Shown piece after piece: positions 1 through 64,000 of a stretch of DNA of 64,000 bases. The stretch covers positions 1-64,000 of the forward strand of contig JAOMWM010000002.1 of NCBI GenBank assembly GCA_028357285.1, given 5' to 3'. Positions within the stretch are counted from its first letter, which is position 1; every line of letters begins with the position of its first letter. Origin of the DNA: Schleiferiaceae bacterium (lineage in GTDB: Bacteria > Bacteroidota > Bacteroidia > Flavobacteriales > Schleiferiaceae). The notes beneath the pieces were generated by a model, which was given only the letters and a program-made list of their open reading frames with translations, was not told where the DNA came from and ran no database searches. A program made the position numbers and the translations under genes.

Positions 1-29
1 TTTGGACTGATTTTTGACACGTGATTACT

Positions 30-932
30 ATGCTTATGAGACCCTTACTTTTCCTTGCATTAGCTACAGCCGCCCTCGTATTAACGAATTGCAACCGCAA
101 TTCCGGAGGCAAGAATCCGCCTTCATCTTTGGATATGTACGAAGTATCTTTTCAATATGATGGTTTAAACCGTAGCGCCCAGGTACACATTCCTGAGAAC
201 TATGACAGTTCGTTCGCACTACCTGTAGTACTCAATTTTCATGGTTATGGAGGAAACGCAACGACACACGCGGCTACTACAGGAATGACGGCTACTTCGG
301 ATTCTTTCCAATTCTTACTGGTCTATCCTCAGGGAAGCCTGTTAGGTAACGACCCCCATTGGAACAACGCGCTCCCAGGTCCAGATAATAAAAGTGATGC
401 CGAAGATTTGGGTTTTACAAGTGAACTCCTGAGACTTTTAGATTCTGCCTTTCTTATCGATCGAGAAAGGATATACGCTTGCGGATACTCCAACGGAGGG
501 ATGATGTCGTATGCCCTAGGTTGTTACCTGAATAATGAAATTGCCGCAGTGGCCTCAATATCAGGTTGTCTTGGAGATACCACAGAAACATGTGAGCTGC
601 AGCACCCCACTGCCGCACTCAATATCCACGGAACTAATGATGATGTAGTCGCTTACGACGGAGGTTCAGAAATCATAAGTGCCCCAGATGCAGTTGCGTT
701 TTGGGCCGCACAAAACAATGCACAATCCACCCCAACCATTACCACTAGTGCCACCTCGAGTTACGATATAGAGCACACTCGTTACGAACAGGGGGATAGC
801 AGTGTGACTTCGGAACACATTAAGGTCCTCGGCGGGGGGCACGTTTGGTTTAGATTTGAAGAAAATGGCGCCTCTATGAATACGCTTATTTGGGAGTTTT
901 TTGACCGATTCGATATTTACGGCGCACGATAA
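30..932 (+). CDS. Secreted esterase lipoprotein, PHB depolymerase / feruloyl esterase-like
   Basis: This is an alpha/beta hydrolase of the polyhydroxybutyrate depolymerase/feruloyl esterase (LpqC-like) type, expected to hydrolyse an ester outside the cytoplasm. The N-terminus is a lipoprotein signal: a hydrophobic run followed by the lipobox LTNC, with the acylated Cys at about residue 21. The nucleophile elbow is GYSNGG (Ser about 154); HGYGG early on is the usual oxyanion region, HGTNDD supplies the probable acid and GGGHVWF the catalytic His. The 300-residue length fits the family. I chose the ATG at 30 over an in-frame GTG at 21 because it starts the signal peptide cleanly; ATG 36 is equally possible. 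The true substrate cannot be told from sequence. No operon partner is close: the next gene starts 56 bp on. Confidence 0.8.
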   Translation: MLMRPLLFLALATAALVLTNCNRNSGGKNPPSSLDMYEVSFQYDGLNRSAQVHIPENYDSSFALPVVLNFHGYGGNATTHAATTGMTATSDSFQFLLVYPQGSLLGNDPHWNNALPGPDNKSDAEDLGFTSELLRLLDSAFLIDRERIYACGYSNGGMMSYALGCYLNNEIAAVASISGCLGDTTETCELQHPTAALNIHGTNDDVVAYDGGSEIISAPDAVAFWAAQNNAQSTPTITTSATSSYDIEHTRYEQGDSSVTSEHIKVLGGGHVWFRFEENGASMNTLIWEFFDRFDIYGAR

Positions 933-988
933 AGCAAATACTCAACAGCCACATATTGTAGCTATATTTACTGGGCAGTACAGGTACC

Positions 989-2662
989 ATGAAAACAGCC
1001 CCACTCTTCCATCCTTTCCGTTCGGACATCAGTAAAATTGCCTTCCCTAAGCAATTCACCTATCCGTTCTTCTACCAACCACATCCGCTCACTGAAGCTG
1101 CCTCGAATGAGCTACAGTCTTTTCTTTTGAAAGGAACTTTAGTTCACAACTTTGGACTGGGGACGCACGAATCGTTGATCGAACAAGGCAAAATGTTTGG
1201 TGTACTGGTAGTAAAAGATGCATTAGGGAATTTAGGGTGGCTCGCAGCCTATTCCGGTAAACTGAGTGAAGAACCACAAGGTTATTTTGTTCCTCCGGTT
1301 GCAGACATTCACGCAGCTCAATCGTTTTATAAAAAAGGAGAGGCTGATCTCAATGATATGAGCGCAGTGATTGTAGCTTTAGAACAAGATCCTAAGCGAA
1401 AAGCAAGGAAAAAGACACTTCAAGATCGCCTCGACGAAATCAACGAGCACTTGCGCAAAGGCCGTGCAGCACTCAAAGAAGCTAAAAAGGCACGTCAGAA
1501 GTACCGAGAAGCGGTACGACCTACTGTAAGTGAAGAAGATTTCGAGGGCATTTGTGAACGATTGGCGAGCGAAAGTATCCAAGGACAATTGGCTTTTAAA
1601 CACAGTAGTAAAGAATGGCTGGCTGAACAGGTGGTGCTCGTCGAAAAATTGGACCAATTCGATACTGATATCAGAGATTTAAAAGAAGAGCGTCGACTTA
1701 AATCCAACGCCTTACAGCGTGAAATTTTTGATCATTATATCTTCCTCAATGCGCGTGGCGAATCGCAAGTGCTCAGTGCATGCTTTCCAGATTTTGACCT
1801 GCGGCATCCACCCAGTGGATCAGGCGATTGTTGCGCACCTAAACTTCTACAATACGCTTATAAAAATGAGCTCAAACCTCTCGCGCTTGGGGAATTTTGG
1901 TGGGGCAGTGCACCCGATAAGGAAGTGCGTCAACATGGATACTTTTATCCTTCATGCGCCTCGCGTTGCCGCCCCATTTTAGGACATATGCTTGATGGTT
2001 TAGAGGTCGAAGAAAACCCATTACTCACCTACGGCCAAGATAAACCCATGCCCGTCGTTTATGAAGATGATAATCTGGTCGTGGTTAATAAACCTGCAGG
2101 ATTGCTCAGCGTTCCAGGTGTCGAAATCGAAGATTCAGCACTTACTCGTATTAAGAATATGTACCCAAATGCTACCGGGGCCATTCTTCTGCACCGATTA
2201 GACATGAGTACATCCGGATTATTAATGTTTACGCTGAACCCAAAGGCGAACAAGCGCATGCAACGCCAATTCATCAAGCGCCAGGTTCAAAAAACCTACA
2301 TCGCAGATATTTCAGGTCTCGTAGCTGAAGAGCGGGGTGTCATTCGCCTCCCATTAGCGCCAGATTACTATGATCTCCCTCGACAAATGGTCTGCCACAA
2401 AACCGGTAAAGCATCCGAAACACACTGGACGGTGTTGGAGCGTTTCAAATCCAGTACCCGATTAGCACTGAAACCCATCACCGGTCGTACGCATCAACTG
2501 CGCGTGCATTGCGCGCATCCGGACGGGCTAGGTATACCAATAATTGGAGATGAGTTATATGGAATTATCGGCCAGCGCCTACATTTACATGCACATCAAT
2601 TGGAGTTTACACACCCAACAACTAAAAAGATCATTAGAATTGAAGCGCCAATAGACTTTTAA
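989..2662 (+). CDS. RluA-family pseudouridine synthase with long N-terminal extension
   Basis: This RNA pseudouridine synthase isomerises uridine in rRNA or tRNA. The C-terminal third is a normal RluA catalytic domain: HRLDMSTSGLL contains the catalytic Asp (about residue 405), followed by the KTGKASETHW and GRTHQLRVH signatures near the C-terminus. The first 330 residues are not part of the core enzyme: an N-terminal segment, a long charged helical stretch (about 130-250) that looks like coiled coil, and a Cys-bearing piece (GDCCAPKLL and SCASRCRP) that could bind metal. Family members of about 550 residues with this layout exist in Bacteroidota and gammaproteobacteria, so it is not a chance fusion. 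The target base is unknown. It is followed after 2 bp by the CYTH gene. Confidence 0.85.
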   Translation: MKTAPLFHPFRSDISKIAFPKQFTYPFFYQPHPLTEAASNELQSFLLKGTLVHNFGLGTHESLIEQGKMFGVLVVKDALGNLGWLAAYSGKLSEEPQGYFVPPVADIHAAQSFYKKGEADLNDMSAVIVALEQDPKRKARKKTLQDRLDEINEHLRKGRAALKEAKKARQKYREAVRPTVSEEDFEGICERLASESIQGQLAFKHSSKEWLAEQVVLVEKLDQFDTDIRDLKEERRLKSNALQREIFDHYIFLNARGESQVLSACFPDFDLRHPPSGSGDCCAPKLLQYAYKNELKPLALGEFWWGSAPDKEVRQHGYFYPSCASRCRPILGHMLDGLEVEENPLLTYGQDKPMPVVYEDDNLVVVNKPAGLLSVPGVEIEDSALTRIKNMYPNATGAILLHRLDMSTSGLLMFTLNPKANKRMQRQFIKRQVQKTYIADISGLVAEERGVIRLPLAPDYYDLPRQMVCHKTGKASETHWTVLERFKSSTRLALKPITGRTHQLRVHCAHPDGLGIPIIGDELYGIIGQRLHLHAHQLEFTHPTTKKIIRIEAPIDF

Positions 2663-2664
2663 TT

Positions 2665-3132
2665 ATGGCTAAAGAAATAGAACGGAAATTTTTAGTTAGC
2701 ACGAACAACTGGAGGGATGATGTCTCTGCTACTCATGTTTTTAGACAGGGTTATCTTAGCTATGATTCTGAGCGGACAGTGCGCGTACGTGCCACTGAGG
2801 TTAATGGATTCCTGACTATAAAAGGCATCACTACCGGTCTCACAAGAGATGAGTTTGAATATGAAATTCCGCTGGCAGATGCACTTGCACTATTACAGTT
2901 GTGTGAGCGACCTGCCATTGAAAAAATACGCTACCTCGTTCCTCATGGTGCACATACCTGGGAAGTAGATGTTTTCGAAGGTGTTAACGCAGGTTTGGTC
3001 GTTGCGGAAATAGAATTGCAGAGTGAAGACGAAGCCTTCGAGAAGCCCACGTGGCTCGGCAAAGAAGTAAGCGGTCAACGAAAATATTCGAACAGCGCAC
3101 TAAGTCTACTCCCTTTTAAAGACTGGATATGA
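2665..3132 (+). CDS. CYTH-domain phosphatase/cyclase-like protein
   Basis: A 155-residue single-domain CYTH (CyaB/thiamine triphosphatase) protein. It begins with the diagnostic ExExK signature (EIERK at residues 4-8), followed by alternating basic strands (RVRAT) and acidic strands (EFEYEI, VAEIEL) that in this fold line a tunnel for triphosphate and divalent metal. Stand-alone bacterial CYTH proteins of this size are usually inorganic triphosphatases; class IV adenylate cyclase activity is the other option and cannot be excluded from sequence. It lies 2 bp after the pseudouridine synthase and its TGA overlaps the ATG of the CotH gene (ATGA), so all three are probably co-transcribed, though the partners do not suggest a shared pathway. 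Confidence 0.85.
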   Translation: MAKEIERKFLVSTNNWRDDVSATHVFRQGYLSYDSERTVRVRATEVNGFLTIKGITTGLTRDEFEYEIPLADALALLQLCERPAIEKIRYLVPHGAHTWEVDVFEGVNAGLVVAEIELQSEDEAFEKPTWLGKEVSGQRKYSNSALSLLPFKDWI

Positions 3133-5303
3133 CTCATACTTTCAAAGCTATCTTTTTAACGGCAATGTTCACCGTTTTTTCGTTCAATGGTATGGCTCAA
3201 ATAAACCATTGGGAAAAGCTCGTAGGTGCAAACGATACATGGCAATACCGCGTTGGAAACAGCGAGCCGTCAAGCAGCTGGATGAACACATCGTTTAATT
3301 CAAGTTCATGGTCAACAGGTGCTGGCGGTATCGGTTATGGTGATGGCGACGACAGCACCGTTATTACAAACTGTGCATCGCTTTACATGCGTCGTTCCTT
3401 TACTGTGAACCAATTAGACTCTATTGAAGCGCTAATTCTTGATGCAGACTACGACGACGGTTTTGTGGCCTATCTCAATGGCGTCGAAATCGCGAGGGCC
3501 AACGTAGATACATTAACGCCTCCTTACAACTATAATCCCCCTACATGGCGCGAGGCAAAAATGTATCAAGGAGGCGAAGCCGTTACCTTTGTGATAAACA
3601 AAGCGATATGGCAAGGACTCTTAACTAACGGAACCAATGTTCTTGCCGTTCATACCATCAATCATAGCGGTGCGAATAGTTCAGATATGAGCGCACGCTA
3701 CTGGCTCCATTGTGGTGTCACGACAGCTACACAAATACACGCCACTCCAGCCACTTGGTTTGACTTTGATTGTTTCGAAAGCCCTGTTGCCATCATGCGC
3801 ATTAATACTTTTGAAGAGAACATTCCAGATGACCCTTCGATTCGTGGCATCATGGAGATTGTATGGAATGATACTGCAACTAACCATTCTTCCTACGGCG
3901 TTCCCACTGATTTGATTACCAATATTGAAATTGAAAAAAGAGGACGCTGGTCCCAATTTGTTTACCCTAAGAATGGGTATGCCATTGAGGCCAAAGACTT
4001 TAACTGGGAAGACACCGATGTTTCTCCGCTTAATATGCCGATGGAGGAAGATTGGACACTACATGGCCCGTATGGTGACCGCTCATTTATGAGAAATGTA
4101 TTGGCCATGCATTTGGCAAATAAACAAGGCAATTATGCTTCAAGAACACGGTACGTGGAACTCTTTATCAACGGTGACTATGAGGGTCTTTATGTGATGA
4201 TGGAAAAAATCAAACGAGGTGAAGACCGTGTAGACATTGCGAAACTGAAGCCTGACGAAATAAGCGGCGATGATGTGACCGGTGGGTATATTTTTAAAAC
4301 GGATTGGGAACCCGTGGATTGGCGCTCTAGTTTCAGCATGTTGATCGACACCACTAAAATCCCATATACCTACACGTATCCGAAGCGGAAAAATATAGTC
4401 CAACAACAAGAGACCTACATACAAGATTATGTAGATGATTGGGAACATTCCATGCAAAATACCACCGTTACATATAATGGTAAATTTTGGCATCAATACA
4501 TGGATCTTGCTTCCTTCGTAGATTTCTTTCTAATAATGGAAATAACGAAGGATATAGACGCATATCGCGCCAGCACGTACTATTATAAGAAGAAGGACAG
4601 CAACGGCGGTAAGATTCATGCGGGTCCCGTTTGGGATTTTAATTTTGCCTTCGGCTTGGTAGATTATTGTCAAGGCTATTTGCCGAATGGATACATGTTC
4701 TCTGGAAACTGGTGTTCTGGGACCAATCCTGCATGGTGGGAAGATTTAGTCTATACACCGCAGTTTGCAAATGCTGTTAATTGTAGATGGAAGGAATTAA
4801 GAACAACTGTTTGGCACAAAGACTCTATCACCGATTTTATCGCGACTAACGAATCGCATTTATCTAGCGCGGCTCAAAGAAACCATGCCCGGTGGCCCTT
4901 GATGGGGAGCAACCCGTCGGCGGTAAAGTATGTTGCCGCTACTTTTTCCGGAGACGTTGAACTCATGGAAGATTGGTTAATGGATCGTATCGACTGGCTC
5001 GATTCAAACATGATAGGAGCCGATTGCATTTTGAACGATAACGAAATCAATGCGATTGCATTAGATGTGGTTGTGTATCCGAATCCGACAACCGGCATTT
5101 GTACGGTAATAACCCCGGTCCTGTTCGAATATTTAAAGATCCGTTCTAACACAGGTGAAACAGTAGCCGTCATTGAAATGGACAATCATCAGCTCGGGGA
5201 AAAAATTATACTTGATTTACAAGGATTAGCTAGCGGCATGTATTCTTTAGAGTTCATTTCTAGCAAAATGCAATTCGTGAAGAAAATTGCCGTTGTCCAC
5301 TAG
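3129..5303 (+). CDS. Secreted CotH-like protein kinase with type IX secretion tail
   Basis: A 724-residue exported protein. Residues 1-24 form a signal peptide ending ...NGMAQ. A beta-rich region (about 25-200) is followed by a CotH kinase-like domain (about 215-610); the stretch YVELFINGDYEGLYVMMEK is the typical CotH glycine-rich/lysine strand, and GPVWDFNFAFG is the expected metal-binding region. The C-terminus, from VVVYPNPTTG (about 645) to the end, is a type A type IX secretion sorting domain, so the protein should cross the outer membrane and be released or anchored at the surface. CotH proteins in spore formers phosphorylate coat proteins; the role of the secreted Bacteroidota versions is not known. 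The start overlaps the upstream stop by 4 bp. Confidence 0.87.
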   Translation: MTHTFKAIFLTAMFTVFSFNGMAQINHWEKLVGANDTWQYRVGNSEPSSSWMNTSFNSSSWSTGAGGIGYGDGDDSTVITNCASLYMRRSFTVNQLDSIEALILDADYDDGFVAYLNGVEIARANVDTLTPPYNYNPPTWREAKMYQGGEAVTFVINKAIWQGLLTNGTNVLAVHTINHSGANSSDMSARYWLHCGVTTATQIHATPATWFDFDCFESPVAIMRINTFEENIPDDPSIRGIMEIVWNDTATNHSSYGVPTDLITNIEIEKRGRWSQFVYPKNGYAIEAKDFNWEDTDVSPLNMPMEEDWTLHGPYGDRSFMRNVLAMHLANKQGNYASRTRYVELFINGDYEGLYVMMEKIKRGEDRVDIAKLKPDEISGDDVTGGYIFKTDWEPVDWRSSFSMLIDTTKIPYTYTYPKRKNIVQQQETYIQDYVDDWEHSMQNTTVTYNGKFWHQYMDLASFVDFFLIMEITKDIDAYRASTYYYKKKDSNGGKIHAGPVWDFNFAFGLVDYCQGYLPNGYMFSGNWCSGTNPAWWEDLVYTPQFANAVNCRWKELRTTVWHKDSITDFIATNESHLSSAAQRNHARWPLMGSNPSAVKYVAATFSGDVELMEDWLMDRIDWLDSNMIGADCILNDNEINAIALDVVVYPNPTTGICTVITPVLFEYLKIRSNTGETVAVIEMDNHQLGEKIILDLQGLASGMYSLEFISSKMQFVKKIAVVH

Positions 5304-5323
5304 CACTGAAGCAACTACTTTTG
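5293..5323 (+). promoter_or_regulatory. Bacteroidota-type promoter of trmB
   Basis: TTG at 5293-5295, 20 bp, then TACTTTTG at 5316-5323 match the -33 TTG / -7 TAnnTTTG consensus with correct spacing. The -7 box ends only 4 nt before the trmB ATG (5328), so the transcript would start at or within a couple of bases of the start codon. Confidence 0.65.
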
Positions 5324-5327
5324 CGGC

Positions 5328-6041
5328 ATGGGAAAAGATAAACTACGGAAGTTTAAAGAAATTGGCGGACTATACAATGTTATTGAGCCTAAGACCGAAG
5401 AGGTACGTCACGGTTTTGAATTAAAAGGAAATTGGGCCGCTACGCATTTTAAAAATGAAAACGGACTAGTACTAGAGTTGGGCTGTGGAAAAGGTGAATA
5501 TACCGTTGCATTGGGCCGAAGAAATCCCGAGAAAAATCATATTGGTATCGATATAAAAGGTGCTCGATTGTGGCGCGGTGCTAAAACTGCTTCAGAAGAA
5601 GGGCTAGAAAACGTCGCTTTTCTTCGTACAAGAATAGACTGGATAGAACAAGTATTCGGGGCCAATGAAGTAGATGAAATCTGGATCACTTTTCCCGATC
5701 CACAAATGAAATACAAGCGTGCTAAGCACCGCCTTACGCATCCGGAATACCTCATGAAATATGCGCGATTTCTCAAGCCTGGTGGCACCGTGAATTTAAA
5801 ATGCGATAGTGAATATTTACACGGATATACGCACGGTATCGTCCAGATGCTCGGTCTAGAAGTAGAGGAAGCGTACCACGACATTCACGACCAAATTCAA
5901 CCCAATGAGGGCATTCTCTTCGATGTCATCACACATTACGAAAGCATATGGCTTGAACAAGGCAAACCCACAACGTATTTGCGTTTCAAACTAGATGGCC
6001 TAGAATCGGCCATGGCGCATTGGAAAAGCTTTAATCGCTAA
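5328..6041 (+). CDS. trmB: tRNA (guanine-N7-)-methyltransferase
   Basis: Methylates G46 in the variable loop of tRNAs using S-adenosylmethionine. The class I methyltransferase motif I is LGCGKGEYTV (about residues 51-60), followed by IGIDIKGARLWRGAKTA, and the family-specific ITFPDPQMKYKRAKHRL stretch carries the tRNA-binding and catalytic residues. At 237 residues the length is normal. It has its own consensus promoter and its stop codon is immediately followed by the ATG of the alkyltransferase-like gene, making a two-gene unit. Confidence 0.96.
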   Translation: MGKDKLRKFKEIGGLYNVIEPKTEEVRHGFELKGNWAATHFKNENGLVLELGCGKGEYTVALGRRNPEKNHIGIDIKGARLWRGAKTASEEGLENVAFLRTRIDWIEQVFGANEVDEIWITFPDPQMKYKRAKHRLTHPEYLMKYARFLKPGGTVNLKCDSEYLHGYTHGIVQMLGLEVEEAYHDIHDQIQPNEGILFDVITHYESIWLEQGKPTTYLRFKLDGLESAMAHWKSFNR

Positions 6042-6395
6042 ATGGCAAGTGAATTTTTCAATAAGGTGTATACCGTAGTCCGTCAAATTCCTGAGGGTCG
6101 CGTCACAACGTATGGACATATTGCTCGTTTTTTAGGTACGGGGCGTTCTGCGCGGGTTGTAGGATACGCAATGAATGCTTCTCACAACGATTCATCGGTT
6201 CCTGCCCACAGAGTAGTTAATCGCAAAGGAGTATTAACGGGTAAGCATTTTTTCGGGGGCAGTACCCTTATGGAAGACCTACTGAAAAACGAGGGCATTC
6301 TTATCGTTGGAGACCAAATTCAAAATTTCGAACAATGCATCTGGGACCCGATGGAACATTTAAATCAAGAAGAGTACTTTACTGATCTGCTGTAG
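6042..6395 (+). CDS. Alkyltransferase-like protein (catalytic Cys replaced by Ala)
   Basis: A 117-residue protein of the MGMT C-terminal domain family. The DNA-binding helix-turn-helix and the arginine finger region are present (GRVTTYGHIARFLGTGRSARVVG), but the active-site motif PCHRV reads PAHRVV, with Ala at residue 55 instead of the alkyl-accepting Cys. It therefore cannot repair O6-alkylguanine by itself; proteins with this change (ATL type) bind the lesion and flag it for nucleotide excision repair. That role is inferred from the family. The gene starts on the base after the trmB stop, and its last 17 bp overlap the 3' end of the convergent TfoX-like gene. Confidence 0.88.
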   Translation: MASEFFNKVYTVVRQIPEGRVTTYGHIARFLGTGRSARVVGYAMNASHNDSSVPAHRVVNRKGVLTGKHFFGGSTLMEDLLKNEGILIVGDQIQNFEQCIWDPMEHLNQEEYFTDLL

Positions 6396-6681
6396 CCCGA
6401 TTGTAGGCATCGAAAATTAACTGTTCCCATTGGGCTTCGTATTCTAAAGGTATTTGGAGCCAATCTTTCATCGGCCTTCCTTTTCCAGATGGATCAAATA
6501 GCTGGCTACCGATAAATTCCTTTGAGCGTTGTTGTATTGTATCAACGCCTATTTTAACCACCAAATCTTCCTTGAAGAAACAAGCAAAGTGGTGCTTTCC
6601 AACTTTTAATGAGGGCTTACCGAACAGTTGGGATTCGACGCATTCAATAGTCTTGATATAGGGCGTTAACGGATGATTCAT
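6379..6681 (-). CDS. TfoX/Sxy N-terminal domain-like small protein
   Basis: A 100-residue protein resembling the TfoX N-terminal domain: LFGKPSLKVGKHHFACFF corresponds to the usual 'MFGG...G.MFA' opening, DLVVKIG to the 'LVLRLG' strand, and SGKGRPMKDWLQIP to the 'P.GRPMKEWV.VP' signature. Homologues outside gammaproteobacteria are common, small, and of unknown function; only the gammaproteobacterial TfoX/Sxy is tied to competence. It follows the CAT-like gene by 1 bp on the minus strand and is probably co-transcribed with it. The 3' end overlaps the convergent alkyltransferase-like gene. Confidence 0.7.
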   Translation of the reverse strand: MNHPLTPYIKTIECVESQLFGKPSLKVGKHHFACFFKEDLVVKIGVDTIQQRSKEFIGSQLFDPSGKGRPMKDWLQIPLEYEAQWEQLIFDAYNRATADQ

Positions 6682-6682
6682 A

Positions 6683-7315
6683 TTAGATTGAATTTACTTC
6701 TGACTCGACCAGTTCGAAAAACTTTGCCAAATGCAAACCGTCCATTAATGCGTGATCCACTTCAAGATTAAATGGAAGATGGTAACGTCCGTCACGCTCA
6801 TAAAAACGACCAAATACTGTTCTAGGAATGCTGTCGTCGTTATTTTTTTTGGGATGCTTAAAAGTAGTGAAAGTCACCCAAGGAAGCGTAGTTCCGTAAA
6901 TGAGATTTGTGCGGTCGGGTCGTGGATCTAAAGGCAGGCCTTGGGCAGCGCGCCGGGTTACCTCAGAGGTACGGTTAATGAATTGGTCCACAGTTTCGCC
7001 CGGCTCCCAGCGGTAATAGGCAAACGTGAAGGTCTCCCCATCTTCTCGAAGAACAGAACATCCCATATCGACCGTCTCATGAAGCACTACTCCAACGCCC
7101 TTTCTTCTGAGTCGCATAGGATCATAGCTGTTCGCCACCTTTAATGTGATGTACAACAAAGCGTGGTGAATGCTCCAATCCCGCTTTCGACAGGCCAGGA
7201 CTAAAGCCGTAATATCCACATCTACTTGAATACCAACAAAGGGATCCGCGAAAGACTTGAAAAAATCATACGATTCTTTTCGAGGCCAACGTTCTAAATC
7301 AATTTTTTGCTCCAT
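6683..7315 (-). CDS. Chloramphenicol acetyltransferase-family (CatA-like) acyltransferase
   Basis: A 210-residue acetyl-CoA-dependent acyltransferase of the trimeric CAT fold. The catalytic signature HxxxDG is present as HALMDG (His about 188, Asp 192) in the usual place near the C-terminus, and the N-terminus and length fit the family (usually 210-220 residues). Whether it acetylates chloramphenicol or another hydroxylated compound cannot be said; it sits among housekeeping genes with similar codon use, with no mobile-element signs, so it looks like an old chromosomal copy rather than an acquired resistance gene. A TATCTTTG -7 box ends 4 nt before the ATG. Confidence 0.83.
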   Translation of the reverse strand: MEQKIDLERWPRKESYDFFKSFADPFVGIQVDVDITALVLACRKRDWSIHHALLYITLKVANSYDPMRLRRKGVGVVLHETVDMGCSVLREDGETFTFAYYRWEPGETVDQFINRTSEVTRRAAQGLPLDPRPDRTNLIYGTTLPWVTFTTFKHPKKNNDDSIPRTVFGRFYERDGRYHLPFNLEVDHALMDGLHLAKFFELVESEVNSI

Positions 7316-7319
7316 CTTC

Positions 7320-7327
7320 CAAAGATA
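7320..7327 (-). promoter_or_regulatory. -7 box (TATCTTTG) of the CAT-like gene
   Basis: On the minus strand TATCTTTG matches TAnnTTTG. It ends 4 nt before the start codon at 7315, the same spacing seen at trmB and thiL. No good -33 TTG is visible about 20 bp upstream, so this is a half-supported promoter. Confidence 0.45.
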
Positions 7328-7350
7328 CGATTTGCCCTATCTTTAAGTTT

Positions 7351-7701
7351 ATGAATCACGAGTCCATCCGCGAATTTGCGCTTTCCCTTCCTATAGTTAC
7401 TGAACACCTTCCCTTCGACGAATACACGCTAGTGTTTAAGGTTCATGGAAAGATGTTCCTGACGCTCAGTTTAAATGCACAGCCGCCGCGTATGAATGTG
7501 AAAAATGACCCCGAAGTGAATATCGCTTTACGCGAACGATACGATTGGATTATTCCAGGATACCATTCGAACAAGGTGCATTGGAATTCCGTTATTGCAG
7601 ATAATTACGCCGATTGGACACTGATTCAAGAACTCATAAAAACCAGTTATGAATTGGTATGGCAAAAGCTGCCAAAGTACGTTAGAGAAGGCGGCGTTTA
7701 G
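7351..7701 (+). CDS. MmcQ/YjbR family protein
   Basis: A 116-residue protein of the MmcQ/YjbR (CyaY-like double-wing fold) family. It opens with the usual helix and the TEHLPFDEYTLVFKVHGKMF strand pair, then RMNVKNDPE and the GYHSNKVHWNSV stretch that characterises the family, ending in a helix (IKTSYELVWQKLPK). The family is described as DNA-binding-like but has no firm biochemical role. The gene is alone on the plus strand, divergent from the CAT-like gene, with 15 bp before lepA. A near-consensus TATCTTTA lies 5 nt before the ATG. Confidence 0.83.
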   Translation: MNHESIREFALSLPIVTEHLPFDEYTLVFKVHGKMFLTLSLNAQPPRMNVKNDPEVNIALRERYDWIIPGYHSNKVHWNSVIADNYADWTLIQELIKTSYELVWQKLPKYVREGGV

Positions 7702-7716
7702 TGTATTTTAGCACCC

Positions 7717-9513
7717 ATGAAAAACATCCGTAATTTCTGTATCATCGCGCACATTGACCACGGTAAGTCAACGTTAGCGGACCGCCTATTAGACGCGACT
7801 TCATCTGTAACTGATCGCGAAAAGCAAGACCAGCTGCTAGACAACATGGATCTAGAACGCGAACGCGGGATTACCATAAAATCCCACGCGGTTCAGATGT
7901 ACCATGAAATAGACGGTGAAAAGTATACAATCAACCTCATCGATACCCCGGGACATGTCGACTTCTCTTATGAAGTTTCCAGGTCTATTGCGGCCTGTGA
8001 AGGTGCCTTACTTATTGTAGATGCCGCGCAAGGAATTCAAGCGCAAACCATCTCTAACCTTTACCTGGCGCTCGAGCACGATTTAGAGATCATTCCTATT
8101 CTGAATAAAATCGATCTGCCTAGCGCAAATCCGGAAGAAATTGGCGACCAGATCATCGACCTTATCGGCTGTAAACGAGAAGATATTTTATTAGCTTCAG
8201 CGAAGACGGGAAAGGGTGTTCCTGAAATTCTAGATGCTATTATAGAGCGCGTGCCGGCCCCAGTTGGTGATCCAGATGGACCGTTGCAAGCCCTTATATT
8301 TGACAGTCACTATAACCCATTCCGTGGAATTGAAGCCATTTTCAAAGTGGTCAATGGTTCCATTAAAAAAGGGGAACGCGTTAAATTCATGTCCACAGGC
8401 AAGCAATACGATGCGGACGAAATTGGCGTGAATTTAATTAAGCAATTCCCAACGAAAGAGATCAAAACCGGCGATGTTGGCTATATAATTTCAGGCATTA
8501 AAGAAGCTAAGGAAGTCAAGGTAGGTGATACCATTACTTCTGTTGAGCGACCTGCTGTCAAGGGTATTGAAGGATTCGAAGAAGTAAAACCCATGGTGTT
8601 CGCGGGTATTTACCCAGTGGAAACCGAAGAATTCGAAGAGCTTCGTTCATCCCTCGAAAAACTTCAGCTTAACGACGCATCTTTGACATTCGAGGCGGAA
8701 ACCTCTGTAGCATTAGGCTTTGGATTCCGTTGTGGATTCTTAGGAATGCTCCATATGGAAATTATACAGGAACGACTCGAACGTGAATTCGACATGACAG
8801 TAATCACGACCGTTCCTAACGTAAGTTATAAGTCGTATTTAAAGAGCGACCCTGACCGAACCGTTTGGGTACAAAATCCTACTGATTTCCCTGACCCAAC
8901 GCAAATGGAACGCATGGAGGAACCGTTCATACGTGCGCAAATCATTACGAGTGCGGACTTTGTAGGACCGGTAATGAATCTTTGTATAGGCAAGCGCGGA
9001 ATATTGACGAATCAAACGTATTTGACCAGCGACCGTGTCGAGCTCAGCTTCGACATGCCATTAGCAGAAATCGTTTTTGACTTCTACGACAGATTAAAAA
9101 CTATCTCAAAAGGCTATGCCTCGTTTGACTACCACCCGATCGGCTACAGAGAAAGTCATTTGGTTAAAGTTGATGTGATGCTCAACGGCGATGCTATTGA
9201 TGCTTTAAGTGCACTGATACACAAAGACAATGCTTACGAAATCGGGAAGAAGATGTGTTTAAAGTTGAAAGAGCTCATCCCGCGTCAGCAGTTTATGATT
9301 GCGATTCAAGCAGGAATCGGAAATAAAATCATTGCACGTGAAACTTTGAGCGCCTTGCGTAAAGACGTTACTGCTAAGTGTTATGGTGGTGATATTTCGC
9401 GAAAACGCAAACTCCTTGAAAAGCAAAAAGCAGGTAAGAAGCGTATGCGTCAGCTGGGCAATGTGGAGATTCCGCAAAGCGCCTTTTTAGCAGTTCTTAA
9501 ACTGAATGACTAG
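7717..9513 (+). CDS. lepA: Elongation factor 4 (back-translocating GTPase)
   Basis: A ribosome-associated translational GTPase of 598 residues, the normal LepA length. The P-loop is AHIDHGKST (residues 11-19), followed by the switch [10 protein letters not shown] and the NKIDLPSA guanine-specificity motif; the LepA-specific C-terminal domain is intact and ends with the basic [19 protein letters not shown] stretch. It acts on stalled or misplaced ribosomes, mainly under stress. It has no close operon partner apart from the GyrI-like gene 16 bp downstream. Confidence 0.97.
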
Positions 9514-9529
9514 TAGGTAACTCGAGGGC

Positions 9530-10000
9530 ATGATTGAACCCACTATTTTGAATTTTGAAGGTGCTGTGCTTTGCGGAGCCTCTGAACCAATGTCGCTTCA
9601 AACATTTACTCCATGGACCCTATGGCCCCGTGTGATGCCGCGTTTAAGTCAAATTAGTAATAGAACGAGTCCGGATCTCATTTCTTTAAGGTACTTCGAT
9701 GGCATTCCCGTGTTTGGACCAGAAGCGAACCCAGCCTTTACCTATTGGGGAGGTGTGGAAGTAGCAGCGCCAAATAAGGGTTTTGAGCACTTAGAAATTC
9801 CTGCGGGTACCTATGCCGTATTCCACTACAAAGGTCTTTCTAGTGACTCTACGATATGGCGCTACATCTACAGTCAATGGCTACCTAATAGCGAATGGGC
9901 GCTTGACGACCGACCACACTTTGAACGACTAGGTTCAAAATACAAGAACGACGACCCTACCTCGGAAGAGGATATTTACATCCCCATTCATCCGAAATAA
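9530..10000 (+). CDS. GyrI-like effector-binding domain protein
   Basis: A 156-residue stand-alone GyrI-like/AraC effector-binding (SOUL-related) domain. The recognisable parts are FTYWGGVEV, the LEIPAGTYAVFHYKG strand with the conserved 'P.G.YA.F...G' pattern, and a C-terminal YIPI strand. Family members bind small hydrophobic ligands or inhibit gyrase; which applies here is not visible. There is no DNA-binding domain attached. It lies 16 bp after lepA and ends just before a bidirectional terminator shared with the convergent sdh operon. Confidence 0.75.
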   Translation: MIEPTILNFEGAVLCGASEPMSLQTFTPWTLWPRVMPRLSQISNRTSPDLISLRYFDGIPVFGPEANPAFTYWGGVEVAAPNKGFEHLEIPAGTYAVFHYKGLSSDSTIWRYIYSQWLPNSEWALDDRPHFERLGSKYKNDDPTSEEDIYIPIHPK

Positions 10001-10025
10001 AAAACCCCGTCCATTAAGGACAGGG
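9999..10025 (-). terminator. Rho-independent terminator of the sdh operon
   Basis: Read leftward, the stem CCCTGTCC / GGACGGGG (8 bp including one G-U, 5-nt loop) is followed by six Ts at 10004-9999. On the plus strand the same stem has a C-A mismatch and no long T run, so it serves the minus-strand sdhCAB operon best. Confidence 0.75.
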
Positions 10026-10065
10026 CTTTATTCTGATCACACGCTATTAAAACGGACGTATGAAC

Positions 10066-10818
10066 TTATTTGTTACTGCTCAACGAGGCGAAGAGATAAT
10101 CGCGATTCATGCGTGCAATGTTTTCTAACGAAATGCCTTTAGGACACTCTACTTCACATGCACCGGTGTTCGTACAGTTACCAAAACCTTCCAAATCCAT
10201 TTGGTGAACCATGTTCAATACACGCTCTTTGGCTTCTGGTTGGCCTTGAGGCAAAAGAGAGAACTGGCTGATTTTCGCTGAAGCAAAAAGCATGGCCGAG
10301 GAATTCTTACATGTGGCAACACATGCACCACATCCGATACAAGTTGCAGCATCAAAAGCTTTATCTGCGTTCTGCTTTGGTACTGGAATAGCATTCGCAT
10401 CAATCGTATTGCCTGATGTATTTACACTGATGTATCCGCCTGCGCGTTGAATGCGATCAAAAGATGAACGGTCTACCATCAAATCTTTGATAATAGGAAA
10501 TGCCTTTGCACGGAACGGCTCGATATAGATGGTGTCCCCACTTTTAAACTCACGCATATGCAATTGGCAGGTCGTGACCTTACGGCCTGGACCGTGCGCT
10601 TCACCATTGATGAACAGCGAACACATGCCGCAGATCCCTTCACGACAATCGTGGTCGAAAACTACCGGCTCAATACCTTCGTTAATCAATTGATCATTCA
10701 GGTAATCCAACATTTCAAGAAAGCTCATGTCTTCCTCAACCCCGGAGATGGGGTATGTTTTCATCTCGCCCTTTTCTTGAGGGCCGTTTTGTCTCCAGAT
10801 TTTTAACGTTAAATCCAT
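10066..10818 (-). CDS. sdhB: Succinate dehydrogenase/fumarate reductase iron-sulfur subunit
   Basis: The electron-transfer subunit linking the flavoprotein to the membrane quinone site. All cluster ligands are present: [2Fe-2S] Cys 58, 63, 66 and 84 ([10 protein letters not shown] and VTTC), then the two ferredoxin-like sets [11 protein letters not shown] (Cys 160-170) and [12 protein letters not shown] (Cys 215, 221, 225) for the [4Fe-4S] and [3Fe-4S] clusters. At 250 residues it matches the Bacteroidota b558-type enzyme. It is the last gene of sdhCAB, 8 bp after sdhA, and is followed by a terminator. Direction of catalysis (succinate oxidation or fumarate reduction) is not decided by sequence; I favour succinate oxidation in an aerobe. 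Confidence 0.95.
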
Positions 10819-10826
10819 AGGTCCTA

Positions 10827-12827
10827 TTATTTGTAAGAACGCGTCTTTAATTCGACATTCTCGAAAGTCAATTCTTCTTTGTGCAGATTAGCTTCTGCAG
10901 GAATTCCTGTGAACTCCCATGCACTTACAAAGGCGAAATTTTCATCATCACGAAGGGCTTCTCCTTCTGCGCTTTGGTATTCCTCACGGAAGTGACCACC
11001 ACAACTCTCATTGCGCTCGAGCGCATCTTTTGCCATAAGCTCGCCCAATTCAATAAGATCGGCTACACGACCCGCTTTATCAAGCTCCGGATTCATTCCG
11101 TTTGCTGCGCCCAATACACGAACATCTGCATAGAATTCTTCGCGTAATGCTTGTATATCAGCAATGGCTTGTTTCAATCCTTTCTCACTACGAGCCATAC
11201 CCACTTCATTCCACATGATCTTTCCAAGACGCTTGTGGAAGAAATCTACGGACTTCGTACCGTTGTTATTGATGAACTTTTCGGTGCGCTCACGAACCGC
11301 TTGTTCAGCAGCTTCAAATTCCGGGCTATCCGTTGAGATTCTTCCCGTACGAATGTCCGTACTTAAGAATTCTCCTACGGTGTAAGGAGCCACGAAGTAA
11401 CCGTCAGCAAGACCCTGCATCAAAGCTGATGCCCCTAGGCGGTTCGCGCCATGGTCAGAGAAATTTGCCTCACCTAATGCAAAACAACCGGGTACAGTGG
11501 TCATTAAATTATAGTCGACCCAAAGACCCCCCATGGTGTAATGCACCGCTGGATAGATCATCATCGGCTCCTTATATGGATTAGATGCTGTAATCTTCTC
11601 ATACATCTGGAATAGGTTACCGTATTTCGCTTCAACAACCTTCTCACCTAAGGCTTTAACCTCAACATCAGAAGGATTTTTCAAGCCTTTAACGTGGGCT
11701 TCTTCTCCACCGTAGCGCATAATAGCAGCCGCAAAATCCAGATAAACTGCCTCTCCGGTTTTATTAATTCCATATCCTGCATCACAACGTTCTTTTGCCG
11801 CTCTAGACGCAACATCACGAGGAACAAGGTTACCAAAGGCCGGGTAGCGACGCTCTAGGTAGTAATCTCTATGTTCTTCTGCAATGTCGTTCGGGTGAAG
11901 TTTACCACTACGGATCGCTTCAGCATCCTCTTTCTTTGCAGGAACCCAAATACGGCCATCGTTACGTAACGATTCCGACATGAGTGTTAATTTACTTTGG
12001 TTCTCACCACTTACTGGAATACAAGTAGGGTGTATTTGAGTGAAACATGGATTCGCCATATAAGCCCCTTTGCGGTGCGCTTTCCATGCTGCGGTAACGT
12101 TCGAACCCATTGCATTTGTTGATAGGAAGAATACGTTTCCATATCCACCTGTACACAACAATACAGCGTGTGCGCTGTGACGTTCAAACTCGCCAGTAAC
12201 CAGGTTTTTCGCGATAATTCCGCGAGCCTTGCCATCCACAACTACCAATTCTTGCATTTCATGACGGGCGTACATTTTCACGCGGCCCTTAGCGATTTGG
12301 CGGTTAAGGGCAGAATATGCGCCAAGCAATAGTTGTTGACCTGTTTGACCTTTGGCGTAGAACGTACGGCTAACCTGAACACCACCGAACGAACGGTTAT
12401 CCAGTAAGCCACCATAATCACGGGCGAAAGGAACGCCTTGAGCCACACACTGGTCAATGATATTACGACTAACCTCCGCCAAACGGTGAACATTACCTTC
12501 TCTTGAACGGTAATCACCCCCTTTAATGGTGTCGTAAAACAAACGGTGTACAGAATCTCCGTCGTTTTGATAATTCTTCGCCGCATTAATTCCTCCTTGT
12601 GCTGCAATCGAGTGTGCACGGCGGGGAGAATCCTGAAAACAGAATGCCTTCACATTGTATCCCATCTCTGCTAAGGATGCAGCAGCTGAAGAACCTGCAA
12701 GACCTGTTCCTACAACGATGATATCTAACTGTCGCTTATTCGCGGGTGATACTAATGGGATCTCACCTTTATGCTTCGTCCACTTATCGGCTAATACGCC
12801 TTCTGGAACTTTAGAATCTAATGCCAT
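10827..12827 (-). CDS. sdhA: Succinate dehydrogenase/fumarate reductase flavoprotein subunit
   Basis: The 666-residue catalytic subunit that interconverts succinate and fumarate. The dinucleotide fold opens with [19 protein letters not shown], and [10 protein letters not shown] carries the His (about 72) that binds FAD covalently. I place the start at the ATG at 12827, giving [10 protein letters not shown]..., which is the N-terminus usual for Bacteroidota SdhA; an in-frame start 20 codons further up at 12887 would run back into sdhC. With this start the gap to the sdhC stop is 10 bp. Middle gene of sdhCAB. Confidence 0.95.
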
Positions 12828-12837
12828 ACTAAGTGAA

Positions 12838-13533
12838 TTATAAGTTTTGACCCGGTTGAACGACATATAGGAATACAGCCACTGCAACGAATCCTGCAGG
12901 GATCAACCAAGCCAATGCCGTCATGGTTTTTTTAATGATGGGGGTATATCTTGGATGATTAACTCCCAAAGTCTGAAAGGCACTCTGAGCGCCATGACTT
13001 AGGTGAAATGCCAGTCCTGTAATGGCCACTACGTAAAACGCCGCATACCACCACTGCTCAAAAGCTGTGACCGTCAAAGTCCAAAGGTCTTTATTTCCGT
13101 TAGCATCCAAACCCAACGCGCCATAGTGCATTTCATACCAAAAGCTTTTCATATGGACAACGATGAAGAACAATGTGAGTGTACCCAGAAGGGCCATCTT
13201 GCGAGATGCCCACGAGGCATTGGCCGATTGCTTTTCTTTTACATAACCCACTGGGCGTGCAGCGCGATTCTGAAGCGCAAGCATAATCCCATCAACAGTG
13301 TGCAAGAAAATAGCACCATAAGTAACGTATGAAAGTATCTTGACTACTGGAAAAGTCGTCATAAAGTGACCGTATTCATTGAAAGCTAACTTGCCTTCTT
13401 CGCCAGATACAAAAAGTTGAAGATTCCCTAATAAGTGGCCTACGAGGAATGAGCAAAGAAAAAGTCCGGATACTGCCATCCAGTACTTTCGTGCTAAAGA
13501 AGAGCCGAAAAGCCCTTTCGAAGTTGTTGCCAT
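12838..13533 (-). CDS. sdhC: Succinate dehydrogenase cytochrome b558 subunit
   Basis: A 231-residue integral membrane subunit with five hydrophobic segments that anchors SdhAB and binds haem b and quinone, as in the Wolinella/Bacillus/Bacteroidota single-anchor class. It begins [20 protein letters not shown]; His residues in VGHLLGN, FLHTVDG, VVHMKSF and FHLSHG are the likely haem ligands. I use the ATG at 13533; the open frame extends two codons further to a TTG. First gene of the operon. Upstream lies a TAAATTTG box and a CRP/FNR-like palindrome. Confidence 0.93.
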
Positions 13534-13570
13534 GAGCAATTTAAAGTTTAATAGCCTAATTTTGACTCAA

Positions 13571-13578
13571 CAAATTTA
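13571..13578 (-). promoter_or_regulatory. -7 box (TAAATTTG) of sdhCAB
   Basis: The minus strand reads TAAATTTG, matching TAnnTTTG, about 37 nt before the sdhC ATG. No clear -33 TTG is found at the right distance, which would fit a promoter that depends on an activator. Confidence 0.45.
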
Positions 13579-13605
13579 CATCACAGACTTTGGTTTATCT
13601 AAGAT

Positions 13606-13621
13606 TGTGATATAAATCACT
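13606..13621. promoter_or_regulatory. CRP/FNR-family-like operator between sdhC and pepP
   Basis: TGTGA-TATAAA-TCACT matches the CRP half-site pattern TGTGA-N6-TCACA at all but the last base, with a perfect inner dyad GTGAT-ATAA-ATCAC. Its centre is about 48 bp upstream of the start site expected from the sdhC -7 box. A second TGTGA half-site lies just upstream of that box on the minus strand. The regulator is not in this window. Confidence 0.45.
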
Positions 13622-13659
13622 CATAGAACTGTTCTAAATTAATATAGTTAATACCTATC

Positions 13660-14949
13660 ATGCGTTACCACAAACTCAACAGCTCCATTTTTATTGAAAA
13701 CCGCAAAAAATTTACAGCGCACCTAAAGTCTAATGCCTTAGCCATATTTACTTCGAACGATATGTACCCAACCTCTGCGGATGCACATTTACCGTTCAAA
13801 CAACACAGTGATATTTTATATCTAAGCGGTGCCGATCAAGAAGAAAGTATACTGGTTTTATTCCCCGATGCGCACAAGGAGCATCTTCGTGAAGTATTGT
13901 TTTTGAAGGAAACTAATGACCTAATTGCCGTTTGGGAGGGAGCCAAATACAGCAAAGAAGAAGCCTTTGAAATTAGCGGTATTAAAACGGTGTTCTGGTT
14001 GTCGGAATTTGAGCGCGTTTTTAACGAAATGGCGGTAAACGCGGAACGCATTTACATCAACGGAAACGAACACCTCCGTGCTCACGTGGAAACGGAGATG
14101 CGACAAGATCGAATGAATAAGTGGTTAACAGAACACTATCCAGGACATGAATATGAGCGCAGTCAACCCATCTTGCATCGTATTCGCGGGACGAAAAGTG
14201 AACATGAACTAGAGGTCATGCGAATTGCCGCCGAAGTCACGACAAAAGGGTACAAGCGTGTGCTGAAATTTTTAAAGCCAGGTGTTTGGGAATACGAACT
14301 GGAAGCTGAATTCATGCACGAATTCCTTACCAATCGCAGCCGAGGCTTCGCTTATACACCGATCATTGCAGCCGGTAATAACGCAAATGTCTTGCATTAC
14401 ATCGAAAACAATGATCAATGTAAAGACGGTGATTTAGTTTTATTCGACGTAGGCGCTGAATACGGTAACTACACTTGTGATGTCACGCGTTGTTTCCCGA
14501 TTAGCGGAAAATTCACGGCGCGTCAGAAAGAGGTTTATAATGCAGTGCTTAGGGTTCACGAAGGTGCAATAGCCTTACTTCGTCCCGGCACTATGCTCGA
14601 GGTTTTCCACAAAGAAGTTGGAGCTTTAATGACGAAAGAACTTCTAGGTTTGGGATTGATCTCAGCAGAAGACGTAGCCAACGAAGATCCAGCATGGCCC
14701 GCATATAAAAAGTACTTTATGCATGGAACCAGCCACTATTTAGGCATAGATGTACACGATTATGGGTTGTGGACCATCCCCGTGGAAGAAGGTATGGTAT
14801 TCACGGTAGAGCCGGGTATTTACATCCCCGAAGAAGGCTTAGGTATTCGGATTGAGGACGACATCGTCATTACCAAAGACGGACATGAAAATTTGACTCG
14901 TGTAATCCCGAAAACCGTGGAAGAAATCGAGGCATTTATGGCAGGCTGA
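13660..14949 (+). CDS. pepP: Xaa-Pro aminopeptidase (aminopeptidase P, M24B)
   Basis: A 429-residue cytosolic metallopeptidase that removes an N-terminal residue when proline follows. The N-terminal half is the AMP_N domain, and the C-terminal pita-bread domain carries the metal ligands: the two Asp in FDVGAEYGNYTCDVTR, His in HGTSHYLGIDVHD, and Glu in VEPGIY and RIEDDI. There is no signal peptide. The stop overlaps the ATG of the following hydrolase by one base (TGATG), so the two are translationally coupled. Confidence 0.94.
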   Translation: MRYHKLNSSIFIENRKKFTAHLKSNALAIFTSNDMYPTSADAHLPFKQHSDILYLSGADQEESILVLFPDAHKEHLREVLFLKETNDLIAVWEGAKYSKEEAFEISGIKTVFWLSEFERVFNEMAVNAERIYINGNEHLRAHVETEMRQDRMNKWLTEHYPGHEYERSQPILHRIRGTKSEHELEVMRIAAEVTTKGYKRVLKFLKPGVWEYELEAEFMHEFLTNRSRGFAYTPIIAAGNNANVLHYIENNDQCKDGDLVLFDVGAEYGNYTCDVTRCFPISGKFTARQKEVYNAVLRVHEGAIALLRPGTMLEVFHKEVGALMTKELLGLGLISAEDVANEDPAWPAYKKYFMHGTSHYLGIDVHDYGLWTIPVEEGMVFTVEPGIYIPEEGLGIRIEDDIVITKDGHENLTRVIPKTVEEIEAFMAG

Positions 14950-15776
14950 TGCCGTTTTTAGAGTATCACGGCGCTTCGCTCCACTACGAATTTCATTCTC
15001 GCGAATCCACAGCTCCCTCGCTCGTACTGGTCCACGGTTTTCTCGAGGACCTGCACATGTGGAAAGAATTGTTGCCACAGTGGACTGCTTTTGGGAGTGT
15101 ACTAACCATCGACTTGCCCGGACACGGAGCAACATCCTCCTTCGGATACGAACACTCCATGGCGTTCATGGCCGATGCGGTTCATGCCATTACAACACAC
15201 CTTAATCTGCAACCATTCCTGCTCTTAGGCCACAGCATGGGCGGCTATGTTGGTCTCGAATTTGCCGTGCATTATCCAGAACAATTGGTTGGATTAGGAC
15301 TGTTTTTCTCTACTCCGGAACCGGATTCAGAAGAACGGAGACTCATGCGAATACGTGCCGTTGAAATAGTGAAACAAAATAAAAACACCTTCATCCGCGC
15401 ATCCATCCCACAGCTTTTTGATGCAAAAACACGTGAAATCATTAAATCGGACATTGATGTGTTGATTGCACGGACACTAGAAATGGAAACGCAAGGGATT
15501 ATTGCGGCCATTTATGGTATGAAACAGCGCGAGGACCGCAGTCTTGTACTGTACCAACCGCCCGCACATTTGAAAGAACGAGGAATAGCCGTTTTTGCAG
15601 GCAGGCAGGACACCGTGATCCCCTTTGACCAAGTTCAACAATGGTGGAAAGCCCCTGGGATCACTTTTCGGTACGAATCGCCGTACGGTCATATGGGCCA
15701 TATGTCAGATAGAGGCGGCTGCGTTGCAGCCGTGCTTGAATGGTGGCAATCGCTCACGCGCGGCGGCGCGGCATAA
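14949..15776 (+). CDS. Alpha/beta hydrolase
   Basis: A 275-residue single-domain alpha/beta hydrolase. LVHGFLEDLHMW is the HG oxyanion motif, GHSMGG contains the nucleophile Ser (about 96), and YGHMGHMSD near the end supplies the catalytic His. It resembles the MenH/3-oxoadipate enol-lactonase-like group, but no residue fixes the substrate. It overlaps the pepP stop by one base and is followed by a strong terminator. Its cytosolic location is inferred from the absence of a signal peptide. Confidence 0.85.
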   Translation: MPFLEYHGASLHYEFHSRESTAPSLVLVHGFLEDLHMWKELLPQWTAFGSVLTIDLPGHGATSSFGYEHSMAFMADAVHAITTHLNLQPFLLLGHSMGGYVGLEFAVHYPEQLVGLGLFFSTPEPDSEERRLMRIRAVEIVKQNKNTFIRASIPQLFDAKTREIIKSDIDVLIARTLEMETQGIIAAIYGMKQREDRSLVLYQPPAHLKERGIAVFAGRQDTVIPFDQVQQWWKAPGITFRYESPYGHMGHMSDRGGCVAAVLEWWQSLTRGGAA

Positions 15777-15808
15777 AAAAGGGCGCCCGATGGGCGCCCT
15801 TTTTTTTC
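15775..15808. terminator. Bidirectional Rho-independent terminator
   Basis: Two copies of the self-complementary GGGCGCCC (15781-15788 and 15792-15799) flank the loop GAT. A6 precedes and T9 follows, so the hairpin terminates both the pepP-hydrolase unit and the convergent gdhA. Confidence 0.92.
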
Positions 15809-15830
15809 TTTATTCGTTTATTGCTTTCAC

Positions 15831-18312
<2,482 letters not shown>

Positions 18313-18403
18313 GCTCAGTTATTAACAGTTTGTGTATAAAAACTACTACCGTTATGCGAGGTAATAAAATAGAGTTGTCCACAACTTTCGCATATTTGTA
18401 GAG

Positions 18404-19345
18404 ATGCAGATTGAACAGTTAATCATACAAACCCTAAACGCCAAAAACCGCGTTCAAATTCCTGGTTGGGGTGCGTTTTATTTGGTGGAAAAAGAGGCCC
18501 GTTGGGATGCTGTAACTAATACGGCTTTTCCTCGTGGTAAGTATGTCGCATTCAATCCTGCCCGGTCGTCAAGTGAAAACACCCTTCTACCGAACGTAAT
18601 GCGAACACTTGGAGGATCTATGGATGTAGCCGAAAGTTGGATTCGAAGAAAGGTGAATCAATGGCAAACAACTTTAGACTCAGGAAGTGTCTTGATGTTG
18701 ACCGGTTTGGGATCCTTTCGCAAGAATGGGATGTTCCAGCCTGAGCGTGAAAATCAATTCGACCCAAACAGTTTCGGTTTCACCGCCGTGATGATGCACC
18801 GAATTAGTGAACCTAGTGCTTTAGAAAGCAAAGTAGTAGCTAGCTTAAAGATGGTGACCGAACAAAGAGAAAACGGTCTCGCTTCTTGGCGTAAAGCTGC
18901 AGTCGCGGCCGCCATTACTGCATTGATCAGCTTAGGTGTCTATCAAAGTGATATTACACCTCAAGCAATGGCAGGTTGGTTTACTCCGGCGCCCGCATCG
19001 CAAGAAGCGCTTGATGGCTTTGAAGCCGTCGAAACTGAAAGCCTACTACCTGTTGAAACTACAGTTGATATTGAGGTGTCATCGCCTGAAGAGCATACGC
19101 CTTCACTAAGCCCCGTAAAAACTGAAAGCAAACGCTACTATATTGTCGTTGGTTCCTTCAAAATGGAAAATAACGCACAGAATTTAGCGGAAGAGCTTCA
19201 AGGACAGGGTCATGAAGTGAAGATTTTACCGGGCTCTTTGAAGAAAGTTGGATTAGGCGGTTTCGAATCACGTGAGCAGGCTAAATCGGCACTAGCTGGA
19301 ATCAAAGCAGAAGTGAATTCGTACGCCTGGATATACGCCTACTAA
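18404..19345 (+). CDS. HU-like domain + transmembrane + SPOR domain protein
   Basis: A 313-residue protein with three parts. Residues 1-135 resemble the HU-like (CCDC81-type/HU-DNA binding) domain that Bacteroidota use in membrane proteins. A single hydrophobic segment lies at about 168-180 (AAVAAAITALISLGVYQ). After an acidic, Ser/Pro-rich linker, the last 75 residues are a SPOR domain (YYIVVGSFKMENNAQNLAEE), which binds denuded peptidoglycan at the division septum. The topology would put HU in the cytoplasm and SPOR in the periplasm, hinting at a link between nucleoid and septum; that link is inference. It is divergent from dprA. Confidence 0.8.
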   Translation: MQIEQLIIQTLNAKNRVQIPGWGAFYLVEKEARWDAVTNTAFPRGKYVAFNPARSSSENTLLPNVMRTLGGSMDVAESWIRRKVNQWQTTLDSGSVLMLTGLGSFRKNGMFQPERENQFDPNSFGFTAVMMHRISEPSALESKVVASLKMVTEQRENGLASWRKAAVAAAITALISLGVYQSDITPQAMAGWFTPAPASQEALDGFEAVETESLLPVETTVDIEVSSPEEHTPSLSPVKTESKRYYIVVGSFKMENNAQNLAEELQGQGHEVKILPGSLKKVGLGGFESREQAKSALAGIKAEVNSYAWIYAY

Positions 19346-19356
19346 TCTAAGGGCGA

Positions 19357-19364
19357 TACCTTTG
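19357..19364 (+). promoter_or_regulatory. -7 box (TACCTTTG) of the thioesterase gene
   Basis: TACCTTTG matches TAnnTTTG 19 nt before the ATG at 19384. No -33 TTG is apparent at the expected distance. Confidence 0.4.
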
Positions 19365-19383
19365 CGCAAGCAACACAAATATT

Positions 19384-19926
19384 ATGGAAGAATTAAGAAC
19401 GCCCAAGGACAGCCTTGCGGTCATGACGCAGATTGTATTACCTAATGATACAAACACGCTGAACAACCTTTTCGGGGGCCAATTATTAAGCTGGATGGAC
19501 CGCTGCTGTGCAATCGCGGCACACCGTCATTGCAAGCGACAGGTAGTTACTTCTACGATAAATAATGTTGCCTTCAAAAACCCTATACCCCACGGGGCCA
19601 TTGTTACCATTGAAGCGAAGGTTTCAAGGGCCTTTTCTTCTTCTATGGAGATCATAGCAGATGTTTATCTAGAGGAGCAACACCCAAACGGCAGCCGGAT
19701 TAAGGCTAATGAAGGAATTTTCACTTTTGTAGCTGTAGACCAGATAGGTAGCCCGATTAATGTACCGGCCATTCATCCTGAGACGGAGTTGGAGAAGGAG
19801 CGTTATGCGGCTGCTTTGCGTAGACGCCAATTGGCTTTAATCATAGCAGGAAAGATGGAGCCGAACGACGCAACTGAACTTAAAGCGTTGTTTTATCCTG
19901 AAGAATCGACCCAACAGCCGAAATAA
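19384..19926 (+). CDS. Acyl-CoA thioesterase, hotdog fold (YciA/BFIT type)
   Basis: A 180-residue hotdog thioesterase that hydrolyses acyl-CoA to free acid and CoA. NTLFGGQLLSWMDRCCAIAAHRH-like residues near 30-50 (LFGGQLLSWMD then AAHRH) hold the catalytic Asp and the long hotdog helix, and VAFKNPIPHGAIVTIEAKV is the next conserved strand. Chain-length preference is not visible. The last 47 bp overlap the 3' end of the convergent glycosyltransferase gene, which is unusual but both reading frames are convincing. Confidence 0.88.
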   Translation: MEELRTPKDSLAVMTQIVLPNDTNTLNNLFGGQLLSWMDRCCAIAAHRHCKRQVVTSTINNVAFKNPIPHGAIVTIEAKVSRAFSSSMEIIADVYLEEQHPNGSRIKANEGIFTFVAVDQIGSPINVPAIHPETELEKERYAAALRRRQLALIIAGKMEPNDATELKALFYPEESTQQPK

Positions 19927-20863
19927 CCTTGTCTAAAGGTAATTTTCGTATCGGATTGGGCATCCACCAAGGTACTTTTCCGTGTTTACTTAAGGGACTC
20001 AATGCGCTCGTAGTGACAACAGCACGCTGCTTATCGTAAACGGGCCAAGGTGCAAAACCTAATGAAGGATGTGTAGCACCCCATAAACTAATAAGTGGTC
20101 GGTTGAAATTGGCTGCCGCATGCATAAATCCGGTATCTCCACTTATCACGAGAGCTGCATTTTCAATTACCTTGAACCCTTCAATGACCGTTGTAGTTCC
20201 ACAGTAATTCTTGGCGCCACTTCCTAAAGGCTGCTCTAGACTTTCGCCCATCCCCGCCTCTTCTGGACCGCCGATCAAAGCCAGCGGCATTTGAAATACC
20301 GATAAGCCGTCCATGATCTGACGCCAAGCTTGAAAATCTAAGCGTTTACCCTTATACGACCCACCTAATACAAGCGCGATGTACGGTTGCTCCGGCAATT
20401 CTATATGTACCTTTGGCATTCGCAGTTGGTAATCTACCGACTCAGGCCTGAATCCACCGCTGAAAAACGGTGCAGCAGCTGCAGCATACCTATGAACTAC
20501 TGGTGAGAGTGCCATCGAATTTTGCTTTGTTAGAAGAAGGAGAGCACGTCGTAGATACGGCTTTTTATAGGTACGTACTGGGAGCTTGAGTTGACCACAC
20601 CAGCGCTTTGATTTTGACGTGCCATGAAGATCCAGAACCTGATCAAACGTGAAGACTTGCGCTTTGATTCCAGCACGATCTTTTTCCCATGACAGCACAG
20701 CTTCCACCCCCGGAAGACAGCTCGCTACCGAACGGTAGGCATCTTTGCATAGAACGGTAACGCTATGACCTTCTTTTGCCAGTTGGGCAGTGATGGGCGC
20801 CACGAGGATGAGATCACCGATGGCAGATAATCGGACCACTAAAATGGAGGTAACCTTAGGCAT
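19880..20863 (-). CDS. Glycosyltransferase family 9 (heptosyltransferase-like)
   Basis: A 327-residue GT9 protein of the ADP-heptose:LPS heptosyltransferase type, probably adding a sugar to the lipopolysaccharide core at the inner face of the inner membrane. The N-terminus ILVVRLSAIGDLILVAPI is the acceptor-side signature; VLGGSYKGKR and VISGDTGFMHAAANFNRPLISLWGATHP-type residues (SGDTGFMHAAA and LWGATHP) form the donor-binding C-terminal half. It overlaps the DUF6427 stop by one base (TAATG on the minus strand) and is likely coupled to it. Confidence 0.88.
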   Translation of the reverse strand: MPKVTSILVVRLSAIGDLILVAPITAQLAKEGHSVTVLCKDAYRSVASCLPGVEAVLSWEKDRAGIKAQVFTFDQVLDLHGTSKSKRWCGQLKLPVRTYKKPYLRRALLLLTKQNSMALSPVVHRYAAAAAPFFSGGFRPESVDYQLRMPKVHIELPEQPYIALVLGGSYKGKRLDFQAWRQIMDGLSVFQMPLALIGGPEEAGMGESLEQPLGSGAKNYCGTTTVIEGFKVIENAALVISGDTGFMHAAANFNRPLISLWGATHPSLGFAPWPVYDKQRAVVTTSALSPLSKHGKVPWWMPNPIRKLPLDKVISAVGSILQDKTTL

Positions 20864-21732
20864 TACCAGGGTATCAAATTAAAATATGAACTGAGTATAA
20901 AGATAGTCAGCCCAACCACCAATAGATTGGCTAAACGCTCATTCTTTAAATAACGTAATCCATTGGTCAGGTGGTAACTCAAGCCTAAGAAGAATAAAAC
21001 CCCGCCAGCAACTGAACCAAAAACCGCTACAGCAGCACCCATTACAAGCCAAAATCCAGCTACCATGGCACGCGATTTATTCGTTTGATTAGCTTTTCTG
21101 TAGGATTGAAGCCATTCAAACAAGGCAAACACTGCCAAAAGCAACGGAAGAATCCACCACGAAATGGGCATGTTAGAACCAGTAAACGGGGTCAGCGTCC
21201 AAACCACTTTACCAATTCCGAACAACAACGTAATTGGAACAGCAAAGGCCAGTAACCATTGGAGAAGTGTTTTAAATTTTATTCCACCCGAAACCAACCA
21301 GGTAAAAATCACTGCCGGCGCGATAACACTGAACACTTCATCGGGAGACCAAAGCCCTGTAATTGCCGTGAGTGTGCCACTGTGCAGCACATATAAGGTC
21401 TTTGGTTTACGTCGATAAAGCTCAATAAGGTGCCAATTCAATTCTAAAACCAGCGTAAGAAACAGCAGATCAGTCAAATAGAGCTCCCCACTCCAGTACA
21501 CCGCTAGCAATAAGAAAATCAAATACCTAAAAAGTGTACCGCGCACCACCCAGCGATCGCGCATCACGGTCCAGGACAAAAACAACCAAGCTGCGCCCAA
21601 AACGGTGGCTAAAAGCAAGCGTTCCCACTGCAACGAAGCGTCTATTCCCGTCAATGCCAAGGCCATAAATGCCAGTGCAAATATTCGAATGCCAGAATAG
21701 GCATCAATCTTTCGGAAATAGCTAAGAAGCAT
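20863..21732 (-). CDS. DUF6427-like polytopic membrane protein
   Basis: A 289-residue protein made almost entirely of hydrophobic segments (about eight to ten predicted by eye), starting MLLSYFRKIDAYSGIRI. It resembles the Bacteroidota-only family DUF6427, of unknown function; the assignment is from memory of the N-terminal pattern and context. It is coupled to the glycosyltransferase downstream, which may suggest a role in envelope glycan assembly, and diverges from a tiny membrane protein gene 41 bp away. Confidence 0.6.
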   Translation of the reverse strand: MLLSYFRKIDAYSGIRIFALAFMALALTGIDASLQWERLLLATVLGAAWLFLSWTVMRDRWVVRGTLFRYLIFLLLAVYWSGELYLTDLLFLTLVLELNWHLIELYRRKPKTLYVLHSGTLTAITGLWSPDEVFSVIAPAVIFTWLVSGGIKFKTLLQWLLAFAVPITLLFGIGKVVWTLTPFTGSNMPISWWILPLLLAVFALFEWLQSYRKANQTNKSRAMVAGFWLVMGAAVAVFGSVAGGVLFFLGLSYHLTNGLRYLKNERLANLLVVGLTIFILSSYFNLIPW

Positions 21733-21773
21733 CAGCTTTTTGTTTTATTTTAGCGGCATTAAACGCTCGCGCT

Positions 21774-21941
21774 ATGTTAAGAAATTTCTTTGAAGGCTTA
21801 GGTGATTTGTTCCAAGCAACTTTTAAAATCTTGCCTTTGGCAGGTGATAATGTAAACCGTCTGTTTATGACAATCATTGCGGGTGGATTAATATACTGGA
21901 TCATCCAAATGAGAAAGCATAAAGCCAACGGCGAAGCTTAA
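21774..21941 (+). CDS. 55-residue single-pass membrane protein (DUF6341-like)
   Basis: A short gene encoding MLRNFFEGLGDLFQATFKIL... with one transmembrane helix at about 31-46 (FMTIIAGGLIYWIIQM) and a basic, cytoplasmic-looking tail (RKHKANGEA). It fits the pattern of the small Bacteroidota family DUF6341 (amphipathic N-terminus, single TM ending IYW..Q), which I recall being found beside DUF6427 genes. It stands between the divergent DUF6427 gene and a strong terminator that begins about 20 nt after its stop, which supports its being expressed. Function unknown. Confidence 0.6.
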   Translation: MLRNFFEGLGDLFQATFKILPLAGDNVNRLFMTIIAGGLIYWIIQMRKHKANGEA

Positions 21942-21958
21942 TCACTAAGAAACGAATT

Positions 21959-21991
21959 AAAAAAAGCCCCGGCCAACGCCGGGGCTTTTTT
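21959..21991. terminator. Bidirectional Rho-independent terminator
   Basis: GCCCCGGC / GCCGGGGC with a CAAC loop, flanked by A7 and T6. It lies between the 55-residue membrane protein gene and the convergent purD and can serve both. Confidence 0.92.
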
Positions 21992-22041
21992 ATATACACT
22001 GCTTTCGCAGCCTGCGGCGCGAATGCATATTTAGTTAAAAC

Positions 22042-23313
22042 TTAAAGGTCGAAACCAATGTCTGTACGATAATTCATGCCTTCGTACGACACTTCTTTAA
22101 GGGCGGCATAACTTTTAGCTAATGCCTCGTCCTTATCTGCACCAAAGCTCGTAAAGGCCATTACGCGACCGCCTGAAGTCATGATCTCTTCACCTGATTT
22201 AGTACCAGCGTGATAGACCGTTGTACCTTCAAAGTCACGTAAACCGCGTATCGCTTTACCCTTTTCGTAAGATCCCGGATATCCACCACTAACCGCCATA
22301 ACCGTAGCTGCAGTCTGCGGATTCACCGCTACGTTTATTTCCTCTAGCGTTCCATCGTGCATGGCAACAAACAAATCAATGATGTCGGTTTCTAATCTAG
22401 GAATGACGACTTCAGTCTCCGGATCACCCATGCGCACATTGTATTCAATCACCTTAGGACCTTTCGTTGTATTGATCAAACCAAAGAAGACAAAACCCTG
22501 GTACGGCAGATTATCTTTCACTAAACCCTGAATGGTCGGCGCGATGATTTCACGAACCGTACGCTCGCGTAAAGCTTCATCGAAAAACGGCACAGGGCTT
22601 ACTGCACCCATTCCCCCGGTGTTTAACCCAGTATCGCCCTCGCCGATGCGCTTGTAATCTTTCGCTTCCGGTAATAAGGCATATCCGCCCTTTCCATCGG
22701 ATAAGGCAAAAATGCTGAATTCGATTCCTGCTAGGAACTCTTCAATTACAACCCGTGAAGAAGCATCGCCAAATTTAGCATCAACGAGCATATTCCTTAA
22801 CTCTTCCTTCGCTTCATCTATATCTTCAATAATAAGCACTCCCTTTCCCGCCGCAAGGCCGTCCGCTTTTAATACGTAAGGTGCCTCTAGAGTCTCTAGA
22901 AAAGCCTGGCCTTCAACGAGCGTGTCTTTCGTGAATGTTTGGTATGCTGCCGTAGGAATATGATGACGCATCATGAATTCTTTCGCGAAGTCTTTTGAGC
23001 CTTCGAGCTCAGCAGCAGCCTGACGCGGTCCTACAACTACAAGATTTTCAAGCTCTGGAAACGATTTCAAGCCATCGTGCACACCAGCAACGAGCGGTGC
23101 CTCTGGACCGATTACCACAATATCTATAGCATGAGCTTTCACAAAAGCGGCCACCTCAGCAGCACTTTCAATGTCCAGCGAGACATTCTCTCCGAGTGCA
23201 GCCGTACCGCCATTGCCTGGTGCAATAAACAGTTTTTCGCACTTCGTGCTTTGAACGATTTTATGGGATAATGCGTGTTCGCGGCCGCCTGAGCCTAATA
23301 CCAATACATTCAT
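22042..23313 (-). CDS. purD: Phosphoribosylamine-glycine ligase
   Basis: The second enzyme of purine synthesis, joining 5-phosphoribosylamine and glycine with ATP. At 423 residues it has the standard length and order: N-terminal NVLVLGSGGREHAL, ATP-grasp domain with LKADGLAAGKGVLII and VVIEEFLAGIEFSIFA, then NTGGMGAVSPVP and EYNVRMGDPETE near the metal and substrate site. A TATTTTTG -7 box lies 19 nt upstream, so it is probably transcribed separately from the polyprenyl synthase gene 62 bp before it. Confidence 0.96.
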   Translation of the reverse strand: MNVLVLGSGGREHALSHKIVQSTKCEKLFIAPGNGGTAALGENVSLDIESAAEVAAFVKAHAIDIVVIGPEAPLVAGVHDGLKSFPELENLVVVGPRQAAAELEGSKDFAKEFMMRHHIPTAAYQTFTKDTLVEGQAFLETLEAPYVLKADGLAAGKGVLIIEDIDEAKEELRNMLVDAKFGDASSRVVIEEFLAGIEFSIFALSDGKGGYALLPEAKDYKRIGEGDTGLNTGGMGAVSPVPFFDEALRERTVREIIAPTIQGLVKDNLPYQGFVFFGLINTTKGPKVIEYNVRMGDPETEVVIPRLETDIIDLFVAMHDGTLEEINVAVNPQTAATVMAVSGGYPGSYEKGKAIRGLRDFEGTTVYHAGTKSGEEIMTSGGRVMAFTSFGADKDEALAKSYAALKEVSYEGMNYRTDIGFDL

Positions 23314-23332
23314 GATGGGTGAGATTAGACGG

Positions 23333-23340
23333 CAAAAATA
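23333..23340 (-). promoter_or_regulatory. -7 box (TATTTTTG) of purD
   Basis: The minus-strand TATTTTTG matches TAnnTTTG 19 nt before the purD ATG, in the 62-bp gap after the polyprenyl synthase gene. Confidence 0.5.
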
Positions 23341-23375
23341 ACCCGAAATAGTGGGTTGGGAAAGGTGTTCGTTAA

Positions 23376-24338
23376 TTAAGACTCACGCGAATAAAGCCAC
23401 GCCGCAAACTCCTTTAAAGGAGCCAATTTTTCGGCTGGAACTTCGACTGAATCCAACGCCTCCAGACTTAATTGGTAGTAGTGATCAATTTGCTCTTTCG
23501 CAAAGGCATCCACTCCCAGGATTTTATACAATTCCTGAAAACTGTGTACCTTTTCTTCGTTAGGCTCCATCGCTGCATACGCGCCGAAGTCAATATTTTG
23601 AACCGCTGCACGACGCTTCGCTTCAATCCATAGTAAGGTTTTCTTATTGCTAAGAATATCTCCGCCCACCTGCTTCCCAAACTTCTCAGGATCGCCATAG
23701 ACATCGAGGTAATCGTCTTTGATTTGGAATGAAGTGCCTAATAAGAGGGCGAACTGGTACAAGGCGTCTGCATCTTTTTTTGATCCGCCACCGACTAGGG
23801 CACCGACCTTCATAGCACAACCGAGCAAGACGGAAGTTTTGAATTGGATCATCTGGATGTAGGTTGCCGCAGCCACTTCATCCATAGATTCAAAGTCCAT
23901 ATCCATTTGTTGTCCTTCACAAACCTCTAGTGCGGTCTGTGAGAATGTTTGGAGCACCTCAGGTAATACCGCTGGCGCGCATTGCGCGAGGTATTGATAG
24001 GCTTTGACCAACATGCCATCACCAGAGAGTATACCTACATTATCGTTCCATTTTTTGTGAACGGTAGTTTTACCGCGGCGCAAAGGCGCCGCATCCATAA
24101 TATCATCATGAATGAGCGAGAAATTGTGGAAGAGTTCTATCGCTATGGCTTGAGGCATGGCTCTCGATGGATCGCCGTAGATACCAGCACCCATTAAACT
24201 TAAAATGGGTCGTAGACGCTTCCCACCCAGTTGCATGATGTAATGCATGGGATCGTACAACTTTGATGGCGCTGTGCCTAAGTTTAATTGGTCTACTTCA
24301 GCTTGAAAAAGGTCTTGTAAGGCGGTAAGGTGTTTCAT
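23376..24338 (-). CDS. Polyprenyl (geranylgeranyl/farnesyl-type) diphosphate synthase
   Basis: A 320-residue trans-isoprenyl diphosphate synthase, condensing isopentenyl diphosphate with an allylic diphosphate. The first Asp-rich motif is DDIMD (residues 78-82) with LRRGKTTVHKKW after it; the second is DDYLDVYGDPEKFGKQVGGD. The aromatic and small residues before the first motif (NFSLIHDDIMD) do not let me fix product length; C15-C20 is likely. It starts 1 bp after the rfbA stop, in the secA-led run. The window also has HMG-CoA synthase, suggesting mevalonate-derived precursors. Confidence 0.88.
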   Translation of the reverse strand: MKHLTALQDLFQAEVDQLNLGTAPSKLYDPMHYIMQLGGKRLRPILSLMGAGIYGDPSRAMPQAIAIELFHNFSLIHDDIMDAAPLRRGKTTVHKKWNDNVGILSGDGMLVKAYQYLAQCAPAVLPEVLQTFSQTALEVCEGQQMDMDFESMDEVAAATYIQMIQFKTSVLLGCAMKVGALVGGGSKKDADALYQFALLLGTSFQIKDDYLDVYGDPEKFGKQVGGDILSNKKTLLWIEAKRRAAVQNIDFGAYAAMEPNEEKVHSFQELYKILGVDAFAKEQIDHYYQLSLEALDSVEVPAEKLAPLKEFAAWLYSRES

Positions 24339-24339
24339 G

Positions 24340-25200
24340 TTATTTGAGCAATTTCAGTAAGTACTTTCCGTACCCACTTTTAACGAGCGGTTGTGCCAAT
24401 TGTTCAAGCTGCGCCGCATCAATAAACCCTTGCTCGTAGGCGATTTCTTCTATACATCCTACCTTCAAACCCTGGCGCTCTTCGATCACTTCCACAAACT
24501 GTCCAGCCTGTTGAAGACTAGCAAAAGTTCCGGTATCTAACCACGCCGTTCCACGGTCCAGCACCCCCACTTCCAGTTCACCCCATTCTAGGTAACGCTT
24601 GTTCACATCTGTAATTTCCAATTCGCCGCGCGGGCTTGGCTTCAAATTCTTAGCAATCTCTACCACTCTATTGTCGTAGAAATACAAACCAGGAACTGCA
24701 TAATCACTTTTTGGTTGCTCCGGTTTTTCTTCAATGGAAAGGGCTTTCATATTCCCATCAAATTCCACTACACCGTAACGCTCAGGATCGCTTACGCGGT
24801 AAGCGAATACCATACCTCCGGAAGGATCTTTACTTTGTTGCAAGACCTGCGCCATGGAAGAACCGTAAAAAATGTTATCGCCTAGAATAAGTGCAACACT
24901 ATCGTCTCCGATAAACTTTTCACCCAAGATGAATGCTTGGGCAAGGCCTTCTGGTCGCTCTTGAACGGTGTATTCAAACACGCAACCTAAACTGGATCCG
25001 TCACCCAAAAGCTTCTTAAACAACGGCGCATCATGCGGCGTAGTAATGATCAGAATCTCCCGAATGCCCGCCTGCATCAACGTACTGAGCGGGTAATAAA
25101 TCATAGGCTTGTCGTAGACCGGCATCAACTGTTTGCTCACCGCAAGGGTCAGTGGATGGAGTCGTGTACCGGAGCCTCCGGCGAGTAGTATTCCTTTCAT
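24340..25200 (-). CDS. rfbA: Glucose-1-phosphate thymidylyltransferase
   Basis: Makes dTDP-glucose from dTTP and glucose-1-phosphate, the first step to dTDP-rhamnose. The 286-residue protein opens [16 protein letters not shown] with the nucleotide-binding loop and catalytic Arg, then [27 protein letters not shown] and the late [10 protein letters not shown]; all typical of RmlA. The other rhamnose genes (rfbBCD) are not in this window. It sits between the RND transporter (5 bp gap) and the polyprenyl synthase (1 bp gap) on the minus strand. Confidence 0.94.
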
Positions 25201-25205
25201 AGTGC

Positions 25206-27572
25206 TTATTCTTCGTCTTCGGTTCCTACCTCAGAATCATAAATATCGAGAATGTTTTCGCTTAAATCTTTCTTCGTGACCCATTTTTCCATGGACATTA
25301 AGAACGAAGGAAGGACTAATAGATTACTCAGCATGGCAACAAACAGGGTAATGGCAGTCAATAGCCCTAAACTTTGGTTGCCCGCAAAACTTGAAGTCAT
25401 AAAGACAGAGAAACCGCAAAACAAAACCACTGAAGTGTAGAACATGCTGAGGCCCGTCTCAAGAATGGAGCTCTTTACCGCCCATTTGATATTCCAACCG
25501 TTTGCTTTCAACTCCTGTCTATATTTCGCAAGAAAATGCAAGCTGTCGTCCACAGAAATACCAAAGGCAATACTGAATACTAGTATGGTTGAAGGCTTCA
25601 ATGGAATCCCAGCGTACCCCATAATCCCTGCTGTGATGAGCATGGGTATCAGGTTGGGAATGAGTGAAATCAAAACCATGCGTGCGCTCATGAACAACAA
25701 TGCCATAATTATAGATATGGCAATGATTGCAAGCAATAAGGAGAGTATTAAATTGTTAATGAGATAGCTCGTGGAACGAATGAATTTAATCGAGGCTCCT
25801 GTGATACTGACTTGATAATTATCGCCCGGAAATATTTGAGCTACGAGTCGCTTCACTTTATCCGTCAAGACACGCATTTCTGGTGTAGTAAGGTCCGCCA
25901 TTTGCACGGAGATGCGCGCTTTACGGCCGTCAGCGGTCGCCATAGAATTTGCCAATCCCGATTCGTCCTTCATGCCACGTGGCAAATACGTAAGCAACCA
26001 CTGCTGCTCTGAGCGTGATGGCAGTTCGTACAGATCCGGATTACCAAACATGACACCCTGCTTTGCAAATTTCACGAAGTCAACAATACTACCAGATCGA
26101 CTCAACTCTGGCATGGCATTTAAACTGTCTTGCAACTGTTCAATGCGACGGAGCGTACTTAGTCGTTCTACCCCACCCTCGCGTTTGGTATCTATAATAA
26201 TGTCCAGTGGCACGACTCCTCCTACAGCGTGCTCGAAATATTTGACATCCTTGTAAATTTGCTTGTTTTTATTAAAATCTGCGGTGAGGTTACCGGCCGT
26301 TTGAATCAGCGTAACGCCATAAATGGCTGCAATTACTGCAACCCCCGTAATCCCATAAACCCATTTACGCTTGTTTTCAACTGCATCGTCAAGAAAGTCC
26401 AAAAACGAAATAAGCCAAGCAACATCAAAATGATTCAGGTGGCGTTCTTTCGGAGGACTTACATAACTGTAAATGATGGGGACAAGAACCAGCGATAAAA
26501 TAAAAACGGCGAGAATACTGAGCGAACTGACTACGCCAAACTGGACTAAGTTTTCACTACTGGTAAGAATGAATGCGGCAAAACCTAATGCTGTCGTTGT
26601 ATTTGTAATTAACGCGATATATCCCACCTTGCTTACTACACGTTGAATAGCCTTGATTTGTTGGCCATGCTTTTTGTATTCCTGATGGTATTTATTGATG
26701 AGGTAAATACAATTTGGAACGCCGATAACGATAATCAACGGTGCAATCAAAGAAGAGAGTAGCGTCAATCCGTAACCGAAAAGTCCCATAATTCCGTAAG
26801 CCCAGATAGCGCCTAATGCCACAATCATGATAGAAATGGCTGTCGCCCGGAAGCTTTTTAAGAAAAGGTAGAAAATAATAACAGTTACCAGCAATGTTAG
26901 TCCCACAGTGCGGTAGATTTCCTTTTCTAAAGCATTAGAATTTGCGATTCGAATCCATGGCAATCCAGACATGTGAAGGTCCCTTCCTGAATTTGCCTCC
27001 CATGCTAGAATGATGGCTTTTGCATTTTCAATTACAGGTACAATTTCTTTATTGTACAATCGATTTTCATCGATGCGCAAAACGGCCATGTACGTATCTC
27101 CTTGATATAAAATCCCCTTGTAGAATGGCCAACTTTTCACGCGAGCTTCTAGCGCAATTTCTTCTTCGCCGTTTTCAGGTAAAAATTGAAACAACGTATC
27201 TGGAGCCAATTTTTCGGTGACGCTGTCAACGTATAATCCATACGCTTCAGTCAAACTTTGTACATGCTCTACGCCATCTACTGCTTTTAAATCTGACATT
27301 AATTCGAGCCATTGCTCGAGATGCTCGCGCTGAAAGAAATCCGCATCTTCCATAGCAATAACGACGGTGTTCGATACTTGTCCGAATTCCTCTACTAATT
27401 GGTCATATTCTATGGAGACTGAGTCTGTATCCGGCATCAATTTCGCGAATTCATAGGTCATCGCGACAGAAGTACCCTGGTATGCCATAAAAGCAGTAGC
27501 CAAAGCCACGGTAACTAACCATGCCAACCTGTTGCGAAGAAGAATACGCGTCAGTACCGTCCAGAACATCAA
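25206..27572 (-). CDS. RND/MMPL-family transporter (HAE3 type)
   Basis: A 788-residue inner membrane RND-superfamily exporter of the MMPL/HAE3 type. Two repeated halves are visible, each with one leading TM, a large periplasmic loop, and a five-helix bundle; the proton-relay-like [14 protein letters not shown] in the second half is a classical signature, and the first half has the matching [15 protein letters not shown]. The substrate is probably a lipid or hopanoid-like hydrophobe, which is family-level inference. It begins 1 bp after secA and precedes rfbA; the acidic C-terminal tail ([10 protein letters not shown]) is cytoplasmic. Confidence 0.85.
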
Positions 27573-27573
27573 A

Positions 27574-30500
27574 TTACTCTTTTATAACCCAGCCCTGTTG
27601 TAGCAGCGGTTCGGCCTTTTTGTATTTCACATTGCGCTCTTCACCCGATTGCATATTCACAATGGTCACTGCATCGTTTCGTCCGTAGGTTTTACCCGTG
27701 TTCACTACCGGTGATGGCTTTGGACGCGGCTGTTGTGGCGCCCTGCCTGACGGGGTTGAAGATCCATCGGCCCCAGGGTGACTCTCTTGAAGCTTTGGTT
27801 GTTTGGGTTGTGAAGCCGGAGCTTGACGCACACTGCTAGGGTCATTAGCCGGAAGATCGCCTCGGAATAAGAAGCTTACGATTTCCTGATTCACACGAGA
27901 AACAAGCGACTTAAACAATTCGAAAGATTCAAATTTGTAAATCAATAATGGATCTTTCTGCTCATACACAGCGCCTTGTACACTTTGACGTAAATCATCC
28001 ATGGCACGTAAATGCTCCTTCCATTGGTCATCAATAATGGCAATAGAAATGCCTTTCTCAATATCCGATATGAGCGATTGACCAGAAGAATTCATCACCT
28101 CGTCAAGTACCGAGGTCACCTGCAAAGCTTTGTTCCCGTCCGTAATAGGTACGAGAATTTTGTCAAAATTATTCTTAGGGTCTTCTACGACCTGCTTAAA
28201 TACTGGTAATGCAGCCGTAGCTATTCGATTCCCTTTTTCGCGATAGAAGGTAGTTGCTTGACTGAACAATTCATTTGCTAAATCATCAATAGCGCCTGTA
28301 TTGAATGCCTCAGTATCTAGATTAGGTTCAAAAGCAAAAGTTCTAAAGAAGTCTAATTTAAACCCTTCAAAATCTTTTGCCGGCTGGTACCCTTCTACTA
28401 GATCCGCCAAAGTATCGTACATCATATTGGCGATATCCACCTTGATACGCTGACCGCTCAAAGCATTCGCACGACGTTTGTAAATAACAGTACGCTGACT
28501 GTTCATTACATCATCATATTCTAGTAAGCGTTTACGTGTTCCGAAGTTGTTCTCTTCGACTTTCTTCTGTGCACGTTCTATGGATTTACTGACCATACTG
28601 TGCTGGATCACTTCTCCTTCCTCAAGGCCTAAACGATCCATGAGACCCGCAATACGCTCAGAGTTAAATAAGCGCATGAGTTTGTCTTCAAGCGAGACGA
28701 AGAATTGAGAAGAACCCACATCACCTTGACGTCCGGCACGTCCGCGTAACTGGCGGTCTACACGACGGCTGTCGTGACGTTCGGTACCAATAATCGCTAG
28801 ACCACCTGCTGCCTTTGCTTCATCACTTAGTTTGATATCCGTACCACGACCTGCCATGTTCGTTGCAATGGTTACCATGCCAGGCTTCCCTGCTTCAGCT
28901 ACCACCTCCGCTTCTTTCTGGTGCATCTTAGCGTTTAAGACTTGATGCGGTACTTTACGAATCTTCAGTGCACGACTCAAGAGTTCGGAAATTTCTACGG
29001 ATGTAGTACCTACCAAAATAGGACGTCCGGCATCGCGCAGCGATGCAATCTCCTCAATTACCGCATTGTATTTCTCGCGATTGGTTTTAAAAACCATATC
29101 GTCACGATCATCACGGGCAATAGGACGATTCGTTGGAATCACCACTACTTCTAGTTCATAGATCTCCCAGAATTCGCCGGCTTCCGTCTCCGCCGTACCC
29201 GTCATCCCGGCAAGCTTATGGTACATTCGGAAGTAGTTCTGTAATGTTATGGTCGCATAGGTCTGTGTTGCGGCCTCGATTTTTACATTTTCTTTTGCTT
29301 CAATAGCCTGATGGAGACCGTCAGAATAACGACGACCTTCCATGATACGTCCCGTCTGTTCATCGACAATTTTCACCTTGTTGTCCATGATCACGTACTC
29401 CGTATCCTTTTCAAATAAAGCGTAGGCTTTGAGTAGCTGGTTTACCGTATGAATACGCTCAGATTTCACTCCATAATCGCGCATGATCACATCTTTTTTC
29501 GCCGCCTTTTCCTCTGCGCTCAGTCCTGCATCTTCCAAGGCACTGAGCTCAGCAGTAATATCGGGCATAACGAAAAAGTCTTTTGCAGTATTTTTCGAGA
29601 TGAGATCGACGCCTTTACCACTCAGATCAATTTGATTGTTTTTCTCCTCAATGGTGAAATACATTTCCTCATCAATGAGTTTCATTTTCTTGCCTTGCTC
29701 TTGCATGTAATTAGCCTCCGTCTTTTGGAGCAGCGACTTCATACCGTCTTGGGACAAGAATTTAATCAACGGCTTCGATTTTGGGAGACCGCGGTAAGCC
29801 CGCAATAATTTCACGCCACCCTCTTCGGTATCGCCTTCACTGATCATTTTTTTTGCTTCGGTCAATTCTTTCTGAACCAATGCCTTTTGAGCCGTCATCA
29901 GTGCATCAACATACGATTTCAACTCATTGAACTGATGCTGATCGCCCTTGGGTGTTGGGCCGGAAATAATAAGCGGTGTTCGTGCATCGTCAATCAAGAC
30001 ACTATCCACCTCATCTACAATCGCAAAGTGGTGGCCGCGCGTCTGAACGCGATCTTCTTGACGGCGCGCCATGTTATCGCGCAAATAGTCGAAACCAAAC
30101 TCATTATTTGTACCGTAAGTGATATCGCTGTAATACGCTGCACGACGCTCTTCAGAATTCGAAGGGTGTTTGTCAATACAATCGATGGTCAACCCGTGGA
30201 AATTAAATACCGGAGCCATCCATTCGCTATCGCGTTTCGCTAGGTAGTCGTTTACCGTAACCACGTGTACCCCACGCTGCGGAAGTGCGTTCAAATAAAC
30301 GGGTAAGGTGGCAACTAAAGTTTTTCCTTCACCAGTAGCCATCTCCGCAATCTTTCCTTGATGTAAGACCGTTCCACCAATCAACTGGACATCATAGTGT
30401 ACCATGTTCCAGGTAATATCTCCACCTGCAGCCTTCCACGAATTTGAATAAATTACTTCATCCCCTTCTAGGGTAATATGAGCGTGTGTTTTTGCCAATT

Positions 30501-30903
30501 CTCGGTCCAATGCTGTCGCAGTGGCACGAACATCACCCGCATTAAAACGTCGGGCCGTCTCGCGCATCACACCAAAAGCTTCTGGATGTATAGCGCTCAA
30601 CACACCTTCAATCAATTCAAGTTCTTGTACGTCTAACGCTTCTATATCTTCGTACAACGGTTCGCGAGCATCGTAATCCTGTGTAGCGTCAATCTGCGCA
30701 TAGAGTGCATCCTTCGCTGCTTTTGTTTCAGCCGTCACTTCCGCGATGTTCGCTTTAAACGCAACCGTGCGTTCACGCAACTGATCATTGCTCATTGTCT
30801 TGAGCGCTGCATTGAATGCATTTACAGATTCTACGTGAGGCTGTAATTTTTTAAGATCGCGGTCACTTTTAGATCCCACGAGTTTGGATATGAGTTTCAG
30901 CAT
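27574..30903 (-). CDS. secA: Preprotein translocase ATPase SecA
   Basis: The 1109-residue motor that drives unfolded proteins through SecYEG. Walker A is MATGEGKT (about 188-195), with DEVDSVLIDDARTPLIISG as Walker B, and TNMAGRGTDIKL and RGRAGRQGD in the second motor domain. It is longer than the E. coli protein because of insertions common in Bacteroidota (for example about 345-430). The C-terminal zinc-binding tail seen in proteobacteria is absent: the end is YGRNDAVTIV...KYKKAEPLLQQGW, a Bacteroidota form without Cys. First gene of secA-transporter-rfbA-prenyl synthase. Confidence 0.97.
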   Translation of the reverse strand: MLKLISKLVGSKSDRDLKKLQPHVESVNAFNAALKTMSNDQLRERTVAFKANIAEVTAETKAAKDALYAQIDATQDYDAREPLYEDIEALDVQELELIEGVLSAIHPEAFGVMRETARRFNAGDVRATATALDRELAKTHAHITLEGDEVIYSNSWKAAGGDITWNMVHYDVQLIGGTVLHQGKIAEMATGEGKTLVATLPVYLNALPQRGVHVVTVNDYLAKRDSEWMAPVFNFHGLTIDCIDKHPSNSEERRAAYYSDITYGTNNEFGFDYLRDNMARRQEDRVQTRGHHFAIVDEVDSVLIDDARTPLIISGPTPKGDQHQFNELKSYVDALMTAQKALVQKELTEAKKMISEGDTEEGGVKLLRAYRGLPKSKPLIKFLSQDGMKSLLQKTEANYMQEQGKKMKLIDEEMYFTIEEKNNQIDLSGKGVDLISKNTAKDFFVMPDITAELSALEDAGLSAEEKAAKKDVIMRDYGVKSERIHTVNQLLKAYALFEKDTEYVIMDNKVKIVDEQTGRIMEGRRYSDGLHQAIEAKENVKIEAATQTYATITLQNYFRMYHKLAGMTGTAETEAGEFWEIYELEVVVIPTNRPIARDDRDDMVFKTNREKYNAVIEEIASLRDAGRPILVGTTSVEISELLSRALKIRKVPHQVLNAKMHQKEAEVVAEAGKPGMVTIATNMAGRGTDIKLSDEAKAAGGLAIIGTERHDSRRVDRQLRGRAGRQGDVGSSQFFVSLEDKLMRLFNSERIAGLMDRLGLEEGEVIQHSMVSKSIERAQKKVEENNFGTRKRLLEYDDVMNSQRTVIYKRRANALSGQRIKVDIANMMYDTLADLVEGYQPAKDFEGFKLDFFRTFAFEPNLDTEAFNTGAIDDLANELFSQATTFYREKGNRIATAALPVFKQVVEDPKNNFDKILVPITDGNKALQVTSVLDEVMNSSGQSLISDIEKGISIAIIDDQWKEHLRAMDDLRQSVQGAVYEQKDPLLIYKFESFELFKSLVSRVNQEIVSFLFRGDLPANDPSSVRQAPASQPKQPKLQESHPGADGSSTPSGRAPQQPRPKPSPVVNTGKTYGRNDAVTIVNMQSGEERNVKYKKAEPLLQQGWVIKE

Positions 30904-30932
30904 GAGGCTGTCAGATTCTTATAAATAGTCTA

Positions 30933-30940
30933 CAAAAATA
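30933..30940 (-). promoter_or_regulatory. -7 box (TATTTTTG) near secA
   Basis: The minus-strand TATTTTTG matches TAnnTTTG 29 nt before the secA ATG. There is no TTG at the expected -33 position. A small stem TACCC-TTC-GGGTA lies just upstream at 30949-30961. A second, better promoter lies at 31197-31229. Confidence 0.45.
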
Positions 30941-31028
30941 ATAGGTTGTACCCGAAGGGTAGACTTTTATGACTGCTAAAAAAGGGCCAATTCGAAACTT
31001 TCCGGCAAAAATGGACACATTGGCAGGG

Positions 31029-31089
31029 TGAAAATCCCTAAAAACGAAGGTTTAGGGCATAAAAAAAGGGGAATTTGGAAGGATTTTCA
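31029..31089 (-). promoter_or_regulatory. Alternative pairing that would break the terminator-like rod
   Basis: On the minus strand TGAAAATCC (31089-31081) is perfectly complementary to GGATTTTCA (31037-31029). Using it would take away the 3' inner arm of the rod. A separate 7-bp stem CCCTAAA/TTTAGGG (31036-31042 with 31051-31057) lies inside. Mutually exclusive pairings upstream of secA resemble an attenuator, but this is inference from base pairing only. Confidence 0.25.
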
Positions 31090-31193
31090 GGTGCTAAAAA
31101 TCGGCTCAGTAACACCTTGAAAACTCTGCCAAATAGCCCCTAGAACCTATCACAGAAGCATGAAAAGAAAGAACCACCAATCTTCACATACAG
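31061..31193 (-). ncRNA. Candidate small RNA or secA leader with terminator-like long hairpin
   Basis: This is an unproven RNA in the only long gene-free stretch (30904-31319). A consensus promoter reads leftward from 31229. From an expected start near 31193 there is a first hairpin (31189-31181 with 31168-31160), then a long rod: outer arms 31141-31129 and 31078-31067 (11 bp around a small internal loop), and inner arms 31123-31113 with 31093-31084 (10 bp, one bulge, 19-nt loop). The rod is directly followed by seven Ts (31067-31061 on the minus strand), as in a Rho-independent terminator. No open reading frame explains the region. Length would be about 130 nt. I do not recognise a known RNA family: SRP, RNase P and tmRNA signatures are absent, and 6S-like pairing of the two ends is not seen. 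Confidence 0.4.
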
Positions 31194-31196
31194 GGA

Positions 31197-31229
31197 CAAA
31201 TATATAACAAATTGTACTAAGTGTACAAA
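31197..31229 (-). promoter_or_regulatory. Consensus leftward promoter upstream of secA
   Basis: The minus strand has TTTG (31229-31226), a 21-bp spacer after TTG, then TATATTTG (31204-31197): a full -33/-7 Bacteroidota promoter. It would start RNA near 31193, about 290 nt before secA, and read through the candidate structured RNA. Confidence 0.55.
31212..31228. promoter_or_regulatory. Palindrome TTGTAC-N5-GTACAA over the leftward -33 box
   Basis: Perfect 6-bp arms, extendable by two positions with one mismatch. The right arm covers the -33 TTG of the leftward promoter, the usual place for a repressor. It also lies about 65 bp upstream of the ridA -7 box. The cognate regulator is unknown. Confidence 0.35.
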
Positions 31230-31290
31230 TAACACTAAGTTTTCTTTGAACCTGTTGCCATTTCATGAAGGGCTTCCCATGTGCATTCCC

Positions 31291-31298
31291 TATTTTTG
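31291..31298 (+). promoter_or_regulatory. -7 box (TATTTTTG) of the ridA-like gene and ileS
   Basis: TATTTTTG matches TAnnTTTG and ends 21 nt before the ATG at 31320. No TTG is present at -33. Confidence 0.5.
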
Positions 31299-31319
31299 CA
31301 GACTTAATAAAGAAGTGAT

Positions 31320-31754
31320 ATGGCCGATTCAAGCAAGATCTCAACCTCAACCGCCCCAAAACCAGTGGGTTTGTACCCACACGCCAGAAAAGTTGGCAAC
31401 TTGTTGTTCCTCTCAGGAGTAGGTCCTAGAACGGCGGGAAGCGATGCGAATGATAGCGGGGTTCCAGGATTGGAATTGGATCATAACGGCAATTTTAAAG
31501 CTTTTGATTTTGAAGCACAGGTCCACAGCGTTTTTGCAAACGTGAAGGCCATTTTGGAGGCGAGCGGTTCTTCTTGGGAGGAATTGGTCGACGTACAGGT
31601 CTTTCTAGTGGATATGAAGCGTGATTTTCACACGTTCAATCGCATCTATGCTGAATACTTTAAAGAGAACCAACCGTGCCGCACTACGGTGGAAATCAAT
31701 AGCCTACCCACTCCCATTGCCATAGAACTCAAGTGTATCGCTACTGTAGAATAA
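31320..31754 (+). CDS. RidA-family deaminase, probably 2-aminomuconate deaminase
   Basis: A 144-residue protein of the RidA/YjgF/UK114 fold. The conserved Arg that binds the carboxylate of the imine/enamine substrate is in CRTTVEINSLP, followed by IAIELKCIA. Compared with ordinary RidA it has the extra internal segment and the LFLSGVGPR and FLVDMKRDFHTFN features that I associate with 2-aminomuconate deaminases of the kynurenine meta-cleavage route, so I lean to that activity; generic imine deamination remains possible. It lies 4 bp upstream of ileS and would share its transcript, an association that does not itself suggest tryptophan breakdown. Confidence 0.75.
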   Translation: MADSSKISTSTAPKPVGLYPHARKVGNLLFLSGVGPRTAGSDANDSGVPGLELDHNGNFKAFDFEAQVHSVFANVKAILEASGSSWEELVDVQVFLVDMKRDFHTFNRIYAEYFKENQPCRTTVEINSLPTPIAIELKCIATVE

Positions 31755-31758
31755 CCTC

Positions 31759-34700
31759 ATGAGCACATTTCCAGAATACGCCAACCTCGACCTTGCAGGC
31801 ATCCACAAAGCTGTTTTAGCAAAATGGAAGCAATCGCATTTATTTGAACAAACGCTCGCTGCACGAAAGGATGCAGAGCCTTGGATTTTCTTTGAAGGTC
31901 CTCCAAGCGCGAACGGACTTCCAGGTATCCACCACGTCATGGGGCGCTCCTTAAAAGATGTTTTTTGTCGCTACAAGACTCAAAAAGGCTACCTCGTAGA
32001 CCGCAAAGCGGGATGGGATACTCACGGTTTGCCGGTAGAATTGGGTGTCGAGAAAGAATTGGGCATTACTAAAGAGGACATAGGAAAGTCCATCACTGTT
32101 GAAGAATACAACGATGCGTGCCGTACTGCAGTCATGCGTTACACCGGTATTTGGAAAGACTTGACTGACCAAATGGGCTATTGGGTAGATATGGATAAAC
32201 CCTATGTTACCTATGAGCCAAAGTACATGGAAAGTGTGTGGTGGCTGCTCTCGCAACTTTACAAAAAGGGCTTGATTTACAAGGGCTATACCATTCAACC
32301 ATACTCACCAAAGGCGGGTACGGGACTAAGTTCACACGAGCTGAATCAGCCGGGCTGTTACCAGGATGTCAAAGACAACACCGTCGTGGCCCAATTCAAA
32401 ATGATAAATAACGGGCAAAGCGAAGCGCTCTTCGGCGCAGCGACCGTGCACTTCCTCGCCTGGACTACCACGCCGTGGACCTTGCCTTCGAATACAGCCT
32501 TAACCGTAGGACCTAAAATAGAATACAGTTTAGTTCACACGTTTAACCAATACACACACGAACCGGTAAGCATTATTGCTGCCACGCCACTTCTTGGTAA
32601 ACTCTTTGGTAAAAAATTCGTAGAAGGTGATACGGCCACCTACGAAGCAGGTGCAAAAAAGATTCCGTACCAGATCGAGAAAACCGTTACGGGTACAGAT
32701 TTAGTTGGCTTAAAGTACGAGCAACTCATGCCGTACGCCCTGCCTAATGAACGCCCGGAAGACGCCTTCCTTGTGATCCCTGGAGATTTTGTTACTACAG
32801 AAGACGGTACGGGTATCGTTCACACAGCGCCCACCTTTGGTGCAGACGATGCTAAAGTTGCTGCCGATGCAGGTGTACCTCCTTTATTGGTGAAAGACGA
32901 GCAAGGGAATCTCGTACCGTTGGTGGATTTAAGAGGGAAGTTCCGCTCTGAATTGGCCGATCCTGTGTTTGGCTTCGGAGAAGAATACATTAAAGCAGAG
33001 TACCTCACCGACGAGGAGAAAGCAGAGGAATTGGTAAAGCAACAAGCCTTATTGAAGCACATCATTCCTGAGCTCAAAGCCTACCTCAGCGTAGATGAGC
33101 GCATTGCACTGAAATTAAAAATCGAAAACAAAGCGTTCAAGATTGAGAAGTACGAACACAGTTATCCGCACTGTTGGCGTACAGATAAACCCGTCTTGTA
33201 CTATCCATTAGACAGCTGGTTTATCAAATCCACTGAGAAAAAGGACCAAATGATTGCGTTGAACAAGACCATCAATTGGAAACCGGCTTCGACGGGTACG
33301 GGACGTTTTGGAAATTGGTTGGAAAACCTCAACGATTGGAACCTGAGTCGTTCGCGCTTTTGGGGAATTCCATTGCCGATCTGGAGCACGGAGGAAGGCG
33401 ACGAACACATTTGTATTGAGAGCGCGGCCCAATTAAAAGAAGAAATTGAAAAAGCGATTGCAGCCGGTCTCATGGACACGAATCCAATGGGTGATTTTGA
33501 CCCAACGGACATGAGCGACGATAACTACGCTAAAATAGATTTGCACCGTCATATCATGGATACCGTTGTACTGGTGAGCCCCTCAGGCAAAGGCATGAAA
33601 CGTGAAAGTGACCTGATCGACGTCTGGTTTGATAGTGGATCGATGCCCTATGCACAATGGCATTACCCCTTTGAAAACAAAGAAAAGGTAGAAGATGGAG
33701 GTGCATTTCCCGCAAACTTCATTGCAGAAGGAGTCGATCAAACGCGCGGCTGGTTCTTTACCCTTCACGCCATTTCATCCATGGTATTCGACAGTGTCGC
33801 GTATAAAAATGTCATCTCCAACGGTCTCGTACTGGACAAGAATGGAATGAAGATGTCAAAACGTTTAGGCAACGCCGTAGACCCGTTCACCACGATGGAC
33901 GAATATGGAGCGGACGCACTACGCTGGTATTTATTAACGAACGCTGCCCCTTGGGATAATTTGCGCTTTGATATGGAAGGATTGCAAGAGGTCCGTCGAA
34001 AATTCTTCGGCACCTTGCACAACACCTACGCCTTCTTTGCCTTGTACGCGAATGTGGACGGTTTCCGCTATGAAGAAGCGGACATTCCTCTGCACGAGCG
34101 TCCAGAAATGGACCAGTGGATTTTATCTGAACTTCACAGTCTTATTGCCAAAGTGGAGGACGGTATGGAAGCATTTGAACCTACCAGAGCATTCCGACCC
34201 ATTCAAGAATTTACAACGGAAAAACTTTCGAATTGGTACGTGCGCTTAGGCCGCCGCCGTTTTTGGAAAGGCGCATACGAAGCAGATAAAATCAGCGCTT
34301 ATCAAACGCTTTGGACGTGTTTAGAAACGTTGAGTAGACTCATGGCCCCGCTCGCTCCCTTCTATGCAGACCAATTGTACACGGACCTCCATAAAGGAAT
34401 TGCCAAAACCGGCGAAACCAGCGTGCACCTTACAGACTTCCCTACGGTAAATGCGCACGCTGTAAATGCGCCTTTAGAGAAGAAAATTAATCTTGCACGC
34501 CAGTTAACTTCCATGGTGCTTTCGATCCGCAAGAAAGAGAACCTAAAAGTTCGACAGCCACTTGCGCGTGTTTTAGTACCTGCGCTAAACGAAGGTGATA
34601 GAGAATTGCTCGAAAGCATTCAATCCATTTTGTTGGCAGAGGTGAATGTAAAAGCGCTTGAAGTCATCACACCTGATGCCGGTGTCTTTGTGAAAAAGGT

Positions 34701-35205
34701 CAAACCGAATTTTAAAGCATTAGGTCCGAAAGTAGGACGCCACATGAAAGCGGTAAAGACCTATTTTCAAGCTATGGACAGTGCGGCTGTTGATGCCTTT
34801 GAGAACCGGGGTTTTGTGGAATTCGAAGATCAAGGCCAAACAGTGCGTGTTGATTTGATTGATGCAGAAGTGGTGACGGAAGATATTCCTGGAATGCTCG
34901 TAGCTACTAGTGACGGTTTGACTGTTGCCCTTGATGCAACGTTAACTGATGCTCTACGCAATGAAGGCTTAGCGCGTGAAATGGTCAATCGCCTGCAAAA
35001 CTTGAGAAAATCCAGCGGTTTAGATGTAGTCGATAGAATTGATGTACAGATAGAAGGGTCCGATTCGCTAGAATTAGGCATTACACCCTTTATAGCGTAC
35101 ATTAAAGACGAGGTACTCGCAGATACCATCAGCTTTGATCTTAATACGGGTGAAACTGTTGAAATTGAGGGTGAAAAAATTAATGTTTCTATTTTCAAGA
35201 AATAG
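31759..35205 (+). CDS. ileS: Isoleucyl-tRNA synthetase
   Basis: A 1148-residue class I synthetase charging tRNA-Ile. The HIGH-type signature is GIHHVMG (residues 56-62) and the second is KMSKR (698-702), where the lysine stabilises ATP. The large insert between about 200 and 440 is the CP1 editing domain that removes misactivated valine; TFGADD is in its active site. The C-terminal anticodon-binding region continues to the end, with no clear zinc-finger cysteines, which fits the longer 'type 2' (eukaryote-like, often mupirocin-tolerant) class of IleRS. That class call is from overall length and pattern. Confidence 0.96.
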   Translation: MSTFPEYANLDLAGIHKAVLAKWKQSHLFEQTLAARKDAEPWIFFEGPPSANGLPGIHHVMGRSLKDVFCRYKTQKGYLVDRKAGWDTHGLPVELGVEKELGITKEDIGKSITVEEYNDACRTAVMRYTGIWKDLTDQMGYWVDMDKPYVTYEPKYMESVWWLLSQLYKKGLIYKGYTIQPYSPKAGTGLSSHELNQPGCYQDVKDNTVVAQFKMINNGQSEALFGAATVHFLAWTTTPWTLPSNTALTVGPKIEYSLVHTFNQYTHEPVSIIAATPLLGKLFGKKFVEGDTATYEAGAKKIPYQIEKTVTGTDLVGLKYEQLMPYALPNERPEDAFLVIPGDFVTTEDGTGIVHTAPTFGADDAKVAADAGVPPLLVKDEQGNLVPLVDLRGKFRSELADPVFGFGEEYIKAEYLTDEEKAEELVKQQALLKHIIPELKAYLSVDERIALKLKIENKAFKIEKYEHSYPHCWRTDKPVLYYPLDSWFIKSTEKKDQMIALNKTINWKPASTGTGRFGNWLENLNDWNLSRSRFWGIPLPIWSTEEGDEHICIESAAQLKEEIEKAIAAGLMDTNPMGDFDPTDMSDDNYAKIDLHRHIMDTVVLVSPSGKGMKRESDLIDVWFDSGSMPYAQWHYPFENKEKVEDGGAFPANFIAEGVDQTRGWFFTLHAISSMVFDSVAYKNVISNGLVLDKNGMKMSKRLGNAVDPFTTMDEYGADALRWYLLTNAAPWDNLRFDMEGLQEVRRKFFGTLHNTYAFFALYANVDGFRYEEADIPLHERPEMDQWILSELHSLIAKVEDGMEAFEPTRAFRPIQEFTTEKLSNWYVRLGRRRFWKGAYEADKISAYQTLWTCLETLSRLMAPLAPFYADQLYTDLHKGIAKTGETSVHLTDFPTVNAHAVNAPLEKKINLARQLTSMVLSIRKKENLKVRQPLARVLVPALNEGDRELLESIQSILLAEVNVKALEVITPDAGVFVKKVKPNFKALGPKVGRHMKAVKTYFQAMDSAAVDAFENRGFVEFEDQGQTVRVDLIDAEVVTEDIPGMLVATSDGLTVALDATLTDALRNEGLAREMVNRLQNLRKSSGLDVVDRIDVQIEGSDSLELGITPFIAYIKDEVLADTISFDLNTGETVEIEGEKINVSIFKK

Positions 35206-35262
35206 TTTATTTTCGAGGCCTTCCTAGACCTAGAAAGCCTAACCCTTTAAACATAAGAAACT

Positions 35263-35646
35263 ATGGCTGAAGAGAATAAAAGTAAATACAGTGATGCTGA
35301 ACTTGCAGAGTTCAAAGTCATCATTCAGAAGAAAATAGAAAAAGCTGAGCAGGATTTAGACCTGTTGCGCGAGCAATTTGCGAACGATAAGAACAACGGC
35401 ACAGACGATACTTCACCGCAGTTCAAATCCTTTGAGGAAGGTTCTTCAGTAATGAGTAAGGAGCGTAATTCGCAACTAGCCACTCGTCAAGAAAAGTTCA
35501 TTCGTGATCTGAAAAATGCTTTAATCCGTATCGAAAACAAAACCTACGGCGTTTGTCGCGTAACAGGTAAGTTGATTGATGCCGAACGATTAAAATTGGT
35601 TCCACATGCTACTTTAAGCATGGAAGCGAAACTAAACCAGCGTTGA
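35263..35646 (+). CDS. TraR/DksA-family protein lacking most zinc cysteines
   Basis: A 127-residue DksA-like protein: a long charged coiled coil (about 10-85) followed by a short globular end, YGVCRVTGKLIDAERLKLVPHA. DksA enters the RNA polymerase secondary channel with ppGpp to adjust transcription. Instead of the four zinc-ligating Cys of the TraR/DksA finger only one Cys (in YGVC) is left, a condition known for Bacteroidota members. It overlaps lspA by 4 bp and follows ileS by 57 bp, an ileS-dksA-lspA order often kept in this phylum. Confidence 0.88.
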   Translation: MAEENKSKYSDAELAEFKVIIQKKIEKAEQDLDLLREQFANDKNNGTDDTSPQFKSFEEGSSVMSKERNSQLATRQEKFIRDLKNALIRIENKTYGVCRVTGKLIDAERLKLVPHATLSMEAKLNQR

Positions 35647-36230
35647 GAAAAGCACTACTCATAGTTTTAGGGGTGCTCTTTGTAGATCAAGCCACGAAGT
35701 TGTGGGTTAAATCGACGATGTATTTAGGCCAAAGCCATGAAATCACTTCCTGGTTTTACATTCATTTTACAGAAAATCCTGGAATGGCCTTCGGGCTTGA
35801 ATGGGGTGGTGTAGCCGGTAAACTGGCACTTACCATTTTTCGAATAGCTGCAATTGGCGGCATTATATGGTGGTTGCGTAACACTATAAAATCCGGAGCG
35901 ACCAGTGTTACAACGTGGGGCATTAGTCTCATTCTTGCCGGGGCAATAGGCAATGTCTTAGACTCCTTGTATTACGGTGTTATTTTCTCCGAATCCATAG
36001 GCAAAGTAGCGACTTTTCTACCCGAAGCTGGTGGTTATTCACCAATGCTCCAAGGACGCGTAGTAGATATGCTCTACTTCCCGATATACGCGGGTGAGTT
36101 GCCAGAATGGCTCCCGATCTGGGGCGGCCAATTTTTTACTTTCTTCCGTCCCATCTTCAACATAGCAGATGTCTCCATTTCTACAGGGGTGGGTCTACTT
36201 TTTGTTTTTCAACGTAGCGTTTTTAAATAA
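35643..36230 (+). CDS. lspA: Lipoprotein signal peptidase (SPase II), TTG start
   Basis: The inner-membrane aspartic protease that cleaves lipoprotein signal peptides just before the acylated Cys. Conserved boxes are VDQATKLWVK, TENPGMAFG, GAIGNVLDSLYYG, and the catalytic-Asp boxes VVDMLYF and FNIADVSIS. The protein is 195 residues, longer than the 160-170 of E. coli because of an insertion of about 30 residues before VVDM, common in Bacteroidota. It has no ATG: the TTG at 35643 overlaps the dksA-like stop (TTGA) so that translation is probably coupled; the N-terminus MRKALLIVLG starts just where LspA should. Confidence 0.93.
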   Translation: MRKALLIVLGVLFVDQATKLWVKSTMYLGQSHEITSWFYIHFTENPGMAFGLEWGGVAGKLALTIFRIAAIGGIIWWLRNTIKSGATSVTTWGISLILAGAIGNVLDSLYYGVIFSESIGKVATFLPEAGGYSPMLQGRVVDMLYFPIYAGELPEWLPIWGGQFFTFFRPIFNIADVSISTGVGLLFVFQRSVFK

Positions 36231-36232
36231 TA

Positions 36233-36925
36233 ATGCAAAGAACTGAGGTACGCTTCGGTGATACATTGCTGCGCTTAAATGGCGATGGCTCTGCCTATAT
36301 GCCGGAATACAATTCCCTACTGATTGCTGATGTTCATTTAGGAAAATCGGGGGTTTTTAGGAAAGCGGGTATTCCTGCGCCGCAAGGTCTGCACGAGAAG
36401 AATATAGACCAATTGACACGCGCCTTTGCCGCGCATCCAGCCGCTACAGTCGTCTTCTTAGGCGATGTTTTTCATGGTCTTCAAAACAAAGAAACGCGCT
36501 CGCTTCAATCCGTATTAGATGCACATCCGGCGCACACCTTCATCTTAGTTAAAGGCAATCACGATTTTGACCTTCCCGAATGGAAGCAACTTACGGTGGT
36601 GGATCAATGGCGAGTGGGGCCGCTTGTTTGTTTGCACGAGCCGCCGGGTTCAGATTTTGATACGGATACGCCGTTCACGGTGGCGGCCGCTCAGCAAAGC
36701 TTCCCAAGCCTCGCTAAAGATGTTTTTCTGGTCTGCGGCCATTTACATCCTGGCGTTGCTTTGCGCGGAAAAGGACGCACGCGTGTTAGAATAAAGGCCT
36801 TTTATTCGAACCAGTGGCTCTGCGTTTTACCCGCGTTCGGCACATTTACTGGCCAACATCCCCTTAAAGTACCAGGAACGTACTACGGAATAGTGGATGG
36901 GACAATCATAAATTTGAAGGAATAG
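36233..36925 (+). CDS. pdeM: Metallophosphoesterase, PdeM-like
   Basis: A 230-residue calcineurin-like phosphoesterase. Metal-binding motifs are ADVHLGK, LGDVFHG, GNHDFD and CGHLHPG in the correct order. FRKAGIPAPQG after the first motif is typical of PdeM, the nuclease/phosphatase found with ligase-associated DNA repair genes (Lhr-type helicase, LigB-type ligase, exonuclease). Those partners are not next to it here: it instead closes the dksA-lspA unit with a 2-bp gap. A role in DNA repair is inferred from family only. Confidence 0.8.
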   Translation: MQRTEVRFGDTLLRLNGDGSAYMPEYNSLLIADVHLGKSGVFRKAGIPAPQGLHEKNIDQLTRAFAAHPAATVVFLGDVFHGLQNKETRSLQSVLDAHPAHTFILVKGNHDFDLPEWKQLTVVDQWRVGPLVCLHEPPGSDFDTDTPFTVAAAQQSFPSLAKDVFLVCGHLHPGVALRGKGRTRVRIKAFYSNQWLCVLPAFGTFTGQHPLKVPGTYYGIVDGTIINLKE

Positions 36926-37011
36926 CCTAATTCTAGTCTATTTTAACCCTCTTTTAACGGCTGAATTTCGCAGCTTTTTATTCTTTTGAACAGCATTAAA
37001 AAACACAACCT

Positions 37012-38007
37012 ATGGAAGGTGCACCAGATATAGTAGCATTAAACGAAGAGATTAAAAATGAGAGCGCATTTATCGATCTCATTCAAAGTGAATTACGCAA
37101 GGTTATAGTAGGACAAAACGGCATGGTAGAAGGGCTGCTCATTGGGCTGCTCGCTAACGGACACATCCTCTTAGAGGGAGTTCCCGGGCTGGCCAAAACC
37201 CTCGCGATTAACAGTTTGAGCAAGACCTTGGGCGGAAGTTTTTCAAGGGTACAGTTTACTCCAGACTTGCTCCCATCGGATGTCATCGGCACGCAGATCT
37301 ACAACATGAGGGAACATGCGTTCGAAACCAAGCAAGGGCCTATTTTCAGCAATTTTGTCTTAGCAGATGAGATCAATCGTGCGCCTGCGAAGGTGCAAAG
37401 CGCCCTGCTTGAAGCGATGCAAGAGCGCCAGGTCACCATAGGAGAAGAAAGTTACCCGCTGCCGAAGCCGTTTCTCGTAATGGCTACACAGAATCCTGTG
37501 GAGCAAGAAGGCACGTATCCACTGCCGGAAGCGCAAATGGACCGATTCCTTTTAAAAGTAACGCTGGGCTACCCAACGAAAAGCGATGAGCTCAACATCA
37601 TGCGCAAGCAAATGAGCGGTGCACTCGAAGAGCTCAATGCCGTGGTAAGTTTAGAGCAGATCGTCCGTGCGCGCGGCTTTATTGAGCGGATCTACATGGA
37701 TGAAAAAATTGAAAACTACATTCTCGATATTGTCTTCGCTACCCGCGAACCGCAGAATTACCAGCTCGGGACCTTGCGCAACAAGATCAGCTTTGGCGCT
37801 TCACCGCGCGGCTCTATTGCACTGGCAAAAGCTGCAAAATGTCATGCCTTTTTGCGTCACAGAGGTTTTGTAACGCCGGATGATGTTCGCGCAGTGGCTC
37901 CAGCGGTTTTGCGTCATAGAATTGGTCTTACCTACGAGGCGGAAGCAGAAGAGCTGAGCACTGAAAATATCGTGACTGAAATCTTAAACACCTTAATGGT
38001 TCCTTAA
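37012..38007 (+). CDS. moxR: MoxR-type AAA+ ATPase of the Bat operon
   Basis: A 331-residue MoxR AAA+ ATPase, thought to act as a chaperone that loads or remodels VWA-domain partners. Walker A is GVPGLAKT (56-63), Walker B is LADEINRAPAKVQSALLEAM, and the sensor region is ATQNPVEQEGTYPLPEAQMDRF. It is the first gene of moxR-DUF58-orf298-batA-batBC-batD-batE, all with gaps of 4 bp or less or with overlaps; the operon is needed for aerotolerance in Bacteroides. The 86 bp upstream hold no perfect TAnnTTTG box (nearest TTCTTTTG at 36982-36989). Confidence 0.93.
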   Translation: MEGAPDIVALNEEIKNESAFIDLIQSELRKVIVGQNGMVEGLLIGLLANGHILLEGVPGLAKTLAINSLSKTLGGSFSRVQFTPDLLPSDVIGTQIYNMREHAFETKQGPIFSNFVLADEINRAPAKVQSALLEAMQERQVTIGEESYPLPKPFLVMATQNPVEQEGTYPLPEAQMDRFLLKVTLGYPTKSDELNIMRKQMSGALEELNAVVSLEQIVRARGFIERIYMDEKIENYILDIVFATREPQNYQLGTLRNKISFGASPRGSIALAKAAKCHAFLRHRGFVTPDDVRAVAPAVLRHRIGLTYEAEAEELSTENIVTEILNTLMVP

Positions 38008-38011
38008 TTCG

Positions 38012-38881
38012 GTGGATGCTGTAACACTCTTGCAAAAAGTTCGGCGCATTGAAATAAAGACGCGCCGATTGAGCGACCAGCTCTTTTCAGGTGAATACCA
38101 AAGTTCATTTAAAGGACGCGGTATGAGCTTTGCAGAAGTGCGCCCTTACCAAAGCGGTGATGATGTGCGCAGCATTGATTGGAACGTGACCGCTCGCAAA
38201 CGGAGTCCGTACATCAAAGTGTTTGAAGAAGAGCGCGAATTGACACTCTTCCTAGTCATTGATATTAGCGGTTCTACCAATTTCGGTACCGAAGAGCGCT
38301 CGAAACGCGATATGATCACGGAGATCGCAGCGACCTTGGCCTTTAGCGCGATGGGCAACAACGATAAAATTGGACTCATCTTATTCAGTGGGAAAGTAGA
38401 GAAAGTCATCCCGCCGAAGAAAGGAAAGCTCCACGTCATGCGCATTATTAAAAGCATTCTGGAAACTGAAGCCACCGCCCAAGGAACGGATGTAGAGGGT
38501 GCCTTGGCACACCTGTTAAAGGTGCAAAAAAGACACAGTATCGTTTTTGTGTTGAGTGATTATCTGGACAGTGCACCCGACCGCAATTTTAAAATTGCCG
38601 CAAAGCGCTTTGATTTGTGCGCCATAAATACCTTCAACGCGAAAGAGGTGGCGCTGCCAAAAATTGGATTAGTTCCACTGGCCGATTCCGAAACAGGAGC
38701 GGTGCAATGGGTACGTTCGGGCGGGCGTAAATTCCGCGAAGCACTTGCCCAAAGGCACACAAACTACAGTCAATTCCTTAAGAACTTCACACGCAGTGCC
38801 GGCGCCGGCTATATCTCACTGGATGATCGTCAAGATTTCGTTCCACCATTGCTCCAATTTTTAAAGAATAAAGCGCGATGA
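38012..38881 (+). CDS. DUF58 / VWA-like protein of the Bat operon (GTG start)
   Basis: A 289-residue cytosolic DUF58 protein. FKGRGMSFAEVRPYQSGDDVRSIDWNVTA contains the DUF58 signature (roughly residues 34-61; key motif VRSIDWNVTA), and DISGSTN (84-90) is a MIDAS DxSxS metal site within a VWA-like fold. The usual partner is the MoxR ATPase 4 bp upstream. The start is a GTG at 38012, the only one that leaves the expected N-terminus; its stop overlaps the next gene by 4 bp. Confidence 0.92.
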   Translation: MDAVTLLQKVRRIEIKTRRLSDQLFSGEYQSSFKGRGMSFAEVRPYQSGDDVRSIDWNVTARKRSPYIKVFEEERELTLFLVIDISGSTNFGTEERSKRDMITEIAATLAFSAMGNNDKIGLILFSGKVEKVIPPKKGKLHVMRIIKSILETEATAQGTDVEGALAHLLKVQKRHSIVFVLSDYLDSAPDRNFKIAAKRFDLCAINTFNAKEVALPKIGLVPLADSETGAVQWVRSGGRKFREALAQRHTNYSQFLKNFTRSAGAGYISLDDRQDFVPPLLQFLKNKAR

Positions 38882-39774
38882 AAAAACTGCTAACTGTGCT
38901 TTTGGGTATCCTTTGGATGGGGGTTGCCATTGGGCAAGAAAATGCGGTAATCGATACGACCGTGTTCAATGCACATATCGATACGAATGCGCAAATTGTG
39001 GGAGGCGCCATCACGCAAGAAGTAGCTTGGCTAGCCGATGCTGATTTAGAACTCTTGCCTACTGATAGTACTAGCGCGTTTCTGCTGGTTTCCGCGACTA
39101 CCGACTCCACAGCGCTCACACGCAGCGCGACGTTTACCTATTTAGTGCTAGATACAGGTGCTTTGGTAATGCCCGTGCTTTCCGCCGTAAGCTCAATTGG
39201 CATCTATACCGTCATTCCTGATACGGTTCAATCCCGATTCTTACCCGCAGAAGAAGGCGTAGATAACGCAGCGGCGCGTCCACTTGCGGATGTGCCATTT
39301 AATTTCGTTTGGTGGCTTGAAGCCTATTGGCACTGGATCGCCTTAGGAGGTGCACTTTTATTGATCGGTTACCTGGTTTGGCGCTATGCGAAAAAGCAAC
39401 AAGATGCTCCCACAGTTGCCCCGGAACCAGAGCGCGACTACTACAAAGAAGCAATGGATGCCATTGCCGCCCTTCGTGCAGAGGCCTTGTGGGAACGCGA
39501 TATGAAAGGGTTTTATGTCGCCTTAGGCGATGTGGTGCGTACGTATTTAACCCACCGCACTGGACTGCCTCTATCGGAGCAAACAACGTCTGAAAGTGTG
39601 CGTATGCTCTACCAGAAATGGACTGCGGCGCAAATCGAATCCTACCAATTCATCCTCACACGAGCGGACTATGTGAAGTTCGCTAAGGGAAGCTGGGACG
39701 TCGCAGTACACCGCGATTGTTTAGATAAGGCAACTGCACTTATAACAGACTTTAAACCAGAGCAAGATGTTTAA
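38878..39774 (+). CDS. Bat-operon membrane protein, DUF4381-like C-terminal half
   Basis: A 298-residue protein of the third position in Bacteroidota Bat operons. It has a signal peptide (1-19, ending ...VAIGQ), a periplasmic beta-rich stretch, one transmembrane helix at about 153-172 (HWIALGGALLLIGYLVWRYA), and a cytoplasmic helical region whose YVALGDVVRTYLTHRTGLP and TTSESVRML pattern resembles DUF4381 and the cytoplasmic end of BatD-like proteins. It overlaps the DUF58 gene by 4 bp and batA by 8 bp. Its molecular role is unknown; I infer it helps assemble the VWA complex. Confidence 0.72.
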   Translation: MKKLLTVLLGILWMGVAIGQENAVIDTTVFNAHIDTNAQIVGGAITQEVAWLADADLELLPTDSTSAFLLVSATTDSTALTRSATFTYLVLDTGALVMPVLSAVSSIGIYTVIPDTVQSRFLPAEEGVDNAAARPLADVPFNFVWWLEAYWHWIALGGALLLIGYLVWRYAKKQQDAPTVAPEPERDYYKEAMDAIAALRAEALWERDMKGFYVALGDVVRTYLTHRTGLPLSEQTTSESVRMLYQKWTAAQIESYQFILTRADYVKFAKGSWDVAVHRDCLDKATALITDFKPEQDV

Positions 39775-40759
39775 TTGGGATTTTGCACAGCCGCTTTGGC
39801 TCATCGGCCTACTGGTCATCCCTCTAGGTTGGACGGGCATTTATCTGCGGCGTAAACGTCGTTTTAACTCCTACACTTTCAGCTCAAACCAGCAGTTGCC
39901 GAGCAGCTCCTTAGGTAGTATTCGTGCTGCGAGCGGCGGATTGAGCTGGTTGGCACTGGCTTTTGTATTTACCGCATTGGCGCGTCCGCAGAGCAGTCAA
40001 ATGTTCCAACAGCCGAGCCAAAATTTAGGAATAGATCTTATGATGGCGCTTGATATCAGTACCTCCATGTTGGCGCGCGATCTAAAGCCTAATCGACTAG
40101 AAGCGCTGAAGGAAGTGGCAACAGATTTTGTAGCGCAGCGGGCCATGGACCGCCTAGGCCTAGTGATTTACGCTGGAGAAGCATACAGTCCCGTGCCACT
40201 GACCACTGATCAAAGTCTACTAAGTCAGCAAATCAGTGCGCTTCATCACGAAATGCTCGAAGGGGGCACGGCCATCGGGATGGGATTGAGTACCGCTGTG
40301 AATCGATTGGTTGAAAGCACTGCCAAGAGTAAGGTCATTATTTTACTCACTGACGGTGAAAATAATGGCGGTATGGTGGATCCTGTGCAGGCCGCTGAAT
40401 TGGCTGCCAGTCTAGATATCAAAGTGTACACTATAGGACTTGGCACGAATGGAATGGCCTCTACCCCTGTAATGAAGGACCCTAGGGGAAATCTCATTTA
40501 CCAGCCCAGACCGGTTACTATCGATGAGGAATTGCTCCAACGCATTGCAAGCATCACCGGAGGGCAGTACTTCCGCGCCACGGATAATGAAAGTTTAGTA
40601 CAGATTTACGAGAGCATTGACCAATTAGAAAAAAGCGAAATCGAAGGCTTTGAATTTTACCGTTACACGGAACATTTTTCCATCTTCCTTTATCTCGCAC
40701 TCGCCTGTATCGGGCTTGAGTTGCTGCTGAACTTCGTCCTCTTAAAAACCGCCTTCTAA
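39767..40759 (+). CDS. batA: BatA, VWA-domain inner membrane protein
   Basis: A 330-residue membrane-anchored VWA protein. Two hydrophobic segments come first (about 9-26 and 58-72), then the VWA domain with an intact MIDAS (DISTS, 96-100, with later TDGEN), then a C-terminal TM helix (about 305-327). By the positive-inside rule the VWA faces the periplasm. In Bacteroides fragilis BatA is part of a membrane complex needed for growth after oxygen exposure. It overlaps the previous gene by 8 bp and the next by one base (TAATG). Confidence 0.93.
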   Translation: MFNWDFAQPLWLIGLLVIPLGWTGIYLRRKRRFNSYTFSSNQQLPSSSLGSIRAASGGLSWLALAFVFTALARPQSSQMFQQPSQNLGIDLMMALDISTSMLARDLKPNRLEALKEVATDFVAQRAMDRLGLVIYAGEAYSPVPLTTDQSLLSQQISALHHEMLEGGTAIGMGLSTAVNRLVESTAKSKVIILLTDGENNGGMVDPVQAAELAASLDIKVYTIGLGTNGMASTPVMKDPRGNLIYQPRPVTIDEELLQRIASITGGQYFRATDNESLVQIYESIDQLEKSEIEGFEFYRYTEHFSIFLYLALACIGLELLLNFVLLKTAF

Positions 40760-42645
40760 TGGATTTTAAATGGCAACATACCGAATGGCTTTACGCGGCA
40801 CCACTCTTGCTTCTGGCAATTGTAGTTTCAGCTGTATTGTTTCAGCGTTGGCGTCAAAAAGCTTGGCAAATTCTGGGTATTAATGAACGCTCCGAGCGCA
40901 CCGTAGCTGCGCTGAGTGCTGCGCGTTTGTATACTCGCTATACGCTGTTAGCATTGGCCGTGGCCTTCCTATGTCTGAGTTTAGCGAATCTTCAGATGAG
41001 CGGGCAAACTGCCGAAGTTAAAAGACAAGGAGCTGATGTTGTTTTCGCGCTTGACGTGAGTCGCTCCATGCTCGCAGAAGATCTTACCCCTTCGCGTTTG
41101 GAAAAGGCGAAACTCCTTATTTCTCGAACGGTGGACCAATTAGGCGGCGACCGTGTCGGCATCATCGCCTATGCCGGAAGTGCCTACCCTGCCCTACCCA
41201 TAACCACAGATTACGCCGCTGCAAAAATGGCATTACGCGCTGCAAGCCCGGATGCCGTGCCTTCACAAGGAACGAATCTTGCAGCCGCCCTGGACTACGC
41301 TACCGAATACTTCAATCCAGCTTCTCCCGCAGGACGCTTCATCATCGTACTTACCGACGGAGAAGATCACGAAGATTTGGCTGCGGGAAGTGCGGACCCC
41401 GCACTATCTGTTCAAACCATGCTTGTCGGCCTAGGCACCACCTCCGGCGGACCCATCCCAATGCGCCGCACTTCCCGCGGAACCACCTACAAAAAAGACA
41501 ACAACGGTGAAGTAGTCATTACCAAACGTGATTACGAAAAACTCAATAGCATTGGACGTTCGCTGGATGCAACGGTTATAGATGGAAATAATACCGATCC
41601 TGCATTGAACGCCATACAAGGCTTTATTTCAGGTGGCGACAAAGCCGACATCAATGAAGAAATTGCAATAAATTATGAGAGCCAATTCCAGTGGTTCCTC
41701 TTCCCAGCACTCTTCTTTTTAGCACTGTACCTCCTGCTTCCGGCTCATACAGGCAGAAAAGTGAAAGGAACGTGGGTAATTTTTCTCTTATTCGTTTCCC
41801 ACCCGGCCCTGCATGCACAAGAAGTGGACAGTCTTGCGGTTACTGTCACCGAAGACTGGACCAGACACGACTATGGAAAACGCATACGAGAGGGGAATGA
41901 AAAGTTTGAAAAAGGCGATTTAAACGGTGCAGCGCAAGCTTTCTCAGAAGCTGCTACGGCAGAGCCCGATGCTTTCGAACCATTGTATAATTTAGGCAGT
42001 ACATTAATGGCGGCAGGCGAAGCGGAACAGGCGGCAAGTGTTTTGTTAAAATCGGCCCAAAACACAGAGGATCCATTGGTACAAAGCGACGCATTATATA
42101 ACGCCGGAATTGCCTTTATGGCCGCGGAAAAATATAAAGAAGCAGTTGGTGCATTTGCAGAAAGCCTCCGGAAAAACCCTTCCCAAACAGATGCTATTTA
42201 CAACCTTAACCGTGCTTTAGAACAACTGAAAAGACAACAGCAAAACGAAGAAAATCAGGAGCAGCAGGACGATCAACAGGACAAAGAAAACCAGGAGAAG
42301 GACGAGAAAGAAGAGCCTAAAAACGACCAAGACGAGCCGCAGAAGGAAAATCCTGAGGACGACGAAAGTAAAAAAGACGAACCGCAAGACGACCAGCAGG
42401 GAGAAAACGACCAGGGGGATGAGCAGCAGGACGAGCAACAAAACGAGAAAGGTAAACCTCAGGATGAAGACGGTGAGGAAGAAGAGAATTCGCCGAAAGA
42501 GGGCGGTGAGGCACAGGCAAAGATGACGCCGGAACAGATAAAAGGATTGCTCGAGGCAGTGCAGCGCGCTGAAGAGAAAACAGCAGAAAAAATGACCGCT
42601 AAAAAAGCGAAAGGAAAGAAAAAGAGTGGAGAGAAAGATTGGTAA
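40759..42645 (+). CDS. batB: BatB-BatC fusion: VWA membrane protein joined to TPR protein
   Basis: A 628-residue protein that covers two normally separate genes. Residues 1-330 are BatB: TMs at about 12-28 and 60-77, VWA with MIDAS DVSRS (99-103) and TDGED, and a TM at 311-327. Residues 335-628 are BatC: a hydrophobic signal-peptide-like segment (VKGTWVIFLLFVSHPALHAQ, 335-354), TPR repeats (about 370-475), then a Gln/Glu/Asp/Lys-rich tail of over 100 residues. There is no stop between them. Codon 335 is a GTG (41761), so BatC might also be made alone from an internal start. Positive charges (GRKVKG) between the last two hydrophobic segments keep the topology consistent with TPRs in the periplasm. 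Confidence 0.9.
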   Translation: MDFKWQHTEWLYAAPLLLLAIVVSAVLFQRWRQKAWQILGINERSERTVAALSAARLYTRYTLLALAVAFLCLSLANLQMSGQTAEVKRQGADVVFALDVSRSMLAEDLTPSRLEKAKLLISRTVDQLGGDRVGIIAYAGSAYPALPITTDYAAAKMALRAASPDAVPSQGTNLAAALDYATEYFNPASPAGRFIIVLTDGEDHEDLAAGSADPALSVQTMLVGLGTTSGGPIPMRRTSRGTTYKKDNNGEVVITKRDYEKLNSIGRSLDATVIDGNNTDPALNAIQGFISGGDKADINEEIAINYESQFQWFLFPALFFLALYLLLPAHTGRKVKGTWVIFLLFVSHPALHAQEVDSLAVTVTEDWTRHDYGKRIREGNEKFEKGDLNGAAQAFSEAATAEPDAFEPLYNLGSTLMAAGEAEQAASVLLKSAQNTEDPLVQSDALYNAGIAFMAAEKYKEAVGAFAESLRKNPSQTDAIYNLNRALEQLKRQQQNEENQEQQDDQQDKENQEKDEKEEPKNDQDEPQKENPEDDESKKDEPQDDQQGENDQGDEQQDEQQNEKGKPQDEDGEEEENSPKEGGEAQAKMTPEQIKGLLEAVQRAEEKTAEKMTAKKAKGKKKSGEKDW

Positions 42646-44314
42646 ATACCATTGGCTTTGGGCCTTTATACTGCTAGCGACAGGTCTAGTAGCGCAGGAG
42701 GTGCAGCTAACTGCACGGAGTTCTCGAACTTCCGTAGGCCTTGACGAGCCCTTCCGAGTAACCTTCAGCAGTAATGCACGTGGTGGCGAGCTTACTCCAC
42801 CGAATTTTAAGCACTTTATCGTGGTCAGCGGACCTTACAGCTCAAAGCAGACCCAAATCATTAACGGTTCCATGAGTTTCTCTCGGGAACTGACCTACCA
42901 ACTCGTTGCACAAGAAGAAGGAACTTTTACCATAGGTCCCGCAACTTTTGAATCAAAAGGCAAACGGTTCGAGAGCAATCAGTTAAAGATTCAGGTCAAA
43001 GCGGGTGTGAAGCGCGAAAGCGCAACATCTAAGGCAAAAACTGTCGGCTTCGAGGTAGATATTTTGAGCTCCAAAAAAGAGGTGTTTGTTGGAGAGCCTG
43101 TAGTTTTATTATTCACTGCCACACTCTTCGACCAAGTACGGGATTTAAATATGCTCCAGACACCCAATTTTGAGAATGTTCTTCAGCAACAGTTAGACTT
43201 TGAACAGCAGTCCAGAAGAGAACGTATAGGCTCAAAAATTGCAACGATATTAGACTTTGATAAACGATTAATCATCCCCAATAAACCAGGAACATTAGGC
43301 GGCCAAGAACTAAAAATCACTGGTGCAGTTCAAAAACCCACAGGGCGTCGAGACTTTTTTAATATGCCTTTGATGCGGTGGGAACAAGAAGTGGCAACCG
43401 CGAAAATTCCAGCGGTTGAAATCAAACCACTCCCAGCACCTCAACCCGAAGGATTTTCAGGTGCCGTGGGGGAATTGAAATTGGTTCGAGAATTGAGCCG
43501 CACTTCCGTAAATGGCAATGAATCCATTACCCTAAAACTACGCATCGAAGGATCAGGTAATTTCAACACGATCAGCGTTCCAGATTTGATACCGCCGCAA
43601 GGATTCGACTTGTACGATCCCAAATTCAATGAGAAGATTCGCTACAGTGAGCGCGGCGTTCGCGGTTATAAGGAATATGAATATTTATTGGTGCCTCAAT
43701 TCAAGGGTCAATTCATTCTGCCACAGATGCAATGGACCTATTTTGACGTTAAGAAAGGTGACTATGAAACTATTACGCTCGAGGAAACTACACTCACTGT
43801 AACCGGAATTGGATTAAAAGAGGCTGCAACCGATGACAACGGTACCATACCGAAAGTACAACGCGAGGTAAGTAATATTGATAGCGACATACGATACTTA
43901 CAAGAAGTGGACGAAAAAACCAGGCGTGGGGAGCAACCTTTGCTCTGGGTTTGGGCGGTTTTAGGATTGGTGCTTTTGGGATGGCTACTGCAGCTCGTTT
44001 CCCTTAATACACGCACAAAGTCACCGGAAGCCGAACGTGCAGCTGTGAAAAACGCAATCAATACTGCATGGAAAACGAACGAGCCGGATGCCGTTGGTAA
44101 AATGCTCAATGCCCTAGAGGTAGAATTAGTGCGCAAGGGCATCGCCAAAGAAAACATTAGTCTGTTCACGTTAAACGAAGTCCTCGGAGCCGTACTCGGG
44201 ACTCAAGTAAATACCCTGATTGAAAAGTTACAATTGGCCCTTTACGCACCGAGTGCAAAAGGCTCAAACGAAGAATGGTTAAACGAATTTAACGCACTAT
44301 GGGAGCAACTGTAA
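42626..44314 (+). CDS. batD: BatD, oxygen-tolerance membrane protein (GTG start)
   Basis: A 562-residue BatD. A signal peptide (about 1-23, ending ...TGLVAQ) is followed by periplasmic immunoglobulin-like repeats beginning EVQLTARSSRTSVGLDEPF, and a TM helix at about 435-455 (PLLWVWAVLGLVLLGWLLQLV), with a cytoplasmic helical tail. The GTG at 42626 overlaps the batBC frame by 20 bp; it is the only start that gives a complete signal peptide. Family proteins help bacteria survive oxygen, and the exact role is unknown. Confidence 0.9.
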   Translation: MERKIGKYHWLWAFILLATGLVAQEVQLTARSSRTSVGLDEPFRVTFSSNARGGELTPPNFKHFIVVSGPYSSKQTQIINGSMSFSRELTYQLVAQEEGTFTIGPATFESKGKRFESNQLKIQVKAGVKRESATSKAKTVGFEVDILSSKKEVFVGEPVVLLFTATLFDQVRDLNMLQTPNFENVLQQQLDFEQQSRRERIGSKIATILDFDKRLIIPNKPGTLGGQELKITGAVQKPTGRRDFFNMPLMRWEQEVATAKIPAVEIKPLPAPQPEGFSGAVGELKLVRELSRTSVNGNESITLKLRIEGSGNFNTISVPDLIPPQGFDLYDPKFNEKIRYSERGVRGYKEYEYLLVPQFKGQFILPQMQWTYFDVKKGDYETITLEETTLTVTGIGLKEAATDDNGTIPKVQREVSNIDSDIRYLQEVDEKTRRGEQPLLWVWAVLGLVLLGWLLQLVSLNTRTKSPEAERAAVKNAINTAWKTNEPDAVGKMLNALEVELVRKGIAKENISLFTLNEVLGAVLGTQVNTLIEKLQLALYAPSAKGSNEEWLNEFNALWEQL

Positions 44315-45000
44315 TTTCGCTAAGCGATAGTGCCAGCACTTTATATGCGGACGGTCAGTTTGAATCGGCACGCACACTTTTTGAATCTTTAGCCGTAAAA
44401 GGTACTTCCGATCCGGCGTTGTACTATAATATCGGCAACTGCTGCACGCGTCTGGGTCAATTCGGAGAGGCACGTCTTTGGTTTGAACGGTCGCTATTAT
44501 TAGACCCTAGTAATGAGGAGACACTTCACAATCTAGAATGGCTCAATACCCGACTTACAGACTCGCTACCACCACCAAACGATGCGCTATTGCATTGGAT
44601 TGGCCATCAATTAAGAGCCATTCTTGCTCCTGAACATTGGGGCTTATTCGCTGGAGTCCTTTTAGTAGGAGCATTATCATTGCTTTTACTCCGTAAATTT
44701 AAAAGACCTGCATTGAGCTGGCGTTTGCCGCTCACCCTAAGTAGTATAGGCTTAGTACTGCTGCTCGCTGCACAAATAAGTATACCGCAGAGCGATAAAG
44801 TTGTTGTGGTCAGCAACAACAGTTATGGCTACAGTGCACCCGATGCCAATGGTAAAAGAATAGTGCTTTTAAGTGAGGGCAGTGCGGGTCGTTTAGTAAG
44901 AGCTTCGGAAGGGTGGTTCTATATCGCACTTGGCGACGGTCGTCAAGCGTGGTTTTCATCCGATCACTGGTGCCGCGTAATTCCCATTAATCCTCGTTAA
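44299..45000 (+). CDS. batE: BatE, TPR + SH3 membrane protein without visible signal peptide
   Basis: A 233-residue BatE. Two TPR repeats (about 10-80, YADGQFESARTLFESLA and YYNIGNCCTRLGQFGEARLWFERSL) are followed by two TM helices (about 113-131 and 141-162) and an SH3-like domain (about 170-230). BatE proteins I know of begin with a signal peptide; here the TPRs begin within 15 residues of the ATG, and the frame upstream is closed by a TAA at 44290. The start overlaps batD by 16 bp. Charged RKFKR between the TM helices predicts both ends outside, which is hard to reconcile with no signal peptide. Confidence 0.85.
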   Translation: MGATVISLSDSASTLYADGQFESARTLFESLAVKGTSDPALYYNIGNCCTRLGQFGEARLWFERSLLLDPSNEETLHNLEWLNTRLTDSLPPPNDALLHWIGHQLRAILAPEHWGLFAGVLLVGALSLLLLRKFKRPALSWRLPLTLSSIGLVLLLAAQISIPQSDKVVVVSNNSYGYSAPDANGKRIVLLSEGSAGRLVRASEGWFYIALGDGRQAWFSSDHWCRVIPINPR

Positions 45001-45326
45001 ATAAGTTTAGGCAACCAGCTACGCAGTGGTGTCGTAATACCCATGACTTCCTGGTACGAATGAGGAAAAGCGCGCACCACTTGCTTTGATTCATTCCACT
45101 GTAAATGCGAGCGGTCACCAGAAGCATACACTGCAAAAAGATGTTTGACACTTTTGTTAATTGCTTCCGCCTGCTTCAAAGTACAATGCTGAAAACCAGG
45201 TATTTTTTGAATATTTTTAGACGCAATCGCTTCTTCTAAGGTGCGCTGCTCGTCTAAGGGGGCTCTCCAAAAGGGGAAATAGAAAGGGTACCCGTGCAAC
45301 AGGTTGTTGAATATTTTTTCTTCCAT
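44997..45326 (-). CDS. Hypothetical 109-residue protein
   Basis: I do not recognise this protein. It is small, soluble-looking, and rich in aromatic residues and His (YPFYFPFWRAP, PHSYQEVMG), with a Cys at about 47, no signal peptide or TM helix. LKQAEAINKSVKHLFAVYASGDRSHLQW is the most structured-looking part (two helices). Its 3' end overlaps the batE stop by 4 bp in convergent orientation, and it lies 146 bp downstream of thiL on the same strand. A real gene seems likely from its full-length frame and composition, but nothing confirms it. Confidence 0.5.
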   Translation of the reverse strand: MEEKIFNNLLHGYPFYFPFWRAPLDEQRTLEEAIASKNIQKIPGFQHCTLKQAEAINKSVKHLFAVYASGDRSHLQWNESKQVVRAFPHSYQEVMGITTPLRSWLPKLI

Positions 45327-45472
45327 GATAAGGTAACTAGGTTGGTTTGGACCTTTAAGATACCGAATTTTATGGTTGAAAATCAGACACTTATAAAAAT
45401 AGTATCAATCGAAACAAGCCGAAGAAGTTGGAATGTTACCCTTTCATTCAATCTTACCGCAATAATCTACGG

Positions 45473-46519
45473 TTACTCTGCTTCGTGGTGGTTGAATCCC
45501 TGGGCTTTTAGACCAATAACTTTATCGTCTCGAGTAATGAGGTTTGCACCACTACCATCTTTGACATAACCGATGACCGTTAGGTTGGGATTCGTCTTGA
45601 CCTTATCGTGATCTTCGATCGGTACTGTAAAGAGTAGCTCATAGTCTTCTCCTCCGTTCAAAGCAACCGTCGTCGTATTTAGATTAAACTCTTCACAAAG
45701 AGCGTATATGGATGGATCGATAGGGATTTTACTCTCGTACAGATTGTATTGCATCTGTCCGGTGTTAGCAAGGTGTAAGGTTTCTGAGCTAAGACCGTCA
45801 GAAATATCAATCATCGAAGTCGGCTGAATGTCCAATGCCTTAAGGATTTCGACGACATCCTTACGTGCCTCTGGTTTCAACTGACGTTCCAAAATATATT
45901 CGTGTCCGCCCAGTTCCGGCTGCATGTCTGGGTTCTCCAAATACACCTGCTTTTCACGCTCTAAGATTTGAAGCCCCATATAAGCACCGCCTAAATCGCC
46001 GCTAACGACAATAAGATCGTTGTCTTTTGCCCCGCTTCGTTTCGCAACGCGCTCTTTTTCAACGCGACCAACGACCGTAACTGAAATCATCAGTCCAGAT
46101 TTTGACGCCGTAGTATCACCTCCTACTAAATCAACATTATAACGTTCACAAGCCAAATGAATACCCTCGTAGATCTCTTCTAGAGCCTCTACTGGAAATC
46201 GATTTGAAACGGCTAAGCCAACTGTGATGTGTTCTGGCGTTCCATTCATCGCATAAATATCGCTGAGGTTAACAATCACGCTTTTATAGCCTAAATGTTT
46301 TAACGGCATATAGCTCAAATCAAAGTGAACTCCTTCCACCAGAAGATCGGTAGAAATCGCCTGGTAGTGCGTACCTACGTCTATAAGTGCGGCATCATCT
46401 CCCACTCCTAATGCGGTATGGGTGTGTTTCAATTTAGTGGCTTGCGTTAAATGACCTATGAGGCCAAACTCGCCCAAATCACTGATGGGCGTGCGCTGTG
46501 GGTTTTTTGAATCGAACAT
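45473..46519 (-). CDS. thiL: Thiamine-monophosphate kinase
   Basis: Phosphorylates thiamine monophosphate to the active cofactor thiamine diphosphate. The 348-residue protein has the PurM/ThiL fold signatures: GVGDDAALID near the N-terminus for Mg-ATP, STDLLVEGVHFDLSY, and VNLSDIYAMNGTPEHI, with IDISDGLSSE and NGGEDYELLFTV later. The start MFDSKNPQRTPISDLGEFGLI is typical of Bacteroidota ThiL. It has a full consensus promoter whose -7 box ends 4 nt before the ATG, and it is divergent from the suf operon. Confidence 0.95.
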   Translation of the reverse strand: MFDSKNPQRTPISDLGEFGLIGHLTQATKLKHTHTALGVGDDAALIDVGTHYQAISTDLLVEGVHFDLSYMPLKHLGYKSVIVNLSDIYAMNGTPEHITVGLAVSNRFPVEALEEIYEGIHLACERYNVDLVGGDTTASKSGLMISVTVVGRVEKERVAKRSGAKDNDLIVVSGDLGGAYMGLQILEREKQVYLENPDMQPELGGHEYILERQLKPEARKDVVEILKALDIQPTSMIDISDGLSSETLHLANTGQMQYNLYESKIPIDPSIYALCEEFNLNTTTVALNGGEDYELLFTVPIEDHDKVKTNPNLTVIGYVKDGSGANLITRDDKVIGLKAQGFNHHEAE

Positions 46520-46523
46520 GTAG

Positions 46524-46555
46524 CAAAGTTATTGTGTTCATTGGTGAGAACACAA
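46524..46555 (-). promoter_or_regulatory. Consensus promoter of thiL, leaderless geometry
   Basis: On the minus strand: TTG (46555-46553), 21 bp, TAACTTTG (46531-46524). The box ends 4 nt before the thiL ATG at 46519, so the mRNA would begin at or beside the start codon. Confidence 0.65.
46532..46555. promoter_or_regulatory. Palindrome shared by the thiL and suf promoters
   Basis: Perfect 8-bp arms TTGTGTTC and GAACACAA with an 8-bp spacer. The right arm contains the thiL -33 TTG and its end is 20 bp before the suf -7 box, so a bound protein would cover the -33 region of both promoters. An iron- or Fe-S-responsive regulator would make sense, but none is identified. Confidence 0.5.
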
Positions 46556-46575
46556 GAAAAAAGCCGCGTATTACG

Positions 46576-46583
46576 TAACTTTG
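46576..46583 (+). promoter_or_regulatory. -7 box (TAACTTTG) of the suf operon
   Basis: TAACTTTG matches TAnnTTTG and is identical to the divergent thiL box. It is 30 nt before the sufA ATG chosen here and argues against the longer sufA frame that would start inside it. Confidence 0.55.
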
Positions 46584-46613
46584 TCGCGCATCTTTAGAAT
46601 GTTTCTAAATAAT

Positions 46614-46943
46614 ATGGTAAAAGTATCAGATACTGCGAAGTCTAAACTTGCTGCACTCATGCAGGAGGAAGGCAAGCAATTAGAAAAGACCTACATCAGT
46701 GTAGGCGTGGAAAGTGGCGGATGTTCCGGACTGTCTTATAAAATGGATTTTACCCCGGAAATGCCCGAAAATGCGGAACTCTATGAGGACAACGGCGTTA
46801 AGGTCGTAGTCGAGAAAAAATCACTCCTTTATCTCATTGGTACCACTTTAGAATATAGTGGTGGCCTCAATGGAAATGGATTCAATTTTAATAACCCCAA
46901 TGCGACACGCACCTGCGGGTGTGGAGAAAGCTTCGCCGTTTAA
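46614..46943 (+). CDS. sufA: A-type Fe-S carrier protein
   Basis: A 109-residue A-type carrier (SufA/IscA/ErpA family) that passes Fe-S clusters from the SufBCD scaffold to apoproteins. The three cluster Cys are present: one in [11 protein letters not shown] and two in the C-terminal CGCGESF. I take the start at the ATG at 46614 ([12 protein letters not shown]); the frame is open 11 codons further to a TTG at 46581, but that lies in the -7 box. First gene of sufABCDSE-sufT; sufB starts 11 bp after its stop. Confidence 0.92.
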
Positions 46944-46954
46944 CCCCCCTATAT

Positions 46955-48391
46955 ATGAGCGACGAAATCCTAGATGAAATCACCGCATCCGACTACAAGT
47001 ACGGGTTCACCACAGATATCGAAAGCGATACCGTGCCCCCTGGGCTAAACGAGGATGTCATACGATTGATCAGTGAAAAGAAAAACGAACCCCAATGGAT
47101 GTTGGATTGGCGTTTAGACGCCTACAAGACATGGTTGGCGATGGTAGAGCCTGAATGGCACAACGTTACTTACACTAAACCGGATTTTCAGGCGGTTTCT
47201 TACTACAGTGCACCAAAGCAAAAGAAAGAATTAGACAGTCTTGATGAAGTAGATCCTGAATTATTACGAACCTTCGAACGTTTAGGGATTAGCCTTGACG
47301 AGCAAAAGCGTTTATCTGGCGTTGCCATGGATGTTGTTGTAGATTCAGTTTCTGTTGCTACCACTTTTAAGAAAACGCTTGCTGAAAAAGGCATCATTTT
47401 CTGTTCCATGAGTGAAGCCATTCAAGAACACTCGGAGCTCGTGCGTAAGCACCTTGGAACTGTAATACCGAAGCGCGACAACTTTTATGCTGCGCTGAAT
47501 AGCGCAGTCTTTACCGACGGTTCGTTCTGTTATATCCCGAAAGGAGTGCGTTGTCCTATGGAGTTGAGCACCTATTTCCGTATTAACGAGGCCAACACGG
47601 GCCAATTCGAGCGTACCCTAGTCATTGCTGACGAAGGCTCTTACGTGAGTTACCTTGAGGGATGTACTGCACCTTCGCGCGATGAGAACCAATTGCACGC
47701 AGCAGTAGTCGAGCTCGTTGCAATGGATAATGCAGAAATTAAATACAGTACCGTTCAAAACTGGTACCCGGGCGATGCAGAAGGAAAAGGCGGTGTCTTC
47801 AACTTCGTGACGAAAAGGGGTATTTGCGAGCGCAATGCGAAAATCAGCTGGACACAGGTCGAAACCGGTTCTGCAGTAACCTGGAAGTACCCTTCGTGTA
47901 TTTTGAAAGGAGATAACAGCATCGGCGAATTCTACAGTGTCGCAGTTACGAATAATTACCAGCAAGCAGATACTGGAACGAAAATGATCCATTTAGGTAA
48001 AAACACCAAAAGCACGATCATCTCTAAAGGTATTAGCGCAGGTAAAAGTCACAACAGCTACAGAGGTTTAGTTCGCGTTGGTGCGCGTGCAGAGAATGCA
48101 CGAAATTTCAGCCAATGTGATTCGCTATTGATGGGTGATCAATGTGGTGCGCATACATTCCCGTATATCGAAGCACAGCATCCTACCGCTCAAATCGAGC
48201 ACGAAGCGACGACTTCGAAGATTGGTGAAGACCAGATATTCTATTGCAACCAGCGAGGAATTGGCACTGAAGAAGCTATTGCACTTATTGTGAATGGCTA
48301 TTGTAAAGATGTATTGAACCAGCTTCCTATGGAATTTGCCGTAGAAGCACAAAAACTATTGGAAGTCTCTTTAGAAGGCTCTGTAGGATAA
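46955..48391 (+). CDS. sufB: Fe-S cluster assembly scaffold SufB
   Basis: A 478-residue beta-helical scaffold that, with SufC and SufD, builds the cluster. Recognisable parts are [39 protein letters not shown] and the C-terminal [20 protein letters not shown] with the conserved Cys/His ligands. The start is placed at the ATG at 46955, giving [18 protein letters not shown]; an in-frame start 12 codons earlier overlaps sufA and has no homology. SufC follows after 3 bp. Confidence 0.97.
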
Positions 48392-48394
48392 ATC

Positions 48395-49144
48395 ATGATT
48401 AAAATTAACAACCTCCAAGCCCGGGTAGAAGACAAAGAAATTCTCAAAGGCATCAACCTAGAAGTTAATCCTGGTGAGATCCATGCGATTATGGGTCCTA
48501 ATGGCTCAGGTAAATCGACGCTTTCCAGTGTAATTGCAGGTCGCGAAGATTATGAAGTAACCGGTGGTAGCATCGACTTTGAAGGAGAAGATCTTATGGA
48601 TTTAGATCCTGAAGAGCGTGCTCACAAAGGCATCTTCTTAAGCTTTCAGTACCCCGTGGAAATTCCTGGGGTCACGGTGAGTAACTTCATTAAGACTGCC
48701 ATCAATGAAAGCCGCAAAGGCCGCGGCGAAGAGCCCATGAAAGCGCGCGAAATGCTCGCGAAAATGCGTGAAAAAACAGCCCTCTTAGAAATGGATAAAA
48801 GCTACCTCAGCCGCAGTTTAAACGAAGGCTTTTCGGGTGGTGAGAAAAAGCGCAATGAAATCTTCCAAATGGCAATGTTAGAGCCGAAATTGGCAATACT
48901 GGATGAGACGGATTCTGGCTTAGATATCGATGCACTGCGCATTGTTGCCGGCGGTGTGAATAAGCTACGTACTGCAGACAATGCCGTTGTAGTAATTACG
49001 CATTACCAGCGTCTTTTGGACTACATCAAACCAGATTTCGTACACGTTTTATTCAACGGTAAAATTGTAAAAAGTGGCGGGCCAGAATTGGCACATGAGT
49101 TGGAAGAGAAAGGATACGACTGGATCAAGGCAGAAAACGCATGA
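48395..49144 (+). CDS. sufC: Fe-S cluster assembly ATPase SufC
   Basis: The ABC-type ATPase of the SufBCD complex (249 residues). Walker A is GPNGSGKST, the ABC signature is LNEGFSGGEKKRNE, and Walker B is LAILDETDSGLD, with the conserved ITHYQRLLDYI switch His. It is soluble, not a transporter subunit. Overlaps sufD by 4 bp (ATGA). Confidence 0.97.
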   Translation: MIKINNLQARVEDKEILKGINLEVNPGEIHAIMGPNGSGKSTLSSVIAGREDYEVTGGSIDFEGEDLMDLDPEERAHKGIFLSFQYPVEIPGVTVSNFIKTAINESRKGRGEEPMKAREMLAKMREKTALLEMDKSYLSRSLNEGFSGGEKKRNEIFQMAMLEPKLAILDETDSGLDIDALRIVAGGVNKLRTADNAVVVITHYQRLLDYIKPDFVHVLFNGKIVKSGGPELAHELEEKGYDWIKAENA

Positions 49145-50460
49145 CAGATTTAGCACAAGATTTACTCTCCTCTTTTGTTGTTGCAGAACCGCAACTCAAT
49201 GGCAGCCGAAATCTCGGCGTCGTTCACTTGCGTAAGGAAGCGCTGGACAGATTTGAAGCCCAGGGTTTCCCCACCACGCGGGACGAAGAGTGGAAATACA
49301 CCAACCTAAAGCCGGTATTAAAGCACGACTATCGCATTCTTTTAAAAGGTGATGATGCCGTATCGTTTGCCGATATCAAATCGTACTTATTGAGTGACCT
49401 TGACACGTATAAACTCGTGTTTATCAACGGGAAATACAGCTCGTGGTTAAGCGATTCAACACATCAGGAATTCGACGTTTGTACGTTTGCTGCGGCGCTG
49501 AATAAATACCCGGATATTATCGCGGAGTATTTAGGCAAAGGAGCGCCAAAAGGCGAGACGTTTGTGGACCTAAATACCGCCTTCGCTGACGACGGCGCGT
49601 TTATTCGAGTGAAGGCAAATCAAACCGTCGATAAACCTATCGAAATTCTTTACCTCACAACGAATGAAAACGGACCTGCATTTTCACAGGTGCGGAATTT
49701 GATCATTGCTGAACAGAATGCGGAGGTGCAACTTTTAGAGCGCCATCAAAACATAGGAGACCAGCCGAGCTTTACGAATTTTGTAAGTGAGGTCTTCGCC
49801 GCCCGCGATGCACGCGTGAGTTATTACAAAGTACAAAACGATTCCGATGAGGCTACATTGGTTGATAATACCCATGTTGTCCAAAAAGAGCAGAGCAACG
49901 TTCATGTAGGTACCTATACTTTTGGTGGAAAATTAGTCCGCAATAACCTGCACTTTTATTCCGCTGGAGAACGTGCAGAGAGCCATATGGACGGTATTAC
50001 CATTATCGGTGATGGACAAACTGTGGATCACCACACACTTGTAGATCACCAAGAGCCGAATTGTTACAGCCGGGAGCTGTACAAGGGAATCTACCTCGGT
50101 AAGAGCCACGGTATTTTCAATGGAAAGGTGATGGTCCGCCAGAAGGCGCAGAAAACAAACGCTTTCCAACAAAATGACAATATTTTGTTGAGTGATAAAG
50201 CGAAAGTAGATACGAAGCCTCAATTAGAGATTTTTGCAGACGATGTGCGTTGTTCGCATGGTTGTACTATTGGCCAATTGGACCGCAATGCTCTTTTTTA
50301 CCTACGCTCAAGAGGAATTCCAAAGCGCGAAGCTGAAGGGTTAATGACCTATGCTTTTGCAGCGGATGCATTGGAATATGTTAAAATTCCGCAGCTTGAA
50401 AAGCGACTGAATAGAGTCATCGCTGAAAAACTAGGAATCAACTTAGAATTTGCCTTATAA
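49141..50460 (+). CDS. sufD: Fe-S cluster assembly protein SufD
   Basis: A 439-residue SufB paralogue that binds SufBC. The N-terminal helical region carries the RDEEWKYTNLKPVL motif of SufD, and the beta-helix ends with DVRCSHGCTIGQLDRNALFYLRSRG, the usual C-terminal signature. Its ATG overlaps the sufC stop, and its TAA overlaps the sufS ATG by one base (TAATG), so the whole run is tightly coupled. Confidence 0.96.
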   Translation: MTDLAQDLLSSFVVAEPQLNGSRNLGVVHLRKEALDRFEAQGFPTTRDEEWKYTNLKPVLKHDYRILLKGDDAVSFADIKSYLLSDLDTYKLVFINGKYSSWLSDSTHQEFDVCTFAAALNKYPDIIAEYLGKGAPKGETFVDLNTAFADDGAFIRVKANQTVDKPIEILYLTTNENGPAFSQVRNLIIAEQNAEVQLLERHQNIGDQPSFTNFVSEVFAARDARVSYYKVQNDSDEATLVDNTHVVQKEQSNVHVGTYTFGGKLVRNNLHFYSAGERAESHMDGITIIGDGQTVDHHTLVDHQEPNCYSRELYKGIYLGKSHGIFNGKVMVRQKAQKTNAFQQNDNILLSDKAKVDTKPQLEIFADDVRCSHGCTIGQLDRNALFYLRSRGIPKREAEGLMTYAFAADALEYVKIPQLEKRLNRVIAEKLGINLEFAL

Positions 50461-51677
50461 TGAGCTACGATGTCCACGCCATACGAAAGGAATTTCCCAT
50501 TCTGCACCAGCAGATACATGGTCGACCGCTCGTATACCTGGACAACGCTGCCACTGCACAGAAACCGCTTGCTGTAATTAAGACTATTACTGACTTTTAC
50601 ACGAAGGATAATGCAAACGTGCATCGCGGTGTTCATACTTTAAGCCAACGTTCAACGGATGCCATGGAGGCTGTACGCACTGCTGTATGTGCGCACATTA
50701 ATGCCCGAGAAGTCGCTGAAATCATTTTCACACGTGGCATCACCGACAGCATTAATACGGTTGCCTTCGGTATGGGGGCATTACTACAACCGCACCAAAA
50801 TGTAGTCATTACGGCTTTGGAACATCACAGCAATATTGTGCCTTGGCAAATGCTTTGTGAGCGAACGGGAGCGGCATTGCGCTACATACCGATGAACGAT
50901 AAAGGCGAGTTAGATCTCTCCACGTTGGAGCTTTTAGTCGATGAAAACACTGCCATGGTCGCGTTCAACCACATTTCAAACGCCCTTGGAACCATTAATC
51001 CGGTCAAAACCATTTTAAATAGAGCAAAAGCTGTCGGAGCATGGACCTTGGTCGACGGTGCACAAAGTGGCCCACATGCTCTAGTGGATGTACAAGATTG
51101 GGATGTTGACTTCTTTACATTATCCTCACACAAAATGTACGGGCCCACTGGTTTGGGTGTTTTATACGGAAAACGGGAGCGCTTAGAGACGCTTCCTCCT
51201 TACCAAGGCGGCGGTGAAATGATTGCTACGGTGACTATGGAGAAAAGTACCTACGCAGATATCCCACACAAATTTGAAGCCGGTACACCGCATATCGAAG
51301 GCATCATCGGATTCGGTGCTGCTTTAGAATATATCAATTCGGTAGGAATCGAGGCTATTGCAGCGCATGAAGCGGCACTTTTAGATTATGCTACAACTAC
51401 CTTGTCGACCATTGACGGTTTTAGAATCATAGGAACGGCCGAAAAGAAGGCTAGCGTGATCAGCTTTCTAGTTGAAGGCACCCATCCGTACGATTTAGGT
51501 GTACTACTCGACCAGCAGGGAGTTGCAGTGCGCACTGGACAGCATTGTACACAACCCATTATGGACCAGTTCTGCATCGCGGGAACCGCTCGCGCAAGCT
51601 TCGCGATGTACAATACCTTCGAAGAAATCGATTTGTTCAAGGCTGCGCTCGAGCGCGCCGTAACCATGCTACGATAA
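50460..51677 (+). CDS. sufS: Cysteine desulfurase SufS
   Basis: A PLP-dependent class V aminotransferase-fold enzyme (405 residues, type II desulfurase) that takes sulfur from cysteine. The PLP Lys is in TLSSHKMYGPTG, DNAATAQKP and NVHRGVHTLSQ are N-terminal signatures, and the persulfide Cys is Cys363 in RTGQHCTQP. It hands sulfur to SufE, encoded 6 bp downstream. No selenocysteine lyase-specific feature is seen. Confidence 0.97.
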   Translation: MSYDVHAIRKEFPILHQQIHGRPLVYLDNAATAQKPLAVIKTITDFYTKDNANVHRGVHTLSQRSTDAMEAVRTAVCAHINAREVAEIIFTRGITDSINTVAFGMGALLQPHQNVVITALEHHSNIVPWQMLCERTGAALRYIPMNDKGELDLSTLELLVDENTAMVAFNHISNALGTINPVKTILNRAKAVGAWTLVDGAQSGPHALVDVQDWDVDFFTLSSHKMYGPTGLGVLYGKRERLETLPPYQGGGEMIATVTMEKSTYADIPHKFEAGTPHIEGIIGFGAALEYINSVGIEAIAAHEAALLDYATTTLSTIDGFRIIGTAEKKASVISFLVEGTHPYDLGVLLDQQGVAVRTGQHCTQPIMDQFCIAGTARASFAMYNTFEEIDLFKAALERAVTMLR

Positions 51678-51683
51678 GTCACT

Positions 51684-52106
51684 ATGTCTACAATTGCTGA
51701 AAAACAAGCCGTACTTATCGAAGAATTCGAATTCTTCGACGAATGGATGGATAAATACAATCACATCATCGAAATGGGTAAAGCAATGCCCGTGATTGAT
51801 GCGGTCGATAAAAACGATGATCTTTTGGTACAAGGATGCCAAAGTAAAGTTTGGCTCAAGGCAGAAAAAAAAGGTGATTGCGTCCGTTTTTTTGCCGATG
51901 CAGATGCCATTATAGCAAAAGGTATCGTTGCAATGTTAATCGATGTGTTTGACAATCAACCGGCAACAGAAGTTGCAGCAGCGGATCTTAGCTTCTTAGA
52001 GGAAATTGGGCTTAAAGATCATCTCAGCCCTACACGTGCCAACGGATTGATGAGCATGATAAAACAAATGAAATTCTACGCGTTGGCCTTTTCCAGCGCA
52101 AACTAA
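51684..52106 (+). CDS. sufE: Sulfur acceptor SufE
   Basis: A 140-residue SufE that receives persulfide sulfur from SufS and passes it to SufB. The acceptor Cys is in LVQGCQSKVWL, and the C-terminal SPTRANGLMSMIKQMK is the usual family ending. Gap to sufS 6 bp, to sufT 4 bp. Confidence 0.95.
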   Translation: MSTIAEKQAVLIEEFEFFDEWMDKYNHIIEMGKAMPVIDAVDKNDDLLVQGCQSKVWLKAEKKGDCVRFFADADAIIAKGIVAMLIDVFDNQPATEVAAADLSFLEEIGLKDHLSPTRANGLMSMIKQMKFYALAFSSAN

Positions 52107-52110
52107 GCGT

Positions 52111-52443
52111 ATGAGTAACGAATTAAGCCATCAAGAAATGCAATCCGTCGGCGAAGAAGTCGTTGGTGTGTTGTGTAATATTTTCGATCCTGAAATCCCT
52201 GTAGATATTTATCAGCTCGGGTTGATCTATGACGTGAAGGTAAGTACGGAGCGTGATGTCCATATTCTAATGACCCTGACTTCACCAAACTGCCCAGTGG
52301 CTGAAAGTATGCCTCAAGAGGTGAAAGAAAAATCACGAGCTCTCGATAACGTACGTGAGGTAGAAGTAGAACTCACTTTTGATCCACCTTGGGATAAAAG
52401 TATGATGAGTGAAGAAGCAAAGCTTGAACTAGGCATTCTTTAG
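52111..52443 (+). CDS. sufT: SufT / MIP18-family (DUF59) Fe-S assembly factor
   Basis: A 110-residue DUF59 protein. NIFDPEIPVDIYQLGLIYDV is the family signature and LTSPNCPVAESMPQEV carries the conserved Cys; the end, ELTFDPPWDKSMMSEEAKLELG, matches the PaaD/SufT group. In Suf operons this protein assists maturation of Fe-S targets; the mechanism is not settled. It is the last gene of the suf operon: 135 bp separate it from the HMG-CoA synthase gene. Confidence 0.9.
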   Translation: MSNELSHQEMQSVGEEVVGVLCNIFDPEIPVDIYQLGLIYDVKVSTERDVHILMTLTSPNCPVAESMPQEVKEKSRALDNVREVEVELTFDPPWDKSMMSEEAKLELGIL

Positions 52444-52578
52444 TCCGTTTCGCTCACTTCTTAAGATTTTCCTAAAAGACGAACCAAACCATCACAAAAT
52501 CGTTAATGTCTTCGTTAATTAGCCGCTCGTTCCTCAAAGAATCGAGTGATTTTTTGTGATATATAAATACCCGCCAAA

Positions 52579-54021
52579 ATGAAGATTGGAATCGACGCCC
52601 TCGCCTATTACGTACCTCAGCAGTACTTGCCTATTGAATCGCTGGCAGAGGCGCGAAATATAGAATATGCTAAACTCAATAAAGGTCTCGGTTTGACCTC
52701 AATGTCTTTTCCAGACATTGATGAGGATGCTGCAACGATGGGAGCCAATGCAGTACTTAATCTTTTTACTACTGAGCCTTTAGACCCGAGCACCGTAGGA
52801 CGTCTTTACTTAGGCACTGAAAGTGCTCTAGATAGCGCCAAACCTACTGCAACATATATCTTAGATTTAGTTGAGCAACAACTGGCTGGTGCGCATGGCG
52901 CAAATTGCTTGCGCAATGTTGATGCAGTTGACATGACTTTTGCTTGTATCGGTGCTGTCGATGCTTTAGAAAACGCCTGCTTGTTTGTGCGTCAAAATCC
53001 CGAGAAAAAAGCCATTATTGTCGCTTCCGACTTAGCGAAATACAACCTAGGTTCAACAGGCGAGTATACCCAGGGCGCAGGAGCAGTTGCGCTTGTGGTT
53101 TCAGTGAATCCATCCATCATCTCGTTAGGAGATGAAATAGGTGTGGCCACTAAAGGGGAACGCGATTTTTTCAAACCCCGCAGAACCCACACCAAAGCAG
53201 AATTACTCGTAGAAGCAGCAGCACTCTTAGGCCAGCAGCTTTCGATGGAAGATGCGGAAGTAAAGGTTGCCCAAGCGGAAGGCTTTTGGGGCGGCAATCG
53301 CATGCTCCGTAGCTACGTCGAAGAGCCCGTCTTTGATGGTCAATACAGTAACTTTGCCTACGTCAGCCGCATCAGCGAAGCATTGGAACATTTCGGAACG
53401 AAAGTAAAGATCAACCCTGCCTTAGATTGGGATAAAGTGGTCATGCACCTACCTTATGCTTTCCAAGGCAGACGTATGCTGGTAAATTTTTACCTGGACT
53501 GGATGCAAGCCAACGGTAAGTGGCAAGATGTAGTTACGGTAATGGGTAGCGATAAACCTACAGATAAAGGTGAAGCAAAAGAATGGGTACGCGCCTTCAG
53601 TAAATCGGACTATTATCGCGCCTATGTGGCAAAAGCATTAGCACCGGCCGAACGTGCTTCAAGCTTGATTGGTAATATGTACACCGCCTCTATTTTCATG
53701 GGGCTCCTAAGCACGCTTTGCGATGCTGCAGATAAAGGAGAAGCCATTGAGGGAAATACCATCGGCTTCATGGGTTACGGTTCCGGTTCAAAAGCGAAAG
53801 TATTTCAGGGCACTGTAGAAGCCGGTTGGGCTAAAGTGGGCCAATTAGATCTATTTAGTGCACTTGAAAACCGCTCTCCAGTAGACTTTAAAACGTACGA
53901 GCTTTGGCATAACGAACGACTCACTGCACCTCTCTCTCCTGAGAAATCTGGATTTACATTTACGGGATTGCGGACCGAAGAAAATCAGGAGTACTTTAGA
54001 GATTATACCTTTACGGCCTAA
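52579..54021 (+). CDS. Hydroxymethylglutaryl-CoA synthase
   Basis: Condenses acetyl-CoA with acetoacetyl-CoA to HMG-CoA, the second step of the mevalonate pathway. The 480-residue protein belongs to the thiolase superfamily; the catalytic Cys is Cys123 in MTFACIGAVDALENA, and GSTGEYTQGAGAVALVV is the following core strand. This bacterial form of the enzyme fits a mevalonate route as used by many Flavobacteriia. A leucine-type or polyketide-like role is a weaker possibility. It is followed with no gap by the DUF2480 gene; the 135-bp upstream space has a CGTTAAT direct repeat (52500-52519) but no consensus promoter. Confidence 0.9.
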   Translation: MKIGIDALAYYVPQQYLPIESLAEARNIEYAKLNKGLGLTSMSFPDIDEDAATMGANAVLNLFTTEPLDPSTVGRLYLGTESALDSAKPTATYILDLVEQQLAGAHGANCLRNVDAVDMTFACIGAVDALENACLFVRQNPEKKAIIVASDLAKYNLGSTGEYTQGAGAVALVVSVNPSIISLGDEIGVATKGERDFFKPRRTHTKAELLVEAAALLGQQLSMEDAEVKVAQAEGFWGGNRMLRSYVEEPVFDGQYSNFAYVSRISEALEHFGTKVKINPALDWDKVVMHLPYAFQGRRMLVNFYLDWMQANGKWQDVVTVMGSDKPTDKGEAKEWVRAFSKSDYYRAYVAKALAPAERASSLIGNMYTASIFMGLLSTLCDAADKGEAIEGNTIGFMGYGSGSKAKVFQGTVEAGWAKVGQLDLFSALENRSPVDFKTYELWHNERLTAPLSPEKSGFTFTGLRTEENQEYFRDYTFTA

Positions 54022-54525
54022 ATGATGAATAACGGTACCATTGTAAATAAAGTAGCTGCTAGTCCGCTAATCACTTTCAATTTGGAAGATTTTCTCCCAA
54101 AAAAGGTGAAATCTATGGACCTGAGCCAATGGCTCGAGCAAGGATTTATTTTGCGTGAAACCGAATTTCGAAATGCACTGAAAAGCACTGACTTTACGAT
54201 ATATGAAGGTGCTGTAATACACCTCCATTGCAGCACAGATGCCATACTTCCAGCTTGGGCGCCCCTTTTGGTCGCAAGCAAGTGCAGTGACGCCGGGCTT
54301 ACCTGCATATGGTCAGAAAACGAAGCAGGATTCTATAGTGCCTTCTTTCGTGAACGTATGACGCAACACAATTGGCAGGAATACTCAGGAAAACCGGTCA
54401 TTATTAAAGGCTGCGGCGATAAGCGCATTCCGAAAGACGCCTACGTTGTTGCCACCCAGTATTTAAAACCTGTGGCAAAAAAAATCAGCTACGGTGAGGC
54501 GTGTTCGGCCGTACCCCTAAAGTAA
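54022..54525 (+). CDS. DUF2480 protein
   Basis: A 167-residue soluble protein of DUF2480, restricted to Bacteroidota as far as I know. PVIIKGCGDKRIPKDAYV and the C-terminal YGEACSAVPLK, with two conserved Cys, are the signatures. These genes often sit near the suf operon, which hints at a link with Fe-S metabolism, but no function is established. It starts on the base after the HMG-CoA synthase stop and meets the minus-strand barrel gene end-to-end (1 bp apart). Confidence 0.83.
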   Translation: MMNNGTIVNKVAASPLITFNLEDFLPKKVKSMDLSQWLEQGFILRETEFRNALKSTDFTIYEGAVIHLHCSTDAILPAWAPLLVASKCSDAGLTCIWSENEAGFYSAFFRERMTQHNWQEYSGKPVIIKGCGDKRIPKDAYVVATQYLKPVAKKISYGEACSAVPLK

Positions 54526-54526
54526 T

Positions 54527-55201
54527 TTAGAGCGTTATACTCAACCCTACACTTAATGGACGAGCTTTTGACCATTCCGACAGCATTGGGCCATCAACGA
54601 CAATCGCACTCAAGCCATAAAGTACATAGGCATTTATAGGGCCCCTACCTGCCTTAACATGCACTCCATACCGGAATGGATTAAAGCCGGCTATCTGGTA
54701 GTATTTGACCTGGTAAACAGCGTCTTTATAATACGAATACGCATCAGTGCGGTACCCAAAGCAGCCTCCGATGTACAATCTATTGTACCGACCCTTACGA
54801 TTGACTTTGCCTCTGTAGCGCAGCTCTAGGGCAGCGTCCACATATTCTGTAGCAAATCGATTGGAAATAAAATCGTGCCCGGTTAGATCTACTAGTGTCT
54901 GTGTTCCATCTTCAGCCACATCAATGCGCAAATTTCCATGATAAAACTGTGCGCTATAACCTAATCCGTAGGCCACAGAAAAATGGCTTAGACCGATCAC
55001 GTTATCGCGCATCAATTGAAACGACTGACTGTTCGAACGGGCGTTCGACTCAAAGGATTCAGGTGCTTCAAGCACCGAAAGTAAACCTGAGTTGAACGAA
55101 AAACCTTCTCCCGGTTCTGGTAAGAATATTGTTTTTGATTGGGTGAATCCTGAAAGATTCAACGCCAATAAGGCAAACAGGAGGTAATACGTTTTTTTCA
55201 T
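54527..55201 (-). CDS. Putative outer membrane beta-barrel protein
   Basis: A 224-residue exported protein. Residues 1-20 are a signal peptide (MKKTYYLLFALLALNLSGFTQ). The rest alternates hydrophobic and polar residues with many Tyr and Gly (VAYGLGYSAQFYHGNLRI, LYIGGCFGYRTDAYSYY) and ends LSVGLSITL, an amphipathic strand typical of outer membrane barrels. About eight to ten strands could fit. I do not recognise a specific family. Confidence 0.6.
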   Translation of the reverse strand: MKKTYYLLFALLALNLSGFTQSKTIFLPEPGEGFSFNSGLLSVLEAPESFESNARSNSQSFQLMRDNVIGLSHFSVAYGLGYSAQFYHGNLRIDVAEDGTQTLVDLTGHDFISNRFATEYVDAALELRYRGKVNRKGRYNRLYIGGCFGYRTDAYSYYKDAVYQVKYYQIAGFNPFRYGVHVKAGRGPINAYVLYGLSAIVVDGPMLSEWSKARPLSVGLSITL

Positions 55202-55230
55202 TCTATTAAAAATACTATTTACTGGATCGT

Positions 55231-56004
55231 TTATTCAAAGGAGACCATGGTGCTGGAAAAACCATTTAAACGCAACTCAAAAGCATCACCCCGTTCCACT
55301 GCAACCATAGGTCCCAGTGCGCCTGAGAGCAGAATCTCACCCTTTAAAAGCGGTCTTCCCATTTGAGCCATCGTTTGAGCCAACCATAAAGCGGCATTCA
55401 GCGGATCGCCCATACACGCATTTCCATTTCCTTCACTCGCTAAAGCGCCGTTTTTGAGCAGCGTCATTTCAATAGAAGCAGTCGATACTTCAGCCAATGG
55501 CTTTGATTCAGTCCCTAAAACATAATGAGATCCTGAGGCATTGTCAGCAATGGTATCTGAGATTTTAATGTTCCATTTTTCCACACGCGAACCTACTATT
55601 TCAATGGCCGGTTGAACGGCAACAATTGCCGATTTCAATGTTGCTAAATCGACATCAGGATCGCTCAAGTCCTTTCCCAAAATGAAAGCCAATTCTCCTT
55701 CAACTTTAGGTTGCATCAATAATTCCATGGGAATCGGGCCTTTACCCGTCATATCCATATTGTCGAATAGTACACCGTAATCGGGTTGATCGACGCCGAG
55801 CTGGGCTTGAACCGCCGGACTGGTTAATCCAATTTTCTTGCCCACAATACGCTCACCATCTGCCAATCGTAAAGCCACAACTTTATCTTGAATGGCGTAT
55901 GCAGTAGGAATATCATTGTTTATAGAATCGCGTAATGGCGCAATAGTGCGGCCGTCGCGCAATGCTCCGAACAAGTCATGGGCATGTTGATCAATAGCAG
56001 ACAT
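55231..56004 (-). CDS. 2-keto-4-pentenoate hydratase / oxalocrotonate decarboxylase family protein
   Basis: A 257-residue member of the fumarylacetoacetase-fold MhpD/DmpE/DmpH family. Typical parts are VGKKIGLTSPAVQAQLGVDQPDYG, VEGELAFILGKDL with the metal-binding Glu residues, and GNACMGDPLNAALWLAQTM. Hydratase and 4-oxalocrotonate decarboxylase activities share this fold and cannot be told apart by eye. The start is the ATG at 56004 (MSAIDQHAHDLFGAL), because the frame upstream to 56067 adds a non-homologous leader overlapping the divergent hmgA promoter. It is divergent from hmgA, suggesting shared control with aromatic catabolism. Confidence 0.82.
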   Translation of the reverse strand: MSAIDQHAHDLFGALRDGRTIAPLRDSINNDIPTAYAIQDKVVALRLADGERIVGKKIGLTSPAVQAQLGVDQPDYGVLFDNMDMTGKGPIPMELLMQPKVEGELAFILGKDLSDPDVDLATLKSAIVAVQPAIEIVGSRVEKWNIKISDTIADNASGSHYVLGTESKPLAEVSTASIEMTLLKNGALASEGNGNACMGDPLNAALWLAQTMAQMGRPLLKGEILLSGALGPMVAVERGDAFELRLNGFSSTMVSFE

Positions 56005-56033
56005 AACTGAGATTTTACCCCCACAAGTTACAC

Positions 56034-56041
56034 TATATTTG
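56034..56041 (+). promoter_or_regulatory. -7 box (TATATTTG) of hmgA
   Basis: TATATTTG matches TAnnTTTG and ends 24 nt before the hmgA ATG. No -33 TTG is visible at the right spacing. Confidence 0.5.
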
Positions 56042-56065
56042 TAGGGAACCCGCAAACAGAAGACC

Positions 56066-57220
56066 ATGCCGTTTTACCAAAAATCGGGGCGTATTCCGCA
56101 CAAACGCCATACTACCTTCAGAAAATCGGACGGTAGCTTGTACCACGAAGAACTCTTCGGAACCATAGGATTCGACGGTATGTCGACCTTGCTTTACCAC
56201 GAACATCCGCCAACCATGGTTAAAGAAGTGCTCCAAAGCACGGATGTTGCACCGAAGATTGCCGTAGATAAAAACATGAAGGCATATCGTTTAGAAGGCT
56301 TCAAGGTTGCTCCAAACGAAGATTATTTAGCATCCCGCGTACCGGTGTTAACGAATGCAGATCTGACCATTTCCCTAGCCGCACCTTCGGCTTCGATGGG
56401 ATCGTACTATTATAAAAACGCACAAAATGATGAATTGGTCTTCGTACACGAGGGTTCGGGTTCACTGCATACGCAAATGGGCAAGCTTGATTTTGGCCCC
56501 GGCGACTACTTGCTCATCCCCCGCGGAATGATTCAACAGTTTCATTTCGACAGTGCTGAAAACCGGTTATTTATTGTTGAAAGTGCCTCACCCATTTATA
56601 CCCCGAAGCGCTATAGGAATTGGTTCGGTCAACTGCTAGAGCACAGTCCCTACTGTGAACGCGACTTGCGCACCCCTGAGGCGGTAGCGCCCATAAATGC
56701 GCTAGGGGATTTTGACATCCGGGTGAAGAAACAAGATATGCTTCACCAGTACATCTACGGTTCACACCCCTTCGATGTAGTTGGCTGGGACGGTTACAAT
56801 TACCCTTATGCGTTCAATATCAAAGATTTCGAACCCATTACCGGACGTGTACACCAACCGCCACCGGTGCATCAAACCTTTGAAACTAGTGCTTTTGTGG
56901 TGTGTTCCTTTGTACCCAGATTGTACGATTACCACCCAGAATCTATACCTGCTCCTTACAACCACAGCAATATCGATTCTGATGAAGTGCTCTACTATGT
57001 GGATGGCGATTTTATGAGTCGTAATAACATCGGACGTGGACAAATCACCCTTCATCCGGCTGGGATCCCACACGGACCTCACCCAGGAACCTATGAAGGG
57101 TCCATAGGTAAAAAAGACACCGAAGAATATGCCGTAATGGTAGATACCTTCAGACCTTTGAAGCTCACTGAACAGGCATTGGCATTGGATGCAGGCGATT
57201 ACCACAAGAGTTGGATGTAA
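56066..57220 (+). CDS. hmgA: Homogentisate 1,2-dioxygenase
   Basis: Opens the homogentisate ring to maleylacetoacetate using Fe(II) and O2. The 384-residue cupin protein has YNHSNIDSDEVLYYVDGDF, which contains the His and Glu iron ligands, and the second ligand region TLHPAGIPHGPHPG. It is shorter than the 430-440 residue human/proteobacterial enzyme, as many Bacteroidota homologues are. First gene of the tyrosine catabolic run hmgA - PLP enzyme - hpd - fahA - scoAB. Confidence 0.92.
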   Translation: MPFYQKSGRIPHKRHTTFRKSDGSLYHEELFGTIGFDGMSTLLYHEHPPTMVKEVLQSTDVAPKIAVDKNMKAYRLEGFKVAPNEDYLASRVPVLTNADLTISLAAPSASMGSYYYKNAQNDELVFVHEGSGSLHTQMGKLDFGPGDYLLIPRGMIQQFHFDSAENRLFIVESASPIYTPKRYRNWFGQLLEHSPYCERDLRTPEAVAPINALGDFDIRVKKQDMLHQYIYGSHPFDVVGWDGYNYPYAFNIKDFEPITGRVHQPPPVHQTFETSAFVVCSFVPRLYDYHPESIPAPYNHSNIDSDEVLYYVDGDFMSRNNIGRGQITLHPAGIPHGPHPGTYEGSIGKKDTEEYAVMVDTFRPLKLTEQALALDAGDYHKSWM

Positions 57221-57278
57221 TAAGAAATACGGACCGCAAGTGGCTTGAACCCCCACTTGTGGCTTAAAACCGCAGAAC

Positions 57279-58526
57279 ATGAAAAAAGAACCGCAAACAG
57301 CCATGCTTGGTCATGGCTACCATGCTGCCGATTACCACGGCAGTATGAAGCAACCCATTTACCAAACCTCCACCTACGAGTTTCCCAACTCCCAGGCAGG
57401 TAAGGATTATTTCGCTTGGGCCACTGGAAAGGAAGAGATGCCGGACGGCGCAAAAATGGGTAACATCTACAGCCGACTTGGCTCTCCAAATACCCAGTTG
57501 CTCGAACAACGTTTAGCGGTTTTAGACGAAACGGAGGATGCACTCGTCTTTGCCAGTGGAATGGCAGTTATTTCAGCGACGATGCTGGAATTGGCCACCC
57601 CAAACACGGTATTTCTCTATACCGCTCCCGTTTACGGTGGAACGCACAGCTTCATAGACCATTACCTGCATAAATACGGTGTAATCCACCACGTTGTTGA
57701 ACACGATAAAAGTGCCGAAGATGTGGTTGCGGAGGTTAAAGCCGCTTACCCCGGACTGCAGGTATGTGCCTTTTTTACGGAGACCCCAGCAAATCCAACA
57801 ATGGATCTGTATTCAGTGAAGAAAGCTCGGAAAATCGCAGATGCCCTGGGATCGGAAGATCACCCCGTAGCGGTAGTGGTAGACAATACGTATTTAGGGC
57901 CTACAATGAGTCGTCAGCATGAAAACGGCGCAGACATCGTGGTTTATTCTGTGACGAAAAACCTCGCCGGACACAGCGACGTTATTGCCGGTGCGGCGAC
58001 CGGAAAAACAGCTTGGATCAATAGATTGCGCATCGCACGAACTTTCATCGGCGGCATTTTAGGCCCTATGGACAGCTGGCTTATTTTACGCTCGCTTGAA
58101 ACGTTCACCCTACGCATCGCTGCCCAGCAAAAAACTACGCATGAAGTGGCTGCAGCGCTGGCCCAACATCCTGCGGTTAAAGAAGTGCGGTATTTAGGAA
58201 ACCTCGAGCAATGGAGTCCTGGGCAAGCCGCTTTTTTCAAAGACGAATATCAGGGTACGGGCTCTATGATTGCCTTACACATTCATGGCGACGAAAGCGC
58301 AGCTTTCAAAGTACTGGATCATCTAAAAGTATTCCGTCTTGGCGTGAGTTTAGGAAGTACAGAAAGCTTGGCAGAACACCCCTATTCCATGACTCACAGT
58401 AAAGTGGACGATCTGATGAAAGTAAAATTGGGTATCACAGAGGGTCTCATTCGATTGAGTATAGGACTTGAGGCGCCCAGCGACTTAATCGACGATCTGA
58501 ATCGGAGTTTAGACACGATCATTTAA
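57279..58526 (+). CDS. Cys/Met metabolism PLP-dependent enzyme (cystathionine gamma-synthase family)
   Basis: A 415-residue fold-type I PLP enzyme. YSVTKNLAGHSDVIAGA carries the PLP Lys, and QPIYQTSTYEFPNSQAG and GNIYSRLGSPNTQLLEQRLA are the family's N-terminal signatures. The Cys that marks methionine gamma-lyases is replaced (VYGGTHSF), so methionine gamma-lyase activity is less likely. Which sulfur amino acid it acts on, or whether it does something else, is unknown. Its place between hmgA (58 bp) and hpd (28 bp) in a tyrosine catabolic cluster is unexpected. Confidence 0.85.
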   Translation: MKKEPQTAMLGHGYHAADYHGSMKQPIYQTSTYEFPNSQAGKDYFAWATGKEEMPDGAKMGNIYSRLGSPNTQLLEQRLAVLDETEDALVFASGMAVISATMLELATPNTVFLYTAPVYGGTHSFIDHYLHKYGVIHHVVEHDKSAEDVVAEVKAAYPGLQVCAFFTETPANPTMDLYSVKKARKIADALGSEDHPVAVVVDNTYLGPTMSRQHENGADIVVYSVTKNLAGHSDVIAGAATGKTAWINRLRIARTFIGGILGPMDSWLILRSLETFTLRIAAQQKTTHEVAAALAQHPAVKEVRYLGNLEQWSPGQAAFFKDEYQGTGSMIALHIHGDESAAFKVLDHLKVFRLGVSLGSTESLAEHPYSMTHSKVDDLMKVKLGITEGLIRLSIGLEAPSDLIDDLNRSLDTII

Positions 58527-58554
58527 TACCTTTAACCCAACAAAGAACAACGCT

Positions 58555-59682
58555 ATGAATACAGCTACTTTACCAAAGCAATACGAAGACGCGCAAGATT
58601 TTCTAGAGCTATGGGGAACAGATTACGTTGAATTCTATGTAGGCAACGCGAAACAAAGTGCCTACTACTTTAAAACGGCCTTTGGCTTTCAGGAAGTCGC
58701 TTATGCTGGATTAGAGACGGGTGTAACCGATCGCACATCCTATGTCCTTCAACAAGATAAAATTAGATTGGTCATTACTTCTTCCTTAGTGGAGAACAGC
58801 GATATCAATCGCCATTTGAACGAGCACGGTGATGGCGTGAAAATCGTCGCGCTGTGGGTACCAGATGCTACAAAGGCGTTTGAGGAAACCACAAAACGCG
58901 GTGCAAAACCGTTCCAACAGCCACAGGTAAGTGAAGATAGTAATGGAAAAGTAGTGACCTCAGGAATCTATACCTACGGTGAGACCGTGCATTTGTTTGT
59001 AGAACGCAACGACTACAATGGGCCGTTCCTGCCCGGTTATGTGGCACGCAGTCCAAAGTATCAACCGGAATCGGTGGGACTGAAATACATTGACCACATG
59101 GTGGGTAATGTAGATTGGGGAGAGATGAATACGTGGGTAAAATTCTACGCGGACGTCATGGGCTTCTCACAAATCATCTCGTTTGACGACAACGATATTT
59201 CTACAGAATATACGGCACTGATGTCGAAGGTAATGTCAAACGGAAATGGCCGTATTAAATTCCCTATCAACGAGCCAGCAGAAGGTAAGAAGCGTTCGCA
59301 GATTGAAGAATATATCAACTTCTACAAAGGTGCAGGTGTGCAGCATTTAGCATTAGCAACAGATAATATTATCTATACTATCCATGAACTGCGTGAGCGC
59401 GGGGTTGACTTTCTGAATGTGCCAGATTCCTACTACCTAGACCTACAGGACCGCGTGGGTGCTATCGATGAGGACATTGAGGTATTAAAGAAGTATAAGA
59501 TTCTAGTGGACCGTGACGATGAAGGATACTTACTGCAGTTGTTCACTAAACCACTAATGGACCGCCCGACCGTCTTTATTGAAATCATTCAACGCAAAGG
59601 TGCCACGAGCTTTGGAAAAGGAAACTTTAAAGCATTGTTTGAAGCGATAGAGCGCGAGCAAGAGAACAGAGGAACCTTATAA
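58555..59682 (+). CDS. hpd: 4-hydroxyphenylpyruvate dioxygenase
   Basis: Converts 4-hydroxyphenylpyruvate (from tyrosine transamination) to homogentisate. The 375-residue protein has two VOC domains. Iron ligands are His in LKYIDHMVGNV, His in GVQHLALATDNI, and Glu in PTVFIEIIQRKG, which together with the C-terminal helix (GNFKALFEAIEREQ) are the HPPD signatures. Spacing of 28 bp to the upstream and 27 bp to the downstream gene suggests one transcript. Confidence 0.95.
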   Translation: MNTATLPKQYEDAQDFLELWGTDYVEFYVGNAKQSAYYFKTAFGFQEVAYAGLETGVTDRTSYVLQQDKIRLVITSSLVENSDINRHLNEHGDGVKIVALWVPDATKAFEETTKRGAKPFQQPQVSEDSNGKVVTSGIYTYGETVHLFVERNDYNGPFLPGYVARSPKYQPESVGLKYIDHMVGNVDWGEMNTWVKFYADVMGFSQIISFDDNDISTEYTALMSKVMSNGNGRIKFPINEPAEGKKRSQIEEYINFYKGAGVQHLALATDNIIYTIHELRERGVDFLNVPDSYYLDLQDRVGAIDEDIEVLKKYKILVDRDDEGYLLQLFTKPLMDRPTVFIEIIQRKGATSFGKGNFKALFEAIEREQENRGTL

Positions 59683-59709
59683 TACAACCCTTAATAAGTA
59701 CAGTACAGC

Positions 59710-60993
59710 ATGATCGAAAATCAAGCAAACGATCCTTCAAGAACTTCGTGGATTCCCGTTCCAGAAAACAGTGATTTTCCTATTCAGAATTTGCCGTTCG
59801 GTGTTTTCATTCCGGAGGACGATATCATTACAACCGGAACGCGTATTGGAGATACCGCGATTGATTTAAGTGCCCTACAACAATTAGGCTATTTCAAAGG
59901 AATTGATCTGCCGGACGATGTGTTTTTACAGGATACTTTAAATGATTTTATTGCTCTGGGTCGCCCGACTTGGCGCCGCATCAGAAACCGATTGGCGGAA
60001 CTTTTTGACGAAAACAACATGACGCTCAAAGCGAATGTTGCGCATCAAAATCAGGTGCTTTTTCCTGTAGATCACGTTCAGATGCTCATGCCGGTATTCG
60101 TTCAAGATTATACGGATTTCTACAGCTCCATCGAACATGCAACCAATGTAGGTATGATGTTCCGCGATCCGGAAAATGCCTTATTGCCCAACTGGAAACA
60201 CATTCCGGTAGGCTACCACGGCCGCAGCTCGTCTATTGTGATCAGTGGTGTAGATCTGCACCGTCCTAAAGGTCAGCGCATGGCGCCGGGGGCGGATGCG
60301 CCGACTTTCGGTCCGTCTGTTCGTATGGATTTTGAATTGGAAATGGCCTTTGTTACAGGAGAAGGAAAGCCCCTCGGTCATAGAATAAAGGCGGAAGAAG
60401 CCGACGAATACATCTTTGGGATGGTGGTCTTTAATGACTGGAGTGCGCGCGATATTCAAAAATGGGAATATGTGCCGCTAGGACCGTTCCTGGGTAAAAA
60501 CTTTGGCTCAAGCATGAGTCCTTGGGTCGTAACCATGGACGCCTTAGCGCCGTTTAAAGTGGAAGGACCCCAGCAGGATCCACCCGTTTTGCCGTATTTA
60601 GAGACCACGGGCAAGAATAACTATGACATTCACCTCGAAGTAGGTTTGACTCCGGAAGGCAAGACGGAATCGGTCATTTCAAGGTCCAATTACAAATACA
60701 TGTATTGGAACCAGCGCCAACAATTGGCCCACCATACCGTCAACGGCTGTAACATTAATGCCGGTGATATGATGGCTTCAGGAACCATTTCTGGACCCAC
60801 GAAAGACAGCTACGGATCCATGTTAGAACTTAGCTGGGCAGGTAAAGAGCCCATTACCTTAGGTACTGGAGATACGCGCACGTTTATCGAAGACGGCGAC
60901 ACGGTTACCATGCGTGGCTGGTGTACAAACGGTACGACGAGAATTGGCTTTGGCGAGGTACGCACGAGGTTGCTACCGGCCATTGAGGATTAA
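59710..60993 (+). CDS. fahA: Fumarylacetoacetase
   Basis: Hydrolyses fumarylacetoacetate to fumarate and acetoacetate, the final step of tyrosine breakdown. The 427-residue enzyme shows the two-domain form with DFYSSIEHATNVG, GYHGRSSSIV, DFELEMAFVTG and NDWSARDIQKWEYVPLGPF (metal and catalytic residues), ending in GFGEVRTRLLPA. A terminator-like hairpin follows 6 bp after the stop. The preceding isomerase for maleylacetoacetate is not encoded in this window. Confidence 0.96.
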   Translation: MIENQANDPSRTSWIPVPENSDFPIQNLPFGVFIPEDDIITTGTRIGDTAIDLSALQQLGYFKGIDLPDDVFLQDTLNDFIALGRPTWRRIRNRLAELFDENNMTLKANVAHQNQVLFPVDHVQMLMPVFVQDYTDFYSSIEHATNVGMMFRDPENALLPNWKHIPVGYHGRSSSIVISGVDLHRPKGQRMAPGADAPTFGPSVRMDFELEMAFVTGEGKPLGHRIKAEEADEYIFGMVVFNDWSARDIQKWEYVPLGPFLGKNFGSSMSPWVVTMDALAPFKVEGPQQDPPVLPYLETTGKNNYDIHLEVGLTPEGKTESVISRSNYKYMYWNQRQQLAHHTVNGCNINAGDMMASGTISGPTKDSYGSMLELSWAGKEPITLGTGDTRTFIEDGDTVTMRGWCTNGTTRIGFGEVRTRLLPAIED

Positions 60994-60999
60994 GCAAAC

Positions 61000-61033
61000 A
61001 AAGCCCGCTTCCTGAAAAGGTTGGGGCTTTTTT
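61000..61033 (+). terminator. Rho-independent terminator-like hairpin after fahA
   Basis: AAAGCCC (61000-61006) pairs with GGGCTTT (61024-61030), and the long loop holds a second small stem CCT-GAAA-AGG (61011-61020). T6 follows. It separates fahA from scoA. Confidence 0.65.
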
Positions 61034-61038
61034 ATAAC

Positions 61039-61052
61039 TTGGGTAGACCCAA
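61039..61052. promoter_or_regulatory. Perfect palindrome upstream of scoA
   Basis: TTGGGT-AG-ACCCAA, a 14-bp perfect dyad, lies 15 bp before the scoA ATG and directly after the terminator hairpin. It could be an operator for scoAB. No consensus -7 box is evident beside it. Confidence 0.35.
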
Positions 61053-61066
61053 TTACAGCACCTATT

Positions 61067-61789
61067 ATGTCAGAAAAACACACCTACATCTCCAAGGTGG
61101 TGGCCGGCGCCACTGAAGCCATTGCGGGATTAGAAGATGGGATGAATGTGATGTTTGGCGGATTCGGCCTTTGCGGTATTCCGGAAAACAGCATTACAGC
61201 CATTAAATCAGCCGGAATCAAAGACATTACCTGTATTTCTAATAATGCCGGCGTGGACAACTTTGGTCTAGGGCTACTGCTTCAAACCAAGCAGATAAAA
61301 AAAATGATTGCCTCTTACGTGGGCGAGAACGACGAATTTGAGCGTCAAATGTTGTCCGGCGAGCTCGAAGTTGATCTCATTCCTCAAGGAACACTAGCAG
61401 AACGCTGTCGCGCTGCTGGAGCAGGGATTCCTGCTTTTTATACCCCTGCAGGCTACGGTACAGAGGTAGCGGAGGGAAAAGAGGTACGTGTGTTTGATGG
61501 CAAGCCGCATATTTTGGAACATGCTTTTGATGCTCCTTTTGCATTTGTTAAAGCGTGGAAGGGCGACAAAGCCGGCAACCTGATTTTTAAGGGAACGGCA
61601 CGCAATTTTAATCCGATGATGGCCATGGCAGGTAAGATAACCGTTGCAGAGGTTGAAGAACTGGTTGAAGTCGGTGAATTGGACCCGAACAGTATTCACA
61701 TTCCTGGGATCTTCGTGCAACGCATTTTCCAGGGGGTGGATTACGAGAAACGAATAGAACAACGCACCGTGCGTGCTAAAAGCGAATAA
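61067..61789 (+). CDS. scoA: 3-oxoacid CoA-transferase subunit A
   Basis: The A subunit (240 residues) of a succinyl-CoA:3-ketoacid (or acetyl-CoA:acetoacetate) CoA-transferase. [15 protein letters not shown] is the CoA-binding glycine loop of subunit A, and [24 protein letters not shown] is the conserved central region. Activation of acetoacetate, released by fumarylacetoacetase just upstream, is the obvious role. Subunit B follows after 2 bp. Confidence 0.93.
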
Positions 61790-61791
61790 CC

Positions 61792-62451
61792 ATGGGATTG
61801 AGTAAAGATCAAATTGCACAGCGCATTGCCCAAGAACTTCGCGACGGTTGGTATGTAAACTTAGGTATTGGAATTCCAACCTTAGTGGCCAACCACATCC
61901 CGCAAGGCATCAATGTGGAGTTTCAAAGTGAAAATGGCATTTTAGGCATGGGACCCTTCCCTTTTGAGGGTGAGGAGGATGCGGATTTAATCAACGCAGG
62001 CAAGCAAACCATCACGGCACTGCCGGGTGCGAGCTTCTTTTCCAGCGAGCTCAGTTTCGGAATGATTCGCGGTCAACACGTTCAATTGACCGTTTTGGGC
62101 GCCATGGAAGTGAGCGATCGCGGCGATATTGCGAACTGGAAGATTCCAGGGAAGATGGTTAAAGGAATGGGCGGTGCTATGGATTTAGTGGCTTCCGCAG
62201 AAAACATCATCGTAGCCATGCAACACACGAATCGTGCAGGAGAAAGTAAACTCCTCAGTGACTGTTCCTTGCCGCTTACCGGTGTTGCTTGTGTAAAGCG
62301 CATTGTAACGGATCTCGCCGTACTAGAGGTGGACGCAGAACGCGGCTTCCTTTTAATTGAGCGCGCACCAGGTGTCACTGTCGAAGAAATTCAAGCAAAG
62401 ACCGCAGGTCGCCTAGTCGTTGAAGGTGATGTACCGGAAATGAAATTTTAA
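61792..62451 (+). CDS. scoB: 3-oxoacid CoA-transferase subunit B
   Basis: The B subunit (219 residues) carrying the catalytic Glu in [13 protein letters not shown] (Glu about 47), with [16 protein letters not shown] at the N-terminus and the GAMDLV motif. With ScoA it turns acetoacetate into acetoacetyl-CoA, which thiolase then splits to acetyl-CoA. A terminator follows 23 bp downstream. Confidence 0.94.
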
Positions 62452-62474
62452 GGCCTTGGATAAGGACTAAAAAA

Positions 62475-62497
62475 GGCGCCCAAGGGCGTCTTTTTTT
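62475..62497 (+). terminator. Rho-independent terminator after scoB
   Basis: GGCGCCC / GGGCGTC (one G-U pair) around a very short loop, then T7 (62491-62497). The preceding A6 could make it partly bidirectional, but the next gene on the other strand stops at 62567. Confidence 0.8.
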
Positions 62498-62566
62498 ATT
62501 TCGTCTAATCGCAATACATGCGCTTACAGAAAATTATCTTTTTAATAATCAATAATAAGTAAGTAA

Positions 62567-63094
62567 TCACTCATTTATAATTAATTCACGCAAACCGCGC
62601 AACAGCATCAAAGAACTTTCTTCATCGCCGCGAAAGGCAAGCAGTATTGACCGTTCCAAAATTTCAATAGCGGTGCGAGCCACTGCTTCCTCTGCACCGT
62701 GACCAACACTTGAGATGGCCCAACGCAAGCGTTCCAAAACAAATGCGTCTATGGTGCGACTCTCTGGATTTTCCCTTGTAATTCGAATCATAGCTACCCA
62801 CGCGAGAACACTCTCTGAATCATTTAATACATTGAGTTGAATGGCTGTAAAGGAACGTAAGACTTGGGTGGGATCTGGGTCATTAAGACGACCGTAAATC
62901 ATTTCAGATCTCGCTCGCTCGCCAGCGGACAGAACTGCTGAAGCCAATCCTTTTTTAGATTTAAAGTGACGAAAAATCAATGCTTCACTCACACCTGCAT
63001 GCGCAGCAATCTTCGCTGTCGATACGGCAGAAAATCCGTGTGAAGCGATGAGCGTCTGAGCGCTTTTTAGCAAGGCTTGTTGTTTTTCGGTCAT
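62567..63094 (-). CDS. TetR-family transcriptional regulator
   Basis: A 175-residue TetR-like regulator. The N-terminal helix-turn-helix is LIASHGFSAVSTAKIAAHAGVSEALIFRHFKSK-type (roughly residues 16-48; VSEALIFRHF is the recognition helix), and the variable C-terminal ligand domain begins at about 50. The ligand is not predictable. It is placed between scoB and polA. A perfect 22-bp palindrome covers its own start codon, which implies autorepression; it may also control nearby genes. Confidence 0.92.
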   Translation of the reverse strand: MTEKQQALLKSAQTLIASHGFSAVSTAKIAAHAGVSEALIFRHFKSKKGLASAVLSAGERARSEMIYGRLNDPDPTQVLRSFTAIQLNVLNDSESVLAWVAMIRITRENPESRTIDAFVLERLRWAISSVGHGAEEAVARTAIEILERSILLAFRGDEESSLMLLRGLRELIINE

Positions 63095-63114
63095 TGTAAG
63101 TATTCACTTACAAT
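63093..63114. promoter_or_regulatory. Perfect palindromic operator over the TetR-gene start
   Basis: 9-bp arms ATTGTAAGT (63093-63101) and ACTTACAAT (63106-63114) around ATTC. The left arm overlaps the start codon (63092-63094) of the TetR gene. Such a site is the classic TetR self-regulation target. A weaker 13/22 match lies at 62556-62577 around the gene's stop codon. Confidence 0.7.
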
Positions 63115-63137
63115 AATACAAAAATTAGAATACCGAA

Positions 63138-64000
63138 TTAATGTGCCTCTAGCCAAGTTTTCCCAGTTCCTACTTCGGCAATCATCGGCACGGCTAAATC
63201 CACAGCAGCCTCCATTTTTTCTACAACTAACGCCTGGAGAACCTCTAATTCCTCTTTAACCACATCAAAGACCAGTTCATCATGCACCTGCAGAAGCATC
63301 TTCGACATTAATCCCTCTACACGCATAGCTCTATCAATTTCGATCATAGCAAGCTTGATAATATCTGCTGCAGAACCTTGAATAGGCGCATTTACTGCAT
63401 TGCGTTCGCTGTGTCCTCGAACCACCGCATTGCGACTCTCGATGTCTTTAAGGTACCTACGTCGACCCGTTATAGTCTCTACATACCCGTTTTCACGGGC
63501 AAACGCCACCTGTTCATCCATATAGGCTTTGATTCCCGGATACGTTCGGAAGTAACCGTCAATTGCGGCTTTAGCTTCTTTACGACTCATGTCTGTTTGT
63601 TGACTTAAACCGAAAGCGCTCACACCATAGACAATACCGAAATTGACCGTCTTGGCGTTAGAACGTTGTTCACGAGACACTTCTTCCAGCGGTACTTCAA
63701 AAACCTTCGCTGCCGTAGCCTTGTGAATGTCCTCCCCGTTGCGGAAGGCCTCGATCATCGCAGTATCTTTTGCCAAAGCCGCAATCACACGCAATTCTAT
63801 CTGACTATAATCTGCCGCAAGCAACAAATGATTTTCGTTAGCAGGAATAAACATAGCGCGCACGCGGCGACCGTTTTCTGTACGGATAGGAATGTTCTGA
63901 AGGTTCGGGTTAGTCGAACTTAATCGTCCCGTTGCAGCGACTGTCTGGTTATAACTGGTATGGATACGCCCTGATGCTGGATGGGCTAATTCTGGTAAAG
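63138..64000 (-). CDS. polA: DNA polymerase I, C-terminal part (5' end outside the window)
   Basis: The visible 287 residues are the C-terminal polymerase domain of family A DNA polymerase I, for gap filling and Okazaki fragment processing. Motif A is DYSQIELRVIAALA, motif B is RRSNAKTVNFGIVYG-like (key stretch AKTVNFGIVYGVSAFG), and motif C is LLQVHDELVFDV; all catalytic Asp residues are present. The gene continues past the right edge, so the start and the 5'-3' and 3'-5' exonuclease domains cannot be assessed. The frame is open from the edge to 63863 through NIPIRTENGRRVRAMF. Confidence 0.97.
   Translation of the reverse strand, partial: LPELAHPASGRIHTSYNQTVAATGRLSSTNPNLQNIPIRTENGRRVRAMFIPANENHLLLAADYSQIELRVIAALAKDTAMIEAFRNGEDIHKATAAKVFEVPLEEVSREQRSNAKTVNFGIVYGVSAFGLSQQTDMSRKEAKAAIDGYFRTYPGIKAYMDEQVAFARENGYVETITGRRRYLKDIESRNAVVRGHSERNAVNAPIQGSAADIIKLAMIEIDRAMRVEGLMSKMLLQVHDELVFDVVKEELEVLQALVVEKMEAAVDLAVPMIAEVGTGKTWLEAH

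Follow-up and report, generated by a model that had tools for sequence, protein, structure and literature searches.

The DNA stretch analyzed here (the window, 64,000 nucleotides) contains secA on the minus strand and ridA on the plus strand, and the spacer between them carries on the minus strand, in this order, TTG-N21-TATATTTG, a hairpin, a linker, a rod and seven Ts, the first of which also pairs in the rod (Table 1). The leftward promoter, the 5' hairpin, the rod and the T run described in the original prediction were all confirmed at these positions. The -7 box TAnnTTTG occupies positions -12 to -5 in Flavobacterium psychrophilum (PMC9723704), and by this rule the RNA would start at 31192 and, ending with the T run, measure about 132 nt. 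The motif TTTG[TG]ACAC around the -33 element is kept in all 22 genomes that carry the locus. Another short element, TTGGnnnTTTTTTAG, is conserved in 22/22 genomes between the small RNA terminator and the secA promoter; in the window it occupies 30976-30990 (minus-strand letters TTGGCCCTTTTTTAG).

Table 1. Features of the secA-ridA spacer in the window and the evidence for each.
Feature	Coordinates	Strand	Evidence
secA	27574..30903	minus	Pfam SecA_DEAD, SecA_SW, SecA_PP_bind
secA's own promoter, -7 box TATTTTTG	30933..30940	minus	22/22
Small RNA gene, about 132 nt (predicted)	31061..31192	minus	start inferred from -7 box, end = T run
Intrinsic terminator T run, seven Ts	31061..31067	minus	at least six Ts in 22/22
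Rod, 25 pairs, also terminator stem	31067..31141	minus	predicted fold
Rod apical loop, second candidate seed	31096..31110	minus	TGAGCCGATTT in 20/22; L018, L020 differ
Linker, candidate seed	31142..31157	minus	invariant in 22/22
5' hairpin of small RNA, 12 pairs	31158..31191	minus	predicted fold
Small RNA -7 element TATATTTG, Bacteroidota sigma-A type TAnnTTTG	31197..31204	minus	TAnnTTTG in 22/22
Operator palindrome TTAGTGT-N7-ACACTTA, AraR/NrtR type	31218..31238	minus	identity 0.960, 22/22 RNA loci
Small RNA -33 element TTG, centre of operator	31226..31228	minus	sequence
ridA's own promoter, -7 box TATTTTTG	31291..31298	plus	21/22; L014 differs in last base
ridA	31320..31754	plus	Pfam Ribonuc_L-PSP 5.5e-27

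The distribution of the small RNA region was determined by a DNA search of 60 relatives, which found it in 22 of the 25 genomes of the same genus, own genome included, and gave only short weak matches outside the genus. The region is missing from three members (G006, G019 and G024, with completeness of 74, 77 and 88%), whose assemblies do not include the start of secA either, indicating that the RNA is present in 22/22 genomes with the locus assembled. The secA start was present in 11/11 genomes tested from other genera. A covariance model (R1) used with stricter filters found the small RNA in 22 of 88 family genomes and in one of 19 genera, and its core 21-mer TTCTGTGATAGGTTCTAGGGG occurred in a collection of 84,980 genomes on 21 contigs, matching the other 21 genus members. 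The host genus belongs to the Flavobacteriales, its MAGs being labelled Schleiferiaceae, Cryomorphaceae, Flavobacteriales or Bacteroidetes; among the records found, these small-genome bacteria carrying the small RNA are represented by metagenome assemblies only.

Conservation along the locus was expressed as mean pairwise identity over the 22 sequences in one alignment. The operator (0.960, 18/21 columns invariant), the -7 box of the small RNA (0.989, 7/8 columns) and the 5' half of the RNA (0.980, 61/68 columns) were highly conserved, whereas identity was 0.575 in the 13-base spacer 31205-31217 and 0.611 in the segment that separates the T run from the secA promoter; the 3' half of the RNA reached 0.853. 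The pattern of identity thus matches the functional parts. In the same alignment the coding starts of secA (84 bases) and ridA (19 bases) were 0.699 and 0.766 identical, respectively, and over 31061-31193 95 of 133 columns were invariant in the 22 genomes. By these figures the small RNA exceeds the adjoining coding starts in conservation, which falls at the T run.

The 146-nt stretch 31200-31055 folded at -43.6 kcal/mol, compared with -31.05 +/- 3.57 for 200 dinucleotide shuffles (z -3.52), and one of the 200 shuffles was as good, so that the region proposed to be structured is indeed more stable than its shuffles. RNAalifold applied to all 22 sequences (alignment A2) returned 39 pairs, with 99.1% of cells paired over 19 distinct rows, and each sequence folded alone gave essentially the same predicted shape. 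The conserved pairing sought in the spacer of related genomes was found: two-sided changes occurred in 5 of the 39 pairs, against 1.5 +/- 1.0 in shuffles (2/500 shuffles reached 5), and in nine cells, a number reached by 0/500 shuffles, while slid controls showed at most two such pairs. All five pairs are in the rod, where 98.9% of cells were paired and where the stem flanking the apical loop varies with compensation. The 5' hairpin had 99.1% of cells paired and zero two-sided changes. The pairs that never vary, 9 of 12 in the hairpin and 14 of 25 in the rod, neither support nor oppose pairing. The linker was unpaired in 22/22 folds of the 132-nt RNA and became partly paired when upstream or downstream bases were added to the folded stretch.

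The original prediction had also stated that the known RNA families checked by eye do not fit this region, and this view was upheld by Rfam 15, which gave 0 matches at gathering score in the 64 kb. At E values up to 10 the small RNA region returned matches of chance level only, the best by score being mir-875 with 17.3 bits (gathering score 84). The small RNA represents a family new to the catalogue, although RNAs of its general kind are known. Since the RNA is rod-like, comes from the Flavobacteriales, and 6S-Flavo (RF01685) gave no match in the own genome at E up to 10, a 6S RNA was the first hypothesis. RF01685 matched 58 of 148 genomes of the order at E up to 0.001, with G000 and G009 among the listed genomes without a match, and it lay between zapA and rny in both family genomes read (G032 and G027). 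A family 6S model (R2), built from seven family 6S sequences, placed a 6S RNA upstream of rny in 18 of 20 rny loci of the genus, the other two loci stopping at contig ends, and found none in the window at E up to 1 or in six small RNA loci at E up to 10; the own genome assembly gave no rny match. Although the small RNA resembles 6S-Flavo in being a small structured Flavobacteriales RNA with a long rod, it has no Rfam match and the 6S RNA of the genus sits elsewhere, between zapA and rny, and a 6S identity was rejected. Rfam's own 6S-Flavo model gave no match to the genus 6S in L062 at E 0.01, so the identity of the genus 6S rests on R2 and on location. The genus has, by these two lines, a diverged 6S RNA in the spacer upstream of rny (L056, L057, L059-L070, L073 and others). 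The gene names pfkA, gapA, zapA and rny were confirmed with Pfam.

The original prediction had left two readings of the spacer side by side, a small RNA with a promoter and a terminator of its own and a secA leader or attenuator, and the results agree with the former and not with the latter. If the rod were a conditional terminator read through into secA, the orientation of the RNA toward secA would be explained, as would a perfect 9-bp alternative pairing (31089-31081 with 31037-31029) that had been proposed to break the rod. This pairing is indeed present in the window, but it is not conserved, being perfect in 2/22 sequences (the window and L004), 8 bp long in one more and at most 5 bp in the other 19. 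Moreover, secA has a -7 box of its own in every one of the 22 genomes, identity is as low as 0.611 between the T run and the secA promoter, and the RNA strand has no conserved ATG leader ORF, all of which make a secA leader very unlikely. A small protein or a dual-function RNA is more improbable still. The RNA strand does contain a TTG-started frame (LVVLSFHASVIGSRGYLAEFSRCY in the window) that is open in 22/22 sequences, with 24 codons in 17 of them and 20 in L015, and that extends beyond the T run in four (L019, L021-L023); on the other hand, its length and C-terminus vary, no ATG is conserved (in-frame ATGs occur only in L011, L015 and L016), and over the first 17 codons the third positions (16/17 invariant) are as constant as the first (17/17) and second (16/17), unlike the evolution of a coding frame. 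An ATG mini-ORF on the plus strand, MKRKNHQSSHTG, was rejected, as only 8 codons of it remain in L015 and L016 and a single codon in L020. The promoter and the intrinsic terminator of the small RNA are both conserved at sequence level. Conservation, covariation and the retention of the T run give good support to the first of the two readings. The segment 31192-31061 is thus, as far as can be judged from sequence, an independent terminated small RNA and not a secA leader.

The strongest clue to the function of this RNA is a feature of its promoter that the original prediction did not mention: the -33 box is part of a palindrome of 21 bp, TTAGTGT-N7-ACACTWA. The strict pattern TWAGTGTN7ACACTWA had 64 sites in the 25 genus genomes, and the reversed pattern had 0. 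Coordinate comparison assigned 25 of the 64 to a position beside a Nudix regulator gene (one per genome), 22 to the small RNA and 17 to other places, and the operator was present at 12/12 regulator loci scanned. Wherever the loci were assembled, strict operators were present in the upstream region of the regulator and pfkA (25/25) and at the small RNA (22/22). The own genome has three strict sites, located at the small RNA, at pfkA/regulator and, in L114 2950 (G000:C56), at a gene whose product has IgGFc-binding and CHU_C domains. Seven of the 17 sites elsewhere were read, from five genomes (G000, G004, G008, G009 and G017). In L118 3001 (G017) a strict site directly follows the stop codon of a putative recA, upstream of a TonB receptor gene.

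Beyond the genus, the weak DNA matches L024-L026 corresponded to the operator just upstream of the promoter, and L028 also has an operator-like site. In the sister genus (G032) a palindrome of the same kind is flanked by genes for a phosphofructokinase and a Nudix-type regulator, and a weaker copy precedes a SusC-like gene. The position of the operator relative to the core promoter varied: at the small RNA the -33 TTG is at its centre, in the pfkA loci read it covers the -33 region and ends five bases before the -7 box, in L119 it overlaps the first two bases of the TAnnTTTG match, and in L114 and L116 it lies between the TAnnTTTG match and the likely ATG. Positions that differ in this way over the elements of the core promoter suit a repressor.

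In the own genome the operator lies between pfkA-gapA and the gene of a 229-aa regulator with NrtR_WHD (3.1e-24), AraR_C (1.2e-08) and NUDIX domains, which is followed by a SusC-like and a SusD-like gene. The closest solved protein by sequence is BtAraR (5bs6, 3.9e-35), which likewise combines a Nudix-like domain with a winged helix, the winged-helix stretch DKRNFRK being identical in the two proteins. As described in PMC4666351, BtAraR recognizes a 21-bp motif and has arabinose as negative effector. Its crystal DNA, GCAAAAGTGTTACTTTTACACCCATGC, carries AGTGT-N7-ACAC, which agrees in half-sites and spacing with the operator found here. BtAraR, however, controls arabinose operons in Bacteroides, whereas the present operator is found at pfkA/regulator and at the small RNA; the portion of PMC4666351 available contains no word starting with sRNA or pfk. 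Regulators of the AraR/NrtR type were seen between pfkA-gapA and SusC/SusD-like genes (L081 1402 and L120 2437 = G000:C23) and beside pfkA in the sister genus (L024). The pfkA-gapA and SusC/SusD-like neighbours suggest a sugar or a glycolytic signal as the ligand, and the gene order suggests a putative Nudix-type repressor of central glycolysis, of which the literature matches listed contain no description.

Base-pairing with mRNAs was explored through the two candidate seeds. In the own assembly (74% complete), 11-mers complementary to both seeds matched only the small RNA gene itself. In 12 of the 25 genus genomes, 11-mers of the loop and the linker revealed no conserved exact target, the non-self matches being unshared or shared by close species only: the 12 non-self loop loci included two groups of three, each shared among near relatives (86-96% identical), and none of the nine non-self linker loci were alike. 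Seven of the 12 loop loci were read, two being deep inside coding sequence and five antisense to coding sequence. Duplex energies with the pfkA, regulator and susC starts were not consistently better than those of single-base shuffles, and an extreme duplex z value for the L079 susC was discarded as an artefact of Ns.

Given that no conserved target was found, base-pairing is proposed by analogy with GibS of Bacteroides thetaiotaomicron, a sugar-responsive RNA that pairs near start codons. In the available part of PMC7366714, GibS is described as intergenic, about 145 nt long, conserved within its genus, with a potential terminator, a highly conserved 5' part and expression tied to simple sugars, features which the present RNA shares or may share; the likeness is drawn from descriptions. 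No transcriptional regulator of GibS is named in that text. Unlike the small RNA, with its 5' hairpin and a rod of 75 nt, GibS is relatively unfolded and its 5' seed is single-stranded. Similarly, the small RNA Rfp18 of F. psychrophilum is structured and has wide conservation within its genus, but this is another genus of the Flavobacteriales and the predicted targets of Rfp18 include metalloprotease mRNAs, a comparison again drawn from description (PMC9723704).

Two further explanations concern the protein that reads the palindrome and the partner of the RNA. Further Nudix-type relatives, a second or a third, occur in 19 of the 25 genomes of the genus (a single one is found in the own assembly), so that this putative regulator is matched to the operator by its position next to the site and by the example of AraR. 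A palindrome of this type could be read by more than one dimeric factor, and these further relatives would be candidates; yet the site adjoins the regulator gene in 25/25 genomes, the sister genus G032 also has it between its phosphofructokinase gene and the regulator, and its half-sites and spacing are those given for the AraR crystal DNA, which makes recognition by a factor other than the Nudix regulator improbable. It is somewhat easier to imagine, though still unlikely, that the RNA binds a protein (RNA polymerase, an RNA chaperone or another sponge) rather than pairing with mRNAs. The 5' half, paired bases included, is nearly invariant, exceeding what pairing with a few mRNAs would appear to need, and the seed and duplex searches gave no target; against this, the RNA is not the 6S of the genus, which R2 located in the rny loci and not in the window.

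The best joint explanation of these data, to which we give a probability of about 0.72, is a small regulatory RNA gene that is repressed together with pfkA by the Nudix-type regulator and acts in trans. A dimeric NrtR/AraR-type Nudix repressor would bind the 21-bp palindrome over the -33 box and hold the sigma-A-type promoter off. In the presence of its ligand, presumably a sugar or a sugar-derived metabolite, the small RNA would be made along with pfkA-gapA, and it would then most likely adjust other mRNAs in trans through the invariant linker and the apical loop, as GibS does. More tentatively, the regulator may have only two operators that occur in every genome with the loci assembled, the one upstream of itself and pfkA and the one at the small RNA. 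Through the small RNA a glycolysis switch of local reach would then gain post-transcriptional effects across the genome, and, judging from the literature matches, no small RNA would have been placed under a sugar repressor of the Nudix type before.

Neither this small RNA nor any AraR/NrtR-repressed small RNA in the Bacteroidota is described among the open-licence PMC matches listed. Among the matches listed for Schleiferiaceae and small RNA none names the family, and among those for secA, Flavobacterium and sRNA (titles and abstract starts) none deals with this locus; the papers matched for NrtR, sRNA and Nudix concern, by title, Pseudomonas or type VI secretion.

The locus offers a new RNA family tied to a named repressor type that has a solved homologue and a defined operator, so that the proposed circuit of ligand, repressor, RNA and targets can be tested step by step. 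If the proposal is correct, a Nudix-type repressor would be shown to act through an RNA, and sugar-linked small RNAs like GibS would extend from gut Bacteroides to small-genome Flavobacteriales.
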